Shown piece by piece: positions 1 through 64,000 of a DNA stretch of 64,000 nucleotides. Under the pieces are notes generated by a model. It saw only the letters and a list, made by a program, of their open reading frames with translations. It ran no database searches and was not told the origin of the DNA. The first letter of the stretch is position 1; the number at the start of each line of letters is the position of its first letter. The translations under genes and the position numbers were made by a program. The stretch is taken from NCBI GenBank assembly GCA_947475895.1, contig CANJMF010000009.1, forward strand, positions 1 through 64,000, in the 5' to 3' direction. Source of the DNA: Fidelibacterota bacterium (GTDB lineage: Bacteria > Pseudomonadota > Alphaproteobacteria > Rhodospirillales > Rhodospirillaceae).

Positions 1-114
1 CACTACAACACCAAGCGGCCCCATTCAGCGCTCGGCTATAGGCCACCGGCGCCGGTGGCCTATAGCCCGATTCCAACACCACTCGAACAAAGCCAAAGTC
101 ATGCAGTAGACTAA
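1..114 (+). CDS. IS3-family transposase, C-terminal fragment (orfB, rve integrase core)
   Basis: In frame 1 the first 37 codons read HYNTKRPHSALGYRPPAPVA followed by a short tail and a TAA stop. The NTKRPHSALGYRPP string is the hallmark C-terminus of IS3-family DDE transposases, just after the catalytic glutamate of the rve domain. The rest of the gene, including the DDE residues, lies upstream of the window. The product would catalyse excision and insertion of the element. The stop lies about 33 bases from the element's right end, the usual spacing in this family. The start is not in the window, so I cannot say whether the transposase is intact. Confidence 0.75.
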   Translation, partial: HYNTKRPHSALGYRPPAPVAYSPIPTPLEQSQSHAVD

Positions 115-147
115 CATCTCGACTGGTACAGAAAATCGGTCAGGTCA
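1..147 (+). mobile_element. Right end of an IS3-family insertion sequence
   Basis: The window opens inside an insertion sequence. The transposase reading frame stops at 112-114, and about 33 bases follow before the likely terminus at 147, which ends in CA as IS3-family elements do. Read inward from the end, the terminal sequence starts TGACCTGACCGATTTT, like an IS3-type inverted repeat. Beyond base 147 an AraC-like reading frame on the minus strand resumes exactly after its conserved HAHHA motif, so the element looks inserted into that gene. The left end lies outside the window, so the matching inverted repeat and target duplication cannot be seen. Confidence 0.65.
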
Positions 148-266
148 GCGTGGTGAGCATGCAAGTCGGTGCGGCGGGGTTCCGGAGAGGCAGGTTTGGT
201 TGCATCCACCACCCATAGGGCCCCGCCCTCCCACATAACGATCCGCGCGTGCGCCAAAAGCTCCAT
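148..266 (-). pseudogene. AraC-family regulator, N-terminal fragment cut by the IS element
   Basis: Reading the minus strand from ATG at 266 gives MELLAHARIVMWEGGALWVV, continuing to RRTDLHAHHA, where the insertion-sequence end begins. The pattern of a short beta-rich cupin segment ending in HAHHA is typical of the sensor domain of AraC-type regulators. After the junction the frame runs a few codons into the IS and stops at 111-113. The DNA-binding helix-turn-helix half is missing here; it would lie beyond the left end of the element. The assignment rests on a short motif, so another cupin-like protein is possible. The gene as seen cannot make a functional regulator. Confidence 0.5.
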
Positions 267-342
267 AATCGGAGAATAAGGCACTCTACGGGGATTGCCA
301 GGCGCGCGACGTGATGCCTTTATCGCGGAAGATCAACGCCGC

Positions 343-831
343 CTAGGCGGCGCTTTCCGAACGCGAAACGCCTTCAATTCGGGCACGATGAACGGACCGC
401 CCGGGAGTACACAGCTTAGCCCTCAGATACTCCTTGCCAAGACGATACCGCTCTTCGATCGCCTCAAGTGCTTTGAAACTAGACTCCGAGTGGGGGGCTT
501 TCTCCCCGCACCGCCAGGTCCGGATAGTTTTGCAATCCACCCACATACCCACATGCGTCAGAGCCCTATGCAGACGCTCGGAGTTATCACCATGCCTTCG
601 CATGTGAAGTGAAAGAGCTTCATGGAATTGGTCTGGTTCATCCCAAACGTCCAAAAGAGGCATTGGCAATTGGACGTTAGTGAGTAACCGGCGAGCACGT
701 CGATCCTTCATTCCGTCCGAAGCGCGACCGTCTACGAACACAAAATCTAACTGCGTTTTAGTCAATGTTTGCTCCACCCGTGACACCTTATTAATGCCGG
801 TGGACACCAGAGCGTCACACAAGCAGTTCAA
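343..831 (-). pseudogene. Broken phage-type site-specific integrase, N-terminal region
   Basis: This 162-residue frame has no catalytic recombinase domain. Its second half (RLHRALTHVG... TIRTWRCG... SFKALEAIEERYRL... EYLRAKL) resembles the N-terminal part that I recall from a family of proteobacterial tyrosine recombinases, in which a helix-turn-helix-like segment precedes a KAKLP-type string. After the frame's stop at 343 another frame reads KRRLGGVDLPR and then stops. That looks like a decayed continuation of the ISxSERRRLAWHLP stretch of those integrases. I therefore call it a frameshifted and truncated remnant. It sits beside the IS end and the disrupted AraC fragment, consistent with a decaying mobile region. 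If it is instead an intact gene, its function is unknown. Confidence 0.4.
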
Positions 832-860
832 TATGCGCGCTCAATCGTTAGGGAGGGAAC

Positions 861-1058
861 ATGGTGCCGTATCTGAGGCCGTTGCATTACGAGCCATGTC
901 TTGATGAGATTCTTAGTGACCCAATCGTGCGGCTCGTTATGGATAAAGACGGCGCCGACGAGGCGGATTTGCGAAGACTTATGTTGGCGGTCTGCAAGGC
1001 GCGGTTTTATCCCCACCACCGCTTAGGTGATGCGGGCCCGGTTTCGGGGCCTAGCTAG
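861..1058 (+). CDS. Small conserved hypothetical protein
   Basis: A 65-residue frame starts at an ATG preceded by GGGAGGGAAC, a good ribosome binding site with correct spacing. The protein begins MVPYLRPLHYEPCLDEILSD and is mostly helical and acidic, then ends in a low-complexity tail. I recall short proteins with a LRPLxYEPxLxxxLxDP opening in alphaproteobacteria, but they have no assigned function. No membrane segment, signal peptide or metal motif is visible. It lies between the broken integrase and a dispersed repeat, so it may be accessory DNA. The last 15 or so residues look less protein-like, and the true end could have been altered by decay. Confidence 0.5.
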   Translation: MVPYLRPLHYEPCLDEILSDPIVRLVMDKDGADEADLRRLMLAVCKARFYPHHRLGDAGPVSGPS

Positions 1059-1716
1059 CATCGGACTCAGCGGCCGATGGAAACCGCGAATTTTCGATTG
1101 CCAGTTGCGCGCGGATGCCTCCTTGAAATAGCGGGGACGATCCCTGTTACAGGTCTAGAAATTGCCTGTTCTTAGATTAGAGAAATTCGGAGAAATCGGC
1201 TGGATTCCCAGGAAATGGGCGTGTTGCGTGGCAACATGGGTCCGGGTTTTTCATCCGTTTCCCTGTATTTTCCCTGTTAAACAGGGAACAGGCGGAGACA
1301 AATTCGCTCCTGACTGGGTCCCCAGCCATCCAGTCTGGCCTTCCGCGCCACTCTCTCCGCTCGGCGGATTAATCACGACAATCCAATGGGTTATTGGGGT
1401 GATCGCGCCTAATCGTGCTCTCTTTATATATCTCCAGTGGCAACATGCTTAAAATTGGCGGCATTCGAGAACAGTCGACACCGAACGTTAATATATGAAG
1501 GTCGTACGACGCCCCACCGCCTCGGCCCGGTCATAACGCGCATTATGTGGAACCCAGGTTCAGTTCCCTGAACCGAAACGGAGGCGAGTGCAGTCTCGGC
1601 CCTTTCCCTGACTTGCCATTGTGCGACTGAGTGGCTTGCGAGCTTAAGACCAATCGAAGCGCCAGATATAATAATGGTAGTGACCGTCGACAGCATTTGA
1701 CTCTATGCGTCGTGAA
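1059..1716. other. Gene-free stretch carrying a dispersed repeat
   Basis: No convincing gene lies in these 660 bases. Open frames here (such as 1162-1452 plus and 1424-1696 minus) lack ribosome binding sites and have biased, cysteine- and tryptophan-rich translations. The one structured element is the repeat copy at 1258-1347, described separately. The stretch probably marks the scar of the decayed accessory region on the left side of the window. Confidence 0.5.
1258..1347 (+). repeat. Dispersed 90-base repeat, copy 1
   Basis: About 90 bases align without gaps to 13332-13421. Shared blocks include GTATTT, AACAGGGAA, GGAG, CGCT, GACTGGGTCC, CAG, CCAG and CCTTCCGCG. The core contains a TCCCTGTTAAACAGGGA palindrome. 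Neither copy lies in a credible gene. I recall similar CCCTGT/ACAGGGAA-rich intergenic strings in rhizobial genomes, often over-annotated as short proteins, but I cannot verify that here. It could be a non-autonomous mobile element or an old duplicated intergenic unit. Confidence 0.6.
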
Positions 1717-2631
1717 CTAGAGCTGCGCTACGATCTTCTCGGATACGTCCCACAGTTTTGCCGACAGTGCGGGGTCGTTGGCGTCGGGACGGGACTTCGC
1801 CTCATTGCAGTCGGCGAAATATTTCCCCGAGACCCCGGCGGCGGCTGGATGAACAGCGAGGTAGCATTCCGTCGCTGCGCCCTGACCGACATTCTTCAAC
1901 GCCAAAGCCTCTGCAATAGCGGTAATGAAGCGCGGAATCTTGATGTGCCGGAACAGATTGGTGTTGATCACGCCAGGGTGAACCGCGTTGGCGGTCTTGC
2001 GCGTGCCGGCAAAACGGCGTGCGAGCTCCTTAGTAAAAAGGAGATTAGCCATTTTTGACTGAGCATAGGCCGAGAACGGCGAATATCCTTTCTCGCCCGA
2101 AAGGTTGTCGAATTGAATCGCCTCTTTTGGGGCGCGCTCATGCGCGGAGCTGCTCAGCATGACCACGCGGCCGTCGTCGGCCAACGCGCCCAGAAGCGCG
2201 TTGATCAGAATAAAATGACCAATGTGATTGGCGAAAAACTGCATTTCGTAGCCGTGCGCCAACTCTAGCTTGGGTAATGCCATAAGGCCGGCGTTGCCGA
2301 TGATGGCGTCGAGCCGCACGCCTTTTTGCTTTATTGCCTGCGCGCACGCCCGGACTGAAGCCGGATCCGAAAGTTCGCACGCGAGGCTCGTGACGTGCCC
2401 TTGGACCGCAGCTGCGGCGGCCGACGCTTTCTCTAGGGTCCGGGCTGTGCCGATGACATGTGCACCGCGCGAAGCAAGCACGCGCATCACCTCAAAGCCG
2501 AGACCTGAACTGCATCCCGTGAGTAAGATCGTTTTGCCTTGAAGCGCGAGCGTCGCGGCAACCTCTTCTGCCGTCGAGCCATAGCCGAACCCGCTCGGCC
2601 CTTTCCCCTTGAGCATGGACACCAACGACAT
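1717..2631 (-). CDS. SDR-family oxidoreductase (retinol-dehydrogenase-like)
   Basis: A 304-residue short-chain dehydrogenase/reductase. The Rossmann glycine motif TGCSSGLG is at residues 38-45, the NAG motif at about 113-115, a catalytic serine in the MLSSSAH stretch near 160, and the YAQSK catalytic Tyr-Lys pair at 189-193. The 30-residue N-terminal lead and the NHxGHF pattern fit the retinol-dehydrogenase/WWOX-like branch, which uses NADP(H) on varied alcohols and ketones. It is cytosolic, with no signal peptide. The gene is transcribed away from a MarR-type regulator and shares a 200-base intergenic region holding a palindromic operator, so it is probably controlled with the neighbouring efflux genes. 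Its substrate cannot be told from sequence; a role in detoxifying a compound also exported by the pump is an inference. Confidence 0.88.
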   Translation of the reverse strand: MSLVSMLKGKGPSGFGYGSTAEEVAATLALQGKTILLTGCSSGLGFEVMRVLASRGAHVIGTARTLEKASAAAAAVQGHVTSLACELSDPASVRACAQAIKQKGVRLDAIIGNAGLMALPKLELAHGYEMQFFANHIGHFILINALLGALADDGRVVMLSSSAHERAPKEAIQFDNLSGEKGYSPFSAYAQSKMANLLFTKELARRFAGTRKTANAVHPGVINTNLFRHIKIPRFITAIAEALALKNVGQGAATECYLAVHPAAAGVSGKYFADCNEAKSRPDANDPALSAKLWDVSEKIVAQL

Positions 2632-2708
2632 GCGAAAAGCCCCTTTTGAACTGTGGCGGCGAATCTATCCAGTTTCGAACTTTTTTCAAATGTAAAATAT
2701 ATGCAAAT

Positions 2709-2750
2709 ACAATGATTTGACGCCTTCGTTCACAAATCATTGTGATTTGT
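2709..2750. promoter_or_regulatory. Palindromic operator, probable MarR binding site
   Basis: The SDR/marR intergenic region holds a 19-base palindrome, ACAAATCA-TTG-TGATTTGT, at 2732-2750. A further inverted half-site, ACAATGATTTG, lies at 2709-2719 and pairs perfectly with CAAATCATTGT at 2733-2743. Three TGATTTG half-sites thus alternate in orientation. A near-palindromic site of this size between a marR gene and a divergent enzyme gene is the usual arrangement for autorepression and control of the target. No clear -35/-10 pair was identified with confidence, though TTGACG at 2717-2722 could serve the rightward operon. Confidence 0.6.
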
Positions 2751-2835
2751 AACGCTGCGATCGTTATTTTCCGCTGTGCGGCAGGCCGGATACGGGCCAT
2801 AACTTGCAAAATTGAATAGTACAAATATCGAAGTA

Positions 2836-3267
2836 ATGAGCGTAACCAGAAAATCGAAGGAACTCGCCGGCTATCTGCGCGCGATTAAGGAAAAACTCCA
2901 TCGCGTGGATAAATGGAATCCGAGAACCTGCGCGGTCGTGAATGTCCAGGAAGCGCATGTCCTCCTTAGCATCGGTCCGCGAGGTCATATGACCATGAGC
3001 GAAATCGCTGACCGGCTTCAACTCTCTTTGAGCAGCATGACGGCCGTGATCGATAAACTTGAGAACAAGAAATTCATCTTGCGTAGTCGCCAAGCGAAGG
3101 ATCGCCGGGTCATAGAAGTCACACTGACCAATGCCGGTAGAAAATTCTATGACCTCGTCGAAGGCGCTCATCTCAAGTTCATGACGCAGTTCCTGAATAT
3201 CCTCAGCACCAATGAACAAGACATCCTCTTGAAACTTTTCCGCAAGGTCACGGCGAACCTCAAATGA
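2836..3267 (+). CDS. MarR-family transcriptional regulator
   Basis: From ATG 2836 the protein has 143 residues and shows the winged-helix layout of MarR proteins. Helix-turn-helix residues HMTMSEIADRLQLSLSSMTA lie in the middle, and the wing DRRVIEVTLTNAG follows. These factors bind palindromic DNA as dimers and release it on binding small phenolic or other ligands. A TTG 24 bases upstream (2812) would add eight residues; neither start has a strong ribosome binding site, and ATG is preferred. Its stop overlaps the next start (ATGA at 3264), so it is translationally coupled to the membrane-fusion protein gene. It probably represses itself, the pump genes and the divergent SDR gene through the palindrome just upstream. 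Confidence 0.85.
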   Translation: MSVTRKSKELAGYLRAIKEKLHRVDKWNPRTCAVVNVQEAHVLLSIGPRGHMTMSEIADRLQLSLSSMTAVIDKLENKKFILRSRQAKDRRVIEVTLTNAGRKFYDLVEGAHLKFMTQFLNILSTNEQDILLKLFRKVTANLK

Positions 3268-4424
3268 CTTTGACTTCCGCCCCATCTTACATGCGCAACA
3301 AACTCATCATTGGCGCCGCGGCGATTGGTATCATGATTGCGGTTGCGGCGTTCTTTATCTCGCAGCGTGCGCCGAAAGGCGCGACCGCGACCGGTCCTGT
3401 ACCGGTTCTCACTGTGACAGTCGCCACGCCCAAGCGCGTCATATGGCCGACTGTTCTCGAAGTCTCCGGCGCCGTCGCGGCGTGGCAGGAAGCCGTCATT
3501 AGCGCTCAGATCAACGGCTACCAGATTGCCGAAATTCTCGCGAACGTCGGCGATCAGGTAAAAAAAGGTCAGGTCATGGCCCGCATCGATTCTGCGCTGC
3601 TTCGCGCGGACGAGGCGGTGTTGCTCGCGAACTTCGAACAGGCAGATGCGAACTATAAAAGATCGCTGACCCTAAAGAGCAAAGGATTTATGAGCGACCA
3701 GAGTCTCTTGCAGCTCGAGACTCAAATGAAAACAACACGCGCCCTGCTAAACGCGAAACGCCTTCAGATCCGCTACACGGATGTGATAGCGCCCGACGAT
3801 GGCGCGGTCTCCGCGCGCACCGCGACGCTGGGCAGCGTTGTCTCCACCGGTCAGGAGATGTTCCGATTGGTGCGACAGAACCGCTTAGAGTGGCGCGGCG
3901 AGCTGTCTGCGAACCAACTCACGCGCGTGCGTGTCGGCCAGGCCGTTCGCCTGTCGTTGCCCAACGGCTCCGATGCAATAGGAACCGTACGCCAGACCTC
4001 ACCGACGCTTAGTCAGGAATCCCGCCTCGCCTTTGTATACGCCGATCTTGAACTAAACTCCGACGCGCGCGCCGGTATGTACGCCACCGGCGGAATTGTT
4101 CTTGGAGAACAGCCGGCTCTGGCTGTTCCCGCGGAGTCCGTCGTTTTGCGCGACGGGCGTAGCTATGTATTGGAGCTGGCGGGTGAGCCCCACGATAAAT
4201 CCGGCACATCCAAGGTTTTACAACGCGCCGTTGACGTTGGACGGCGTGTGGGTACCGACGTTGAGATTCTCAACGGCCTTTCAGACAGCGCGCGTATCGT
4301 GGTGCGCGGCTCAGGCTTTCTAAAAGACGGCGACATCGTTCGGATTGCCTACGCCTCACCGCGCGCGAACACGGGGGAGCCAGAAGCAGGCCGTGATCCG
4401 GGAAAGCCAGGACCTGCTTTCTAA
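3264..4424 (+). CDS. RND efflux periplasmic adaptor (membrane-fusion protein)
   Basis: A 386-residue HlyD/AcrA-type adaptor. An N-terminal hydrophobic anchor follows MRNKLIIG (an alternative ATG start at 3291 would remove nine residues). Next come the lipoyl half-motif around INGYQIAEILANVGDQVKKG, a helical hairpin near residues 115-165, the second lipoyl half (VIAPDDGAVSARTATLG) and beta-barrel regions. It would bridge the inner-membrane pump to an outer-membrane channel. It overlaps the MarR stop codon by four bases and lies 32 bases before the pump gene, so the three form one operon. No outer-membrane factor (TolC type) gene is nearby; the pump must borrow one from elsewhere. Confidence 0.9.
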   Translation: MTLTSAPSYMRNKLIIGAAAIGIMIAVAAFFISQRAPKGATATGPVPVLTVTVATPKRVIWPTVLEVSGAVAAWQEAVISAQINGYQIAEILANVGDQVKKGQVMARIDSALLRADEAVLLANFEQADANYKRSLTLKSKGFMSDQSLLQLETQMKTTRALLNAKRLQIRYTDVIAPDDGAVSARTATLGSVVSTGQEMFRLVRQNRLEWRGELSANQLTRVRVGQAVRLSLPNGSDAIGTVRQTSPTLSQESRLAFVYADLELNSDARAGMYATGGIVLGEQPALAVPAESVVLRDGRSYVLELAGEPHDKSGTSKVLQRAVDVGRRVGTDVEILNGLSDSARIVVRGSGFLKDGDIVRIAYASPRANTGEPEAGRDPGKPGPAF

Positions 4425-4456
4425 CGATCAAGCCCGAAACAAAAAAGGTCTCCGCC

Positions 4457-7400
4457 ATGAACTTCGCGACTTGGTCCATCCGCAACCCCGTTCCGACAGT
4501 GCTTCTCTTCGGCTTGCTCGCGCTTGCAGGAGTCTGGGGCTTTGCGCGCCTGCCTATTCAGAATTTCCCGGATATCGATCTGCCCGCCGTTATGGTCACG
4601 CTGTCCCAGCCCGGTGCCGCCCCCGCGCAATTGGAGGCCGAGATCGCACGGAAAGTGGAGGACTCTCTTGCCACGCTCCAAGGGCTGAAGCATCTGCGCA
4701 CGACCATCACCAACGGCGCCGTCTCAATTTATGTCGAGTTCGAACTGGCGAAAAACTTATCCGATGCGGTGAGCGAAACAAAGAATGCTGTCGACCAGAC
4801 GCGCGGGGATCTGCCGAACGATATGCAACCGCCCATCATTACGGCGCTCACCATTAACGGTCAGGCCATGCAGAGTTTTGCGGTGGCGTCCACGCGCATG
4901 GATGAAGAGGCGCTGTCTTGGTTTATCGACGATACCGTTGCGCGCACGATACTTGCCGTTCCGGGCGTGGGTAAATTTGACCGCATCGGCGGCGTACAAC
5001 GCGAAGTCCATGTGGAGATCGATCCCGTCCGCCTGACCGGACTCGGCATCACGGCCGCACAGGTTTCCCGCGCGCTGCGCACGGTGCAGCAGGAGTCCTC
5101 CGGCGGTCGCGGTCAGATCGGCGGCGCTGAACAGGCGATACGTACGATCGCGACGGTACGCGAGGCAAGGGAGCTCGCCGCGCTTTCCATCGTGATCGCC
5201 AATGGCCGCAGCGTTCGCCTGGACGAAATCGCCACCATCACCGATAGCGCCGGTGAGCGTACGCAGGCCGCTCTTCTAAACGGTAAGGCTGCCGTGGGTT
5301 TCCGGGTGTACCGCTCGCGCGGCTACGACGAAATAGCCATTGCGAAAGGCGTGCGGGCCGCGCTCGAAATCCTAGCGAAGTCCGATCCCACGCTGACTGT
5401 CACGCCGGTCCTCGACACGGTGCGTTATACGCTGGAGCAATATGAAAGCTCTATGCATCTGCTCTACGAAGGCGCGCTGCTTGCGGTTCTGGTCGTGTTC
5501 CTTTTTCTGCGTGATTGGCGCGCCACTCTGATTTCAGCGGCGGCGCTGCCGCTCTCCATCCTTCCCGCTTTTGCCGCTATCGCATGGCTTGGTTACTCTT
5601 TGAACACGATTACGCTTCTGGCTCTTGCCGTCATCGTCGGCATTCTCGTGGACGACGCGATTGTTGAAATCGAAAACGTCGAGCGTCACGTGCATATGGG
5701 GAAAACGGTCGAAAAGGCGACTGAGGACGCCGTAAACGAAATTGCGCGAGCCGTTATCGCCACCACATTAAGCCTTGTTGTCGTGTTTCTACCGACGGCG
5801 CTTATGAGCGGCGTGCCCGGATTATTCTTCCGGCAGTTCGGCTGGACTGTCGTGATCGCGGTGCTTGCCTCTTTGCTGGTCGCTCGCTTGCTCACGCCCA
5901 TGCTCGCGGCGCGATTCCTAAAGCCGAAGCCATTCCGCGAGGAACACAACGGGCCAGTCATGCGGCACTACCTCAACCTTGTCGCGTGGTGCCTCCATCA
6001 CCGAAAAACGACCGTCGCCGGCGCGGCCGCATTTTTCATTGTTTCCATTGCGCTGGTGCCTTTCATTCCGACCGGCTTTGTACCTATCGGTGATCGCGGT
6101 ATTACCTTTGTGAGGCTCGAACTGCCGCCCGGCAGCACCGTCGAGCGTACTTTGCAGACGGCAGAAGAGGCGCGAAACGTGCTGACCGGAGTTCCCGGGA
6201 TCCAAGATATTTTTACGACCGTCGGCGATGCGCAAGTGGGCGGCGGCCCAGGCGGTGGCACGCGGGGCGGCGGGGAAGTGCGCAAAGCATCCCTGTTGCT
6301 GATCCTGACGCCGCGTGAACATAGGCCGCCGCAAGTCGAGATCGAAGCGCGTGCGCGCAAGGAACTTCAGAAGGTTGCCGGTGCGAAGTTCGATATCGGC
6401 TATGGCGGATCCGGCGAAAAGCTTCAAATAACCTTGGCTAGCTCCGATTCTCAGGCGCTGAAGGCCGCTGCCCAGGCACTCGAGCTCGAAATGCGGAGCG
6501 TGAGCCTCCTCTCTAACGTCACGTCGACCGCAAGCCTCGATCGCCCCGAGATTATCGTACGCCCAAACGCGCGGCTTGCCGCGGAGCGTGGTGTAACGAC
6601 TGCGAGCATTGGCGACACCGTGCGCGTTGCAACCGCCGGCGACTTCGATGCGCAAGTGGCCAAACTCAATTTGGATAATCGCCAAGTCTATATTCGCGTG
6701 CGTGTGCCGGACATTTCACGGGCAGACCTCAACACTTTCGCGGACTTGCGCGTCCCCGGACGCAATGGATTGGTGCTGCTTTCCAGCGTCGCCGATGTTT
6801 CCATCGAAACGGGCCCGTCGCAGATCGACCGGTACGACCGTTCGCGTTATGTCAATGTCAGCGCCGACCTTGGCGGCATGCCCTTAGGTGCGGCTTTCGC
6901 GAAGGTCATGGACTTGCCTTCCATGAAAGCTCTCCCTGGATCGGTCAGAACCATCCGTACCGGCGATACCGAGTTGGTGTCCGAGATGCTTTCCGGCTTC
7001 ACCTTGGCGCTCATCACGGGATTTGTGTGCATCTTCTGCGTCATCGTGTTGCTGTTTAAAGACTTTCTTCAGCCCCTGACGATTCTCTCGGCAATTCCGC
7101 TTTCTGCCGGTGGGGCGTTTTTCGCACTTCTCATTGGCAACATTGAACTTGGCATACCTGCCATGATCGGCCTCATTACGCTGATGGGGATTGTCACCAA
7201 GAATTCCATCCTGCTGGTGGATTACGCCATTATCAACACGCGCGATCGAGGTATGCCGATTCAGGAGGCTCTGCTCGATGCCTGCCATAAGCGCGCTCGT
7301 CCTATTGTCATGACCACCATTGCAATGATCGCAGGCATGATGCCCATCGCATTGGGATTCGGCGCGGATTCCAGCTTCCGTCAGCCAATGGCCGTCGCGG

Positions 7401-7552
7401 TCATCGGCGGCCTCGTGACCTCGACGGTTCTTTGTTTGCTCGTCGTGCCCGTTGTGTTCGTTTATGTGGGCCGATTCGAAGCTTGGGCCGGTCGCCTCCA
7501 TAAACGAGGCGGTCTGACAGCCCATGCCCAATCCATCCAGTCCGGCGAGTAG
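4457..7552 (+). CDS. RND multidrug efflux pump, inner-membrane transporter
   Basis: A full-length 1031-residue RND protein of the hydrophobe/amphiphile efflux (AcrB/MexF-like) class. The N-terminal segment NPVPTVLLFGLLALAG is the first membrane helix, and the RLPIQNFPDIDLPAV opening is typical. Two large periplasmic loops separate helices 1-2 and 7-8. The proton-relay aspartates are D399-D400 in GILVDDAIVEIENVERH. Helices 8-12 end near residue 1010. Trimers of this protein pump drugs or lipophilic compounds using the proton gradient. It is the last gene of the marR-adaptor-pump operon; the next gene is on the opposite strand. The substrate is unknown. About 180 bases after the stop hold no gene or clear terminator. 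Confidence 0.93.
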   Translation: MNFATWSIRNPVPTVLLFGLLALAGVWGFARLPIQNFPDIDLPAVMVTLSQPGAAPAQLEAEIARKVEDSLATLQGLKHLRTTITNGAVSIYVEFELAKNLSDAVSETKNAVDQTRGDLPNDMQPPIITALTINGQAMQSFAVASTRMDEEALSWFIDDTVARTILAVPGVGKFDRIGGVQREVHVEIDPVRLTGLGITAAQVSRALRTVQQESSGGRGQIGGAEQAIRTIATVREARELAALSIVIANGRSVRLDEIATITDSAGERTQAALLNGKAAVGFRVYRSRGYDEIAIAKGVRAALEILAKSDPTLTVTPVLDTVRYTLEQYESSMHLLYEGALLAVLVVFLFLRDWRATLISAAALPLSILPAFAAIAWLGYSLNTITLLALAVIVGILVDDAIVEIENVERHVHMGKTVEKATEDAVNEIARAVIATTLSLVVVFLPTALMSGVPGLFFRQFGWTVVIAVLASLLVARLLTPMLAARFLKPKPFREEHNGPVMRHYLNLVAWCLHHRKTTVAGAAAFFIVSIALVPFIPTGFVPIGDRGITFVRLELPPGSTVERTLQTAEEARNVLTGVPGIQDIFTTVGDAQVGGGPGGGTRGGGEVRKASLLLILTPREHRPPQVEIEARARKELQKVAGAKFDIGYGGSGEKLQITLASSDSQALKAAAQALELEMRSVSLLSNVTSTASLDRPEIIVRPNARLAAERGVTTASIGDTVRVATAGDFDAQVAKLNLDNRQVYIRVRVPDISRADLNTFADLRVPGRNGLVLLSSVADVSIETGPSQIDRYDRSRYVNVSADLGGMPLGAAFAKVMDLPSMKALPGSVRTIRTGDTELVSEMLSGFTLALITGFVCIFCVIVLLFKDFLQPLTILSAIPLSAGGAFFALLIGNIELGIPAMIGLITLMGIVTKNSILLVDYAIINTRDRGMPIQEALLDACHKRARPIVMTTIAMIAGMMPIALGFGADSSFRQPMAVAVIGGLVTSTVLCLLVVPVVFVYVGRFEAWAGRLHKRGGLTAHAQSIQSGE

Positions 7553-7732
7553 GATAACGACGACCCGGCGCGTGCCACAACCCGTCGTTCACTCGTATCG
7601 TTCACGCGTGTTTATCGACCTTGCGCGCGAGGCGAAGCGTTTAGCACTCGGGCGGGTTCAGCGGGCGGCGCGCCGCGCAAAATAACGCCAGGCTCATTTG
7701 ACGCGTGCGCGGGAAACCAAGGACAAGCGCGC

Positions 7733-8755
7733 CTAAAGCTGAAAAAAGAAACGCACCATTTCACTGCTCGCGTCCGGACCCTTGGGCGAAGAATATGACC
7801 CCGTAGAACTGCCGCCAGACCAAGCGTGCGCCGCTCCATGTATAAGCCATTGCTCCAGCACGACGCGTCCGACACCGTCCCGATGGGCTGTCCGCGTGTA
7901 TTTTGTGCCATCAGCGCTTTCACCGCACGTCACAGCTTTTTTCAGACTCCGTGGTCCCTGGAACTGTGCAATCACCCGGTTTGCATTCTCCGCATTAACG
8001 ACGGAATCGTTGTCGCCGTGAAATACGATCGAAGGAATTGGACGCAGCGTAGCCACACCGGTGCCCCCGCTTCGCATAACCGCCAGGGCTGACGGCAAAT
8101 CTCTGGCTGCGCCGCACGCCAGTCCCGAATGGACGCCAACACCGGCGAAAATGTCAGGATAGGTGACGGCCATCACGGATGCGGCCGCTCCGCCTGCAGA
8201 AAGTCCTGCAACAAAAACGCGGGACGTCGCGACCGGATAATCGGCAATGATCTGCCGTGTAAGTCCCGCAATCAATGAGGGCTCCCCGGCTCCGCGCTGC
8301 TGATCTTCCGGATTAAACCAGTTCCAACACTTTTGAGGATTGGCACTCGCGGATTGCTCAGGATAGGCAACAAGAAAAGAGTGCTGGTCGGCAAGAGCAT
8401 TCATTCGCGTGCCAGCCGCGAAGTCGTCCGGCGACTGTTTGCAGCCGTGAAGCATAACTAAAAGTGGCATTTCTCTGCCGGTGGCCGCCGCTGGAACGTA
8501 GAGCTTATATCTGCGCGTGCCTGCGTCAGTGCGAATGTTGTGGTCAGTGAAAGCGCCGCTGCGCGCAGACGCCGGGCTGCGTAGGTTTTGTGCTGGTTCG
8601 GCGCCCTTGGGCCGGTCAAGCACGGACAGCGCATTCGCCAATACTCGTGTTAGTCGCGGTGCTGAGAGCAGATGTTTTATGGGAGGAATTTTCACAGCGT
8701 CCCGGTGCTTGCGATGAACAGGCTCAACCGTTGATGGACGGCTCGTAAGGAACAA
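7733..8755 (-). CDS. PHB-depolymerase-family esterase
   Basis: A 340-residue alpha/beta hydrolase of the PHB depolymerase family. Visible are the oxyanion segment LVMLHGCKQSPDDFAAGTRM, the lipase box GLSAGG with Ser186, an acid residue in FHGDNDSVV (about 248-250) and the catalytic His310 in HGAAHAWSGG. The C-terminal SPKGPDASSEMVRFF is characteristic of the family, whose members cleave poly-hydroxybutyrate or related short-chain esters. There is no clear signal peptide, so an intracellular role is possible. The start is uncertain: the longest frame begins at TTG 8755, and a GTG at 8695 would drop 20 residues. It converges with the efflux operon and is divergent from mreB. Several other polyester-type hydrolases share these motifs. 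Confidence 0.85.
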   Translation of the reverse strand: MFLTSRPSTVEPVHRKHRDAVKIPPIKHLLSAPRLTRVLANALSVLDRPKGAEPAQNLRSPASARSGAFTDHNIRTDAGTRRYKLYVPAAATGREMPLLVMLHGCKQSPDDFAAGTRMNALADQHSFLVAYPEQSASANPQKCWNWFNPEDQQRGAGEPSLIAGLTRQIIADYPVATSRVFVAGLSAGGAAASVMAVTYPDIFAGVGVHSGLACGAARDLPSALAVMRSGGTGVATLRPIPSIVFHGDNDSVVNAENANRVIAQFQGPRSLKKAVTCGESADGTKYTRTAHRDGVGRVVLEQWLIHGAAHAWSGGSSTGSYSSPKGPDASSEMVRFFFQL

Positions 8756-8849
8756 ACGACCCCGAACTCATTTAAGTTGCTGCACTGCGAATAGAATGCC
8801 GTTACCAACATACGAGTGGCTCCGGTTTACATAAAATTTCTATGGGTAG

Positions 8850-9899
<1,050 letters not shown>

Positions 9900-9906
9900 C
9901 CGTTTT

Positions 9907-9932
9907 CACACTCAAAGCTATCTATGAGTGTG
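9907..9932 (+). other. Inverted repeat after mreB
   Basis: CACACTCA (9907-9914) and TGAGTGTG (9925-9932) form a perfect eight-base stem around a ten-base loop, starting eight bases after the mreB stop. No T run follows, so it is not a classical intrinsic terminator. It could stabilise or end the mreB transcript, or be a protein-binding site for the sigma-54 promoter about 215 bases downstream. The remaining bases up to 10147 hold no gene. Confidence 0.4.
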
Positions 9933-10147
9933 CGGGCGCCCGCCACCAATTGAATCGAGCGGCAAGTGTTCTCCCGCGGAAGGGCCCTACTCAGGTTCGA
10001 TTGCTTCTTTTATCTTGTAAAGATCACTGAGATTTGCGGTTCATAGAGACACATATGCGCGTCAAACGACGGAGATTTTTACATCTTCCGCAGCTAATAC
10101 GAGGATAAATTTAAACAAGGCCCAGCATTACTTGATCAACCGATAAG

Positions 10148-10163
10148 TGGCATAACTGTTGCA
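10148..10163 (+). promoter_or_regulatory. Sigma-54 (RpoN) -24/-12 promoter
   Basis: TGGCATAACTGTTGCA matches the sigma-54 consensus TGGCAYR-N4-TTGCA at every defined position. Transcription would start near 10175, about 25 bases before the ATG of the PEP-CTERM-like gene. In bacteria with PEP-CTERM/exosortase systems, such genes are known to be driven by sigma-54 with the PrsK/PrsR two-component pair, so the match also fits the gene downstream. No enhancer site could be assigned with certainty. Confidence 0.75.
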
Positions 10164-10199
10164 TCTACCTCTATTGCGAGCCAACCAATGGAGGTTTCA

Positions 10200-11048
10200 A
10201 TGCACCGCACCCATGCCTCACTTTTCCTTTTAGTGTCTATTGCAATTCTTGGTCTTTTCGCCGCGCAGGCCGCCATCGCCGCGCCCGTCATAATTGCCGA
10301 CACCACGGACTCGTCCGCGACTTACGTGGGCGGTGATTATGGAGGTTATTCCAGCGCCAATTTCGCAGACCGAGCGGCAGGCGGCCGTCACTGGGGCGAT
10401 GAACTTTATGACGCTGGGCATCGCTTCGATACCACACAGATATCGGTCGATCGCGATGATCCCACCAAGACGCTGACGATTACACTTCGCACGATGTTCA
10501 ACGGCAATGATCAAGGTGTCCATTACGCAGACTTGTTTTTGGACACTAGCTCTCCCACGACGCCTGACAGCTATGGATACGCAATTGCACTAGGCGGACA
10601 GACCAAAGCGGCGGGCGTGTATGCAATCGGTTCCGCCTCCACTTCCAATGGTATTTGGGGCGGACAAGGAATGTACGTGTATGGAGGCTACTCACAGTTC
10701 AAGACATCGTCGCCGAGCTTTGATGCCGCCATGGCGCTGCAAAATTATACCCGCCTCGACAGCGGAACCGTGATGAGCGATTACACGGCAACTGTGAGCC
10801 AGACCGACGTAGGCGGAGGTTTCTATGACGTGGTCGTGGCTCTCACGTCGTCAACCAATCTCTCGCTATTCGACGCTTTCGATCTGTTCTGGGGCACTGG
10901 CGACTGCGGCAACGATGCAATCTGGGGGTCAGTGGCCTTCGCGCCATCCGGAACACCGGTGGATGCTCCGTCCTCATTGTTCATCCTTGGCGCCGGATTG
11001 GTTGGACTATTTGTCTTAGGACGGCGGCCGAAGATTCAACCCCGTTGA
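10200..11048 (+). CDS. Exported protein with PEP-CTERM-like sorting tail
   Basis: I chose the ATG at 10200 because a strong GGAGGT lies just before it; an upstream in-frame ATG at 10188 overlaps that ribosome binding site. The 282-residue product has a signal peptide ending near AIAA-P (residue about 28), a glycine-, serine- and aspartate-rich body with no catalytic motif I recognise, and a C-terminus VDAPSSLFILGAGLVGLFVL then GRRPK. That tail (short motif, one membrane helix, arginine cluster) is the layout of PEP-CTERM sorting signals, here with DAPSS in place of PEP. Such proteins are cut by an exosortase and contribute to exopolysaccharide, biofilm or floc matrices. No exosortase gene is in the window. 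A sigma-54 promoter lies directly upstream. Confidence 0.75.
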   Translation: MHRTHASLFLLVSIAILGLFAAQAAIAAPVIIADTTDSSATYVGGDYGGYSSANFADRAAGGRHWGDELYDAGHRFDTTQISVDRDDPTKTLTITLRTMFNGNDQGVHYADLFLDTSSPTTPDSYGYAIALGGQTKAAGVYAIGSASTSNGIWGGQGMYVYGGYSQFKTSSPSFDAAMALQNYTRLDSGTVMSDYTATVSQTDVGGGFYDVVVALTSSTNLSLFDAFDLFWGTGDCGNDAIWGSVAFAPSGTPVDAPSSLFILGAGLVGLFVLGRRPKIQPR

Positions 11049-11181
11049 AATAGCCTACGTGCGTATCTCGTCGGCTCTTGCCTATTGCGATAGATGCTAC
11101 CGCTAATTTTATGTTTGCGGTTCCGAGCGCGTTCCTGGGCACCTTGTTGGCTCGCAAACCTCGAGGAAGCCCAAGGAACAA

Positions 11182-11219
11182 GGGCCGGACATTAACTAAA
11201 ATGTCCGGCCCCATTTTTT
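11182..11219 (+). terminator. Intrinsic terminator
   Basis: A perfect 12-base stem, GGGCCGGACATT with AATGTCCGGCCC, surrounds a six-base loop and is followed by CATTTTTTG. It lies 130 bases after the PEP-CTERM-like gene. It would end that transcript, and being nearly symmetrical it may also serve the minus-strand gene that ends at 11322. No gene is seen in 11049-11321. Confidence 0.85.
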
Positions 11220-11321
11220 GAAATCGAGGCGCTGTTACGAGCGGTCGCGGAACCGAAGCCGGTCTAGCCCGAATTGGCCTATCCCGCGCAAATGTGAACA
11301 CCACGGCTAGCCGCCCAAGAA

Positions 11322-11666
11322 CTAAGAAGAAAGCGGGGACCGATTCTGTTCGGCTGAGGGACGACGCGGAACATCTTTCGGGCTCGTGAAAGAGCGATCG
11401 AGTTCCTGTAGCGCTGTCATGATTTCGTCGAACGCCACAGGCCGCGAATAGCCAGGCGGCTGTCGCCAGGCCGGTTTTGAGTCAATCGCGCAAGCATCAG
11501 AGGCCCACGAGGCGAGGACGGCCTTTTTTTCACTCAGTGCCAAGGTTGAATCTCGCAGGACGTCCTCCGGCGAAGCGTAGGTAGCCGAGGGATTTAAAAG
11601 CCGGTCAAGTTCCGGAACCTGCGTTTTGAAATGAAACAAATGAGCGCCTGGAGTCGTCGTCTTCAT
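11322..11666 (-). CDS. Conserved hypothetical protein, 114 residues
   Basis: The ATG at 11666 follows AAGGAGCTGGAA, a strong ribosome binding site. The central part (YASPEDVLRDSTLALSEKKAV then LASWASDACAI and WRQPPGYSRPVAFDEIMTAL) has the look of a conserved alphaproteobacterial family I have seen as short hypothetical proteins. The ALSEKKAxLASWASDA block is the recognisable core. No signal peptide, membrane helix or enzyme motif is present. It is probably a small soluble helical protein. It is a single-gene unit on the minus strand, facing the PEP-CTERM-like gene. Its function is unknown. Confidence 0.75.
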   Translation of the reverse strand: MKTTTPGAHLFHFKTQVPELDRLLNPSATYASPEDVLRDSTLALSEKKAVLASWASDACAIDSKPAWRQPPGYSRPVAFDEIMTALQELDRSFTSPKDVPRRPSAEQNRSPLSS

Positions 11667-12155
11667 TTCCAGCTCCTTCCGAATCGTCCTTTCACCTTCG
11701 CTTTGCGGGTGGCAAAGCTAGTCAAGAGTTGGGAATCGGGAAGGATTTTTCAAGATGGAGGCTGTACGGCCGACGCTTTTTTTATCCCAGCCGCTCATTG
11801 CAGCACCAATGCTCTGATTTTTTGTGAAAAATTTGTAAAGCCGGTCAAAGCCCGTTCTCGGCCGCGGCGCCGTTATTGGCGCCTTTTCGGGCGTCACTAA
11901 ATGCGCGGTCGCGGGATGCCACGATCGGGTCCCGAGGCAAGAAATGGCAAGTCCGGCCCAAGGGCGGACAGCGTCTTCGAGGTTTCGGCACCCGGGGCGC
12001 TGGTCATAGTTCTTGAATTTCGGTGCGGGTTATTCCGTGCCGAGGGCTGCTAGCGGAATTTGCCCCGCCATTTCTACCTCCTGTCCGTGCCAACGGACCC
12101 GACCGCGTCACCCTCAACTGTGTGTGTGATGCGACTCAAGAAAGGAGGAAGAACC
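11667..12155. other. Intergenic region between divergent genes
   Basis: These 489 bases separate the minus-strand hypothetical gene from the yfdX-like gene. The minus strand has a TTGACT (11730-11735) that could be part of a promoter for the small protein. Near 12141-12150 the AAAGGAGG ribosome binding site for the yfdX-like gene is plain. Open frames crossing the region lack translation signals. No repeat, RNA gene or operator could be recognised. Confidence 0.4.
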
Positions 12156-13148
12156 ATGAAAACGTTATCTCTCGCTACGACTGCTCTCGCCGCCGGAACC
12201 ATTGCATTCAACATGGCTCTGGCTCCCACGGGCTTTGCAGCCGAAGAAAAAGCTAAAGCTCCTGCCGCCGCGGAAAAGCCCGCGACGAAGCCGGCAGACA
12301 AGCAGGCGAACCAGCCTGCGCAGCAGCAGGCCGCGCAGAACGTTGAAGATGAGATGGCCGAGAAGCGGAAAAAGATCGCGGAGGAAGCAACCGCAGCCAT
12401 CCGCGAAACACAGGATGCTCTGAAGTCTCTGGATGCGGAAAAAAAGCCTGAGGCCCTTGCCGCACTTGAACGCGCCACTGGGAAGTTGGAATTGATTCTG
12501 GCCCGCGAACCGAAGCTCGGTCTTGCTCCGACCGGCGTCTCCACTATGACCTACGACGTGATTGGAGACATCGAGGCGGTCAACGCCGCCCGAAAGAAAG
12601 CTGAGAGCTTGTTGAAGGACGGCCGGCTACAGCAAGCCCGTCACCTGATCCGCAATCTTGCTAGCGAAAATGTCATCAGCGTCACCAATATCCCGCTGGC
12701 CACCTATCCCCAGGCGATCAAAGCAGCTGTAAAGCTCATTGACGACAACAAAGTCGAAGACGCCAAGCACGCGCTGCAATCAGCTCTCAATACCCTGATC
12801 GTCACGGACACTATCGTTCCACTGCATGTCGTCAGTGCCCAGGCCGAGTTGAAGACCGCGGAACAGTTGACCGAAAAGAAAGACCGCACCGCGGAGGAAA
12901 ATACGAAGCTTAAAGCACTTTTGAAGCAGGCGCGCACGAATCTGGAGTTTGCGCAGGCGCTGGGATACGGCACCGGGAAAGACTTCAAGGAGCTGTATGA
13001 CCAAGTCAGCGAAATCGAGAAGAAAACCGAAGGCGGGAAGTCTGGCGTTGGCTATTTCGCGAAAGCGAAGGCGTCACTCTCGAATCTTGTTAAATCGAGC
13101 CAGAGTGCTTCAAGCAAAGACTCCCCATCGCAGGCGGGTAACAAGTAG
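12156..13148 (+). CDS. YfdX-family exported protein
   Basis: The start at 12156 follows AAAGGAGGAAGAACC; a longer frame from 12060 lacks such a site. The 330-residue protein has a signal peptide (MKTLSLATTALAAGTIAFNM, cut near GFAA-E), an Ala/Lys/Pro/Gln-rich linker to about residue 65, and a helical domain with the YfdX pattern: paired EAVNAARKKAESLL, YPQAIKAAVKLIDDN and ALQSALNTLIVTDTIVPLHV, then a repeat of charged helices. YfdX proteins are periplasmic and stress- or acid-linked in enterobacteria; some have been described as chaperone-like. The gene stands alone. The C-terminal 30 residues are serine-rich and probably disordered. Confidence 0.75.
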   Translation: MKTLSLATTALAAGTIAFNMALAPTGFAAEEKAKAPAAAEKPATKPADKQANQPAQQQAAQNVEDEMAEKRKKIAEEATAAIRETQDALKSLDAEKKPEALAALERATGKLELILAREPKLGLAPTGVSTMTYDVIGDIEAVNAARKKAESLLKDGRLQQARHLIRNLASENVISVTNIPLATYPQAIKAAVKLIDDNKVEDAKHALQSALNTLIVTDTIVPLHVVSAQAELKTAEQLTEKKDRTAEENTKLKALLKQARTNLEFAQALGYGTGKDFKELYDQVSEIEKKTEGGKSGVGYFAKAKASLSNLVKSSQSASSKDSPSQAGNK

Positions 13149-13331
13149 CAGTAGGACAGATTTGCAATAGGAAGTGCGTCGAGACAACCACCGCGTTACG
13201 CCATTAGAAGCGACTCGTCTCTTGAACTTCTTCGGTACGAGGTGGTTGTTTCGGCAGCTTATCAGCTCCGTCGGCTCATTATGCGACCGTTGCCCTATTG
13301 CTCTGCAACATACGCTCCCGATCTCGTGAAA

Positions 13332-13421
13332 ATTCCCCGTATTTCCTGGCTTAACAGGGAATGAGTGGAGGCAAAGCCGCTGCAGACTGGGTCCACAGCG
13401 ACCCAGCCCGAGCCTTCCGCG
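13332..13421 (+). repeat. Dispersed 90-base repeat, copy 2
   Basis: This segment aligns gap-free with 1258-1347, sharing GTATTT, TAACAGGGAA, GGAG, CGCT, GACTGGGTCC, CAGC, CCAG and CCTTCCGCG. Its central palindrome is less perfect than in copy 1. It lies in the 560-base gene-free gap between the yfdX-like gene and the first TonB receptor (13149-13708); nothing else in that gap could be identified, and short frames such as 13361-13546 have no translation signals. Confidence 0.6.
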
Positions 13422-13708
13422 TTCTCTGTATGTCATCGCAGAATAATAGATATCTCAATCAGTTACAGGCAGTGCGCGTGCTCACTCGGCTCAAGTTCGA
13501 GAAGAATCGAACGGCCGGCACAGAATGCTGCAACGTGGGGGATTGAACCGCAGATTGCCGCTGGGAATCCCAGCACACGGCCCTGCTCGCGCAAGGCAGC
13601 TCCTGACCGCACAAAGTTTGTCAAAGGGAACTTTTCGTTTTCGCAAGGTCGAGAATAAAACCAATGGCACTATACTGTGTTGGCATTGATTTTTGGGGGG
13701 TCAAAAAA

Positions 13709-16198
13709 ATGAAAGCCTATTCCAGCATTAGTTTCGTCGCTGCGCTCGCACTCGCTTCTGGTGCCGCCGCGGCTCAGGACGATACCAAGATTGAAGAAAT
13801 CATCGTTACTGCTACGAAGCAATCACGCTCCCTCGCCGACATTCCGGTCGCCGTTACGGTGACTTCGGCCGACACAATCGAGAAAGCCTCGATCAAGGAT
13901 ATCGCAGACCTATCGAGCATCGTGCCTTCGCTGCGCGTCTCCACGCTGCAGACGTCGACCCAAACCAACTTCATCATCCGCGGCTTCGGCAACGGCGCCA
14001 ACAACCCCGGCATCGAACCTTCGGTCGGCGTGTTCATCGACGGCGTCTATCGTTCGCGCTCGGCCGCGCAAATCGGCGACCTCGTGGACATTCAGCGCGT
14101 GGAAGTGTTGCGGGGACCGCAAAGCACTTTGTTCGGCCAGAACGCATCCGCGGGCGTCATCAGCATTGTGACGAAAAAACCCTCATTCACTTTCGGCGGC
14201 AATGTCGAGGCGACCTACGGCAACTATAACCAGAAGATCGTGAAGGGCATGGTGACAGGCCCGTTGTCGGACAAGCTCGCGGTCAGTGTGGCCGGCAGTT
14301 ACAACAATCGCGACGGTTATTTCACCGATCTCAACAACAACGTCAAAATCAACGACCGCGACCGCTGGGACGTCCGCGCTCAAGTGTTGTGGGAGGCCAC
14401 GGATAATCTTGAAGTGCGCTTGATCGCCGACAAAAGCGAAGTTCACGAAGCTTGCTGCGGTGTCGTAAACCTCGTGAACGGTCCGACAGGCGCCATCGTT
14501 ACCGCCATCGGCGGCAAAATTTATACCGGCGACCCCTTTGATCGCGCCGCGTACTTCAACACTGTTCCGGTCAACAACGTCGACAACAGCGGTGTCTCGC
14601 TGACCATCGACTACAAGATGAATGCCTTTACGCTGACGTCGATCACGTCATACCGGCATCAGGGATTATTATTTAACTATGACTCGGATTTCACCAGCGC
14701 CAATCTGATACCGACCAATCAGAATGACCAGCGTATCGAAACACGAACGCAAGAACTGCGCCTCGCCTACGACGACGGCGGCAAGCTCACGGGCCTTTTG
14801 GGTGGGTACTATTTCAATGAGCGCGTTAAATATAACAACATCATTCAATATGGAGCGTCGTTCCGTCCCTACGCAACGGGCCTCGTGCAAGGTGCCGGCG
14901 GCAGCGCGGCGACGTTTGGCCAGCTTGAGGGCGCTCTTGGCCTTCCGGCCGGCACGTTCTTTGCCCCAGGTACCGGCGGCTCGATCTTCACCAAGCAAAC
15001 CAACAACGCCTATACGGTCTTCGGCCAAGCTGACTATAAAGTGCTCGAGCGTTTAACGTTCACCGGCGGCCTTGCCTACACGGGCACGAAAAAGGACGTC
15101 ACCTTTAACCAAAGCAACACCGACCGGTTTTCGTCGCTCAATCTTGTCCAGATCGGTTTCGGGCAAATCTTCCAGGCGCAAACCGGCCTTGCGCCTACGC
15201 CGGCCAACTTCGCGGCGCGCCCAGCCGCCGCAGCCACCGCCGATCAGTTGAGCGTACGTGCGTGTTCCGCCACGACCGGCCCGGCGTGTAACCCGCTGCT
15301 GGCGCTCTATCCGTTGCAGTTCCTGTCGCCCGTGGTTCCGTACACTGGAAGTTCAGACGATTCCAAGACGACCTTCACTGCGCGCTTGGCCTATGACGTG
15401 ACCGATCAAATCAACGCCTACGGCGGCGTATCGACCGGCTTTAAGGCGACGTCGTGGAACTTGTCGCGTGACAGCAAGCCGGTGCCCCCGGCAACGTCAG
15501 ACCGCTCGCCCCTTGGCGGCGCGGCGAACCCTTACTACGGCCGCTACGGCTCGCGCCTCGCGGGGCCGGAATCATCGACCGTATATGAAATCGGCATGAA
15601 AGCGCGCTGGTCACAAGTGATCGCGAACGTCGCACTGTTCAATCAGACGATCAAAGGTTTCCAGTCGGCCATTTTCGTCGGCACCGGCTTCGTGCTCGGA
15701 AACGCCGGAGAGCAGACGACCAAAGGGATCGAAATCGAAACCCAATACAAGATCGACAGGAACTGGCAGCTCGACGTCTCGGGCACGTTTTTGGATGCGA
15801 AGTACGATTCTTATCCAGGCGCCCAAGGGCCGAACGGCGCGGTTGATCTGTCGGGCACGAAGGTCGCCGGCGTTCCGTCGGCCACGGTCACGCTGGGCTC
15901 GACCTATAAATGGGAAATGGGCGCCTACGATGCTTTCGTGCGCGCGGATTACCATTACGAAAGCAACGTGCAGGTGATCGAAAACGTGCCCGCAGCGATC
16001 GCATCTCGTGAGGTGAGCACGATGAACGCCAGCGTCGGCATCTCACGCGACGGTTGGGAGCTGATGCTTTGGGCCCGAAATCTCAACAACGACGACTATC
16101 TTCAAAGCGCGTTCCCGTCAGTGGCGCAAACAGGCAGCTTCTCGGGTTATCCCAATCAGCCGCGCACCTTCGGCGGCACAATCCGAAAAAGCTTCTGA
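13709..16198 (+). CDS. TonB-dependent outer-membrane receptor
   Basis: The ATG at 13709 is chosen because GGGGGGTCAAAAAA precedes it and a signal peptide follows (MKAYSSISFVAALALASGAA, cut before QDD). The 829-residue product has a TonB box (KIEEIIVTATK), a plug domain (SIVPSLRVSTLQTS, RGFGNGANNPGIEPSVGVFI, VEVLRGPQSTLFGQNASAGV) and a long 22-strand barrel ending in the aromatic KSF C-terminus. Such receptors import iron chelates, cobalamin, sugars or other bulky molecules across the outer membrane using TonB energy. The VDIQRVEVLRGPQ and GxxxSIV features place it in the large alphaproteobacterial group with mostly unknown substrates. A second receptor follows, but it has its own start and a hairpin in between, so co-transcription is uncertain. 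Confidence 0.92.
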   Translation: MKAYSSISFVAALALASGAAAAQDDTKIEEIIVTATKQSRSLADIPVAVTVTSADTIEKASIKDIADLSSIVPSLRVSTLQTSTQTNFIIRGFGNGANNPGIEPSVGVFIDGVYRSRSAAQIGDLVDIQRVEVLRGPQSTLFGQNASAGVISIVTKKPSFTFGGNVEATYGNYNQKIVKGMVTGPLSDKLAVSVAGSYNNRDGYFTDLNNNVKINDRDRWDVRAQVLWEATDNLEVRLIADKSEVHEACCGVVNLVNGPTGAIVTAIGGKIYTGDPFDRAAYFNTVPVNNVDNSGVSLTIDYKMNAFTLTSITSYRHQGLLFNYDSDFTSANLIPTNQNDQRIETRTQELRLAYDDGGKLTGLLGGYYFNERVKYNNIIQYGASFRPYATGLVQGAGGSAATFGQLEGALGLPAGTFFAPGTGGSIFTKQTNNAYTVFGQADYKVLERLTFTGGLAYTGTKKDVTFNQSNTDRFSSLNLVQIGFGQIFQAQTGLAPTPANFAARPAAAATADQLSVRACSATTGPACNPLLALYPLQFLSPVVPYTGSSDDSKTTFTARLAYDVTDQINAYGGVSTGFKATSWNLSRDSKPVPPATSDRSPLGGAANPYYGRYGSRLAGPESSTVYEIGMKARWSQVIANVALFNQTIKGFQSAIFVGTGFVLGNAGEQTTKGIEIETQYKIDRNWQLDVSGTFLDAKYDSYPGAQGPNGAVDLSGTKVAGVPSATVTLGSTYKWEMGAYDAFVRADYHYESNVQVIENVPAAIASREVSTMNASVGISRDGWELMLWARNLNNDDYLQSAFPSVAQTGSFSGYPNQPRTFGGTIRKSF

Positions 16199-16238
16199 TC
16201 GCCGCCCCGCACGCGACATGCGCGCGGCCGCTCTCGAT

Positions 16239-16279
16239 CGTCGCGTGTGATTTTCAGAGTTCGAAAATCACGCGCGACG
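16239..16279 (+). terminator. Long stem-loop between two TonB-receptor genes
   Basis: CGTCGCGTGTGATTTTC pairs with GAAAATCACGCGCGACG around a seven-base loop: a 17-base stem with a single G-T type mismatch. It starts 40 bases after the first receptor's stop. No T run follows, so efficient intrinsic termination is not certain. It may instead protect the upstream message or be a symmetrical regulatory site. Confidence 0.45.
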
Positions 16280-16428
16280 TACGACCGACGGCTGGTTCCA
16301 AACGCCGACAACCACGCCCCAAAGGGACACGCTTTGGCTTGTGTGTTATGAGGCAGTACGCATGATGAATGCCGGTTGCGCTCGCCCGGGCCGCAGGCAG
16401 CCCGCAAGTCGAACGACGTGAGGGGGAA

Positions 16429-18354
16429 ATGAGGCAGAGGTGGTATGTGATAGCCATCGCCGGCGTGGTGATGGCGGCGGGATCTCCTGCGCATGCGCAA
16501 CGCGCGTCGGAGAACGCCGTGAACGCCGCGGAAGATGCGTTCGGAATTTCACTCGGGAATGAGACGGTCGGACTCTATAGCTCGAGCAGCGCGCGCGGAT
16601 TTAATCCCGCTCTGGCGGGAAATATCCGCTTAGATGGCTTGTACTTCGATCAACCCAACACCGCCATGGGCCGGACCTACGCCGGCACCACCATGCGGGT
16701 CGGTTTGAGCGCGCAGTCCTATCCGTTCCCCGCGCCCACGGGCATCGCAGATACCAGGTTGCGCCGACCGGGAGATCATTTGACCACGAGCGGCAGCCTA
16801 ACGTTCGGGCCCTATGATTCCGTTCAACTCGAAACGGAGGTCGCGGCGCCGCTTGTGCCCGGCAAGCTGAGTGCAAGCGCATCGCTGATGGGCAACAGCG
16901 CCAAATTCGACGCCCGGGCAGATTACTGGACCACGGTCTATGGCGCGTTACTGAATTGGACGCCTAATGACGCGATCAACATCGCGGTATTCGACCAAGG
17001 CCACATTGCCGAAGGCCAATTGCCGCCTTTGATTTTTACGGCCAGCGGCGCCCCGCCTCCGGAATACGATCGATCCGTATACCTGGGCCAAACGTGGGCT
17101 AAGCGTCGGCGCACCACGAACAACCTGGGCTTCGTGCTATCCGCGACACTCTTCGACGATTGGCTTTTGCGCACCGGCTTGTTCCGTTCGGATCAATACC
17201 TGCCCGTGGAATACGCCACGTTATATCGCAACGTCCAAGCCGACGGCACGGGCACGGTCGATCTCTTGCGCACGGCGCAGATTAAGGACCTCTCTTATTC
17301 CGGAGAGGTACGCCTTACGCGCGCTTTCAATGAGGGCCAGCGCCGGCATACGCTTCATATCGCCGTCCGTGGCCGCGATGCCGAGCACCGGTTCGGGGGC
17401 GGCGATAGCTTTTCTTTGGGACCGGCCAAGGTCGGCGTTCACGAGCCGCGGCCCGGACCCACTTACCCGACTCCCCCCGCGACGAGCCTCAATCACGTTT
17501 CTCAAATCACGCCTGGAATTTCCTATGTCGGTCGCTGGCTCGATGTCGGCGAATTCAGCGTCGGCGTACAAAAAAGCATTTTTCAAAGCAAACTCACGCT
17601 GCCGGGCTTCGCACCGGCGCACACGGACTCCTCACCTTGGCTGTACAACAGCACCCTTGCTGTCTACCTGAGCAAGAACGCGGCTCTCTATGGCAGCTAC
17701 ACGCGCGGCCTCGAGGAATCGGGCATCGCGCCCGAGACAGCCAATAACCGCGGCGAGGCGCTACCCGTGAGTCTTACCGAGCAGATCGACGCTGGGATTC
17801 GTTACAGACTGTGGTCGGGGCTGACTTTAATCGCCGGTGTGTTCGAAGTGAGGAAACCATTCTTCGATCGCAATGCTGCCAATTTTTTCACCGAGGTCGG
17901 CAACTTGAGTCACCGTGGGATCGAGCTTTCGCTCTCCGGTCAACTTGCACCCGGACTGACCGTTGTTGCAGGCGCGATGATCTTGCGGGCGCGCATCGAA
18001 GCGAATGCCGCGGTCGCGAGCTTCATTGGAACGTTGCCTGTGGGACGACCCAATCGTAACGTGCGCCTAAACGTACAATATGGTCCGTCCTCGTGGCACG
18101 GGTTGTCCGTTGACGGTCAAATAAACCAAGATGGCCCGGCCTTCGCCAACCGGGCGAACACTCAGCGGCTTAACGCCAACACCACGCTCGATCTTGGCGC
18201 GCGTTATGTTTTCAAGATGCGCGACACCTCGGCATCGGTGCGGGTGCGCGTATTAAACGCAACCGACGCTTACGGCTGGAACGTCTCTGCGTCGGGCTCC
18301 TATGCGCCAATCCCAGCGCGGCGCTTCACGGCGCAGCTGGTGGCGGATTTTTAA
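16429..18354 (+). CDS. TonB-dependent receptor, short atypical plug
   Basis: Start 16429 follows GAGGGGGAA; the frame is open 60 bases further upstream without a site. The 641-residue protein has a signal peptide ending near AHA-QRA. The N-terminus then lacks a clear TonB box and runs FGISLGNETVGLYSSSSARG, FNPALAGNIRLDGLYFDQ and TMRVGLSAQSYPFPAPTGIA, a pattern I associate with a distinct alphaproteobacterial receptor group, with a barrel and C-terminal aromatic residue (QLVADF). It is about 200 residues shorter than the receptor upstream. The ligand is unknown; iron-chelate uptake is a family-level guess. The downstream neighbours (TPR glycosyltransferase, MFS transporter) do not settle the substrate. 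Confidence 0.85.
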   Translation: MRQRWYVIAIAGVVMAAGSPAHAQRASENAVNAAEDAFGISLGNETVGLYSSSSARGFNPALAGNIRLDGLYFDQPNTAMGRTYAGTTMRVGLSAQSYPFPAPTGIADTRLRRPGDHLTTSGSLTFGPYDSVQLETEVAAPLVPGKLSASASLMGNSAKFDARADYWTTVYGALLNWTPNDAINIAVFDQGHIAEGQLPPLIFTASGAPPPEYDRSVYLGQTWAKRRRTTNNLGFVLSATLFDDWLLRTGLFRSDQYLPVEYATLYRNVQADGTGTVDLLRTAQIKDLSYSGEVRLTRAFNEGQRRHTLHIAVRGRDAEHRFGGGDSFSLGPAKVGVHEPRPGPTYPTPPATSLNHVSQITPGISYVGRWLDVGEFSVGVQKSIFQSKLTLPGFAPAHTDSSPWLYNSTLAVYLSKNAALYGSYTRGLEESGIAPETANNRGEALPVSLTEQIDAGIRYRLWSGLTLIAGVFEVRKPFFDRNAANFFTEVGNLSHRGIELSLSGQLAPGLTVVAGAMILRARIEANAAVASFIGTLPVGRPNRNVRLNVQYGPSSWHGLSVDGQINQDGPAFANRANTQRLNANTTLDLGARYVFKMRDTSASVRVRVLNATDAYGWNVSASGSYAPIPARRFTAQLVADF

Positions 18355-18627
18355 GGACGGACTTCTCGGGCATCGTCAAGCGCGACCTTGTCATTGCAAA
18401 CACCGATTATGCGGGCGGATACGGCGGTCCTTCTCGATCCCGTCTACCGCTGCAAGGGGTGATGCCTTTTTGATCGCATGCACGGGGTTGTCCGTGATCG
18501 GGCCGCCGCCTGACATTGGTCGTTCGTTTACAGATACTTTGGATGTACTTTTCGAAGCGACACTTGCGACGGCACACTCCTGAATCCTGGTCGAACACGA
18601 CAGCTTTAAGGCGATCACATCCCGCAC

Positions 18628-20178
18628 ATGAACATCGCGCAAACGCCTTTTCAGCAAGGATTGGATTGGTTGCAAACCGGCAACGTCTCCGCGGCGGTGC
18701 GCGCGTTTGAAGCCGCCGTTGATGCGGCGCCCGAGGATGCGGACGCACGTTATTATCTGGCGAACGCCTACCGCGACCTCTTTCGTCTGAAGGATGCCGA
18801 ACGCGAAATGCGCAAGGTCGTGGCGCAGCGACCGACACATGCAAAATCATATAGCGCACTGGGAATTATTCTTGCTGAAGCTGGACGGCCCGGCGAAGCC
18901 GTCGCGGTCTACGAAGCGGCCATGGCCATCGATCCCGCTTACGTCAACGCAGCAACCAACTGGGTCAACACGCAACAATATCTTTCCGGCGTCACGGAAG
19001 AGAGGCTTGCGCACAGTCATAGCCGCTGGGCGGCGTTGCACGCCGCAGAAACACCGACCTCCGATTTTCCGACGGAGCGCCCGACGGACCGGCCCTTGGT
19101 GGTGGGGTTTGTCTCGCCCGATTTGGCAAAACATCCCGTTGGCTTACTGAGCGTGCGCTTGTTCGAGAATTTGGATCACGCAGCGATCCGGCCCATCGTG
19201 TTTAGTACGCGCCCGACGCCTTACGAAGATGAGATCAGCCGGCGCATCGCGCGCACGGCAAAATGGGTCACCGTTTTCGGCATGAACGATGACGTCATTG
19301 CGGCGCTTATTCGCGCCTCGAAAGTCGATATCCTGTTTGATCTGTCGGGCCACACCGCGCACCACAGCTTGAAACTATTCGCACGCAGAGCGGCACCGGT
19401 ACAAATAAGTTGGCTGGGATATACGGGAACCACGGGCATTCCGGCCATGGACTACGTGCTGGCCAACGCGCAGCTGACACCGCCCGGAACGGATGCTTTC
19501 TATAACGAGCGCATTTTGGGCCTCGCGCGCACGCATGCGTGTTTCGACCCGCCGCCCGATGCGCCGGCGGTCAGCCCGGCGCCGTTCGCGTCAAATGGTT
19601 TCGTGACCTTCGGCTGCTTGAACAATCCGGTGAAGATCAGCCGCGAAACCCTCGCAAGTTTCGCACGCATTCTCACGCGCGTGCCCAACAGCCGTTTGAA
19701 GCTGCGCTATAAAAGCATGGGCGCATCAGATGTGGAGGCGCGCTTGCGATCGGTGCTGGCGGCGCACGGCATCGCGCCTGCGCGCGTCGATGTTGCCGGG
19801 CATGTGCCGGGTGTTCAGTTCCTTGGCACCTACAATGAAATCGATATTGCTCTCGATACGTCGCCCTATTCCGGCTGCTTCACGACCTGCGAGGCGTTAT
19901 GGATGGGTTGCCCGGTGGTCGCCTTCCCCGGCGCGACCTTTGCCGGCCGCCAATCCGCCAGCATCCTCACCGCAGCGGGGCAAACGGACCTGATCGCGAA
20001 AGATCGCGCCGGGTATGAGGACTTGGCGGTCGCGCTTGCGGGCGACCATGATCGAATCGCGCGATTGCGCGCCTATTTGCGGGAGCACGTTGCGGCATCA
20101 TATTTGTGTAATGGGCCGGCATTTGCGCAGGATTTCACGCAGACGCTGCAAACCGCCTGGACTCAGTCACTTCGTTAA
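18628..20178 (+). CDS. TPR-containing SPINDLY/OGT-type glycosyltransferase (GT41)
   Basis: A 516-residue protein. Residues 5-125 form about three TPR helical pairs (GLDWLQTGNVSAAVRAFEAA, DADARYYLANAYRDLFRLKD and SYSALGIILAEAGRPGEAV). The rest matches the O-GlcNAc transferase catalytic domain: VVGFVSPDLAKHPVGLL, DILFDLSGHTAHHSLKLFA, VQISWLGYTGTTGIPAMDYV, VTFGCLNNPVKIS and DTSPYSGCFTTCEALWMGCP. Family members transfer a sugar from a nucleotide donor to Ser/Thr of proteins in the cytosol. In bacteria related enzymes modify flagellins, adhesins or unknown proteins. The gene has no obvious acceptor gene beside it; a TonB receptor lies upstream and an MFS gene downstream. The ribosome binding site is weak. 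The 272 bases before it hold no gene. Confidence 0.9.
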   Translation: MNIAQTPFQQGLDWLQTGNVSAAVRAFEAAVDAAPEDADARYYLANAYRDLFRLKDAEREMRKVVAQRPTHAKSYSALGIILAEAGRPGEAVAVYEAAMAIDPAYVNAATNWVNTQQYLSGVTEERLAHSHSRWAALHAAETPTSDFPTERPTDRPLVVGFVSPDLAKHPVGLLSVRLFENLDHAAIRPIVFSTRPTPYEDEISRRIARTAKWVTVFGMNDDVIAALIRASKVDILFDLSGHTAHHSLKLFARRAAPVQISWLGYTGTTGIPAMDYVLANAQLTPPGTDAFYNERILGLARTHACFDPPPDAPAVSPAPFASNGFVTFGCLNNPVKISRETLASFARILTRVPNSRLKLRYKSMGASDVEARLRSVLAAHGIAPARVDVAGHVPGVQFLGTYNEIDIALDTSPYSGCFTTCEALWMGCPVVAFPGATFAGRQSASILTAAGQTDLIAKDRAGYEDLAVALAGDHDRIARLRAYLREHVAASYLCNGPAFAQDFTQTLQTAWTQSLR

Positions 20179-20442
20179 TCGTGATAATTGATGCACATGC
20201 GGTTCATGCTGCGGTGCAAACAAACTCGCATAATCGCTCACGCGGTTTTGGCTCGCCGGGAATGCATCAACGTGCCATCGTTTGGGCAGGTGTCTTGCAT
20301 TTGACAGCTTGTCAGTCGCGCACCGTCTAAAATATCGCGTCGGCGAGATTCGGCGATCTGGGGAGATCGGCGATCGAAGGCCGCAAGGCAAAGCTCGGGA
20401 GGGCTCTGCTTTTTAAACTGAACTTTCGGGGGAGTGAATCGC

Positions 20443-21687
20443 ATGGCAGCCGGTCAATACAGCAGCGATGAGCGTTTCGTTATCGACGGCAAAGGCATGA
20501 CATCGCTTGCGATCGTCACCTTGGCGCTCTTTGTCAGCCAAATCGGAATGGCCTTCACGATCCCGCTGATCGTACAGCACTTTGATGTCAGCAACACCAT
20601 CGCAGGCCTGGCGGCTACATTGGAAATTGGCGGCGTCGCACTGACCTGCTTGCTATATGCACCGTATGTGCCGCGGTTCGATGCGCGCCTTGTCTGCCGC
20701 GCGAGCATCGTCGCGCTGTTGGTGCTCAATGTGGCAACAATCCTGTCACCGAATGTTGATGTTTTCCTGGTGTGTCGTGGCTTAAGCGGCATTATCGCCG
20801 GCTTGATCAACGTTACGACCTCATCCCTCGCCGGCCGCACAACCAAGCCCGAGAAAAGTTTCAGCGTTCTTCTGGGCTCGTTGGGCGCATTGGGAATCAG
20901 CCTGTCGTTGGTGCTGCCTCAAGCGAAGAATGTCGGCCCCTTAATCGGCCTGGAACCGCTGCACACGATTTATGCCCTGTATTGCATTTTCCTTCTGATC
21001 GGCCTTGCGTTCTGCACTAAACTGCCTTCACCGCCTAAACTTACGCCGCGCGGCGATGAAACCGGCGCGGGCAAGTTAAAGCCTTTACGCGAACTTCCGT
21101 TGGATGCCTGGCTGCTGTTGCCGGGGTTGGGCGCAATCTCTTTCGGTGTCGGCGCGCTGGGAACATTCATTGTCAGTCTCGGCACGGAGCAGATTGGCAT
21201 GACCGTTGAAACGGTCGGGCTCGTTATGATGTCGGGCGCTATTGTGCGCATCGGTGGGCCGTTCCTCGGCAGTTGGGCCAGCGCGCGCTATCGCGCCGTG
21301 ACTTTAGCGGCGATCGTTCTCACGGCCGATGCTGTCTTCGGTATGCTGCTATCACATTCATCCACAGTCGTGGCGTTCGCGCTTCTCGCACCAATCCTGA
21401 CGGCGTCGTCATCAATCTTCTTCCCGGTTCTTCTGGGCACGTTGTCACGGCTGGAACCGGCGGGTCGCCTGGCCGGCATGCACACGATTTTCGCCATGGG
21501 CGGCGGGTCACTCGCGTCGCTTGTCGGTGGTGCGGTCAGCTCTAAAGGCGATTACTCGGCTAATGGTTTTGTTGTGGCCGGCGGCATGTTGCTTGCGGCG
21601 ATCCTATTATATCGTGGCTTGCGGACGGCTGATCGTCAGCGGTTCGGCGCACCCGCCACGGCGCCTTCGAGCGCGCCGGCGGAATAA
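20443..21687 (+). CDS. MFS transporter
   Basis: ATG 20443 is placed seven bases after CGGGGGAG; a GTG nine bases upstream overlaps that site. The 414-residue protein has about twelve hydrophobic segments in two groups of six, split by a charged loop around residues 195-220 (KLPSPPKLTPRGDETGAGKL). The first helices read SLAIVTLALFVSQIGMAFTI. A motif-A-like loop is weak. Major facilitator proteins move small molecules by proton or substrate exchange; the substrate cannot be told. It is followed, 44 bases on, by the SRPBCC gene, perhaps in one operon. The 264-base gap before it contains no gene. Confidence 0.85.
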   Translation: MAAGQYSSDERFVIDGKGMTSLAIVTLALFVSQIGMAFTIPLIVQHFDVSNTIAGLAATLEIGGVALTCLLYAPYVPRFDARLVCRASIVALLVLNVATILSPNVDVFLVCRGLSGIIAGLINVTTSSLAGRTTKPEKSFSVLLGSLGALGISLSLVLPQAKNVGPLIGLEPLHTIYALYCIFLLIGLAFCTKLPSPPKLTPRGDETGAGKLKPLRELPLDAWLLLPGLGAISFGVGALGTFIVSLGTEQIGMTVETVGLVMMSGAIVRIGGPFLGSWASARYRAVTLAAIVLTADAVFGMLLSHSSTVVAFALLAPILTASSSIFFPVLLGTLSRLEPAGRLAGMHTIFAMGGGSLASLVGGAVSSKGDYSANGFVVAGGMLLAAILLYRGLRTADRQRFGAPATAPSSAPAE

Positions 21688-21730
21688 TTTCGTCTCCCCC
21701 AAGATCACGATCACTTAAAGGACTTCGCTT

Positions 21731-22165
21731 ATGCCTGTTGCGACCGGAATTGTTGACGCACCGATTGAAGACGTGTGGGCCATGGTGTCCAACTTCGGCG
21801 GCCTGATGCGCTGGCATCCGCATTTGACGAAAGTCGAGTGCGACGGATCGGCGGTGGGTGCCATCCGCACGGCCACCTTCGCCGACGGCCGGACGGCATC
21901 GGAGAGCCTTGAGAAGCTCGATAACGAAAATCACCTCCTGCTCTATAAAGTGACCAACACGAGCAGCGGGGCCATGATCGGCATGACGGGCGAAATCAAA
22001 CTAACAAAACTGGGCGACCGGCAAACCAAAGTGGACTGGACGTCGTCGGGCGCTCCTCCGGAAGCCCCGAATGCCGATAAAATCAATGCGACCCTGCTGG
22101 CCACCTACACGACGCGCATCAACAACCACCTCAAAACGGCGCTAGGGCTAACTCCGACGGCCTAA
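21731..22165 (+). CDS. SRPBCC-family protein (polyketide cyclase/dehydrase-like)
   Basis: A 144-residue protein of the START/SRPBCC fold, a helix-grip barrel with a deep pocket. The opening ATGIVDAPIEDVWAMVSNFG, then GLMRWHPHL and ECDGSAVGAIRTATFADG, are typical of the polyketide cyclase 2 group. A final amphipathic helix spans residues 118-140. Members bind or transform hydrophobic small molecules; the specific activity cannot be read from sequence. AAAGGACTTCGCTT before the ATG gives a usable ribosome binding site. It follows the MFS gene closely, so the pair may handle one compound. Confidence 0.82.
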   Translation: MPVATGIVDAPIEDVWAMVSNFGGLMRWHPHLTKVECDGSAVGAIRTATFADGRTASESLEKLDNENHLLLYKVTNTSSGAMIGMTGEIKLTKLGDRQTKVDWTSSGAPPEAPNADKINATLLATYTTRINNHLKTALGLTPTA

Positions 22166-22294
22166 CTTGGCTTACGGAAAATAGGGCCTTTCACGTACGT
22201 ATTTTCAACCGAGGATCTGGCGGTTGACCGCTTTTGTCCCGCGCGCGGACGGATTACCGTGAGCCGGGGATAACCGGGGTTCGTTCCAGCCACT

Positions 22295-22825
22295 ATGCCA
22301 CGCCTTGCAGGGTTTCACGTCTCGCGCATCGTGCTGTGGATCACAGCCGCGCTGTTGATCGGCTTTACGATCAGCACCGCCCTCGCGTGGCGCCAATTAC
22401 AGCGAAATCATAACGAAGCGCGAACTGCTGTGGCGCAAGCCACAGAGGATGTAGCCGCGGATGTGATTGCGGCGATGCAGCTATATCAATATGGCCTGCG
22501 TGGTGCGCGTGGCGTCGTCCTAACGGCGGGCGAAGACAACATCACGTTGGCGCAGTTCGTGCGCTATAGCCAGTCGCGCGACCTCGCGGTGGAATTTCCA
22601 GGCGCCGAGGGCTTCGGTTTCGTGCGGCGCGTCCCGCAGAACCAGGAGGACGCTTTCGTTCAACGCATGCGCAAAGACGGGCGCCCCATGAAGGCGAGCG
22701 ATACATCATTCAATACATTGAGCCGATGCAGACAAACGCGCCGGCGGTGGGGCTGGATCTTGCATCTGGGCCTAACCGGCGCGCGGCAGCGGAAGCCGCG
22801 ATCAAAACCGGCGTCACAACCCTGA
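22295..22825 (+). pseudogene. N-terminal part of a hybrid histidine kinase, separated by a frameshift
   Basis: This frame starts with a membrane helix (VLWITAALLIGFTISTALAW), then a helical segment and the first half of a CHASE sensor domain (QYGLRGARGVVLTAGEDN, GFGFVRRVPQNQEDAFVQRM). After RKDGRP the frame becomes nonsense. The next frame carries on perfectly with HEGERYIIQYIEPMQTNAPA and VGLDLAS, the second half of CHASE. Adding one C to the CCCC run at 22684-22687 restores a continuous RPHEGERYIIQYIEP. So one base has been lost: a real mutation or a sequencing error. The intact gene would span 22295-25743, about 1150 residues, and be membrane-bound with a periplasmic CHASE sensor. Confidence 0.8.
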
Positions 22826-25743
22826 CGGCGCCCATTCGCCTGGTACAAACAGAAGTGCAGACCGAGCGCGGCGTTTTGCTGCTTATGCCGATCTATCGCG
22901 GCGGCGTTGTGCCAGAGTCCATCGCGGATCGCGCAGCGGCTGCTGTGGGGTGGAGCTACGCGCCTCTTATCATGAAGAATGTGCTGTCGCACATCGACTT
23001 CAATTCCAATCACCTGCATATGATTCTGCGCGACGTCACCACGCCGGGGAACGACGTCATCTTTCACGAGTCCACCGCGGCATCCGGCGAGGCCGCCGTG
23101 TTGTATACGCAAAAGACCGAGCGCGACATCTTTGGGCGGCGCTGGCAAATCGAAATGGGCGCCTATCCCGCTTTCGTCGAAACGTTGCGTCAACCATCGC
23201 CGACAACCGTTTTCATTATCGGCCTCCTTGCCACCCTGATGTCGGCTGCGCTGACAGCAACGCTGAGTTATGGACGCCAGCGCGCACGCTTGATCACCGC
23301 CGAACGTGCGCGCCTAGCAACGATCGTGGACAATTCGAGCGACCCGATCGTCGGAGAATTGCTCGACGGCACCATTATTTCCTGGAACCACGCGGCGGAG
23401 CGCGTGTTTGGATATGGCCACGACGAAGCTGTCGGGAAATTCCTGCCTGACCTCCTTAGCCCTGCAGATCGCATCGATGAAGACGCAAATCTTCTCACGC
23501 GTATCGCGCGCGGCGAGACCGTGGATGCATTCGACACGATCCGCATAGCGCGCGACGGCACGCTCATCGACGTCTCCGTGACGGCAAGTCCGATCCGCGA
23601 AGCCGACGGCACCGTAAGCGGCGCAGCAAAGCTTCTGCGCGACATTCGGCAGCAAAAAGAGGAGGAGCGCCGGCTCATCGACTTCAACGCGAGCCTGGAG
23701 CGTGAAGTCATTATGCGCACCGCGGAGTTAAATCGCACCAACGAAGTCCTGGCCGAAGTCTTGCGGGCCGCATCGGAAGTCTCGATCATCGCAACCGACA
23801 TAAACGGTGTGATTCAAATCTTCAACAAAGGCGCTGAGCGCATGCTGGGTTATAGCGCTGCGGAAGTGGTTGGGCGCCAGACACCGGCGCCTTTGCACGT
23901 ACCGGAGGAAGTGGCCGCGCGAGGCGCTGAACTGACGGCCGAGTACGGCATGCCAATCGCGGGCTTTCGCGCTTTTGTTCACAAAGCCGAAGTCGAAGGT
24001 GCTGAAAAGCGCGAGTGGACATATGTGCGCAAGGACGGCTCGCGCCTGCGGGTGCTTTTGGTCGCAACGGCCATGCGCGATGCACAGGGCGATATCACGG
24101 GGTACCTAGGGATCGCCGAAGACATCACCGAACAAATCCGCAGCACAGAAGCCTTGCGCGAAGCGAAGGCAACGGCGGAAGCCGCCAACGCCGCCAAGAG
24201 CCGATTCCTTGCCATGATGAGCCACGAGCTGCGTACGCCGATGACCGGCGTGCTCGGCATGGCGGATCTTTTACTGACGTCGCATTTGAATGACGAACAG
24301 CGCGAACTCTTGCGGACCTTGACGCGATCGGCGCATACGCTCCTCGATCTTCTGAACGACGTGCTCGATTTTGCGAAAATCGAGGCGGGGCATGTGGAGC
24401 TGGAGGAAATCGACTTCTCCGTGGCTCAAATCGTTCAGGATGTTCAGGCGATTGCCGGCCCCCTTGCCTCGGAGAAGGGAAACACCATACACGCCACCCT
24501 CGACCCCGCTATCAAACCCGCTTATCGAGGCGATGCGAAGCGCTATCGGCAGGTGCTGATGAACTTGGTTGGAAACGCGAACAAGTTCACGACCAGCGGC
24601 AATATTTTCATCGTCGTAAAGCCGCAAGGCGACGGCGGCGAAGTCGTTACGCTTGTGTCCGACACCGGAATTGGAATCGCGGAACAAAACCGCGTACGTT
24701 TGTTCGAGCCCTTTGTGCAAGAGGATGTTTCAACCTCGCGCAAATTCGGCGGGACCGGCCTGGGCCTTACCATCAGCAAGACCTTGGTGGAACTCATGGG
24801 CGGCAGAATCTGGGTCGAGAGCAAGATAGGTCAGGGTTCGACGTTTGGGTTCTCGGTTGCCTTGAGGCCAGGCGACGCGGCGTGCGTCGAAATTTTAAAC
24901 ACGCAGCGCCAACATACGGCGGCGTCCTCCGCTGCGATGCCGGTGCCCAAGCGCCCGCTGCGCGTTCTTTTTGCGGAAGATAACGTGACCGTCCGCACGC
25001 TTGTCACGACCGTGCTGGGAAAAATGAATCACGTCGTCGTAGCGGTAGAGAACGGCGCCTTGGCCGTCGAAAAAGCCCGGCAGGAGAAATTCGATATTAT
25101 TTTAATGGATATGCAAATGCCGGTCATGGATGGACCAACCGCCATTCAGCATATCCAGGCGGTGGAGGGTCCTAACAAAACGGTGCCGGTTATCGCCATC
25201 ACCGCCGATGCCATCCGCGGAAATCAAGCAACGTACTTGAAAGCCGGCGCCAGCGCCGTGGTCACCAAGCCAATCGAGTGGCGGCGCCTGGCGGCGGAAA
25301 TGAGTCGCCTTACAGGTACCGGTGGAGCGCCAGGTGCAGCCGTTGAAAACAGTTTGAGCGCACCGCCACTACCTCAAACGCCGACCTTGGACCTTGCGCT
25401 GTTGGATTCGCTCGTCGCCAATATCGATCGCGCGACATTTGTCGCCATGCTCGACAGTTTCACTTCGAGCCTGCAGGAGTACGCTCTGGAGATCGAAGAG
25501 GCGATCAAAGGCCAAAACGAAAGGGCCATAAAGCGCTCGGCCCACGCCTTGCGTGGCGTGGCGGGACAGTTCGGAGCCGCGCGGCTCAGCGAGCTGGCTA
25601 AGCAGATCGAAACGTCGCCATCGCCGCGTGATTTGCCGGCGTCCACCGTGACGCAGCTTAGCGAGGCCACCGAGGCAACCATGGCCGCACTCGACGCTTG
25701 GCGCGGACGTTTGGATGCAGGTTCATTGGTAGCCGCGAACTGA
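22726..25743 (+). CDS. Hybrid sensor histidine kinase (CHASE half-PAS-PAS-HisKA-HATPase-REC-HPt)
   Basis: The larger frame of the split kinase, 1005 residues. It begins within the CHASE domain, then a second membrane helix (TVFIIGLLATLMSAALTATL) near residue 165. Two PAS domains follow (IVDNSSDPIVGELLDGTIIS near 195; VSIIATDINGVIQIFNKGAE near 350). The dimerisation/phosphoacceptor site MMSHELRTP has His500. The ATPase domain shows DTGIGIAEQNR and GGTGLGLTIS. A receiver domain has the phospho-Asp at 795 (ILMDMQMPVMDG), and a C-terminal HPt domain has His940 (RSAHALRGVAGQFGA). This is a full internal phosphorelay. Without the upstream frame it would lack the first membrane helix. No response-regulator gene lies beside it, so the HPt must pass phosphate to a distant partner. 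Confidence 0.9.
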   Translation: MQTNAPAVGLDLASGPNRRAAAEAAIKTGVTTLTAPIRLVQTEVQTERGVLLLMPIYRGGVVPESIADRAAAAVGWSYAPLIMKNVLSHIDFNSNHLHMILRDVTTPGNDVIFHESTAASGEAAVLYTQKTERDIFGRRWQIEMGAYPAFVETLRQPSPTTVFIIGLLATLMSAALTATLSYGRQRARLITAERARLATIVDNSSDPIVGELLDGTIISWNHAAERVFGYGHDEAVGKFLPDLLSPADRIDEDANLLTRIARGETVDAFDTIRIARDGTLIDVSVTASPIREADGTVSGAAKLLRDIRQQKEEERRLIDFNASLEREVIMRTAELNRTNEVLAEVLRAASEVSIIATDINGVIQIFNKGAERMLGYSAAEVVGRQTPAPLHVPEEVAARGAELTAEYGMPIAGFRAFVHKAEVEGAEKREWTYVRKDGSRLRVLLVATAMRDAQGDITGYLGIAEDITEQIRSTEALREAKATAEAANAAKSRFLAMMSHELRTPMTGVLGMADLLLTSHLNDEQRELLRTLTRSAHTLLDLLNDVLDFAKIEAGHVELEEIDFSVAQIVQDVQAIAGPLASEKGNTIHATLDPAIKPAYRGDAKRYRQVLMNLVGNANKFTTSGNIFIVVKPQGDGGEVVTLVSDTGIGIAEQNRVRLFEPFVQEDVSTSRKFGGTGLGLTISKTLVELMGGRIWVESKIGQGSTFGFSVALRPGDAACVEILNTQRQHTAASSAAMPVPKRPLRVLFAEDNVTVRTLVTTVLGKMNHVVVAVENGALAVEKARQEKFDIILMDMQMPVMDGPTAIQHIQAVEGPNKTVPVIAITADAIRGNQATYLKAGASAVVTKPIEWRRLAAEMSRLTGTGGAPGAAVENSLSAPPLPQTPTLDLALLDSLVANIDRATFVAMLDSFTSSLQEYALEIEEAIKGQNERAIKRSAHALRGVAGQFGAARLSELAKQIETSPSPRDLPASTVTQLSEATEATMAALDAWRGRLDAGSLVAAN

Positions 25744-25887
25744 CGTCCGGCTATAAATACAATAAAATCATAGACTTAATTCAGGATTGCGCGGCATCGC
25801 CCTTGGCGGCGCGCCCGTTGAGGCTTTCTTCACTCCCTGACTGTAGGACTCGGAGCCTGTAGGATTGCGCCTGCGAAGGAGAAGAGT

Positions 25888-26169
25888 ATGACCACGACCG
25901 CCGACGGCGATGTGAAAAAACTTCAGGCCGAAATCGCGCAGCTGCGCGAGGACGTGGCGTTACTGGTTCAAGCGCTGGGCGGCGCTGCGCGCGAAGGCGG
26001 TGCGAATGCATTCTCAAATGCCAAGGCGCGTGCGGGCGAAATTCAAGACGACATTAAAGATAAGATCGACAGCATCACCCGCCAGATCGAAGACAAGCCG
26101 GTTGCATCGTCGCTGACCGCCTTTGCCATCGGCGTGGTGCTCGGCATGCTTTTTGGTAGCCGACGCTAA
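25888..26169 (+). CDS. DUF883 / ElaB-YqjD-like membrane-anchored protein
   Basis: A 93-residue protein with a coiled-coil body (KKLQAEIAQLREDVALLVQA, DDIKDKIDSITRQIEDKP) and one C-terminal membrane helix ending in arginines (SLTAFAIGVVLGMLFGSRR). That layout is typical of DUF883/ElaB/YqjD proteins, tail-anchored in the inner membrane; YqjD of E. coli binds ribosomes in stationary phase. GAAGGAGAAGAGT gives a good ribosome binding site. It is followed 23 bases later by a two-helix membrane protein, mirroring the yqjD-yqjE order. Confidence 0.8.
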   Translation: MTTTADGDVKKLQAEIAQLREDVALLVQALGGAAREGGANAFSNAKARAGEIQDDIKDKIDSITRQIEDKPVASSLTAFAIGVVLGMLFGSRR

Positions 26170-26192
26170 CGGCCAAAGGGACGAGAACCACC

Positions 26193-26615
26193 ATGAACGC
26201 GCTGTGGCTTCGTTTTACGATCTCGACCGCTTTGCTGGTCGCCGTGGCCGTCATTCTTGCGGCCCTTCTCGTTTTTCTCGGCGTCGTAGGATATCTGGCG
26301 GTGCGCGAGGCAACATCGCCCGCGTTCGCGGCCGTTACGATCGCAATCGCAACACTCGTCGTATTGGCCGGTTTGGGAATCGCGGTGTATGCCGCGCTGA
26401 AACCTTTGCGCACTATGGCCAAGCGCGCAACCGATCCGCGCGAGATGCTTTTGTCCGATATCACTAAGCTTATCAGCGCACAGCTTGGCCCCACCATCCG
26501 TACGCATCCGTACCAATCGGCGCTGGTCTCGCTCGCCGCGGGATTCTCCGTGGGCGCCGTGCCGGAACTGCGTGACGTACTGACTCAGATGCTGGTGAAG
26601 CGCGGCAAACTCTAA
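26193..26615 (+). CDS. Small membrane protein, holin/YqjE-like
   Basis: A 140-residue protein with two long hydrophobic helices at about residues 10-35 and 42-68, then a soluble part and a third weakly hydrophobic segment near 108-125 ([18 protein letters not shown]). It lies 23 bases after the DUF883 gene, with GGGACGAGAACC as ribosome binding site. The YqjE-like position and two-helix layout suggest a partner of the DUF883 protein, but the sequence match to YqjE or phage holins is only by shape. Its last bases overlap, tail to tail, with the formaldehyde dehydrogenase gene. Confidence 0.7.
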
Positions 26616-27721
26616 TAGACGATCACCGACCGGATCGACTTGCCTTCATGCATCAAGTCGAAGCCCTTGTTGATCTCATCCAGCGACAGAACGTGCGTGA
26701 TCATGGGATCGATCTCGATCTTGCCGTTCATGTACCAATCGACAATCTTCGGCACATCCGTACGGCCTCTGGCGCCGCCGAAAGCGCTGCCTTTCCAAAC
26801 CCGGCCTGTGACAAGCTGGAAGGGGCGCGTGGCGATTTCTCTGCCCGCCTCCGCCACGCCGATAATGATGCTTTCGCCCCAGCCGCGGTGGCAGGCTTCC
26901 AGCGCCTGACGCATGACGGTGGTGTTGCCGGTGCAGTCGAAAGTGTAATCGGCACCGCCATTAGTTAAAGCGACGAGATGAGGCACCAGATCGCCCTGCA
27001 CGTTTTTCGAATTGACGAAGTGGGTCATGCCGAAGCGCTTGCCCCAATCGGCCTTGGCGTCGTTGATATCGACACCGACGATCATATCCGCGCCGACCAT
27101 TTTGGCAGCTTGAATGACATTGAGGCCGATACCGCCCAAACCAAACACAATGACGTTGGCGCCCGCTTCGACCTTAGCGGTGTTGATGACGGCCCCCACT
27201 CCGGTGGTCACGCCGCAGCCGATGTAACAGGCCTTATCGAACGGCGCATCATCGCGGATTTTCGCGAGCGAAATTTCCGGAAGGACCGTGAAGTTGGAGA
27301 ACGTCGAACAGCCCATGTAATGGAAAACTTCGCGGCCCTTGTAGCGAAACCGGCTGGTGCCGTCAGGCATGACGCCTTTTCCCTGAGTCGTGCGCACGGC
27401 CGTGCACAGGTTGGATTTTCCGCTCAGACAGGTTTTGCACTGACGGCATTCGGCCGTGTAAAGCGGGATGACGTGATCGCCGGCCTTAAGGCTTGTGACG
27501 CCCGCACCGACTTCGCGCACGATGCCGGCGCCCTCATGCCCCAAAACCGATGGGAAGATGCCTTCGGAATCAAACCCGTCGAGGGTGTAGGCATCGGTGT
27601 GGCAGATGCCGGTGGCTTTAATCTCGACCAACACCTCGCCCGCGCGCGGCCCCTCGAGATCGAGTTCAACGATTTCCAAGAGTTTCTTGGCTTCGAAAGC
27701 AACAGCAGCGCGGGTTTTCAT
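26612..27721 (-). CDS. frmA: S-(hydroxymethyl)glutathione dehydrogenase / class III alcohol dehydrogenase
   Basis: A 369-residue zinc medium-chain dehydrogenase of the class III type. Catalytic zinc ligands lie in [11 protein letters not shown] and [13 protein letters not shown]. The structural-zinc cluster is [16 protein letters not shown], and the Rossmann [14 protein letters not shown] binds NAD. The [14 protein letters not shown] and [13 protein letters not shown] blocks are class III signatures. It oxidises the formaldehyde-glutathione adduct and also reduces S-nitrosoglutathione. It starts three bases after the stop of the hydrolase gene, so it is the last gene of the operon lldD-like/hydrolase/frmA. 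An esterase of the FrmB/FghA type, which would finish formaldehyde oxidation, is not adjacent. Confidence 0.93.
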
Positions 27722-27724
27722 CGC

Positions 27725-28591
27725 TTACCTTTCGTCTAAAAATTCGCGTACAAGCGAAACGAACGCGTCTAATTGATCATGGTGCGGCCAATGGCCGGCG
27801 CCGTCGAGCGTTACAGATTTTGCGCGCGGGACAGATTTCAGTACGTCATCGGTCCCGGCCGCGATGCCTTCACTGCCGCTGATGAGCAGCGTCGGGCAGG
27901 CGATCAGCGACCATAGACGTTCGGTCTCGGTAGCGTCGAAACGATAAGGCGCGATCGTGCGAATATGATTGTCGTACTTCCAGGAATACGTGCCGTCCGA
28001 ATTTTCCTTTATCCCGTGCACCGTCAAATGCTCTGCCTTCTCGTGCGTGAGGCGCGGATTGGCCTCCTGCATGCGTGCGACCGCGACATCTAATGTTGGA
28101 TAGCGGCGCGCCTGGCGTGCGCTGATGGTGTCGATCTTTTCAGTCCACTTGCGAATACGCGCCTCAACCGCCGGGCCCTTGCCGAGGAAATCGCTGCGCG
28201 TTGAAAATCGCCAACCTTCGATGACCACAAGGCGTTCGACCAATTCGGGAAACGCGCCGGTGAAGTGCATCGTAATGACGCCACCCAACGAATGCGCAAC
28301 GATGGGTGCGCTTTTCCATCCCAGATGAGCGAATAAACGCCTGAGGTCATAAATGGAATCCGCCATGGGATAGCTGCTGCCGATGGCCCAGTCGGAATCG
28401 CCATGGCCACGCAGTTCGGGCGCTACGATGTGATACCCCTCGCCCAGCGCCTGCGCGACCCAATCCCAGCTGCGCGCGTGATCGCGGCCACCATGAAGCA
28501 GGATCAACGGACGGCCGCCAGGCGTGCCCCATTCCACGTAGTGGAGCTTCAGCCGCTGCGAGTCATAAAAATGGGAGCGCGGTTCTGTCAT
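27725..28591 (-). CDS. Alpha/beta hydrolase
   Basis: The start at 28591 overlaps the upstream stop codon (ATGA), so translation is coupled; the frame is open 91 codons further upstream but antisense-like. The 288-residue enzyme shows the oxyanion stretch LILLHGGRDHARSWDWVAQA, nucleophile elbow VAHSLGGV, an acid residue in CPTLLISGSEG(IAAGTDD), and the catalytic His in DGAGHWPHHDQ. This group of hydrolases includes haloalkane, epoxide, C-C and ester hydrolases. Its substrate is unknown. The neighbours, an FMN alpha-hydroxyacid oxidase and FrmA, suggest a shared catabolic route, but this is inference. Confidence 0.85.
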   Translation of the reverse strand: MTEPRSHFYDSQRLKLHYVEWGTPGGRPLILLHGGRDHARSWDWVAQALGEGYHIVAPELRGHGDSDWAIGSSYPMADSIYDLRRLFAHLGWKSAPIVAHSLGGVITMHFTGAFPELVERLVVIEGWRFSTRSDFLGKGPAVEARIRKWTEKIDTISARQARRYPTLDVAVARMQEANPRLTHEKAEHLTVHGIKENSDGTYSWKYDNHIRTIAPYRFDATETERLWSLIACPTLLISGSEGIAAGTDDVLKSVPRAKSVTLDGAGHWPHHDQLDAFVSLVREFLDER

Positions 28592-29739
28592 TGCCAAGGA
28601 ACGAGCGCGTTCCGATCGATTTGCGCGACCGAAGCACACCCGGTGAGCGCCATACCGCGCTCGACTTCGGTGCGCAGGAGCTTCAGCGCCCGGTCGACGC
28701 CCGCTTCGCCGCCGGCCGCGAGTGCATAAAGATATCCGCGACCGATGGAACAGGCGTTGGCGCCGCGTGCCAGCGCTTTCAAGACATGTGTACCGCGGCG
28801 TACACCGCCATCGACGATCAGTTCTAACGCGTCGCCAACGGCATTGCGCATGGGCGCGACGCAATCGATCGGCGCCGGCGCGCTGTCGAGCTGACGGCCG
28901 CCGTGGTTGGAAATCATAATGGCGGTGGCACCTGCATCACGCGCGCGCTTGGCGTCTTCAGGCGACTGCACACCCTTGATGGCCAATGGACCGCCCCATT
29001 GCTTGGCCAGCCATTCCACGTCTTTCCAGGTGAGCGAGCGGTCGAACTGGCTGTTGATGTATTCCATAACCGGCATCGTACCGGTGCCGATGGCGTCGAC
29101 TTTATGGACGACGTTCGCCATACGCATTTGCGGCTCACTGAGGACCCGCAGCGTCCACTCGGGATGCATTGCAAAACTGAGCAGGCTTTTGATGCCGAAT
29201 TTCGGCGGCATGCTCATGCCAAAGCGATGATCGCGTTCGCGGTTGCCGGCTACCAGCGTATCGACGGTTAAACATAAAGCCGTGTATTTGGCGGCCTTGC
29301 AGCGCTGCACGAATTCCTCGGTCAGACTGCGGTCCTTGAAGATGTAGATTTGGAACATCTTCGGACCAGCGCTGGCGGCGGCCACGTCTTCGATATTGGT
29401 CGTGCTGAGCGTGGAGAGCGAATACATGGTGCCGGCCTTAGCGGCAGCGCGGGCCACGGCAGGTTCTTTCTGGTGATGGAACAGGCGCGACATGCCGGTG
29501 GGCGCCAGGAACACGGGCCAATCGAGGGCAGCGCCAAGGACCTTGGTCCGCGCGTCGATTTTGGAGACGTCGACAAGGTAGCGCGGCATCAATTCGTATT
29601 TGTCGAACGCTGTGGTGTTCGCACGCAGCGTCCATTCGTCGTCGGCGCCGCCGTCCATGTAATTGAAAACGGGCGCAGGCAACCGACGCTTTGCGGCCTG
29701 GCGGAAATCCATGAGGTTGTAACAGCGCGAAATCGACAT
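28588..29739 (-). CDS. FMN-dependent alpha-hydroxyacid oxidase/dehydrogenase (L-lactate dehydrogenase-like)
   Basis: A 383-residue TIM-barrel flavoenzyme. FMN- and substrate-binding marks are LAPTGMSRLFHHQKEPAVAR, FQIYIFKDR, the LTVDTLVAGNRERD stretch, PLAIKGVQSPEDAKRA, and the catalytic motif SNHGGRQLD with the active-site histidine, then LIVDGGVRRGTHVLKAL and GRGYLYALAAGGE. Family members oxidise L-lactate, glycolate, mandelate or other 2-hydroxy acids. The HHQKEPAVARAAA region is close to bacterial lldD/mandelate dehydrogenases, which pass electrons to quinone. It is the first gene of a three-gene minus-strand operon, overlapping the hydrolase by four bases. The exact acid oxidised is not determined. 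Confidence 0.9.
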   Translation of the reverse strand: MSISRCYNLMDFRQAAKRRLPAPVFNYMDGGADDEWTLRANTTAFDKYELMPRYLVDVSKIDARTKVLGAALDWPVFLAPTGMSRLFHHQKEPAVARAAAKAGTMYSLSTLSTTNIEDVAAASAGPKMFQIYIFKDRSLTEEFVQRCKAAKYTALCLTVDTLVAGNRERDHRFGMSMPPKFGIKSLLSFAMHPEWTLRVLSEPQMRMANVVHKVDAIGTGTMPVMEYINSQFDRSLTWKDVEWLAKQWGGPLAIKGVQSPEDAKRARDAGATAIMISNHGGRQLDSAPAPIDCVAPMRNAVGDALELIVDGGVRRGTHVLKALARGANACSIGRGYLYALAAGGEAGVDRALKLLRTEVERGMALTGCASVAQIDRNALVPWQ

Positions 29740-29818
29740 GGGATGCAGTGTTGCGAGAGGTGCGCGTGCTGTCGATCAAAAAAGGATCGAGCGAAAAGGA
29801 TCGATTAGAAACGCCGAC

Positions 29819-29857
29819 CAAAAACAAGGGCGGCCCCATAGGTCATGGGACCGCCCC
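29819..29857 (-). terminator. Intrinsic terminator of the HU gene
   Basis: On the minus strand GGGGCGGTCCCAT pairs with ATGGGGCCGCCC around GACCT, followed by TTGTTTT. It lies 48 bases after the HU stop. A second small hairpin (GGCGGTC/GACCGCC, 29876-29894) comes first. Together they should end the HU transcript before it enters the oxidase operon, whose first gene starts at 29739. Confidence 0.8.
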
Positions 29858-29904
29858 GGAATTAGTCGAAAAGCCGGCGGTCGTAAAGACCGCCAAACGC
29901 CCGA

Positions 29905-30201
29905 TTAGACGGCGTCTTTCAGCTCTTTCGCCGCGCGGAAGGCAACCTTCTTGCTCGGCTTGATTTTGATTTGTTCGCCGGTGGCCGGGTTGCGGCCCAT
30001 GCGCGCCGGACGCTTACGAACCTGCAGGATGCCAAATCCGCCGAGACGGATTTTGTCGCCCTTTTTCAGGTGCTTGGTCAGAAGGTCAAGCAGGGCGCCG
30101 ACGTATTCGCCCGAATCCTTCTTCGACAATTCGAACTTCTCAGCCAGCGAAGCGGCGAGATGCTTGGTGGTGACGACAGGAGTCTTTGTGGCAGTGGCCA
30201 T
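29905..30201 (-). CDS. HU-family DNA-binding protein
   Basis: A 98-residue histone-like protein. The dimerising helices include HLAASLAEKFELSKKD, and the DNA-binding arm GRNPATGEQIKIKPSKKVAF carries the proline that intercalates in the minor groove. The GDKIRLGGFGILQVRKRPAR strand is typical. HU dimers bend and compact DNA. The N-terminus has a Thr/Ala/Lys-rich extension of about 10 residues. CGAGGAAATACAAA gives a clear ribosome binding site. It is a single-gene unit with its own terminator, divergent from the M16 peptidase gene. Confidence 0.95.
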   Translation of the reverse strand: MATATKTPVVTTKHLAASLAEKFELSKKDSGEYVGALLDLLTKHLKKGDKIRLGGFGILQVRKRPARMGRNPATGEQIKIKPSKKVAFRAAKELKDAV

Positions 30202-30429
30202 TTTGTATTTCCTCGGAGTTTGATTGCGGTCCTCAGCGCGAGAAGAGAATCACACTTACAATTCTCAAGCAAGCATGTGTTTCAAAAAAACATGCAAAAA
30301 ACCCAGATAAATAGGGCCTAGACGGCTGTTCGGCTCGCGGAGATGTAATTTTCCGCCGCCGTGCCGTATGTCATGATTGAAATATGGGCAACGCACCCGA
30401 GTTATACACAGGCCATTGAGGAATCCCCC

Positions 30430-33285
30430 ATGCAGAGTCGCCGCTTGTTAACACTTGCTTGCTGCGTGGCAGCATGGATCTCGTTTGCATTGCCTGTAAC
30501 CGCCGCCGCGCCGCGCGTCGTCGAGCGCGACAATGTGTGGGCGCAAGACTACAGCGACGTCAAAGCCGACCCCGCCGTGCGCTTCGGTACCCTGCCGAAT
30601 GGCATGCGCTACGCCATCATGCACAACGCGACCCCGCCCCATCAGGTGTCTTTGCGACTGCGGTTTGGGGCCGGTTCCCTTGACGAAACCGATGCACAGC
30701 AAGGCTTAGCGCACTTCCTGGAACACATGGCTTTTAAGGGTTCTAAGAAGGTGCCGGGCGGCGACATCGTCGAAATTCTGCAGCGCTTGGGCTTAGCGTT
30801 TGGCGCCGATACCAATGCGTCGACCGGCTTTGACGAGACCGGTTACCGTTTCGATCTGCCGCAATCGGACGCGGCAAGCGTCGACACCGGCCTGATGCTG
30901 ATGCGCGAGACAGCGAGCGAATTGATCTTGGCGCAAGAGGCCATGGATCGTGAACGCGGAGTCGTTTTGTCGGAAGAGCGCTCACGCGATTCGCCGGGCT
31001 ACCGGGCACAGATTGACGAAATCAAATTTCTACTCGGGCAACAGTTGGTCGCGCGGCGCATGCCCATCGGCAAAGTCGACGTCCTGAAGAACGCGCCGGT
31101 CAGTGAGGTCTCGGCTTTTTATCGCAGCCATTATCGACCCGAACTCGCGACCATGATTGTGGTGGGCGATATCGATGCCAAAGAGATCGAGACCAAAGTT
31201 AAAAATCTTTTCGGCGATTGGACCAACCCCACACCAGCGCCGCCGCCACGGGACTTGGGCAAGCCGGCCGACCGTGCTTTCAGCGCCGGCATCACCGTTC
31301 AGCCGGGCATCTCGACCTCGCTGAAAGTCATGTGGCTCAACCCCTATGACGATAGCGCCGATACTTTACTCACGCGCAAACGTGAGGTCCGGCGTGGCTT
31401 GGCCAGCGCCATCGTCAACCGCCGTTTGGAAACCATCGCCCAAGGCGCGGAACCGCCTTTCCTAGGTGCGGGTGTCGGACGGCAGGATTTAATCCGCTCG
31501 GTGGAAATCACGCAGCTAGCCGTTTCGTCGACGCCGGACGATTGGAAAAAAGCGCTGTTCGCGGCCGATGCCGCGCGGCGCCAAGCTGTTGAATTCGGTA
31601 TTCGACAGGATGAACTAAATCGCGAGATCACCGAGATGCGCACAGCGCGTCAGAACGCGGTGGCGCGCGCCGATACACGCCGCACGCCAAATTTGGCGGG
31701 CGCGCTGCAAGGCTCGGCTGGCGGCAATAACGTGTTCACGACGCCGGCCGACAGCCTCGCCATCTTTGAAGATGCTGTAAAAGATTTGAAGTTCGAAGAG
31801 ATCAACGCGATTTTGCGCGAGACCTTTGTCGGCCAAGGCCCTGTGGTCTTTATGTCGACGGCCAAGCCCGTTGAAGGCGGCGAAGCCGCCCTGCTCGCGG
31901 CCGTGCGCGATGCGGAAGCATCCCCCGTAACCGCATTGGCCGCCGTGAAGAACAAGACGTGGATTTACGCTAACAGCTTCGGAGCGCCCGGAAAGGTCGC
32001 GAGCAAGCGTGAGGTAAAAGACCTCGGCACGACATTCGTGCGTTTTGCCAACGGCACGCGCCTGACCGTGAAACCGACGACATTCACCAAGAATGAAATC
32101 CTCGTGCAAGTCCGCATGGGTAACGGGTTGCTGGCTGTACCGGCCGATCAGTCGCCGCCGATCTGGGCGACGGATGCGTTTGTCTCCGGCGGATTGAAAG
32201 ATTTGACGTTCGACGAGATCCAACAAATTTTCAGCGACAAAGTCGTGCGCATTGGATTGTCGTTCGGTGAAGACTCGGTCGATTTTTCAGGCGGCACGCG
32301 ACCCGAAGACCTGGATACGCAAATGCAGTTGCTGGCCGCCTATACGGCTGCGCCGGGCTATCGCCCCGAAGCGTTCGAACGTGCGCGTACGGGCCTGATC
32401 CAGCGCCTGGACTCGTTCAACACGACGCCGGGCGGCGTACTCGGCCGCGACGTGGGGCAATTGATGCACAGCGGTGATCCGCGCTGGCACACGCCCGCCA
32501 AGGCCGACCTCACGAATGCCAAACTGAGTGATCTGCAAAATCTTTTGCAACCCGCGCTGACACTGGGAGATATCGAAATCATCATGGTGGGCGACATCAC
32601 CGTCGATCGCGCCATCGCCGCAGTGACACCGACGTTCGGCGCCATGCCTACGCGATTGCCGCTGCCGCCGATCAAAACGAAAGATAAGGCGGTGCGATTC
32701 CCAGCTGGAACGCCGGAGCCAATCATTCTGACGCACACCGGCCGCAAGGATCAAAGCACCGCGATTTTGGCGTGGCCCACGGATGACTTCTTCGCTAACC
32801 CGCAGCGGGCGCGCACCGTGCGCATGGTTGAACAGGTCATGCGTCTACGTTTGACAGAACAGTTCCGTGTGGCCGAAGGAAATACATACTCGCCCAGCAC
32901 GGGGTTCGACGCCTCGCAGGTGTGGGATCACTATGGGTACGTCATGGCGCGTATCGAAACACCGCCGGATAAAATCGAGCACTTTTTCACCGACGCGGCA
33001 CGCATTGCAGAGAAACTCGCCACCGACGGCGTCGGCGACGATGAGATGCAGCGCGCGAAACGCCCCCGCATCGAGGCTTTGCAGAAAGCGAAGGAAACCA
33101 ACGGCTACTGGCTGGGCAGCCTTGGCGGCGCCCAAACCGACGCGCGCAAACTCGATGCCGTACGCAATGTGATTACGGGGATTGAAAAGGTGACCGCCGC
33201 CGACATCAAGCAGGCGGCTTCCATGTACATCAAACCCGACAAGGCGTGGAAGATCATGGCGGTTCCCGAAGCGGCCACAAACTAA
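30430..33285 (+). CDS. M16-family zinc peptidase, exported
   Basis: From the ATG at 30430 (after GAGGAATCCCCC) the protein has 951 residues with a signal peptide cut near VTAA-A (residue 25). The inverted zinc motif HFLEH is at 95-99, and the third ligand lies in the ERGVVLSEERSRD stretch some 75 residues later. Two M16 halves are present: an active N-terminal one, with its inactive partner domain (RPELATMIVVGDIDAKE), and a C-terminal non-catalytic pair with EIIMVGDITVDRAI. This is the pitrilysin/PqqL-like layout; such enzymes cleave short unfolded peptides in the periplasm. A longer frame from 30361 lacks a signal peptide at its start. It is a single-gene unit, convergent with the protease gene downstream, only four bases apart. 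Confidence 0.9.
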   Translation: MQSRRLLTLACCVAAWISFALPVTAAAPRVVERDNVWAQDYSDVKADPAVRFGTLPNGMRYAIMHNATPPHQVSLRLRFGAGSLDETDAQQGLAHFLEHMAFKGSKKVPGGDIVEILQRLGLAFGADTNASTGFDETGYRFDLPQSDAASVDTGLMLMRETASELILAQEAMDRERGVVLSEERSRDSPGYRAQIDEIKFLLGQQLVARRMPIGKVDVLKNAPVSEVSAFYRSHYRPELATMIVVGDIDAKEIETKVKNLFGDWTNPTPAPPPRDLGKPADRAFSAGITVQPGISTSLKVMWLNPYDDSADTLLTRKREVRRGLASAIVNRRLETIAQGAEPPFLGAGVGRQDLIRSVEITQLAVSSTPDDWKKALFAADAARRQAVEFGIRQDELNREITEMRTARQNAVARADTRRTPNLAGALQGSAGGNNVFTTPADSLAIFEDAVKDLKFEEINAILRETFVGQGPVVFMSTAKPVEGGEAALLAAVRDAEASPVTALAAVKNKTWIYANSFGAPGKVASKREVKDLGTTFVRFANGTRLTVKPTTFTKNEILVQVRMGNGLLAVPADQSPPIWATDAFVSGGLKDLTFDEIQQIFSDKVVRIGLSFGEDSVDFSGGTRPEDLDTQMQLLAAYTAAPGYRPEAFERARTGLIQRLDSFNTTPGGVLGRDVGQLMHSGDPRWHTPAKADLTNAKLSDLQNLLQPALTLGDIEIIMVGDITVDRAIAAVTPTFGAMPTRLPLPPIKTKDKAVRFPAGTPEPIILTHTGRKDQSTAILAWPTDDFFANPQRARTVRMVEQVMRLRLTEQFRVAEGNTYSPSTGFDASQVWDHYGYVMARIETPPDKIEHFFTDAARIAEKLATDGVGDDEMQRAKRPRIEALQKAKETNGYWLGSLGGAQTDARKLDAVRNVITGIEKVTAADIKQAASMYIKPDKAWKIMAVPEAATN

Positions 33286-33289
33286 AGGC

Positions 33290-34279
33290 CTAGTGTGTGC
33301 GCCGCTCTTGAAGCTTCGCGGTGAGCGCGACGATCTTGCCGTGCCGCAGGACCGTGAGCGCGGCGGATTTGCCGATCAGTTCCGCATTCAGCAGTTGATG
33401 CAAATGATCCGCGCCGGTCACGGGTAAGTCATCAAAGGTCAGGAGCAGATCACCGGACATGAAGCCAGCGGCATCAGCGGGGCTTCCGGTTTCCACTGTG
33501 AACACACGCGCCGCCGTTTCGGGGCCACGTTCTAATGCGCGGACGATGCGGCGGGGAATCGCGGTGGTTTGCGCGCCGAGCCCGAGATAGCTGCGGCGGA
33601 CAACGCCGTGGCGTAAAATTTGCGTAGCGACAAAGAGCGCCGTGTTAGCGGCAATGGCAAAGCACAAGCCCTGCGCGCCCATGATCGTGGCCGTGTTGAC
33701 GCCGATGACCTCGCCGCGACTGTTCACCAGCGGGCCCCCAGAGTTTCCGGGGTTTAAGGCCGCGTCGGTTTGGAGAACGTCATCGATCAACCGACCGGAT
33801 TGCGCGCGCAAAGAACGCCCCAGCGCGCTGACGACGCCGGTCGTGACCGAGCATTCGAAGCCGAGCGGATTGCCAACGGCAATTGCGATCTGCCCAACTT
33901 TCAACGCAGCGGAATCTGCGAAGGTAAGCACCGGGTGCGCGCCGCCGTGAATTTGTAAAATGGCCAAGTCCGTATCGGGATCGTCGCCGACCACATAGGC
34001 CGCGTGCTCGACACCGTCGGGAAACACAGCGCGAATTTCGGGCGCAGCGTATTGTCCCGGCTTCGCTCCGATCACATGGCTGTTGGTAATTATGTAGCCG
34101 TCGGGCGTGAATAAAAAACCCGACGCCGATCCGGCACGTTCGCCGGAATCGTGTTTGGCGCGTAAACGCAGTTGCGCGACTGCGGGCGCGACGTGATCCA
34201 CAGCCGTGGTGACTACCTGGCTGTAGGCATCCAACAACGCGCTATCGGATGGCGCGGATGTTTCTGTGTCGAGCGGCAT
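33290..34279 (-). CDS. S1C-family serine protease with PDZ domain (DegP/HtrA-like)
   Basis: I take the ATG at 34279, giving 329 residues; the frame is open to 34393 but that extension would overlap the gene before it. The trypsin-like domain shows the catalytic His in YIITNSHVIG, Asp in DPDTDLAIL and Ser in LNPGNSGGPLVNSRGEVIG. A C-terminal PDZ domain begins near SYLGLGAQ and includes GSPADAAGFMSGDLLLTFD. There is no signal peptide, unlike DegP, so it may act in the cytosol or need another start. It follows the dioxygenase gene by 43 bases on the same strand, and converges with the M16 peptidase gene. Confidence 0.88.
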   Translation of the reverse strand: MPLDTETSAPSDSALLDAYSQVVTTAVDHVAPAVAQLRLRAKHDSGERAGSASGFLFTPDGYIITNSHVIGAKPGQYAAPEIRAVFPDGVEHAAYVVGDDPDTDLAILQIHGGAHPVLTFADSAALKVGQIAIAVGNPLGFECSVTTGVVSALGRSLRAQSGRLIDDVLQTDAALNPGNSGGPLVNSRGEVIGVNTATIMGAQGLCFAIAANTALFVATQILRHGVVRRSYLGLGAQTTAIPRRIVRALERGPETAARVFTVETGSPADAAGFMSGDLLLTFDDLPVTGADHLHQLLNAELIGKSAALTVLRHGKIVALTAKLQERRTH

Positions 34280-34322
34280 AACGCTCAGATAGGTATGCCC
34301 TCCGGCGTGCGCTAGTCCGTGA

Positions 34323-35102
34323 CTAGGCGCCGATCGCGTAGGCATCCATATGGATAATGCCGAAGGTCGTGCTGCGATGAAGGCGGCGAACATTCGTCTC
34401 GCTGCCGGCGCCCAACGCCACGAAGATCGGAAGAAAGTGTTCCTCTGTGGGATGGTTCGAAACCGCTTCGGGTGCGCGCGTACGGTATTGCAGCAGATCC
34501 TCGGTGCGATGCTCGGTCAGCGCAGCATCGGCCCAGTCTGCGAATCGCAAAACCCAATCCGGTTCGGGTGCGTTTTCGGCCTGACCGCGAAAGCTTGAAA
34601 GATCGTGCGTCCAACTGCCCGAGCCGACAATCAGCACACCCTCATTGCGCAAGGGTGCTAAGGCGCGCCCCAATGCGAGATGATGCGCGGGGCCGCGGGC
34701 GGTTTGCAGCGATATTTGAAACACAGGGATATCGGCTTGGGGCCAAGCCAGCAGGAGTGGCGCCCAGGCCCCATGATCAAGACCGCGCGTGGGATCGAGC
34801 TCTGGTTCAAGGCCGGCGTCCGCGAGAAGCTTCGCCGCGCGCTGGGCAATATCGGGCGCGCCAGGCGCGTCGTAGCGCAGCTGGTACAGCGCCGGTGGGA
34901 ACCCTCTAAAGTCGTGGATCGTGGAATTTTTGGCTACCACACTGATCCGCGGGCGGGGCGTCTCCCAATGGGCCGAGACCACGAGAATAGCTTTGGGACG
35001 TTCTGGCAGGAGCGCGGGTAGCGTGCGCAAAAACGCGGCGGCGGGTGCCTGACTGAGCGCCAGCGAGGGTGCGCCGTGTGAGAGAAAAAGGGCTGGAAGC
35101 AT
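34323..35102 (-). CDS. LigB/DODA-type extradiol dioxygenase family protein
   Basis: From ATG 35102 the protein has 259 residues (the frame opens at 35132). Iron-binding and active-site histidines of the class III extradiol family are visible in ALFLSHGAPSLAL, LVVSAHWET, LDHGAWAPLLLAWPQ and SNHPTEEHFLPIFVALGAG. This is the DODA/YgiD-like single-subunit branch, which includes 4,5-DOPA dioxygenase and related ring-cleaving enzymes. The physiological substrate is unknown. The start is followed without a gap problem by the S1C gene; a functional link is not obvious. Upstream, 100 bases separate it from the divergent BioC-like gene. Confidence 0.87.
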   Translation of the reverse strand: MLPALFLSHGAPSLALSQAPAAAFLRTLPALLPERPKAILVVSAHWETPRPRISVVAKNSTIHDFRGFPPALYQLRYDAPGAPDIAQRAAKLLADAGLEPELDPTRGLDHGAWAPLLLAWPQADIPVFQISLQTARGPAHHLALGRALAPLRNEGVLIVGSGSWTHDLSSFRGQAENAPEPDWVLRFADWADAALTEHRTEDLLQYRTRAPEAVSNHPTEEHFLPIFVALGAGSETNVRRLHRSTTFGIIHMDAYAIGA

Positions 35103-35205
35103 CCCCTTAGATAGAACGCCCGGGACCCGCAATCCAGGCCCCGAGCCAAGAAACTTGGGGCGGAAGGCTGTGCGGTTTGCGCAAATGCCCTCGGCATACT
35201 AGGAC

Positions 35206-35940
35206 ATGGCTATGAACGCTTCTGCCGGTCTCAAAATGGACGTCGCCGCGACCTTTAGCGCGGCCGCCGATACATATGAGCAGAGCGCCGATGCGCAGCG
35301 CCAAATTGCGGGTGCTTTGGCGGCGCGGATTGCGGCGACGACTTTGCCCCAGCACCCGCGCATTCTGGAAATCGGATGCGGTACGGGATTCCTAAGCCGA
35401 GAACTGCAGCCGCATTTTCCGAATGCTGCTTGGTTGCTGACGGATATTTCCGAGCGCATGCTGACGCGTTGTAAAGCCGGTTTCAGCGGCGATGCGCGAT
35501 TCATGGTCATGGACGGCGAGCGTCCTAGCTGCGCGACCGAACAGTTCGATCTGATTTGCGCGAGCCTTTCGTTCCAATGGTTCGACGATCTTGAAACAGC
35601 ACTCGAGCGCTTGTCCGGACTTCTGGCGCCGGGTGGGCATTTGATGTTCGCCACTTTGGCGACGGACAGCTTTCGCGAATGGCGCGACGCCTATCCTTTG
35701 GCGCGCGCTTATACGTCGGTGGAAACGTTGCGGCGTTTTGGCGATGTGGACGAAGAACGCTTCACGCGCGAATATCCCGATGCGCTGACGTTCTTAGATC
35801 ATTGGCGGCAAATCGGCGCACATCTTCCGCGCGACGGACAACGGCCGCTATCGCCAGGTGCCTTACGCCGCGCGCTACGCCCGTTCGAGACGGGAATCGC
35901 CGTAACGTATCACGTGGCGTACGGCCACATTAAGCGCTGA
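35206..35940 (+). CDS. bioC: Malonyl-ACP O-methyltransferase BioC-like
   Basis: A 244-residue class I methyltransferase. The SAM-binding glycine motif is ILEIGCGTGFLSREL, the acidic loop LTDISERML, then FDLICASLSFQWFDDLETAL and APGGHLMFATLATDSF. The N-terminal VAATFSAAADTYEQSADAQR matches the BioC opening, where it follows FxxAAxTYxxxA. BioC methylates malonyl-ACP to disguise it for pimelate synthesis. Gene context is decisive: it converges with bioA (11-base overlap) beside bioB, bioF and bioD. A demethylating esterase (BioH, BioG, BioK type) was not recognised in the cluster. Confidence is high for methyltransferase, fairly high for BioC. Confidence 0.8.
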   Translation: MAMNASAGLKMDVAATFSAAADTYEQSADAQRQIAGALAARIAATTLPQHPRILEIGCGTGFLSRELQPHFPNAAWLLTDISERMLTRCKAGFSGDARFMVMDGERPSCATEQFDLICASLSFQWFDDLETALERLSGLLAPGGHLMFATLATDSFREWRDAYPLARAYTSVETLRRFGDVDEERFTREYPDALTFLDHWRQIGAHLPRDGQRPLSPGALRRALRPFETGIAVTYHVAYGHIKR

Positions 35941-37237
35941 GAACAGCGCGCACCCTTGTAGTGAGTTTGTCGAGATCGTCGGTCCCAATAGTGAAGGCCG
36001 GCGTCAGGTAAACGATTTTCCCAAAAGGTCGCACCCAAACACCCGCATCGACAAAGCGCTGCTTGAGGTCATTTAAATTATCGATGCGGTCCAGCTCCAC
36101 CACGCCGATGGCGCCTTTGGTGCGGACATCTTTGACATGGCGCAGGTTACGGCAAGGCTCGAGCCCACGCGCGAGCTGATCGGAAATGGCAGCGACCTGC
36201 TCTAGGCGCGGTTCGGTTTCAAACAGATCGAGTGACGCATTCGCCGCAGCACAGGCCAACGGATTGCCCATGAACGTGGGACCATGCATGAGCGCATGCT
36301 CGGGATTATCCGACCAAAACGCATCGAACACTTTCGAGGACGCTACGGTCGCAGCCAGCGCCATGGTGCCGCCGGTTAACGCCTTGGATAACGTGATGAT
36401 ATCGGGCACCACACCGGCTGCTTCGCACGCGAACATGGTTCCGGTGCGCCCGAAGCCGGTGAAAATCTCGTCGAAAATCAGCAACAGATTCTGGCGGTCG
36501 GCGGCGGCGCGTAAACGGCGCAACACATCAGCGTCATGAAAGATCATGCCTCCTGCGCCCTGCACCAGAGGCTCGACAATGATTCCAGCCAAATGCTCTG
36601 CTTCGCGCGCGAGAAAGGCCTCGAACGCCGCGATGCTTTTGTCGTCGCGCGGAAGATCGATGACATGATGATGCGGCAGCAGGCCGCCGAACATCTTGTG
36701 CATCCCCTCGTCCGGGTCGCTCACGGCCATGGTGGCGATGGTGTCGCCGTGATAGCCGCCGTTGAACGCGAGGAATTTGGTGCGCGTGCGCACGCCTTGG
36801 TTCAACCAATACTGCGTAGCCATTTTCAACGCGACTTCGACCGCGACTGACCCGGAATCGACAAAGAACACGTGATCCAAGTTGCCGGGCAGCATCGCCG
36901 CGAGACGTTGCGCTAGTTTCAGGGCTGGTTCGTTGACGAGACCACCGAACATCATGTGCGGCATATCGGCCAATTGTTTTTCAACGGCCGCGCGGATGTG
37001 TGGGTGGTTATAGCCGTGGCATGCCGTCCACCACGACGCGATGCCGTCGATCAGTTCACGCCCATCGGCCAGCGTGATGCGTGCGCCATCGGTGCGCGCC
37101 ACCGTCAGCGGCGGCGGCGTGGTCTTCATCTGCGTATAGGGCAGCCAAATGTGCGGGAAGCCCGCCGAGAACCATGAGGGCTGGGTCAAAGGTGCGCGCC
37201 CTTTAGCCGGGCATCGGCACCATGCCGAGCCGATCAA
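35930..37237 (-). CDS. bioA: Adenosylmethionine-8-amino-7-oxononanoate aminotransferase (BioA)
   Basis: A class III PLP aminotransferase of 435 residues. BioA marks include IWLPYTQM, the [18 protein letters not shown] stretch specific to Bio[17 protein letters not shown], the YHGDT motif, the PLP-region [15 protein letters not shown], and catalytic Lys in [15 protein letters not shown]. It makes 7,8-diaminopelargonate, using SAM as amino donor. The first ATG (37237) overlaps the end of bioB by 35 bases; a TTG at 37189 behind AAAGGG would give a shorter, more usual N-terminus. It is translated just after bioB in a minus-strand operon, and its end overlaps that of the bioC gene. Confidence 0.95.
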
Positions 37238-38198
37238 ACAGCGCCATATCGTGATCCTCGCCCGGGTTCGGCGTGGTCAGTAATTTCGCGCCATAGAAGA
37301 TCGAATTGGCGCCCGCCATAAAGCACATGGCCTGAATCTCGTCGGACATCTCTTCGCGGCCCGCTGACAAACGCACCATGGAACGCGGCATGGTGATGCG
37401 GGCAACGGCGATGGTGCGCACGAAATCAAGGTGATCAATCTTTTGGACGTTCTTCATGGGCGTGCCCTCAATGGGCACCAGCATGTTGATTGGCACGCTT
37501 TGCGGATGTTCCGGTAACGTCGCAAGTGCCGCGACCATGCCGACCCGGTCGCTTTCCGCTTCGCCCATACCGACGATGCCGCCCGCACAAACATTGATGC
37601 CCGCGTCGCGCACATGAGAGAGCGTGTTAAGACGATCATCAAAAGTGCGCGTGGTGATGACCTTCTCGTAGTACTCGGGCGAGGTATCGAGGTTATGGTT
37701 GTAGTAGTCGAGACCGGAGCGCTTTAGGCGAATCGCCTGCTCCGGCGACAGCATGCCAAGCGTGACGCATGATTCCATGCCAAGCGCTTTGACGCCCTCG
37801 ATCATGGCGCACACGGTTTCAAGATCGCGGTCCTTGGGTGAACGCCAAGCCGCGCCCATGCAAAAACGGGTAGCACCTGCCGCTTTGGCCGCGCGCGCTT
37901 CGGTGAGGACTTTTTCGACTTCCATCAACTTCGAGGCCTTGAGGCCGCTATCGTGATGGGCGCTCTGCGAGCAGTAGCCGCAATCTTCGGGGCAGCCGCC
38001 GGTCTTGATCGACAACAAGGTCGAAACCTGCACTTCGCGCGGCTCGAAATACATGCGATGCACGGTCTGGGCCTGGAACATCAGGTCCGGGAACGGGAGC
38101 GCGAACAGGGCTTGGATTTCGTCCCGCGTCCAATCGTGGCGAACGGCGCCCCATGGCGGCAGAGTACGCGGACGTAGGGCCTCGACGGTGGTAGACAT
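37203..38198 (-). CDS. bioB: Biotin synthase (BioB)
   Basis: A 331-residue radical-SAM enzyme. The [4Fe-4S] motif CPEDCGYC (Cx3Cx2C) is preceded by [10 protein letters not shown] and followed by [16 protein letters not shown]. The [11 protein letters not shown] and [13 protein letters not shown] blocks are BioB-specific, as are the second-cluster cysteines and arginine ([15 protein letters not shown]). It inserts sulfur into dethiobiotin. It is the first gene of the bioB-bioA operon, divergent from bioF with 92 bases between. It also ends over the start of bioA. Confidence 0.96.
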
Positions 38199-38290
38199 AA
38201 AGCCGCGCCTTTCTTATAGCGGGAACGTAAGAGAGCTTGGGGTAGCGAGCGCGCCTTCCCCCGTCAAGATACAGGTTAGAATACCTCGGA
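38199..38290. promoter_or_regulatory. Divergent bioB/bioF promoter region
   Basis: These 92 bases must hold promoters for both biotin operons. An AGGT-TAGAAT-ACCT inverted repeat (38273-38286) sits just before the bioF start, and TCTTAT...GTAAGA (38212-38232) is an imperfect inverted pair near bioB. Neither matches the BirA operator or the BioR box (TTATMKATAA) that I know, so the regulator is not assigned. Confidence 0.35.
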
Positions 38291-39445
38291 ATGTCCAGCC
38301 TCGATAGCTTCGCCGCCGGAAAACTGGCCCGTATGGAAGCGCATCATTTGCGCCGGATTCTGGTCGATTCCGCGCGGGATGATGGGATTTGGATTATTCG
38401 GGAGGGGCGACGGCTATTGTCGTTTTCCTGCAACGACTATCTCAATCTCAGCCAGCATCCCAAGGTAAAGGCCGCGGCGGTCGCCGCCATCGAGGCCCAC
38501 GGCACGGGCGTGGGCGCCTCGCGCCTTGTGACCGGCAATCATCCGTTATTCGCGGAACTGGAAGCGCGCCTCGCGAAGCTGAAGGGCACGGAGGCCGCAT
38601 GTGTGTTTGGCTCCGGCTACTTGGCCAATACGGGCATTATTCCAGCACTCATGAGCAGCGCCGATCTCATCCTTTTGGATGAGCTCGCCCACGCCTGCAT
38701 TTGGTCCGGCGCGGAATTGAGCGGTGCGGAGGTTGTCGGCTTTCGCCACAACGACGTAGCCGACGCCGAGAAAATCCTCGCCGATCAGCGCGAGAGTTTT
38801 CGCCACGCACTCATTGCGACCGACGGCGTGTTTTCCATGGACGGCGATTTAGCGCCACTACACGATCTCGCGGCGCTCGCGAAAAAATACAACGCATGGC
38901 TGATGTCCGACGACGCGCACGGTATCGGCGTGGTGGGCGGCGGCCGTGGATCCAGCTTCGCCGACGGGGACAAGGCGGACGTGCCGTTGCAAATGGGCAC
39001 GCTGTCGAAGGCCGTGGGCGGTTATGGAGGCTATCTGTGCGCTTCACAGCCCGTCATCGATCTTATTAAAACACGCGCGCGCACTTTGATTTATTCCACC
39101 GGCCTGCCGCCCGCGACGATTGCAGCAGCGATTGCGGCGCTCGACGTCATCGAAACCGATCAAGACTTGATTAACGCGCCATTGCTAAAAGCACGCATGT
39201 TCACGCAACTGCTCAACTTGCCTTACGCCGTGAGCCCCATCGTGCCCATCATCATTGGCGATCCGGAAAAAACGTTGCGGGCCCAGCGCCTGCTGGAAGA
39301 CGAAGGTTTTCTCGTTTCCGCCATTCGCCCGCCGACGGTGCCGAAGGGAACATCGCGGCTGCGCGTGACATTTACCGCCGCACACCCCGACACCGAAATC
39401 ACGCGCCTCGCCGACGCCCTTCGCACCCACGTATTGAACACCTGA
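38291..39445 (+). CDS. bioF: 8-amino-7-oxononanoate synthase (BioF)
   Basis: A 384-residue PLP enzyme of the alpha-oxoamine synthase family. BioF marks are SCNDYLNLSQHPKV, GTGVGASRLVTGNHPLFAEL, DGVFSMDGDLAPL, SDDAHGIGVVG with the PLP-nitrogen Asp, and the catalytic Lys in GTLSKAVGGYGGYL. It joins alanine with pimeloyl-ACP (or CoA) to give 8-amino-7-oxononanoate and CO2. It is followed by bioD two bases later, so the two are one operon, divergent from bioB-bioA. No good ribosome binding site precedes the ATG. Confidence 0.95.
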   Translation: MSSLDSFAAGKLARMEAHHLRRILVDSARDDGIWIIREGRRLLSFSCNDYLNLSQHPKVKAAAVAAIEAHGTGVGASRLVTGNHPLFAELEARLAKLKGTEAACVFGSGYLANTGIIPALMSSADLILLDELAHACIWSGAELSGAEVVGFRHNDVADAEKILADQRESFRHALIATDGVFSMDGDLAPLHDLAALAKKYNAWLMSDDAHGIGVVGGGRGSSFADGDKADVPLQMGTLSKAVGGYGGYLCASQPVIDLIKTRARTLIYSTGLPPATIAAAIAALDVIETDQDLINAPLLKARMFTQLLNLPYAVSPIVPIIIGDPEKTLRAQRLLEDEGFLVSAIRPPTVPKGTSRLRVTFTAAHPDTEITRLADALRTHVLNT

Positions 39446-39447
39446 CC

Positions 39448-40119
39448 ATGACAGCCTTCTTCATCACCGCCACCGGCACCGATGTTGGCAAGACGTTTGT
39501 GACCGCCGGCCTTATCCGCCACTTGCGCGCGCACGGCCGTTCGCTCGCGGTGCTGAAGCCCATCGCCAGCGGCTTCGATCCCAATAACTGGGCGAGTTCG
39601 GACGCGGGCGTCTTGCTGAAGGAATTGGATTTAGCGCTGAGCGCCGAGAACATGGACCGCATCTGTCCCTGGCGGTTCTCAGCACCGTTATCGCCCAACA
39701 TGGCCGCCGCGCGCGAAAGCCGCAAAGTTGATTTTGAAGGTGTCGTGAAAGCCTGCGCGGATATCGCCGCCCAGGGCGCGCAGACCACGTTGGTGGAAGG
39801 CGCCGGCGGCGTCATGACGCCTATCGAGGGCACACGCACGATGGTCGATCTGGCGGAGCGCTTAGGCTGGCCGGTGGTGCTGATCGCGGGCAGCTACTTG
39901 GGGACCCTGAGCCACACCCTCACCGCCCGCGAGGTCCTGATGGCACGCGGCCTTAAGATCGCGGGCCTGGTGGTCAGCGAAACACCGGGCAGCACCGTCG
40001 ATCTGGCTGAAACGGCCGCCGAGCTGGCCCGGTTCGCCGCACCGACGCCGGTCATCATGCTGCCGCGCCTGGCGAACCCCGGCGCCATCGCGGCGCTGGC
40101 CGACCTCATCGGCGCCTAG
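39448..40119 (+). CDS. bioD: Dethiobiotin synthetase (BioD)
   Basis: A 223-residue ATPase. The P-loop GTDVGKTFVTAGL, the substrate-binding Lys-Pro in VLKPIASGFDP, the ICPWRFSAPLSPNMAA stretch and the EGAGGVMTPI motif are BioD hallmarks. It closes the ureido ring by carboxylating 7,8-diaminopelargonate. It follows bioF by two bases and ends tail to tail with the DUF3775 gene, overlapping by four bases. With bioC, bioA, bioB and bioF it completes the ring-assembly steps of biotin synthesis. Confidence 0.95.
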   Translation: MTAFFITATGTDVGKTFVTAGLIRHLRAHGRSLAVLKPIASGFDPNNWASSDAGVLLKELDLALSAENMDRICPWRFSAPLSPNMAAARESRKVDFEGVVKACADIAAQGAQTTLVEGAGGVMTPIEGTRTMVDLAERLGWPVVLIAGSYLGTLSHTLTAREVLMARGLKIAGLVVSETPGSTVDLAETAAELARFAAPTPVIMLPRLANPGAIAALADLIGA

Positions 40120-40520
40120 TCTTCATCCTCGCAGGAGAGGCCCAGCTCGCTAAGGCCCTCTTCCAGCTCATCGGCGAGAAGCGGCTGACCGAGGAGGTAT
40201 TTGCCGGTGTTTTTGGCGTGCTCTTCGTGCGCGATCTCAACTGCCTCGTCCCAATCCTCGGCCGTGTACGTGCCGCGCCCAATCCATGTGAGCGCCACCA
40301 ATTCCATCTGCTCGTCGTCGTTCAAGGTGTCGATAAACTCTTTGAGCTCGTCATAAGCAGGGTTTTCCTGATAGGGCGACGTATCTTCTTCCGGCGGATC
40401 GTCCTTCATCGTGTCGTCACCCGAATGGTGGCCGGGTTCGTCTTCGATGGGATCGAGATCAGCCATGAGCTCGCGCGCGCGATTGATGACGTAGCAGACG
40501 GTGTCGATAGCGATATCCAT
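40116..40520 (-). CDS. DUF3775-family protein
   Basis: A 134-residue strongly acidic protein. The middle (ELKEFIDTLNDDEQMELVAL then TWIGRGTYTAEDWDEAVEIA) is the core of DUF3775, a small alphaproteobacterial family of unknown function. The N-terminal MDIAIDTVCYVINRARELMA starts it, and an Asp/Glu/Pro-rich insert spans residues 22-50. It is soluble, with no membrane segment. It is a single-gene unit, its end overlapping bioD. The 140 bases upstream hold the nrdB terminator. Confidence 0.8.
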   Translation of the reverse strand: MDIAIDTVCYVINRARELMADLDPIEDEPGHHSGDDTMKDDPPEEDTSPYQENPAYDELKEFIDTLNDDEQMELVALTWIGRGTYTAEDWDEAVEIAHEEHAKNTGKYLLGQPLLADELEEGLSELGLSCEDED

Positions 40521-40603
40521 AGGCGCTCTCCGGTAGCCGCCGGTTGAAGCCGATATTGGACAAGATTAACGCGCGGCTTTCAACCGCATCGGAGCGGTAA
40601 AAA

Positions 40604-40629
40604 GCAAAAAAGGCCGCATTGCTGCGGCC
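40604..40629 (-). terminator. Intrinsic terminator of nrdAB
   Basis: On the minus strand GGCCGCA-GCAA-TGCGGCC is a perfect seven-base stem followed by TTTTTTGC. It begins 30 bases after the nrdB stop and is correctly oriented to end the nrdA-nrdB transcript. Confidence 0.9.
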
Positions 40630-40659
40630 CCTTTCTTCTCTCCAGATTCGGTTCGTGTT

Positions 40660-41706
40660 TTACGCGTTACCTATAAGGCCTGAGCTCGCGCGGGTCGACA
40701 TCATTTTGTCAAAGTGCGACCACACGCCCTCGACGCCATGCCATTGGCCACGGGTGGCGGCCTTGGAGTATTCGGTAGCGCGCGCTTCGAAGAAGTTGGC
40801 GTGCTCGACACCGTTCAGGATTTGCTGCAGCCAAGGCAGCGGATGTTCCGCGATGCCATAGATTTGCGGTAGACCCAATTGGCCCAAGCGCCAATCGGCC
40901 ACATAGCGGATATATTTCTGAATGTCCTCGGGCGTCATGCCGTTGACCGGACCCATGTCGAAAGCCAGATCGATAAACTTGTCTTCGAGGCTCACCACCG
41001 TCTTGCAGCAATCGATGATGTCGTCTTTCACGCCTTGGGTCAGGCAGCCCGTTTCGCGCGCGAAGGTATGGAACAACTTGATGATCGCTTCGCAGTGCAG
41101 GGATTCATCGCGCACCGACCACGATACGATTTGGCCCATGCCCTTCATTTTATTCTGGCGCGGGAAGTTGAGCAGCATCGCGAAGCTGGCGAACAGCTGC
41201 AGACCTTCCGTGAAGCCGCCGAACATAGCCAACGTACGTGCGATATCGGCATTGGTGTCGACGCCGAATTTTTGCATGTAGCTGTGCTTATCGGCCATGG
41301 CCTTGTATTGCATGAAGGCGCCGAATTCGCTTTCCGGCATGCCGATGGTTTCAAGCAACAACGCGTACGCAGCGATGTGGATGGTTTCCATGTTCGAGAA
41401 CGACGCGAGCATCATCTTGATCTCGGTCGGTTTGAACACGCGCGCGTAGCGCTCCATGTAGTTGTCGTTCACTTCGATATCGGATTGCGTGAAGAAACGG
41501 AAAATCTGGCCCAGCAGACTGCGCTCGCTATCGGTGAGCTTGCTCGCCCAGTCTTTGCAGTCTTCGCCCAGCGGCACTTCTTCCGGCATCCAGTGAATTT
41601 GCTGCTGGCGTTTCCAATAGTCGTGGGCCCACGGATAGCGGAAGGGCTTGTAGCCCACAGAAGCGGTCATAAGACCCGGCAGCGCTTGCGGCGTGATGAT
41701 GTTCAT
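40660..41706 (-). CDS. nrdB: Ribonucleotide reductase beta subunit (NrdB)
   Basis: From ATG 41706 the protein has 348 residues; the frame extends to 41769 only by running back into nrdA. It is the ferritin-like class I radical subunit. Iron ligands lie in NMETIHIAAYALLLETIGMP (Glu and His), SVRDESLHCEAIIKL (Glu, His) and the QSDIEVND segment. The radical tyrosine should be in the HIAAYALLLE helix. The pattern is that of class Ia/Ic small chains. It supplies the radical to NrdA, making deoxynucleotides. It lies 44 bases after nrdA. Metal type (Fe/Fe or Mn/Fe) cannot be told. Confidence 0.92.
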   Translation of the reverse strand: MNIITPQALPGLMTASVGYKPFRYPWAHDYWKRQQQIHWMPEEVPLGEDCKDWASKLTDSERSLLGQIFRFFTQSDIEVNDNYMERYARVFKPTEIKMMLASFSNMETIHIAAYALLLETIGMPESEFGAFMQYKAMADKHSYMQKFGVDTNADIARTLAMFGGFTEGLQLFASFAMLLNFPRQNKMKGMGQIVSWSVRDESLHCEAIIKLFHTFARETGCLTQGVKDDIIDCCKTVVSLEDKFIDLAFDMGPVNGMTPEDIQKYIRYVADWRLGQLGLPQIYGIAEHPLPWLQQILNGVEHANFFEARATEYSKAATRGQWHGVEGVWSHFDKMMSTRASSGLIGNA

Positions 41707-41750
41707 GGTCGTCGTCCCAGAGAATGAAGCTACGGGGGCCTTCGCGCTGC

Positions 41751-43637
41751 CTATTGGCAGGCGAGGCACTCTTCGTAATCGGTGCGGTTTTCACCCAGCG
41801 CCTTTTCGGGCCAGGCGCGCGTGTTGTCGGCTTCGACGCCGGCGAAGGCGGCGCGTTGCATCGACTTCGAGCGCAGGTAATAGAGGCTCTTCACGCCGCT
41901 TTCCCAGGCACGCCAGTGGAGCATCATGAGATCCCACTTATCGATGTCGGATGCGAGGAACAGATTGATCGACTGGCCCTGACAAATATAGGGCGAGCGA
42001 TCAGCCGAGAATTCCACGACCCAGCGTTGATCGATTTCGAACGCCGTGCGGAACACCGCCTTTTCGTCGTCGGTAAGGCCGTTGAGGTGCTGCACCGAAC
42101 CTTCGTGCTCGAGGATCGAATTCCACGTGGCGGGATTGTCGAGGCCCTTCTCGGCCAAGACTTTGCCGAGGTGCGGGTTCTTCACCGAGAACGAACCCGA
42201 CAGCGTCTTGTGCGTATAGACGTTGCCCGGGATCGGCTCAACGCACGGGCTTGTGCCGCCGCAGATGATGCTGATGGAGGCCGTCGGCGCGATCGCCAGC
42301 TTGTGCGAGAAGCGCGCCATGACGCCGCTTTCCGCCGCGTCGGGGCAAGCGCCGCGTTCGTGCGCGAGCTTCACCGATGCCGCGTCGGCGTGCATGCGGA
42401 TGTGCTTGAACATCTTCAGGTTCCACGACTTGGCCATGGCAGATTCAAACGGCACACCTTGGGCCTGCAGGAACGAATGGAAGCCCATGATGCCGAGGCC
42501 GACCGAACGCTCGCGCTTGGCCGAGTAGACCGCGCGGTCCATGGAATCCGGCGCGCGCTTGATGAAATCTTCCAGCACGTTGTCGAGGAAGCGCATGACG
42601 TCTTCGATGAACAGTTCGTCGTCTTTCCACTCGGCCCAGGTTTCGACATTGAGCGACGACAAGCAGCACACGGCGGTGCGGTCGACGCCTTTGTGATCGG
42701 GGCCGGTGTGCAGCATGATTTCACTGCAAAGATTCGATGTGGTGACTTTCAGGCCGAGATCGCGCTGATGCTTGGGCATCTGGCGGTTCACGGTGTCGGC
42801 GAAGATCAAGTACGGCTCGCCGGTGTTGAGGCGGGTTTCGAGAACCTTCTGCCACAACTCGCGGGCGTTGACGGTCTTCATGACCATGTTGGTCTTCGGG
42901 CTGCGCAAACCGAAGGGCTTGTCGTCGCGCACCGCTTCCATGAACTCGTCGGTGATGTTCAGGCCGTGGTGGAGATTGAGGCTCTTGCGGTTGAAGTCGC
43001 CCGAGGGCTTGCGGATCTCGAGGAACTCTTCGATTTCCGGGTGATGAATGTCGAGATACACGGCGGCCGAGCCGCGGCGGAGCGAGCCTTGCGAAATCGC
43101 GAGGGTCAGCGAATCCATCACGCGCACGAACGGAATGATGCCCGACGTCTGGCCGCAGTTGCGGACCTTCTCGCCGATGGAGCGCACTTTGCCCCAGTAG
43201 GTGCCGATGCCGCCGCCATTGGAGGCGAGCCATACGTTTTCCATCCAGGTGCCGACGATGCCTTCGAGGTCGTCGTTGACGGTGTTCAGGAAGCACGAAA
43301 TGGGCAAGCCACGGTCGGCGCCGCCGTTGGACAGCACGGGGGTGGCGGGCATGAACCACAGGCGTGAAATGTAATCGTAGACGCGTTGGGCGTGGTGGAT
43401 GTCGTCGCTATAGGCCGTCGCCACGCGTGCGAACATGTCTTGGTAGGATTCGTTCGGGAGGAGGTAGCGGTCCTCCAGGGTGGCCTTGCCGAAATCGGTC
43501 AGGAGCGCGTCGCGGCTGCGGTCGATACGAATCGACGGCACGACTTCCAGAGCGGCGGAATCGCGCGGCTTGGGCGCCGGACTGCTGATTGGGCTGGTTT
43601 GGGGAGTGGTGGAAGCAACTTCAACTGCAACGTTCAT
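41751..43637 (-). CDS. nrdA: Ribonucleotide reductase alpha subunit (NrdA)
   Basis: A 628-residue class I large chain. Active-site residues sit in GLPISCFLN (first cysteine), TSNLCSEIMLHT, TAVCCLSSLNVETW (cysteines and glutamate of the reaction) and the PTASISIICGGTSPCVEP loop. The C-terminal redox pair is CLACQ, and the radical-path tyrosines lie in SLYYLRS. It is shorter than E. coli NrdA because no N-terminal ATP-cone is present; it begins directly with a Pro/Ser-rich lead and the DFGKATLEDRYL stretch. So dATP inhibition through an ATP-cone is not expected. It is the first gene of nrdA-nrdB and has an unusual hairpin-rich leader upstream. Confidence 0.94.
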   Translation of the reverse strand: MNVAVEVASTTPQTSPISSPAPKPRDSAALEVVPSIRIDRSRDALLTDFGKATLEDRYLLPNESYQDMFARVATAYSDDIHHAQRVYDYISRLWFMPATPVLSNGGADRGLPISCFLNTVNDDLEGIVGTWMENVWLASNGGGIGTYWGKVRSIGEKVRNCGQTSGIIPFVRVMDSLTLAISQGSLRRGSAAVYLDIHHPEIEEFLEIRKPSGDFNRKSLNLHHGLNITDEFMEAVRDDKPFGLRSPKTNMVMKTVNARELWQKVLETRLNTGEPYLIFADTVNRQMPKHQRDLGLKVTTSNLCSEIMLHTGPDHKGVDRTAVCCLSSLNVETWAEWKDDELFIEDVMRFLDNVLEDFIKRAPDSMDRAVYSAKRERSVGLGIMGFHSFLQAQGVPFESAMAKSWNLKMFKHIRMHADAASVKLAHERGACPDAAESGVMARFSHKLAIAPTASISIICGGTSPCVEPIPGNVYTHKTLSGSFSVKNPHLGKVLAEKGLDNPATWNSILEHEGSVQHLNGLTDDEKAVFRTAFEIDQRWVVEFSADRSPYICQGQSINLFLASDIDKWDLMMLHWRAWESGVKSLYYLRSKSMQRAAFAGVEADNTRAWPEKALGENRTDYEECLACQ

Positions 43638-43860
43638 AGATGTGACCCCTCGGTACGAACAAACCCCCAGAGAACGCCCGGAGAGGTCTTTATTCAGAAT
43701 CTGTCTCCCATGGCCAAGTCCTTGAAAGCATTGACTTAGCTTCTTGAAAGAATGGAACGCTTAAAAGCGTTCTCGGCAGATGATCTGGTTTTTTACCCCT
43801 CGGATGCCCCAAGATCGTGTGGTCTGGGGGCCCATCCTCGCTAGGTATGGTGTGCTTGTG
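43638..43860 (-). other. Structured leader upstream of nrdA
   Basis: The 220 bases before nrdA have several stem-loops: GAACGCTT-AA-AAGCGTTC (43755-43772), a perfect 18-base palindrome; TTCTT-TC-AAGAA nearby; CAGA-TGA-TCTG (43777-43787); and CCCCA...TGGGG around 43807-43829. On the minus strand these come before the nrdA start. No known riboswitch consensus (for example a cobalamin box) could be recognised, and the largest short frame here (43690-43875) has no ribosome binding site. It is probably an untranslated leader with attenuation or stability function. Confidence 0.45.
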
Positions 43861-43926
43861 TGGGGAGTCCGTCAACGCGTCTAATTGTGTTTTCTACCAG
43901 ATTTAGCGCTTGACGCGACCGGCGAA

Positions 43927-43959
43927 ACTATATCTAGCGTTACTTGAGGCGATATCTGA
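43927..43959 (-). promoter_or_regulatory. Possible NrdR-box pair / nrdA promoter
   Basis: On the minus strand CTAGATATAGT (43927-43937) resembles the NrdR box core (CWAKATATMTWG) and includes a TATAGT that could be a -10 element. A second weaker core, AGATATC, lies 22 bases away (43951-43957). NrdR pairs usually sit about 31 bases apart, so this spacing is off. NrdR is the common repressor of RNR genes, which makes the site plausible only. Confidence 0.3.
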
Positions 43960-44103
43960 GGATCTAAGAGTATGACCCTGATTCCGCTGTAAATTCTGAC
44001 ATGACCAAACAATTACACACACAGGGTTGTGGACCGTTTATGCCCGATTTCCCCTATATGCACGTATGCACGCGTTGCGCGCCAGCAATGCACAGAGTCC
44101 GCC

Positions 44104-44132
44104 TTGTCAAAAGTTGTGCATCGCAACATTAT
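44104..44132 (+). promoter_or_regulatory. Sigma-70-type promoter for the 69-residue gene
   Basis: TTGTCA (44104-44109) and CATTAT (44127-44132) are separated by 17 bases, the optimal spacing. Transcription would start near 44139, 28 bases before the ATG of the small gene at 44167. Confidence 0.5.
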
Positions 44133-44166
44133 CGGGTCACAAATCGGAAACGATGGGATTGGGAAT

Positions 44167-44376
44167 ATGACTTTGGACACCACGGACAGCCAAAAAGGCC
44201 TTCTCATATATCTGGCTGAAGCCGCTCATGAGCTGGCCACAGCCGCCAGCACAACGACCGGCGGGTATGCGACGGCCCTGAGGGCCGAAGCCGAAGAACT
44301 GATGACGATTCGCTCTCGGATCATTCAGCGCGGCGCCCAGTTGGAGTTGCCGCTGGAGGTGCGTAAGGCCGCCTGA
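44167..44376 (+). CDS. Small hypothetical protein, 69 residues
   Basis: I take ATG 44167, preceded by GGGATTGGGAAT; the frame is open from 44029 but that part has no translation signals and lies across the promoter. The product (MTLDTTDSQKGLLIYLAEAA onward) is mostly helical, with a central helix pair and an acidic face, ending in RRGAQ-LELPLEVRKAA-like residues. No family is recognised. It is followed by a strong intrinsic terminator, so it is a single-gene unit with its own promoter, which supports a real gene. Confidence 0.7.
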   Translation: MTLDTTDSQKGLLIYLAEAAHELATAASTTTGGYATALRAEAEELMTIRSRIIQRGAQLELPLEVRKAA

Positions 44377-44424
44377 GGGGAAGGGCGACGTCAGAACTGA
44401 CGATAAAAAATGCGAAAATGTGCG

Positions 44425-44453
44425 AAGCCCGGCCCAAAAGGCCGGGCTTTTTA
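44425..44453 (+). terminator. Intrinsic terminator
   Basis: AAGCCCGGCC pairs perfectly with GGCCGGGCTT around CAAAA, followed by TTTA. It lies about 50 bases after the 69-residue gene's stop. Confidence 0.9.
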
Positions 44454-44584
44454 TTTGCGGGGATTCGCTTTTCCCGCGCGGGCAGAAAAAATAAATACCC
44501 GTATTAATTTTGATTCACGATTCCTTAACGCGCTCCGGGAAAGATGCCGACACGTGAACTTCGTTCCCCCAACGGAGGTTCAAT

Positions 44585-44800
44585 ATGGGTCGGACAGAAC
44601 AGTCCGCGACCTGGATCGGGCAGAACGTTCCCGCCGCGTCGCGTAATGAGTTTCAGGATTTCGAGCTGGAAGATTTAGCGCTGGTTTATGGCGCGCGTCT
44701 GCCGACGTTCATGTCGGCGTCTTCGCTCGACACCATTTTCTTTCACCGCACAACCGATCGCGATGCGCACACAAGCGCCGCGTCCGAACCGCTGCGCTGA
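44585..44800 (+). CDS. Small hypothetical protein, 71 residues
   Basis: The ATG is preceded by GGAGGTTCAAT, an excellent ribosome binding site. The 71-residue product starts MGRTEQSATWIGQNVPAASR, has an acidic stretch (FQDFELEDLALVYG) and ends with a His/Asp/Ser-rich tail. No membrane helix or known motif is seen. A perfect terminator follows 60 bases later. The strong signals at both ends argue for a real gene of unknown function. Confidence 0.65.
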   Translation: MGRTEQSATWIGQNVPAASRNEFQDFELEDLALVYGARLPTFMSASSLDTIFFHRTTDRDAHTSAASEPLR

Positions 44801-44859
44801 TCACCAATTAACGCTGGGGCATCTCTCCTCCCTCCCCGCCCACGCTCCCAGCAAACTCG

Positions 44860-44896
44860 GGCTGCAGTCTCAACAGACTGCAGCCCTTTTCTTTGT
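44860..44896 (+). terminator. Intrinsic terminator
   Basis: GGGCTGCAGTCT pairs perfectly with AGACTGCAGCCC around CAAC, then TTTTCTTTG. It ends the 71-residue gene's transcript. The next gene starts 15 bases later, so that gene would need its own promoter or read-through. Confidence 0.9.
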
Positions 44897-44910
44897 GCTA
44901 GAAAGTGCGG

Positions 44911-45318
44911 ATGCTTTACTTCGCCTACGGCGCCAATCTGAATCTGCGCAACATCAAGCGCTACGCACCGCGTGCGAAACCATTGTGCATAGCCAAGCTT
45001 CCTGGATACCGATTGGTGTTTCGCAGGTATGTCGATCTCGCCCCCGACAAACACACAAGCGTGATTGGCGCGCTCTACGAGGTAACGCCCAAATGTTTGG
45101 AGGCGCTCGATCTCTATGAAGGCGAGGCCTATCAGAAGATCGAGGTGACGGTCGAAACCGAACAAGGCCCGCGTCAAGCCGTGGCCTATGTCATGAAGCC
45201 GGCCGAGATCGCACCGCCGCAGTTGGCTTATTACACCATCGTCGCGCGCGGATACGCCGATTGGAAATTGGATCTCGAGCCGTTGCGCCGGGCCCGCTTC
45301 GCGACAGTTGGCCGTTAG
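44911..45318 (+). CDS. Gamma-glutamylcyclotransferase-like protein
   Basis: A 135-residue protein (GTG six bases upstream is an alternative). The opening MLYFAYGANLNLRNIKRYAP has the YGANL glycine loop of the GGCT-like fold. The catalytic glutamate is in LDLYEGEAYQKIEVTV, and YVMKPAEI follows. Such proteins form 5-oxoproline from gamma-glutamyl amino acids or act on glutathione-like substrates. It is close to the terminator of the upstream gene and converges with the reductase gene at its end. Confidence 0.82.
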   Translation: MLYFAYGANLNLRNIKRYAPRAKPLCIAKLPGYRLVFRRYVDLAPDKHTSVIGALYEVTPKCLEALDLYEGEAYQKIEVTVETEQGPRQAVAYVMKPAEIAPPQLAYYTIVARGYADWKLDLEPLRRARFATVGR

Positions 45319-45319
45319 C

Positions 45320-46321
45320 TTATTTGTTGACGTTAATCACGGTGCGTCCGCGCGTTTCACCGCGCAGGATTTGGTCGGCTAATTCTTCGATGCGCGAGAG
45401 CGGCTCTTCAACCGTCATGGAATCCAGCAGCTCCCGATCGAGATCGGTTGCTAAGCGGTGCCATGCACCCACACGCCACTCCGGCAGCGAGGGTGCGTGG
45501 TAGTAGACGCCGACGAGTTTCACCGCGCGCAGAATGAACGGCATCACGGTGGACGGAAGATCGAAGCCTCCCGCAAGCCCGAACGCCGTTACAACGCCGC
45601 CTTCATTCGTTTGCGCGATTGCGGTCGCAAGCGTTTTGCTGCCGACCGTATCGACCACACCCGCCCATCGCTGCGTCTCTAACGGCTTCGCATCGCGGTG
45701 AAGTTCGCTGCGGGCGATGATCGATTCCGCGCCGAGGGTTTTCAAATAAGCGTGCGTTGATTCGCGCCCGGTTGACGCGACCACGCGGTACCCGAGCTTC
45801 GACAATACTGCGACGGCGATGGAGCCTGCGCCGCCGGCAGCACCCGTCACGAGAATCTCGCCTTTCGCCGGCGTCACACCGAGGCGTTCCAACTCCATGA
45901 CCGCGAGCATGGCGGTGTAGCCCGCCGTTCCGATGGCCATCGCTTGCTTAGGTGTGAAGGCATCGGGCAGCTTCACGAGCACGTCGGCTTTCACGCGCTC
46001 CTTTTGCGTATAGCCGCCCCACATGGTTTCCGAGAGTCCGCCGCCGCCCGTAGCCACCACGCGATCACCGGGCTTGAACGCGGGTGATTTCGATTCGGCG
46101 ACCGTGCCCGCGAGATCGATGCCGCATATCATCGGAAAATTGCGCACGATGGGGCGCTTTCCTCCGGCGACGGCCGCTCCGTCTTTATAATTGAGGCTGG
46201 AGTAAGCGACGTCCACCAGCACGTCGTAGTCGGGCAGATCGGCCGTCGTCAGGTCGCGAAATCCGCGAACGTACTGACCGTCTTGTTGATCGACGACGTA
46301 GGCGCGGAACGTGGACGACAT
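45320..46321 (-). CDS. acuI: YhdH/AcuI-type acrylyl-CoA or quinone reductase
   Basis: A 333-residue zinc-free medium-chain reductase. YhdH/AcuI marks are SSLNYKDGAAVAGGKRPIVR, CGIDLAGTV, WGGYTQKERVKADVL, AMAIGTAGYTAMLAVMELE, the NADPH Rossmann motif VTGAAGGAGSIAVAVLSKLG and MPFILRAVKLVGV. AcuI reduces acryloyl-CoA to propanoyl-CoA with NADPH and protects against acrylate. GGAGGCTCTC gives a strong ribosome binding site. It is nine bases after the peptide-binding protein gene in the same direction, so they are likely co-transcribed, though no shared function is evident. Confidence 0.85.
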   Translation of the reverse strand: MSSTFRAYVVDQQDGQYVRGFRDLTTADLPDYDVLVDVAYSSLNYKDGAAVAGGKRPIVRNFPMICGIDLAGTVAESKSPAFKPGDRVVATGGGGLSETMWGGYTQKERVKADVLVKLPDAFTPKQAMAIGTAGYTAMLAVMELERLGVTPAKGEILVTGAAGGAGSIAVAVLSKLGYRVVASTGRESTHAYLKTLGAESIIARSELHRDAKPLETQRWAGVVDTVGSKTLATAIAQTNEGGVVTAFGLAGGFDLPSTVMPFILRAVKLVGVYYHAPSLPEWRVGAWHRLATDLDRELLDSMTVEEPLSRIEELADQILRGETRGRTVINVNK

Positions 46322-46330
46322 GAGAGCCTC

Positions 46331-47905
46331 CTAGCGGGCGACGTCGAGGTAGCGGCTGAGATGAATGTCGATAGGGTTCGGCTGCCAACCGCTGACGCTC
46401 TGCGCCACGAGATTTTTGGTTGAGCCAAAATAAAGCGGGATCACGGGCTGATCGCTCAGCAGGCGCTGCTCTGCTTGCTTCAAGATACCCTCGCGCATGT
46501 TGGCATCAGGTTCCTTAGCAGCGCGCGCTAGCCACGAGTCATAGTCGCCGTCGCGATAACGGCTGTAATTGGTGCCCACCGAGGCAGATTGAAGGATGCC
46601 CAGGAAATTGGCCGCGTCGTTATAATCGGCCAACCAGGCGACGAAACCCACTTCGAAATCGCCTTGGCGTAAGTTCGAAAAGAACGTGCTGCCTTCGGTG
46701 GCGTGCAGTTGCACTTCCACGCCGATGCGCTTCCACATGCCCGCGATCACCACGGCGATGCGGCGCAGCTCTTGATTGTTGGAATGGCTGTAGCGAATGC
46801 GCAGCAGCTTTCCGTCCGTGTAACCCGCATCGACGAGCAACTTGCGGGCCTCGGTCAAGCGTTCGCTCTCGCTCTTGCCGATAAAGTCCATTTTCATCGG
46901 TGTGTAATTAGCCACGGCCGGCGGAACGAAACTGGTCGCGGGACGCTCGCCCGTGCGCAGCACTTTGTCGGTCAACACGTCACGGTCGATGGCCAGCGAC
47001 AACGCGCGGCGCACGCGCGGGTCCATAACCTTTTCGTTCGACGTGTTGATCGCCAAATAATACGTCAGCAGCGCCGGCGTTAGGCGCATTTCCTTTGACA
47101 GCGTTTCGCGCAGCGCATCGATTTGACCGGCGGGAAACTCCACCTGCATATCAAGCTCGCCCGCGCGAAAGCGCGTCACGGCGGCGGAGATATCGCCGGT
47201 GGGGATATAATTCACGCCTTCAAGCTTCACGCTCCGCGCGTCGTGGAACTTCGGATTTTTCGCCAGTTCGATTTTATCTTCGGGTCGCCAGCTCTTGAGC
47301 GTGAAGGCCCCGCTGGTGATCATGTTCTCGGGCTTGGTCCAAGCGTCGCCGGTCTTTTCCACGACGCGGCGCGGCACAACGCCGGCAAATGCGCCGGCGA
47401 CAACTTGCAGGAAATAGGGCGCGGGCGCTTCCAGATCGATAATGACGGTGTCGTTTTCGTAAGCCGTCACGCCGAGCGAGGCGACCGGCAGCGCGCCGGT
47501 GTTAACGCTGCGCGCGTTCTTGATGACATAGAGGAGTTGCGCAACGGGTGAAGCGACTTTGGGATCGAGCAAGCGGCGGAACGAAAACACCACATCGTCG
47601 GCGGTGATGGGTGTGCCGTCGGAAAACTGCGCGCCGGGCTGCAGGCGAAATTGATAGCGCAGTCCGCCCGGCTCCACTTGCCACGCAGCCGCCACACCCG
47701 GCACCAGGCGGCCATCGGCGCTGTAGGCTACGAGCCCTTCGAAGAGGTCTGCCGCGATAGCGCGTTCATATTGGCTGCGGGTTTTAGCAGGATCGAGGGT
47801 CGCGGGTTCGGTCCGATTGCCGCGATTAAGGACAGCGGCCTGAGCCGGCGCATCGACGATTGTCGCTAAAAGCAAAAGCGGTGCGATGAAGCGATGCCAT
47901 TTCAT
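46331..47905 (-). CDS. Peptide/solute-binding protein of an ABC transporter (SBP family 5)
   Basis: A 524-residue exported protein with signal peptide MKWHRFIAPLLLLATIVDAP then AQAA. The family-5 opening (LNRGNRTEPATLDPAKTRSQ, RAIAADLFEGLVAYSADGRL, AWQVEPGGLRYQFRLQPGAQ, FSDGTPITADDVVFSFRRLL) is unmistakable and is that of OppA-like proteins. These bind oligopeptides or other solutes in the periplasm. No permease or ATPase genes flank it, so it may serve a distant transporter. It is upstream of the acuI-like gene on the same strand. Confidence 0.9.
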   Translation of the reverse strand: MKWHRFIAPLLLLATIVDAPAQAAVLNRGNRTEPATLDPAKTRSQYERAIAADLFEGLVAYSADGRLVPGVAAAWQVEPGGLRYQFRLQPGAQFSDGTPITADDVVFSFRRLLDPKVASPVAQLLYVIKNARSVNTGALPVASLGVTAYENDTVIIDLEAPAPYFLQVVAGAFAGVVPRRVVEKTGDAWTKPENMITSGAFTLKSWRPEDKIELAKNPKFHDARSVKLEGVNYIPTGDISAAVTRFRAGELDMQVEFPAGQIDALRETLSKEMRLTPALLTYYLAINTSNEKVMDPRVRRALSLAIDRDVLTDKVLRTGERPATSFVPPAVANYTPMKMDFIGKSESERLTEARKLLVDAGYTDGKLLRIRYSHSNNQELRRIAVVIAGMWKRIGVEVQLHATEGSTFFSNLRQGDFEVGFVAWLADYNDAANFLGILQSASVGTNYSRYRDGDYDSWLARAAKEPDANMREGILKQAEQRLLSDQPVIPLYFGSTKNLVAQSVSGWQPNPIDIHLSRYLDVAR

Positions 47906-47965
47906 GCGCGAAGAATGTCACGGCCACCCGCGCATGTCATCGGCGGAAGGCGAGATGAACGCAAT

Positions 47966-48008
47966 TGTCATGCCCTGTGCAACGCGGTGCGCTGCACAGG
48001 GCGTGACA
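47966..48008 (-). terminator. Long stem-loop between sorbosone-dehydrogenase-like and binding-protein genes
   Basis: TGTCA-T-GCCCTGTGCA and TGCAC AGGGC-G-TGACA pair around an 11-base loop, a 16-base stem with one mismatch. It lies just after the stop of the sorbosone-dehydrogenase-like gene on the minus strand. There is no T run after it, so it is either a weak terminator or a message-protecting hairpin. Confidence 0.45.
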
Positions 48009-48014
48009 GAAAAC

Positions 48015-49319
48015 TTACTTCGCGGGCGTCACGCGCCAGATGACATTGCCGACGTCGTCGGCCACCAGCAGCGCGCCTTTGGTGTCGACCGCAACACCGA
48101 CAGGGCGGCCAGAGGCCTTTTCGTCGCCGGCGATGAAGCCCGTCAGGATGTCTTCAGGCATGCCGCTCGGTTTGCCGTTGGCGAACGGCACGAAAATCAC
48201 GCGGTAGCCGGCGGCGGGCTTGCGGTTCCAGCTGCCGTGCTGGCCGATGAAGGCCCCGCCTTTGTATTTGGCGGGCAGCAGATCGGCCGTATAGAACGCG
48301 AGGCCGAGATTCGCCGTGTGTGCGCCGAGGCCGTAATCCGGCGCAATCGCCCGATTCACCAAAGTCATGTCCGGATCTTTGACGCGCTCGTCGATGTTTT
48401 TGCCGAAGTAGCTGTAGGGCCAGCCGTAGAAGGCACCGTCCTTCACCGACGTGAGATAGTCAGGCACGAGATCGTTGCCGAGGGCGTCGCGCTCGTTGAC
48501 GACGGTCCAGAGCATTTTCGATACAGGTTCCCAGGCAAGACCGTTGGGATTGCGAAGGCCGGTGGCGAACGGGCGTTTCTTGCCCGTGGCGCGGTCCACT
48601 TCCCAGATCATGGCGCGGCCGGTTTCGTTCTCCATGCCGTTCTCGCCGATATTGCTGTTGGAGCCGACCGTTGCGTACAGCTTCGTACCATCTTGCGAAG
48701 CGATGATGTTCTTGGTCCAGTGATGATCGATTGGCAGTGCCGGCAGGTCGGTCAGTTCCTTGCCCGGCTCGGTGATGCTCGTCGCACCGGTCTTGTATTT
48801 GTAGTGCATGATGCCGTCGGTATTGGCGACATAGAGATCGTCACCCACCAGCGCCATACCGAACGGTGAAACCAGATCCTTCAGAAACACGGTTTTGGTT
48901 TCAGCGACGCCGTCGCCGTCGGCATCGCGCAGCAACGTGATGCGGTTGGCGCTTTCCGTTTTGGCGCCCACGCGCTTCATGACCGCGCGCTCGACGATGG
49001 CGCGCAAGCCGGGCGCGGAGTATCCCGGTCCATTGGTCTCGGCGACAAGCACATCGCCGTTGGGCAACACGAGCAACCAGCGCGGATGATCGAGGCCGGT
49101 CGCAAAGCGCGCGACTTTAAGTCCTTCGGCGGACTTGGGCGTGGCGGTGCCTTCCCAGCCTTTGGCCGGGAATGTTTGCATGGTCGGTACGATCTGGACT
49201 TGCGGCTTTGGCAGCGCCGGATTTGGACCGTAGCCGGGCTCGATCGCCAGCGCCGTTCCGCCGAGCAGCGCGAACGTAAGACCGGCAGCCGTTAAAAGAC
49301 GACGATGAGATAGAGTCAT
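48015..49319 (-). CDS. L-sorbosone dehydrogenase-like PQQ-family beta-propeller protein
   Basis: ATG 49319 follows GGGAGGTGCACTT. The 434-residue protein has a signal peptide (MTLSHRRLLTAAGLTFALLG, cut near LA-IEP). It then shows the six-bladed soluble glucose/sorbosone dehydrogenase pattern: FATGLDHPRWLLVLPNGDVL, VAETNG, DADGDGVAETKTVFL, SPFGMALVGDDLYVANTDGI, ENETGRAMIWEVDRATG, FATGLRNPNGLAWEP and QHGSWNRKPAAGYRV. Such periplasmic enzymes oxidise sugars using PQQ; many homologues have no tested substrate. It appears as a single gene unit. Sequence makes the fold certain but not the activity. Confidence 0.85.
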   Translation of the reverse strand: MTLSHRRLLTAAGLTFALLGGTALAIEPGYGPNPALPKPQVQIVPTMQTFPAKGWEGTATPKSAEGLKVARFATGLDHPRWLLVLPNGDVLVAETNGPGYSAPGLRAIVERAVMKRVGAKTESANRITLLRDADGDGVAETKTVFLKDLVSPFGMALVGDDLYVANTDGIMHYKYKTGATSITEPGKELTDLPALPIDHHWTKNIIASQDGTKLYATVGSNSNIGENGMENETGRAMIWEVDRATGKKRPFATGLRNPNGLAWEPVSKMLWTVVNERDALGNDLVPDYLTSVKDGAFYGWPYSYFGKNIDERVKDPDMTLVNRAIAPDYGLGAHTANLGLAFYTADLLPAKYKGGAFIGQHGSWNRKPAAGYRVIFVPFANGKPSGMPEDILTGFIAGDEKASGRPVGVAVDTKGALLVADDVGNVIWRVTPAK

Positions 49320-49402
49320 AAGTGCACCTCCCAATGCGTGGAATGGGCGGGAGGATAGCCCGTACGCCGAAACGGTTCCAGGTGAGAAGGAGCGCGAGCG
49401 CG

Positions 49403-49984
49403 CTACTTTCGCGGGCGATTACGAAAGCTCGCGAAGTCGTGACCTTCCGAACTGGCTTGCGCCGCCAGTCCTTTATCGAGCATGGCGCGGATCAAGAAGT
49501 CGCCGGTATGAGCCATGCCCACCATAACCGTGGGCGCGGTGCCGAGGAGTTGTGCGACCAGCGCCGCGCGGGTTTCGATGGGCGTTGCATCGAAAACAGT
49601 GCGGCACTTAGGAATAGAAAGATAAGGCACTTGTGCGGACTCATGCGCTTCGGTGAGCACGCGCACGGCTGTGGTGTAAGCCGCGAAATCGAGGATGCCC
49701 ACCGCGAGCCGCTCGACCTTATCGAGGAGCGTTTTGCAGGCGGCTTTATCCAGCTTTTCTTTGGGCAGCATGTAATGCCGCGATTGCGCGAGATGCTGGT
49801 AGGAAATTTCGCGCTTACCGCCGGCGGATTTCGGCGGATCACCCGAGAGCGTTTCTTCGGGAAATTCAACTTCCGCGCCGTTGTCGGCCGAGCAATAGAC
49901 CATGCCGCCATCGGTTTCCTCGACGACATAGGCCCGCCCCTGTTTGTCATAAACAGTGGAACCCCTTGGAAATCGATGAACCAT
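49403..49984 (-). CDS. Hypothetical protein, 193 residues
   Basis: A soluble protein beginning MVHRFPRGSTVYDKQGRAYV, with a small beta-rich N-terminal region (GMVYCSADNGAEVEFPEETL) and a helical rest, including a C-terminal part VPYLSIPKCRTVFDATPIET. It has no signal peptide or membrane segment. I do not recognise the family. Codon use looks like its neighbours, and the long frame with few alternatives supports a real gene. Its neighbours (sorbosone-dehydrogenase-like and a small exported protein) give no clear hint. Confidence 0.65.
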   Translation of the reverse strand: MVHRFPRGSTVYDKQGRAYVVEETDGGMVYCSADNGAEVEFPEETLSGDPPKSAGGKREISYQHLAQSRHYMLPKEKLDKAACKTLLDKVERLAVGILDFAAYTTAVRVLTEAHESAQVPYLSIPKCRTVFDATPIETRAALVAQLLGTAPTVMVGMAHTGDFLIRAMLDKGLAAQASSEGHDFASFRNRPRK

Positions 49985-50076
49985 CGCGTTTTTAACCCAT
50001 ATCTGACCCCGAAATTCTAGTCTACTCTACATCCCGAATCCGCGTGTCGAAAATCGGCCGAAAAACGGAGGATATA

Positions 50077-50640
50077 ATGTTCAAGACGACTCTGCTCGCC
50101 GCGGCGATGACCGCGACACTCGCCGCCCCGTTGGCTGCGCCCTCGTCCGCGAAAGAAGAAGGCAGCATCGTGCCGACCTTCGACAGCGTGAACAATGTGT
50201 TTGTCGACTTCGTGCTGAACGGTTGCCTGTCGTCCATGAACGGCAGAAGTCCCGTATCGGGATTTGCCACCGAGCGGCAGTTATTCATTGCCGACGAGAC
50301 GGTGACGAGCGCTTTCCTCAACGGCCATGCCGGCAAAGTTTATGTGCACGGCGGCGTGCCCGTGGTGATCAGCGCGCTAGATGACGGCTTGTGCAGCGTC
50401 TCGGCGCGCCACGCGCCCATGATCGCGGCGCTGGAGCAATCCATCGACGCTTGGCTGGCCGGCCCGGGCGCTCCGTTCAAAAAGACAAAGACGGAAGAGA
50501 GCGGCAACCAAAGCGGCGGCACCAGCAAGATGCACGTCTATCAGGCCGAGATCAGCGGGCACAATTTGTTTGCCGTGCTGTCGACCACCGCGAGCGAAGA
50601 CGTGCTCGCGCAGGCTGTGATCACCATTGGTGAAGAGTAA
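50077..50640 (+). CDS. Exported hypothetical protein, 187 residues
   Basis: ATG 50077 follows CGGAGGATATA. The signal peptide MFKTTLLAAAMTATLAAPLA then APSSA-KEE is clear. The mature part includes NNVFVDFVLNGCLSSMNG and ISALDDGLCSVSARHAP, with two cysteines that could form a disulfide, and a C-terminal SGHNLFAVLSTTASEDVLAQ. The FDSVNNVFVDFVLNGCL opening resembles small periplasmic proteins (NMCC_0638-like) in alphaproteobacteria, but this is a weak recollection. Function is unknown. It converges with the next gene, seven bases apart. Confidence 0.7.
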   Translation: MFKTTLLAAAMTATLAAPLAAPSSAKEEGSIVPTFDSVNNVFVDFVLNGCLSSMNGRSPVSGFATERQLFIADETVTSAFLNGHAGKVYVHGGVPVVISALDDGLCSVSARHAPMIAALEQSIDAWLAGPGAPFKKTKTEESGNQSGGTSKMHVYQAEISGHNLFAVLSTTASEDVLAQAVITIGEE

Positions 50641-50646
50641 TCGGCT

Positions 50647-51480
50647 TTAGGGAAACTTCGCCGCCGGGGGCCATGCTTCCTGCGGCTCCCAAACACCGCG
50701 CCCGGTATACGTTCTCATATTCCATCCGCCTTCATCGGCGGCAATGGTTGAATACTCAATAATGAAATCGTTGATATTGCCGTTAACGTCGGGATAGGCG
50801 TTGATGAGGTGAATGACGTCCTCGCCGCGCGCGTTCTTAGCCAGACGCCAATCGCTTTTCTGTGAACGGATCAACAGCGCGGGCTTTGGGTCCTCGCCGA
50901 TGGACGCGTAAGCGGGCGCTCGGTCTTTGTCGCCTGCCTTCGCGCCGGCACGATGAAACTCCAGCAGCCTTGTGGCCGTACCTTTGTAGGAGCCGAAGCT
51001 CGTCGTGTTGTCGGTGGTCACAAAGATGACGGGGTTGCCCCCGTTCGTCAGGGGCGCCACTTCGATCTCGGCCAAGGGCCACACGAACTTGTCTTCAAAG
51101 AGAATGCGTCCGTCGTGCGTGACGAGGCGCACGTGCGCCATGCGCAAGGGGTCCTTCTCGATGAGCGCGCGATGGGGATCGTTATCGGCCAGCACAAAGC
51201 GCGGATCGGCGGTCACGCGCCACATGGCTTTTTGCAGCGCCGGAGTTACATGGGCGTCTTCAAGCACCTCGAGCGTGCCGTCGATGCCGTAGGTCTTTTT
51301 GTGGAGCGCGATGCTTTGGCGGATGGCGTAACCCTGCGGGAGATCGGGCGTGCGCGCGGCCAGGATCTGAGCCGAGGTTTGGGTCGGCGCGGTCGGAGGC
51401 GGCTGCTGGGCGGACGCGACCACAACCCAGCAAAGAGCCACCATCGCTAGCGCAAATCCAAAGATGTCCCGGAGCCGCAT
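50647..51480 (-). CDS. Exported hypothetical protein, 277 residues
   Basis: The N-terminus MRLRDIFGFALAMVALCWVV then VASA-QQPPPTAPTQT is a signal peptide followed by a Pro/Thr/Gln-rich linker. The mature domain contains IRQSIALHKKTYGIDGTLEV, FVLADNDPHRALIEKDPLRM, VPLTNGGN-like and TTDNTTSFGSYKGTATRLLE segments and ends in WEPQEAWPPAAKFP. No enzyme motif is recognisable. It is periplasmic or outer-membrane attached. Upstream is an odd direct repeat (51561-51650) that may hold its control site. Confidence 0.7.
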   Translation of the reverse strand: MRLRDIFGFALAMVALCWVVVASAQQPPPTAPTQTSAQILAARTPDLPQGYAIRQSIALHKKTYGIDGTLEVLEDAHVTPALQKAMWRVTADPRFVLADNDPHRALIEKDPLRMAHVRLVTHDGRILFEDKFVWPLAEIEVAPLTNGGNPVIFVTTDNTTSFGSYKGTATRLLEFHRAGAKAGDKDRAPAYASIGEDPKPALLIRSQKSDWRLAKNARGEDVIHLINAYPDVNGNINDFIIEYSTIAADEGGWNMRTYTGRGVWEPQEAWPPAAKFP

Positions 51481-51560
51481 TTTGGCCGTGTTTCCGTAAG
51501 GTTCACGTGTACGAACGTGCGCCTATAACGCGGCAGCGGTGAAGAAGTGACGGCTGCGAA

Positions 51561-51650
51561 AAACGACCCCATGAACTTATGAATCGCGACCGATGATGTG
51601 GCTGATTCCATTGACGTTTTCGCGCTGGCAAACGAGCCCATGAACTTATG
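51561..51650. repeat. Pair of 21-base direct repeats upstream of a hypothetical gene
   Basis: AAACGACCCCATGAACTTAT followed by G at 51561-51581 and the same 21 bases with one change (C to G) at 51630-51650 lie 69 bases apart, start to start. Both are in the 183-base gap between the maeB stop and the 277-residue gene, which is read away from them on the minus strand. They could be tandem regulatory sites or a recent small duplication. Confidence 0.55.
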
Positions 51651-51664
51651 GCTGCTGGTGGGTC

Positions 51665-53971
51665 CTACTTCCCCACCATCTGCGCGTCGATCACGGCGAG
51701 TGCAGCCAGGTTCACCAGGCCGCGCGCGGTTACCGATGGCGTGGTGACGTGAGCGGGTTTGGCGATGCCGAGGAGGATCGGGCCGACATGCAGCGCGTGC
51801 GCCAATGAGCGTACGAGGTTGAAGGCGATGTTGGCGGCTTCCAGTGTGGGCATGATCAGCAGGTTCGCCTCACCTTTGAGGCGCGAGCTGGGGAAGAGTT
51901 TTGTGCGCAGTGTTTCGTCGAGCGCCACGTCGACTTGCATTTCGCCTTCCACTTCCAGGTCGGGATGGGATTCCATCAGGAGCTTGAGGGCTTTGCGCAT
52001 TTTGCGCGACGACGCGGTGTTGCGCGCACCGAAGTTGCTTGATGCGACGAGTGCCACTTTCGGATTGATTCCGAAATCGCGCACTTTGGCCGCCGCGCGC
52101 GCGGTGACGTCGGCGATATCCTCGGCGTCGGGGTCTTCGCTGACGAAGGTGTCGGCGATGAACACAGGGCCCTGATCGAGCACCAGCAAACTCATGGCGG
52201 CCGTGCGGTGGACGCCTTTGGCGAGACCCAGCACGTTTGCGAGGTAGCTCAGATGCCATTGATATTCGCCGTAGGTGCCGCAGATCACGGCATCGGCCTC
52301 GCCGCGCGCGACCATGATGGCGGCGATGACGGTAGAGTTGGTGCGCACCACGGTTTTGGCGGTGTCGGGCGAGACGCCTTTGCGCTCCATGAGCGCGTGA
52401 TAGAACGTCCAGTATTCTTTGTAGCGCACGTCCTCTTCGGGGTTCACCACCTCGAAGTCTTTGGTGGGGATAAGCGCCAAGCCCAGTTTGCGCGCGCGAT
52501 GGGCGATCACAAGGGGGCGACCCACGAGGATGGGTTTGGCGATGCCTTCATCGAGGAGCGCTTTCACGGCAAACAACACGCGTTCGTCTTCGCCTTCGGC
52601 AAAGACAACGCGTTTCGGATTGCGGCGCGCCTGATCGAAGATCGGCTTCATGACGAAGGCCGAGCGGTAGACGAACTGTTGGAGTTTTTCTTTATAGGCT
52701 TCGAGGTCTTTGATGGGACGGGTGGCGACGCCTGAATCCATGGCGGCCTTTGCCACCGCCGGCGCGATTTCAGATACCAAGCGCGGATCGAAGGGTTTGG
52801 GAATCAGATACTCGGGTCCGAACCGCAACTGGTCGCCGCCGTAAGCCGCCGACACAACGTCGCTGGTGGCACCGCGCGCGAGCTTGGCGATGGCGTCGAC
52901 GCAGGCTGCCTTCATGGCGTCGTTGATGGTCGTGGCGCCCACGTCGAGCGCCGCGCGGAAAATATACGGGAAGCACAGAACGTTGTTCACCTGGTTGGGA
53001 TAGTCGCTGCGTCCCGTGGCGATGATGGCATCGGGCGCGGCTGCGCGCGCGAGGTCAGGCATGATCTCAGGCTCGGGGTTGGCGAGGGCCAAGATAAACG
53101 GCCCTTTCGCCATGCTGCGCACCATGTCTTGCGTCATCACTTTGGGCGCGGAGAGGCCGAGGAATACGTCGGCGCCTTTGATGGCGTCTTCCAGCGTGCG
53201 CGCTTTGGTGTCGGAGGCGTATTCGGCCTTTTGGTCCGTCATCTCCTTAGTACGGCCTTTGAACACGACGCCGAACTGATCGCAGAGAATGATGTTTTCG
53301 CGCTTCAAACCAATGTCGAGCAGTTGGTTCAGGCAGGCGATGCCAGCAGCGCCGCCGCCGGTGGAGACGAGTTTCACCTCGCCGATGTTCTTGCCGAGCA
53401 GCATGAGTCCGTTGGTGACGGCGGCCGCGACGACAATGGCCGTGCCGTGCTGATCGTCGTGGAAGACGGGAATCTTCATGCGCGCGCGCAGCTTCGATTC
53501 AACGATGAAGCAGTCGGGCGCTTTGATGTCTTCGAGATTGATGGCGCCGAAGGTGGGCTCCAAGCTCGCGATGATATCGACGAGCTTGTCGGGATCGCGT
53601 TCGTTGATCTCGAGATCGAAGACGTCGATGTTAGCGAACTTTTTGAAAAGGACGGCTTTGCCTTCCATGACCGGCTTGGCCGCTAACGGCCCAATGGGAC
53701 CGAGGCCGAGCACGGCGGTACCGTTGGTGACAACGGCGACAAGGTTGGCGCGGCCCGTGACGGTATCGACTTCGCGCGGGTCTTCGACAATGGCTTCGCA
53801 GGCAGCAGCGACACCCGGCGAGTACGCCAGGGCCAGGTCGCGTTGATTGACGAGCGGCTTGGTGGGAACGACGGCCAATTTTCCGGGCGGATACTGGCGG
53901 TGATATTGCAGGGCGGCTTCTTTTAAATCAGCGCCAGGCACATTGGCCGAGCCGGAATCAGAATCGGGCAT
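51665..53971 (-). CDS. maeB: NADP-dependent malic enzyme with phosphotransacetylase-like domain (MaeB)
   Basis: A 768-residue two-domain protein. Residues 1-430 are the malic enzyme: [74 protein letters not shown] and [11 protein letters not shown]. Residues 445-768 are the phosphotransacetylase-like domain ([40 protein letters not shown]), which in MaeB is regulatory and not a working transacetylase. It turns malate to pyruvate and CO2 and supplies NADPH. GGGGGACGTGG is a good ribosome binding site. It lies 38 bases after the methyltransferase gene, so mutY/methyltransferase/maeB may be one operon. Confidence 0.95.
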
Positions 53972-54009
53972 CCACGTCCCCCAACGGAAAAAACAAGCCT
54001 AGCACTTTT

Positions 54010-54822
54010 TTAGGGCTTGGAGATGGTCAGCTTCATGAAAGGCGCGAAGGCGCGCAGGCCCGGCGCTGCCGTCAGACGGGTTAATTTCAGGCGATAAGCG
54101 ACCTGCGCCAGGAAGGCCAGCGCACGAAACCGGCGGCGGAAATCGGGATCGGTGAACAGGCGCGCGAACATGCGCTCCATGATGAGATTGTCGAAGGCAA
54201 ACCGGAAACCGGTCGTTTTTAAAAACCGTGTGACCTGGGTGCGCTTGATGAAGTTAAGGCCGTCCCACAGGCCGTGATAGCTGCGGTTACGTTCAAGCGC
54301 GGTGATGGGGCCGTGAAAGAGTTTGCGCGTGATCGCCTTGTTGATGACGATCGGCAGAATGAAATGGGATTCCAGCGGAAAATTATAATTGGGACACAGC
54401 GCTACCGCGACACCGCCGGGTGCGAGCATGGCGTGGGTCTTAATGAGATAGTCGCGCCACGACGCCACATGCTCGATGACATTCACGGAAAAAATCAGGT
54501 CGTAGGCGCGCGGCGGCTGGAACGCTTCGTACGTCGCGCGCGTGATCGTCACGCCCAATTTTTCCGCCAGGCGCTGCTGCGGCCCGTCGGTTTTCGCGAA
54601 GCCGTCGCTGACGGGCTCGATGCCCTCGAAGCTGAGCGCCGGAAAACGTTCGCGCAGTTTGTGCAGGAGTAAGCCGGGCCCGCAGCCGATTTCCAAACAC
54701 GTGAGCGATGTGCGCCCGGCGAAGTTTTGTTCGATGACGCGCGCGATCTCGGGCAGGTAGAAGGCGCTTTCGCCTTCCCACATTTTCAACAGTTCGGCTT
54801 CATCGGCGGCGGTGTCTGTCAT
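54010..54822 (-). CDS. Class I SAM-dependent methyltransferase
   Basis: ATG 54822 overlaps the mutY stop (ATGA), so it is translationally coupled; the frame opens upstream inside mutY. The 270-residue product has the SAM motif LTCLEIGCGPGLLLHKLR, an acidic FEGIEPVS, the FSVNVIEHVASWRDYLIKTH stretch, and MLAPGGVAVALCPNYNFPLE. This is the Ubie/methyltransf-11/12 pattern with a long C-terminal helical part. The substrate is unknown; lipids, quinones or polysaccharide sugars are all possible. It is followed by maeB. Confidence 0.85.
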   Translation of the reverse strand: MTDTAADEAELLKMWEGESAFYLPEIARVIEQNFAGRTSLTCLEIGCGPGLLLHKLRERFPALSFEGIEPVSDGFAKTDGPQQRLAEKLGVTITRATYEAFQPPRAYDLIFSVNVIEHVASWRDYLIKTHAMLAPGGVAVALCPNYNFPLESHFILPIVINKAITRKLFHGPITALERNRSYHGLWDGLNFIKRTQVTRFLKTTGFRFAFDNLIMERMFARLFTDPDFRRRFRALAFLAQVAYRLKLTRLTAAPGLRAFAPFMKLTISKP

Positions 54823-55883
54823 GCGATGTGCTTCATGGCATGTTCGGCCACTTTGCGCATCACGCTGGGAAAGCCCACCTCGCCCATGGCCGTCAGCGGC
54901 GTCCACAAAACATCATCGAAAGCCTTCGCCTGGGCCGGCGTCAGATCGGCCACGCAGGTTTGCAGCGACAAGCGAAAGTGCGTGAACGTGTGTGTGACTT
55001 GCCCGTCGAGTGTGCGCCACTGGGCTTTCACAGGCGCTTCGGCGTGCGCCTCTTGCGGCGACCACGCCTCGGCGCGCCAAGGCGTTGAAGGCACTTCGAC
55101 CATGCCGCCCAGCAGTCCTTTGGACGGGCGGCGGCGCAGGAGCACAGCTCCGTCTTTGCGCACCATCCAGAACGCCACGCCGTAACGCTGGGGCGGTTCG
55201 ACCTTCTTCAATTTGCGCGGCAAAGTTTCAGCGATGCCTTGTGCGCGCGCCGCGCACGCTGTGCTCCAGGGACAAATGACGCAGGCAGGCGACGTGGGCG
55301 TGCAGACCGTGGCACCGAGATCCATGACGGCTTGGGCGTAGTCGCCCGCGCGCTTTTTCGGCGTGAGCGTTGCGGCCCATGCCCGCAACGTCTCTTTGCT
55401 TTTCGGCAGCGGGTCGGTAACCGCGAACAACCGCGCCATGACACGCTCGACATTGCCGTCGAGCACCGTGGCCGGCACGTCGAAGGCAATGGCGGCAATG
55501 GCGGCGGCCGTATAAGGCCCGATGCCCGGCAGCTCTAGAAGTTCGGCTTCGGTATCGGGAAAGCGCCCGGCGTGTTCCGCCGCGATCACCCTGGCGCAAG
55601 CATGAAGATTTCGGGCGCGGGCGTAATAGCCAAGACCGGCCCAGGCGGTCATGACATCCTCGGTCGGCGCGGCGGCCAGGGCGTGCACCGTGGGCCAGCG
55701 GGCCAGGAAACTTTCATAATAGGGCTTTACCGCCGTGACCGTGGTTTGCTGCAGCATGATCTCGCTCAGCCAAACGGCATAGGGATCGGCGGTCACGCCC
55801 GGCAAGGCCCGCCACGGCAGGCGGCGGCGGTGACGGTCGTACCATTTCAGTAATTGCGAAGCTTTTGCAGCGAGTTCCGGCAT
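54819..55883 (-). CDS. mutY: A/G-specific adenine glycosylase (MutY)
   Basis: I take the start at 55883 (354 residues); the frame is open to 55928, giving 15 more. Marks are WYDRHRRRLPWR, the catalytic glutamate region VWLSEIMLQQTTVTAVKPYY, helix-hairpin-helix LPGIGPYTAAAIAAIAFD with the catalytic aspartate shortly after in VLDGNVERV, and an iron-sulfur loop CTPTSPACVICPWSTAC (Cx6Cx2Cx5C). The C-terminal Nudix-like domain (RYGVAFWMVRKDGAVLLRRR) recognises 8-oxoG. It removes adenine paired with 8-oxoguanine. It is divergent from the DUF721 gene, 80 bases away. Confidence 0.95.
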   Translation of the reverse strand: MPELAAKASQLLKWYDRHRRRLPWRALPGVTADPYAVWLSEIMLQQTTVTAVKPYYESFLARWPTVHALAAAPTEDVMTAWAGLGYYARARNLHACARVIAAEHAGRFPDTEAELLELPGIGPYTAAAIAAIAFDVPATVLDGNVERVMARLFAVTDPLPKSKETLRAWAATLTPKKRAGDYAQAVMDLGATVCTPTSPACVICPWSTACAARAQGIAETLPRKLKKVEPPQRYGVAFWMVRKDGAVLLRRRPSKGLLGGMVEVPSTPWRAEAWSPQEAHAEAPVKAQWRTLDGQVTHTFTHFRLSLQTCVADLTPAQAKAFDDVLWTPLTAMGEVGFPSVMRKVAEHAMKHIA

Positions 55884-55964
55884 GGGGCCCTTAACCTGCG
55901 TGGGCTTGTTCCGCCGCGCAAGAGTCACTTGTGGAGCATGACGCGGTGCAGCATGTTAATGGCC

Positions 55965-56465
55965 ATGGCTACGCCTAAACCTATCGATAAAGCGAACCGC
56001 CTCTCGCGGGGTCCGATGACCATCGCCAGCCTGACGCTGCGCTTGACCAAGCCGATCTTGGGCAAACGGGGATTCGTGGGCGCGGACATCCTGGCCCACT
56101 GGTCCGTCATTGTCGGCCCCGAATTGGCGCGCTTCGCCGTGCCCATGGAAGTGCGCTACCCCCGCGGCCGCAATGCGGGTGCCACGCTGGTCTTAAAGGT
56201 CGCCAACGGTTCGGCTGCCACCTTGCTGCAAATGAAAGCGCCGGCCGTGATCGAGCGGGTGAACCGCTTTTTCGGCTATGCCGCCATCGCCCAAATTCAG
56301 TCGATCCAGGGTCCATTGCCGGCGGTGGCCGCACCGATCCCGGAGCCCGTTACCGAGGAACGCCCGGCGACGCTGGCGGACGCGTTGGCAAAACTTGGTA
56401 AAGCCGTGCAACACAAAACCACTTACAGCGTTACGCCTAAGGTTCAATCAGGGGATTCACGATGA
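55965..56465 (+). CDS. DUF721 family protein (DciA-like)
   Basis: A start near 55965 gives 166 residues; several ATGs from 55938 on are possible and none has a clear ribosome binding site. The DUF721 core is KPILGKRGFVGADILAHWSV, then IVGPELARFAVPMEVRYPRG, LVLKVANGSAATLLQMKAPA and VIERVNRFFGYAAIAQIQ, followed by a Pro/Glu-rich tail. DUF721 proteins include DciA, which loads the replicative helicase DnaB in bacteria lacking DnaC. The mutY/DUF721/dsbA/smc order is typical for alphaproteobacteria. Its stop overlaps the next start (ATGA). Confidence 0.8.
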   Translation: MATPKPIDKANRLSRGPMTIASLTLRLTKPILGKRGFVGADILAHWSVIVGPELARFAVPMEVRYPRGRNAGATLVLKVANGSAATLLQMKAPAVIERVNRFFGYAAIAQIQSIQGPLPAVAAPIPEPVTEERPATLADALAKLGKAVQHKTTYSVTPKVQSGDSR

Positions 56466-57331
56466 CAGCGAGACAGTCTTGGGTTGCCGCAACATGTGCG
56501 GCCGCAGCGCTTGTGATGTTAACGCCGGCCGCCCAGGCCCAATCTATCGAACGTGCCGCCACCGGTCTGACAGACACCCTTCAATCGGCCATCGACCTTT
56601 TGCCGGAGGATGTCACCAACATTCGCCTCGGCTTGGGACCGGCCATCTCACCCGCCTACGAAGGCAGCGACGATTATAAGATTCAACCGGTGCCCGTGAT
56701 TTCGCTGCGGTATAAAAACCTGATCGAAGTCGACAACAACGAAATCAAGATCATCGCCTTCAATCACGGCTTTCAAAGCGGCACGCGCTTCGCCGGTGGA
56801 ACCTTGCGCTTCGGTCCTTTGGTCAGCCTCAACTTCGGCCGCTCCGAGGGCGACAGCACCGATCTGGTGGGCATGGGCGATGTGGGAACGAGCTTAGAGC
56901 TTGGCGCCTTCGTCAGCTACACCGTGAACAAAACGCGCGTGCGTGTGCGTGCGCGCCAGGACGTGCTCGGCGGCCACAATGGCGCGACCGTTCAGTTTGA
57001 CGTGGCGCAGACCTTCTACCGCGATGGCCGCTTTGCTTTGAGTGGTTCCGTCTCGAGCATGTTCGCGACCGTGAATTACATGAAGTCGTTCTTCGGCGTG
57101 AACGGCCGCCAAGCAGCTGCGTCGGGCTTGCCGTTCTATCATCCCGGTTCAGGCTTCAAAGACGTGACCGTCGGCACCAACGGCAGCTACGCCTTTAGCG
57201 CCCAGTGGTCGTTGGTGGCGAACGCCTCGTACGAGCGCCTGCTCGGCGACGCAGCCGCGAGCCCCTTGGTCGCCACTCGTGGCTCACGCAACCAGTTCAG
57301 CCTCAGCACCTTCGCCGTCTATACGTTCTAG
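56462..57331 (+). CDS. MipA/OmpV-family outer-membrane protein
   Basis: A 289-residue exported beta-barrel. The signal peptide ends at AAQA-QSIE (about residue 27). Strand pattern NIRLGLGPAISPAYEGSDDY, PVPVISLRYKNL, FRFGP-like LRFGPLVSLNFGRSEGDS and a C-terminal aromatic (FSLSTFAVYTF) match the MipA/OmpV family, whose members are outer-membrane proteins sometimes tied to wall enzymes or antibiotic uptake. It begins inside the DUF721 stop codon, an unusual coupling. It appears inserted in the usual mutY/DUF721/dsbA/smc run. Confidence 0.85.
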   Translation: MTARQSWVAATCAAAALVMLTPAAQAQSIERAATGLTDTLQSAIDLLPEDVTNIRLGLGPAISPAYEGSDDYKIQPVPVISLRYKNLIEVDNNEIKIIAFNHGFQSGTRFAGGTLRFGPLVSLNFGRSEGDSTDLVGMGDVGTSLELGAFVSYTVNKTRVRVRARQDVLGGHNGATVQFDVAQTFYRDGRFALSGSVSSMFATVNYMKSFFGVNGRQAAASGLPFYHPGSGFKDVTVGTNGSYAFSAQWSLVANASYERLLGDAAASPLVATRGSRNQFSLSTFAVYTF

Positions 57332-57428
57332 GCACCTTTGACCGAATAGGACGCCTTGCGGGTTTGTCACCTGCAAAAGCCGGCTGTAGCGGTACAAATA
57401 CGCATCCGAGGGTTGTGGAGGATGCGTG

Positions 57429-58014
57429 ATGCATGTCCGTTTAGCCGCCTTTGTCGCGTGCCTAGTGATGTCTGCGTCGCTGGCAGGAGCCGCAGTACCG
57501 CGAGATCACGGCCGGCAATCCCAACGCCAAAGTGACGGTGATGGAGTTCGCCTCACTCACCTGCTCGCACTGCGCCGAGTTCAATAACAACGACTATCCG
57601 GCGTTTAAGAAGCGCTACATCGATACCGGCAAGATCCAGTTCATTTTTCGCGACGTGCCGACACCGCCGCAAAACCTTGCGGCGGCGGGTGCAGCGATTG
57701 CCCGCTGCGCGCCCGAAGGCCGTGGCCACGCCCTCATCGACATGATGTTCAAGAACCAGAGCGAATGGATGCAAAAGCCCGAGGAGACTTTGCGCTCGTA
57801 CGCGCAGCTTGCCGGCATGAGCAGCGCCGATTTTGACGCGTGCCTGGGCAGTGAAACGGTCCGAAACGAGATGACGGCGGCCATCAACCGCGCCATTACG
57901 GTCTACAAAATCGATCACACGCCGACGTTTTACGTGGACGACACAAAGGTCGAGTACACGAACCTGAAGGCGCTTTCCGAGGTGATCGACGCGCGTCTCG
58001 CGGGGAAGAAATAA
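57429..58014 (+). pseudogene. DsbA-like thioredoxin-fold protein, frameshifted after the signal peptide
   Basis: The ATG at 57429 has GGAGG seven bases upstream and opens a signal peptide (MHVRLAAFVACLVMSASLAG). The mature domain, starting YREITAGNPNAKVTVMEF, is in another frame, so a one-base insertion (or a two-base loss) lies near 57485-57505. The domain has a CSHC active site (CxxC), FIFRDVPTPPQNLAAAGAAI, the cis-proline TPTFYVDD and 160 residues from a GTG at 57532. Unless the shift is a sequencing error, no exported product forms, although an internal start could give a cytosolic protein. The two genes downstream are intact paralogues, so this copy may be redundant and decaying. Confidence 0.75.
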
Positions 58015-58090
58015 GCCCCCGAGTCGCACGGCGGGCCTAAAACGGCAAAAATACCGCCGCTGTTCTTCCTGCGTTCCCACGTCGTTATTT

Positions 58091-58158
58091 TTGAATCCGT
58101 ACAGATTCAATGAGTTGGAACTGCCCACACGTTTTCCACAGGCCCCCTCTGTGGAAAA
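58091..58158. promoter_or_regulatory. Two adjacent inverted repeats, one of DnaA-box type
   Basis: In the 290-base gap between the first two dsbA-like genes, TTGAATC-CGTACA-GATTCAA (58091-58110) is a perfect hairpin. Next TTTTCCACAG (58132-58141) and CTGTGGAAAA (58149-58158) form another perfect one with a seven-base loop. TTTTCCACA fits the DnaA-box consensus TTWTNCACA, so this is two DnaA boxes in opposite orientation. They could equally be a regulator's operator or a transcript-stabilising structure. No other gene is seen in the gap. Confidence 0.4.
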
Positions 58159-58304
58159 CTCGCCTTTTGCATTGGACCCGCCACGGCGCAAACCGGTAAT
58201 AAAAGGCGGCCTCATGGGGTTTTACTTCGCCCTGGAAAGTCCACAAATGGTAGTAAAAATGGGAGCAGCCCCAGCATCTTGGGGCAGCATGGGAGTGCGC
58301 CCGG

Positions 58305-58943
58305 ATGTCCACGTTTAAAGCTGCGTTGTTTGTTGCCGCCTTTGGCTTCGCGCGTTTTTCCGCGATGGCTGCTGACGCGCCGAAGCCGCCCGCAACGCCC
58401 GCGCCCGCTTCGGGTCCGGTCTATCGCGAATTCGTGTCCGGCAATGCCGAAGCGAAAGTGACGATGATCGAGTATGCGTCGCTCACCTGTCCGCACTGCG
58501 CGAAGTTCAATGAAGACGTGATGCCGGACGTGCGCAAGAACTACATCGACACCGGCAAGATCCGTTACGTCTTTCGCGACTATCCGCTGGATGGCCTCGC
58601 CGCCGCCGCCGCCGCCATCGCGCGCTGCGCACCCGGCGAGCGCGGCAAGGCGATGATCGATCTGATGTATAAGCAGCAGAACGTCTGGGCGCGCTCGCCC
58701 AAGCCCATCGAGCCGTTGCGCGGCTACGCGCAGCTGGCGGGCATGAGCGCCGCCGACGTCGACGCGTGCTTGGTGAACAAATCCATCACCGGCAAAATCA
58801 ACGAGGTCATGCAAACGGCTTCGTCGGTTTACAAAGTGGAAGCAACGCCCACGTTCTTTGTGGGCGAGGAAAAGCTGAGCGGCGAGATTGCCTATAAAGA
58901 CCTCGCTAAGATTCTCGACAAACACATTGCAGCGGGGAAATAG
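58305..58943 (+). CDS. DsbA-family thiol:disulfide interchange protein
   Basis: A 212-residue exported thioredoxin-fold protein. Signal peptide MSTFKAALFVAAFGFARFSA then MAA-DAP, a Pro/Ala linker to about residue 37, then YREFVSGNAEAKVTMIEYAS. The active site is LTCPHCAKF (CPHC), and the cis-proline is in VEATPTFFVGEEKL. It is a DsbA-like oxidase/isomerase fold (thioredoxin_4 group) acting in the periplasm. It lies between two paralogues and two bases before the third copy, so it and the next gene are one operon. Such a gene next to smc and DUF721 is typical of alphaproteobacteria. Confidence 0.88.
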   Translation: MSTFKAALFVAAFGFARFSAMAADAPKPPATPAPASGPVYREFVSGNAEAKVTMIEYASLTCPHCAKFNEDVMPDVRKNYIDTGKIRYVFRDYPLDGLAAAAAAIARCAPGERGKAMIDLMYKQQNVWARSPKPIEPLRGYAQLAGMSAADVDACLVNKSITGKINEVMQTASSVYKVEATPTFFVGEEKLSGEIAYKDLAKILDKHIAAGK

Positions 58944-58945
58944 AC

Positions 58946-59548
58946 ATGACGTTCGTTCGTAAGGCCGTAACGCTCCTTGCCATCGCGATGTTTGCCGGCG
59001 CTGCGTTGGCCGCCGACGCGGTCACCTATAAAGAGTTCGTCGAAGGCAGCCCGAAGGCGAAGGTGACGGTTGTCGAGTACGCCTCGCTCACCTGCCCGCA
59101 CTGCGCGCGGTTTTTTCTGAATTCCTATCCGTTGCTCAAGAAGGAATACGTCGATACCGGCAAGGTGAAATTCATCTACCGCGATTTTCCCACCGCGCCC
59201 GAAACGTTGGCGCTGGCCGGCGCCATGCTCGCGCGCTGCGCACCGGGCAAGAACGGCATGAAGGTGATCGAGGCCATCTATAAGGGACAGGATAAGTGGT
59301 ACGAGGATCCTGAAAAGAATTTCCGCCAATACGCGAAGGACAACGGCATCGACGATGCGGCGTTCGATGCGTGTTTGCAGAATAAAGAACTTCAGAACAC
59401 GATCATGACGGGCATCAATAAAGCCGTCACGGACTACCACATCTCGTCGACACCATCGTTCCTCGTGAACGACACGCTGGTGGAAGGCGAAATCTATGCG
59501 CCGTTGAAAGAAGCCATCGACAAGGCTTTGGGCGTCACGAAGTCGTAA
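58946..59548 (+). CDS. DsbA-family thiol:disulfide interchange protein
   Basis: The third tandem copy, 200 residues. Signal peptide MTFVRKAVTLLAIAMFAGAA then LAA-DAV, mature start YKEFVEGSPKAKVTVVEYAS, CPHC active site in LTCPHCARFF, and a cis-proline in ISSTPSFLVNDTL. It begins two bases after the previous stop. Its position immediately before smc is the one usually held by the single dsbA in alphaproteobacteria, so this may be the ancestral copy. The smc gene follows 60 bases later. Confidence 0.88.
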   Translation: MTFVRKAVTLLAIAMFAGAALAADAVTYKEFVEGSPKAKVTVVEYASLTCPHCARFFLNSYPLLKKEYVDTGKVKFIYRDFPTAPETLALAGAMLARCAPGKNGMKVIEAIYKGQDKWYEDPEKNFRQYAKDNGIDDAAFDACLQNKELQNTIMTGINKAVTDYHISSTPSFLVNDTLVEGEIYAPLKEAIDKALGVTKS

Positions 59549-59608
59549 GCGCGGACTTCGCGTTTCTCCGGCGTGGGGCCGGATGTTTGTTTTTGAGGGG
59601 ATGTTTCG

Positions 59609-62600
59609 TTGATTAAGTTTTCCAAGCTGCGCTTGTCGGGTTTCAAATCCTTCGTCGATGCGACGGAGCTGGTGATCGAGGAGGGTTTGACGGGCGTTGT
59701 CGGGCCCAACGGCTGCGGCAAGTCGAACCTCGTCGAAGCGCTTCGTTGGTGCATGGGCGAAACGTCGGCCAAGCAATTGCGCGGCGGCGACATGGATGAG
59801 GTGATCTTCGGCGGCACGCGCGACAGACCCGCGCGCAACATCGCCGAGGTGTCGCTGATCCTCGACAACGCCACCCGCAAAGCCACGTCGCAGTTCAACG
59901 AAACCGACGAGCTGGAAGTCACACGCCGCATCGAGCGCGAAAAGGGCTCGCTGTACCGCGTGAACGGCCGTGACGTGCGTGCGAAAGACGTGCAGCTGCT
60001 GTTCGCCGACGTGGCGACGGGCGCGCGCTCGACCGCCATCGTCAGCCAAGGCCGCATCGGCGCCATCATCAACTCAAAACCGGCCGCGCGCCGCAATCTG
60101 TTGGAAGAAGCCGCAGGCATCACCGGCCTACACAGCCGCCGCCATGAAGCCGAACTACGCTTGCAAGCTGCCGAAACCAACCTGAACCGCCTGAACGACG
60201 TGATCACGGCGTTGGGCGTGCAGTTGGAAGGCTTGAAGAAACAGGCGCGCCAAGCGATCCGCTATCGCACCATCTCGGAGAGCATCCGCTCGGCCGAAGC
60301 GTTGGTGTTGTTGATCAAGCGTCAGGAAGCGACCGTCGCGCTGGAAGCCGCGCGCACCGCCTTGGCCGAAATCGAAACCGAAGTCGCCAATCGTACCGGT
60401 GTCGCCGCACACGCCGCCACGGAACAAGCCAACGCTGCCTCGGCCATGCCGCCGTTGCGCAAGGCCGAAGTGGAAGCCGCCGCGCGCTTGCAGCTGCTGA
60501 CCATCACGCGTGACAAATTGGACGAAGAACTGGCGCGCATCGCACGCGCCCGCGAAGCCGCCGAAATGCGCCTCGCGCAGATCAAGGACGACCTTTCGCG
60601 TGAAGGCGTGCGCTTGGAAGACGCCACCGGCGCGTTGACACGCATTGCCGACGAGCAAGGCGAGCTGCACGCAGCCGCCGAAGCCGAAGCACAGGACCGC
60701 GAAAACGCCCGCGAAACGCTGATGTCGGCGGCCAAAGCCGTTGAAGCGGTCGAAGAAGAACTGACGTTGCTGCAAAAGCGCATTGCCGAAGCCGAAGCTG
60801 CCCGCGCGGTCGCGCGCCAGCAACTGACGGAAAGCGAAATGCGCCGCACGCGCGCTGAACGCCGCTTGCAAGATGTTGTCGCGCAGTTGGAAGTGGCGCG
60901 CCAAAACGAACTGGCGCCGGAGATCATCGCCGCGGCTGAGTCGGCCGCCGAAGACGCCGAACGCGCGCTCAATACAGCACGCGCGGCCTGGGAAGACGCG
61001 GAGAAAGACCGCAGCACCGCACAAGCCACCGCGGAAGCCGCGCGCAATGCGCTGCAAAATGCAGCGTCGGCGCACACCAAGCTGCAAGCCGAGGCCTCGG
61101 CGCTGGAAGAACTGTTAGCCGAGCCGAAGACCGCGGGCGCCTGGAGCCCGATCATCGACTCCGTCACCGTGAACCCGGGTTACGAAGCCGCCCTTGGCGC
61201 GGCCCTCGGCGACGATTTGTCGGCGGCTGCCGACGACGCCTCGCCGGTGCGGTGGAATTTGCTGCCGCCGTTCCTGGAGCGTCACGCCCTGCCCGACGGC
61301 GCCACGCCGTTGTCGGATGTGGTGCGAGCGCCGGATCGCTTGACCCGCCGCTTGAGCCAAGTGGGCGTGGTCGCAGATGCGGCTGCCGCGCAAGCTTTGC
61401 AAAGCCAGTTGAAGCCCGGCCAGCGTCTGGTGACACAAACCGGCGATCTGTGGCGCTGGGACGGTTTCGTCGCGGCATCAGGTTCACCCATCGCCGCAGC
61501 GACGCGGCTGAAACAGCGCAATCGCTTGACCGAACTTCGCAGCACCATGGAAGAAACCGGCGCCACGTTGCAAAACGCCGAAGCCGCCATGGCGGACGCG
61601 AAGCAAGCCGTGACCGACACACAAGCGGGCGAGCAAACCGTGCGCCAGGCCGTGCGGGCCGCCGAAGACGCGCGCAACAAAACCCGCGATGCCCTGGGTG
61701 ATTTGCGCCAGAAAATCGCGGCGCTGCAAAACCGCGTCAACGCTTTGGAAGAAAGCCGCGCGCAACTGCAGACCGAAGCCGATGAGTCGCAAGCTCAGAT
61801 CAGTGCAGCGCAAGCACGCCTGACCGAACTGGGCAACGGCGCGGACTTGCGCACCGAAGCCGAGACGAAGCAAAGCGGCCTCGGCAACTTGCGCCAGGAA
61901 CTGATGGACGCGCGCGCGGTGTACGATGGCTTTGCCCGCGTGGCGGAAGAACGTTCGCGCCGCCTGAGCACATTGGCCAACGACGCCAAAGGCTGGGAAT
62001 CACGCCGCGACGAAGCGACGCACCAGCATGCCGAACTCGAGCAACGCCGCACGGCGGCCGATGCCGAGATCACGGACCTTGCGGGCCGTCCGGCGGAGAT
62101 TGAAGCACAACGCAACGCGCTGATGGATCAGCTAACGGTGGCGGAAGATGAACGCCGCCAAGCCGCCGATGCTTTGGCGGTCGCGGAAACAGCCCTCGCC
62201 ACCGCCGACAAATCGCTGAAGGACGCCGAGCATTCGTTGTCCGATGCGCGCGAAGAACGCGTGCGCCGCGAGAGTGCTGTCACACAAGGCGATCAGACGC
62301 TGGGCATCATCGACGGCAATATCCGCGAGAAGATCGGCTGCGAGCCGGACGCTGTGCGCGGCTTCACCAAGCTCGACGAAGGCGAAGAGATGCCGGTGCT
62401 GGAGAAGGCCGAGAAGAGCTTGCAACGCTTGACCAGTGAACGCGACAACCTGGGCGCCATCAACCTGCGCGCCGAGCAGGAAAGCGCCGAGTTGGAAACA
62501 CAGATCACGACGCTGACCACCGAGCGCGACGACTTGGTGCTGGCCATCGCCAAGCTGCGCGAAGGCATCGCCAAGCTGAACAAGGAAGGCCGCGAACGTT

Positions 62601-63082
62601 TGCTGAAGTCGTTCCACGAAGTGAACGGACATTTCAGCCATCTGTTCACGAAGCTGTTCGGCGGCGGACGCGCGCACTTGGAACTGACGGAAGCGGACGA
62701 TCCGTTGGAAGCCGGCCTCGAAATCATGGCGAGCCCGCCGGGCAAACGCTTGGCCAGCCTCGGCCTCATGTCGGGCGGCGAGCAAGCACTTACGGCGCTG
62801 GCACTGTTGTTCGCTGTATTCATGACCAACCCGGCACCCATCTGCGTGCTGGACGAAGTGGACGCGCCTTTGGATGACGCCAACGTCGACCGATTCTGCA
62901 CGCTGCTGGCCGAGATCATCGGTCAGACCGGCACACGCGTGCTGGTGGTGACCCACCATCGTATGACGATGGCGCGCATGGACCGCTTGTTCGGCGTGAC
63001 CATGGCCGAGCGCGGCGTGTCGCGTTTGGTGAGCGTCGATCTGAAAGCGGCGGAAGAATTGCGCGACGCTGCCGCCGCGTAA
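59609..63082 (+). CDS. smc: Chromosome segregation protein SMC
   Basis: A full 1157-residue SMC. Walker A GPNGCGKSN at 32-40, a Q-loop segment near MGETSAKQLRGG, long coiled coils from about 170 to 480 and 640 to 990, a hinge at about 490-640 (AGAWSPIIDSVTVNPGYEAA), and the C-terminal head with the signature LMSGGEQALTALALLFA and Walker B PICVLDEVDAPLDD. It compacts and helps separate sister chromosomes together with ScpA and ScpB. The start is TTG at 59609, eight bases after GAGGGG; the nearby ATG leads only to a stop. It is probably co-transcribed from the dsbA genes. A terminator follows. Confidence 0.96.
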   Translation: MIKFSKLRLSGFKSFVDATELVIEEGLTGVVGPNGCGKSNLVEALRWCMGETSAKQLRGGDMDEVIFGGTRDRPARNIAEVSLILDNATRKATSQFNETDELEVTRRIEREKGSLYRVNGRDVRAKDVQLLFADVATGARSTAIVSQGRIGAIINSKPAARRNLLEEAAGITGLHSRRHEAELRLQAAETNLNRLNDVITALGVQLEGLKKQARQAIRYRTISESIRSAEALVLLIKRQEATVALEAARTALAEIETEVANRTGVAAHAATEQANAASAMPPLRKAEVEAAARLQLLTITRDKLDEELARIARAREAAEMRLAQIKDDLSREGVRLEDATGALTRIADEQGELHAAAEAEAQDRENARETLMSAAKAVEAVEEELTLLQKRIAEAEAARAVARQQLTESEMRRTRAERRLQDVVAQLEVARQNELAPEIIAAAESAAEDAERALNTARAAWEDAEKDRSTAQATAEAARNALQNAASAHTKLQAEASALEELLAEPKTAGAWSPIIDSVTVNPGYEAALGAALGDDLSAAADDASPVRWNLLPPFLERHALPDGATPLSDVVRAPDRLTRRLSQVGVVADAAAAQALQSQLKPGQRLVTQTGDLWRWDGFVAASGSPIAAATRLKQRNRLTELRSTMEETGATLQNAEAAMADAKQAVTDTQAGEQTVRQAVRAAEDARNKTRDALGDLRQKIAALQNRVNALEESRAQLQTEADESQAQISAAQARLTELGNGADLRTEAETKQSGLGNLRQELMDARAVYDGFARVAEERSRRLSTLANDAKGWESRRDEATHQHAELEQRRTAADAEITDLAGRPAEIEAQRNALMDQLTVAEDERRQAADALAVAETALATADKSLKDAEHSLSDAREERVRRESAVTQGDQTLGIIDGNIREKIGCEPDAVRGFTKLDEGEEMPVLEKAEKSLQRLTSERDNLGAINLRAEQESAELETQITTLTTERDDLVLAIAKLREGIAKLNKEGRERLLKSFHEVNGHFSHLFTKLFGGGRAHLELTEADDPLEAGLEIMASPPGKRLASLGLMSGGEQALTALALLFAVFMTNPAPICVLDEVDAPLDDANVDRFCTLLAEIIGQTGTRVLVVTHHRMTMARMDRLFGVTMAERGVSRLVSVDLKAAEELRDAAAA

Positions 63083-63111
63083 TCACAAACGTCTTTACGA
63101 GACTAAAAAGG

Positions 63112-63147
63112 CCCCGCGCACTAAACCAGTGTGCGGGGTCTTTGTTT
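63112..63147 (+). terminator. Intrinsic terminator of smc
   Basis: CCCCGCGCACT and AGTGTGCGGGG pair (one G-T type mismatch) around a five-base loop, followed by TCTTTGTTT. It lies about 30 bases after the smc stop and is the natural end of the dsbA-smc transcript. Confidence 0.85.
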
Positions 63148-63321
63148 GCGTGGCCGTGAAAAATCGAGGGGCATGAACCGAGCGGCGAAGTCGAGGCGGT
63201 CACCGCCCCATTCACCGGGTCCGCGCGTGCTGATCAAAGCGGCGATCAGCGAAACCAATAAGACCCACCACAACGCGCCATCGTGAGGTTCGGCCAGAGC
63301 AAACAAGTGGATGTAGCTCAT
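63121..63321 (-). CDS. Possible small membrane protein
   Basis: A 66-residue minus-strand frame starts MSYIHLFALAEPHDGALWWV and has one hydrophobic helix (ALWWVLLVSLIAALIS), then a basic C-terminal tail rich in Arg and Pro. The layout is protein-like, but there is no ribosome binding site and its last codons run into the smc terminator stem. It may be a real small membrane protein or chance. Confidence 0.3.
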   Translation of the reverse strand: MSYIHLFALAEPHDGALWWVLLVSLIAALISTRGPGEWGGDRLDFAARFMPLDFSRPRKQRPRTLV

Positions 63322-63512
63322 GGGAAGAATTTAGCACAAATTTTGCTGCACCGCACTCCGTACCATAAATGGACCCAGGCCCGAGGTCCCGTTGACTATT
63401 TATTTAATATTTTCAAAGGCTTGAGGGGAACGCCCAAACGGCCCTCATAGGTAAGCGCGATGCACGAATCTGCGTATTTTGCGATTCCCCTTGTTCCCCG
63501 TGCGCCTAATCG

Positions 63513-63537
63513 GGAACTATCCGCGTGTATTGCCGTT
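63513..63537 (+). promoter_or_regulatory. EcfG-type (general stress sigma factor) promoter
   Basis: GGAAC (63513-63517), 16 bases, then CGTT (63534-63537): the exact alphaproteobacterial EcfG consensus, GGAAC-N16-17-CGTT. Transcription should start about seven bases after CGTT, near 63545. That is past the first ATG (63538), so the second ATG at 63565 is the likely start codon. The rest of 63148-63512 holds no clear gene besides the weak minus-strand frame. Confidence 0.7.
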
Positions 63538-63564
63538 ATGTTGGATCAACCGCCAAGGCAGAGA

Positions 63565-64000
63565 ATGCGCATCTCGCTGGACACAGCTGACAGTTTCCTG
63601 GCCACGGTGCTCGCCAGGGTGAACGGCGAGAAAACGATTCTGTTCAGCACCCTCGATCAGCTTGATGCGCCGATTTACGTTACGGATGCCGACGGCTTCG
63701 TCACCTATTTCAACACGGCGTGCGTCGGTTTCACGGGCCGCGTTCCGGCCGTGGGCAAGGATCGTTGGTGCGTGACCTGGAAGCTATATACGAGTGCGGG
63801 CGATTTTCTGCCGCATGAGCAATGCCCCATGGCGCAGGCGATTAAGGAAGGCCGCCCCGTGCGGGGCGTGACAGCGATCGCTGCACGGCCCGACGGTTCA
63901 CGTGTGCATTTCGCGCCCTTCCCAACGCCGTTTTTCGATGCCGACGGGACGCTCAAAGGCGCCATCAACATCCTGCTCGACGTCAGCGACACGCGCCAAA
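63565..64000 (+). CDS. PAS-domain sensor protein, N-terminal part (truncated by window end)
   Basis: From ATG 63565 (after AAGGCAGAGA) the frame runs off the window after 145 residues. A PAS domain is clear: LFSTLDQLDAPIYVTDADGF, VTYFNTACVGFTGRVPAVGK, RWCVTWKLYTSAGDFLPHEQ, CPMAQAIKEGRPVRGV, and the ending LKGAINILLDVSDTRQ. This FN-x-A-G type PAS, with a CPM-A--I segment, is common in alphaproteobacterial histidine kinases of the HWE family and response sensors, but the catalytic part is not visible. The EcfG-type promoter suggests it belongs to the general stress regulon. An ATG at 63538 is in frame but overlaps the -10 element. Confidence 0.75.
   Translation, partial: MRISLDTADSFLATVLARVNGEKTILFSTLDQLDAPIYVTDADGFVTYFNTACVGFTGRVPAVGKDRWCVTWKLYTSAGDFLPHEQCPMAQAIKEGRPVRGVTAIAARPDGSRVHFAPFPTPFFDADGTLKGAINILLDVSDTRQ

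Follow-up and report, generated by a model that had tools for sequence, protein, structure and literature searches.

A candidate member of the PrsK/PrsR/RpoN regulon encodes a PEP-CTERM-like protein with a variant tail in a genome with no detected exosortase

Does a sigma-54-type promoter in front of a gene for an exported protein with an unusual C-terminus mark a member of the PEP-CTERM regulon, and what would become of such a protein in a genome in which no exosortase is found? These questions are raised by the gene for a 282-aa PEP-CTERM-like exported protein at 10200–11048 of the window, as we call the entire stretch of 64,000 nt analyzed here (window features are on the plus strand). Residues 1–27 (10200–10280) form a predicted Sec signal peptide, recognized by inspection, with cleavage at about AIA/AP and a helix at residues 5–21 in the AF2 model. 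The mature domain (residues 78–247, 10431–10943) is beta-rich in the AF2 model, a low-confidence beta-sandwich prediction (mean pLDDT 66), and contains a conserved CGND-I-WG near its end; C236, N238, and D239 are conserved among the homologues. No solved structure matched by sequence, by fold nothing was found at E ≤ 0.001, and the loose beta-sandwich resemblances, none of which reached this threshold, were set aside. There was no match in plasmid and phage collections, and one scan of genome contigs returned a single distant relative. The C-terminal tail (10959–11045), delineated from the sequence, the profile, and the AF2 model, consists of the motif VDAP (10959–10970), a transmembrane helix (residues 258–274), and RR with a basic end; the protein ends with VDAPSSLFILGAGLVGLFVLGRRPKIQPR. 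Downstream, an intrinsic terminator at 11182–11219 (a 12-bp stem with 8 G-C pairs, followed by a T run) closes the unit. Because this terminator is strong and no sigma-70-like promoter was seen in the region, the simplest reading makes the gene a unit of its own, separate from the upstream mreB. The contig itself begins with an end of a multi-copy insertion sequence (window 1–150).

A pattern scan with consensus scoring placed the putative sigma-54 promoter, TGGCATAACTGTTGCA, at 10148–10163 (−24 TGGCA, −12 TTGCA). It is separated by 36 nt, rather than by the 37 bases given in an earlier note on this DNA, from the ATG at 10200, for which a Shine-Dalgarno motif, GGAGG, can be read directly from the sequence at 10190–10194. 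The same note had described an exact match to the −24/−12 consensus. The core, TGGCA-N6-TTGCW, is indeed matched exactly, but comparison with the fuller consensus TGGCACGNNNNTTGCW gives 10/12, so that "perfect" is true of the core only. By itself, the sigma-54 pattern is at chance level in this genome: the window contains 10 matches with at most one mismatch, against 9.3 expected, and in the 3.3 Mb of the genome 11 sites match exactly, compared with 10 when the pattern is reversed. The pattern alone was therefore dropped as evidence. Other exact-consensus sites (at a flagellar-hook-protein-like gene, a UDP-sugar epimerase gene, and others) have no enhancer, except for one on contig C23. At this locus (L178, G000:C23, 2217–2296, minus strand), a PrsR enhancer is followed at a spacer of 53 nt by a sigma-54 promoter scoring 12/12. 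The ORF behind it has no PEP-CTERM tail, no NCBIfam family match, and only a sub-cut-off Pfam match; by eye, its end resembles the ATPase domain of histidine kinases.

The window site goes beyond chance because the promoter is combined with an enhancer. Proteobacterial PEP-CTERM genes have been described as preceded by a 17-nt motif 1 with a TTTACA end, followed by a sigma-54 motif 2, with a mean spacer of 62.8 nt (range 32–92) between the two (Haft 2006, PMC1569441). A putative PrsR-type enhancer of this motif 1 kind, ACGACGGAGATTTTTACA, is located at 10066–10083; its TTTACA end (10078–10083) lies 64 nt upstream of the −24 element, in agreement with the published consensus and spacing. With a profile built without the window site, from 20 other PEP-CTERM enhancers, 10066–10091 ranked first among 127,950 window positions (18.5 bits, compared with 14.0 for the next). 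The composite TTTACA-N38-66-TGGC-N7-TTGC occurs once in the 64-kb window, against 0.01 expected, and a loose version applied to 536 kb of the genome matched at each of the six PEP-CTERM-like genes that have the promoter and at just three further positions. Judged by these motifs, the predicted switch is an ordinary one that agrees part by part with the switch published for RpoN/PrsR control of PEP-CTERM proteins. The frequency of the promoter pattern alone and the sub-cut-off score of the tail would fit a fortuitous resemblance to a sigma-54 site in front of the gene for an unrelated secreted protein with a membrane anchor. That explanation is largely refuted by the composite pattern, with its enhancer at the matching spacing, and it is further opposed by the co-occurrence of PrsK, PrsR, and RpoN, by the conservation of the switch before homologues, and by the canonical PEP tails among these; we regard it as highly improbable.

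Across the genome of the window and the order, the distance from TTTACA to the −24 element varies in steps, with values of 40, 51–53, and 63–65 nt (window 10078–10163, L045, L046, L047, L050, L182, L185, L189, L190, and L198–L209). For 21 spacers the resultant was 0.81, a value that none of 20,000 draws based on the published mean and SD attained; the stepping is an exploratory result, because the set was preselected for TTTACA within 120 nt and one 3-nt spacer (L207) was left out. At this exploratory level, the steps look as if the helix face mattered.

The genome (3.3 Mb, 36 contigs, rated 100% complete) encodes the regulators. RpoN is represented by one DNA-binding domain, PrsR scores 634.6 bits (cut-off 502.6) and has the GAFTGA loop, and PrsK scores 600.7 bits (cut-off 300). 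The genes prsR and prsK lie side by side on contig C21, where they adjoin a PEP-CTERM gene and the gene for the XrtA/PEP-CTERM glycosyltransferase, which is above the TIGR03013 cut-off. The earlier claim that RpoN with PrsK/PrsR controls such genes in PEP-CTERM/exosortase bacteria agrees with this inventory, the dependence of the window gene on RpoN and PrsR being predicted from sequence. A genome search returned six further proteins above the Pfam PEP-CTERM cut-off, and the genes of five of them have a sigma-54 site and an enhancer, as expected if other tail proteins share the promoter, a check that the note had proposed. With the window gene included, both elements precede six of the seven PEP-CTERM-like genes, with spacers of 64 nt (window), 40 and 82, 52, 52 (CTTACA), 40 and 94, and 52 nt, and the seventh gene, on C5, has neither. 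Sigma-54 scores of at least 10/12 within 200 nt of the start were found for 6 of the 7 PEP-CTERM-like genes, compared with 8 of 310 other ORFs (Fisher p = 1.5e-8, an approximate value because the starts of the PEP-CTERM-like genes were picked by eye and the control windows reach 30 nt into the ORF). Taken together, the results make it very probable, at roughly 0.88, that the window gene belongs, as a unit of one gene, to the known PrsK/PrsR/RpoN regulon of PEP-CTERM proteins. Contig C21 also carries, a few kb from prsK, a gene for a 2,246-aa protein of ALTATQIAALS-like repeats (L045, G000:C21, 11742–18482), which has a sigma-54-like site upstream and no TTTACA enhancer.

At least eight genomes of the order, from congeners as well as from other families, encode homologues of the protein body. 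Enhancer and promoter are kept before the homologues in G035 (spacer of 64 nt), G045 (64 nt), G244 (65 nt), and G242 (63 nt), which are only about 27–35% identical to the window protein. The homologue in the congener G005 is 49% identical, yet has no recognizable sigma-54 site, and this lack counts against regulon membership.

The homologues also bear on the tail. The window protein has a signal peptide (by inspection), a C-terminal motif, a membrane helix, and a basic cluster; with VDAP in place of VPEP, it has no PEP motif and falls below the cut-offs of PF07589 and TIGR02595. The Pfam tail profile gave E = 3.3 for the protein alone and, in the genome search, 16.5 bits against a cut-off of 20.7. 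The protein is filed here as PEP-CTERM-like because its own tail is below the cut-off but homologues of the same family, three of them, have tails that exceed it. At the same place, homologues have VPEPGS, VPEPAT, LPEPAA, VPAPGA, VPVPGG, or VPTPAA, and the congener G010 has VDAPPA. Since VDAP occupies the position of the VPEP of relatives, the window tail looks like drift inside PEP-CTERM rather than a separate class. The suggestion in the note that the DAPSS tail is a variant sorting signal is thus in line with the VPEP, VPAP, VPVP, VPTP, and VDAP found there among homologues. VPLPA-CTERM, VPDSG-CTERM, and other NCBIfam/Pfam variants resemble it in combining the tripartite layout with an altered motif; however, the window protein has no match to any of these models, and the tails of its one family span the range between VPEP and VDAP. 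In G024, which is rated 99% complete and has no PF09721 exosortase, five PEP-like genes, four of them side by side, have nearly identical VPAPGALALLGLGLLGLGGLRR tails (L212 7703–11392, L215 9503–10111).

One of the closest known systems is the PEP-CTERM/EpsH (XrtA) system with PrsK-PrsR-PrsT and RpoN (PMC1569441), with which the locus and its genome share the single-gene unit, the TTTACA-ended enhancer, a spacer near 63 nt, the sigma-54 promoter, the signal peptide, the tripartite C-terminal tail, PrsK, PrsR, and an EpsB-type glycosyltransferase. In contrast to that system, VDAP stands here for VPEP, an exosortase is undetected, and prsT is truncated. A sigma-54 promoter with an upstream enhancer likewise precedes pepA of Aquincola tertiaricarbonis RN12, which has prsK and epsB2 as neighbours; its RpoN1 dependence was shown by experiment, and its product has a role in floc formation (PMC9850573). 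The protein bodies differ, and control of the window gene is predicted from sequence. RpoN and PrsK/PrsR control and a role in floc formation are also reported for Zoogloea in the summary of PMC9012009.

By analogy, PrsK would phosphorylate and thereby activate PrsR, and phosphorylated PrsR would bind the enhancer at 10066–10083. With the DNA looping over 64 nt, PrsR would remodel the RpoN holoenzyme at 10148–10163; transcription would start about 12 nt after the −12 element and end at the terminator at 11182–11219. The signal peptide would take the product into the periplasm, and the C-terminal helix would hold it in the inner membrane, presumably with VDAP outside and RR inside, a tail layout as expected of an exosortase-type sorting signal. 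Release or attachment by an exosortase, suggested by the family, is the least secure step, after which the mature beta domain may pass to the surface or into the exopolysaccharide matrix. The window protein is read as secreted and probably surface-attached.

The sorting enzyme itself was not found. No exosortase was detected in the genome assembly with PF09721, or with TIGR04178 at E ≤ 10, and the XrtA-type amidotransferase (TIGR03108) is absent from the assembly; no sortase candidate was found adjoining the PEP-CTERM genes. The search works in the genus, since exosortase genes adjoining an XrtA-type amidotransferase gene were found in the congeners G010 and G012. Judged by the note's own refuting condition, the exosortase half of its prediction either fails or is still undecided, as the prs locus stops at an assembly break: contig C21 starts in an IS3-like element inserted in prsT (L045, G000:C21, 1–1207), of which only the N-terminal third is left, roughly the first 300 of the 899 positions of the profile. 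The C21 end of the element recurs at some ten contig ends of the genome. Among the contigs of at least 3 kb, no end with the opposite side of the element continues prsT, which argues against a plain insertion with the rest of prsT on another contig and suggests a deletion or rearrangement. The 3-bp duplication matches at contig C15, but the protein encoded there is unrelated and beta-propeller-like.

How is this gap to be read? An IS-mediated deletion of the exosortase core could have left an orphan regulon, in which proteins expressed under PrsR stay anchored in the membrane or are freed by other proteases. The truncation of prsT by the IS3-like element and the lack of a continuation, which is not that of a simple insertion, point this way, as does a second EPS gene, a glycosyltransferase gene on C23, that is also cut at the other end of the element and has as its neighbour a YdcF gene, the G010 relative of which is next to the exosortase gene. 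The drift of the tail would fit relaxed constraint, but VDAP is also the tail motif in G010, a congener with an exosortase, and the variant thus cannot be put down simply to decay following a loss. We give the deletion serious weight, somewhat short of even odds. Alternatively, the PEP-CTERM/exosortase system may be complete and working, with the exosortase gene in an assembly gap or on a missing small contig. C21 does break within prsT at a multi-copy IS shared by about ten contig ends, pieces below the smallest contig (3,007 bp) may be missing, and the congeners G010 and G012 do have an exosortase gene adjoining the amidotransferase gene. However, the genome is rated 100% complete, and this reading requires the assembly to lack not only the exosortase but also its amidotransferase neighbour and the C-terminal part of prsT. 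This account is tentative, possible rather than probable.

The tails could also be processed by a divergent exosortase that escapes the profiles or by an unrelated intramembrane enzyme. Seven of the 13 compared genomes with at least three tail matches have no PF09721 match, including G000, G024, G020, and G035, rated 97–100% complete, and the near-identical VPAPGALALLGLGLLGLGGLRR tails of several G024 proteins argue for continued recognition. Yet TIGR04178 remained empty at E ≤ 10 in the window genome, no common multi-pass protein except an efflux pump lies near the PEP-CTERM genes, draft assemblies could conceal genes, and tail matches to a short profile do not prove sorting signals, so that we consider such an enzyme unlikely. 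The broader proposition, that the family keeps PrsK/PrsR/RpoN-controlled PEP-CTERM proteins without a recognizable exosortase and has them processed by an undescribed divergent or unrelated enzyme, is more doubtful still.

The regulon described in 2006 is thus supported from sequence, part for part, in the lineage of the window, and it includes proteins with tails that standard models miss. The window gene is very probably a new member, with a drifted tail, of a regulon that is already known, and the missing enzyme may be a matter of assembly. A member rejected by the tail models is recovered through its enhancer-promoter pair, which offers a way to list drifted variants of the sorting signal. 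If the exosortase is truly absent while regulators and targets persist, a direct question arises: what is the role of such proteins when no sorting enzyme is there, or which other enzyme has taken its place?
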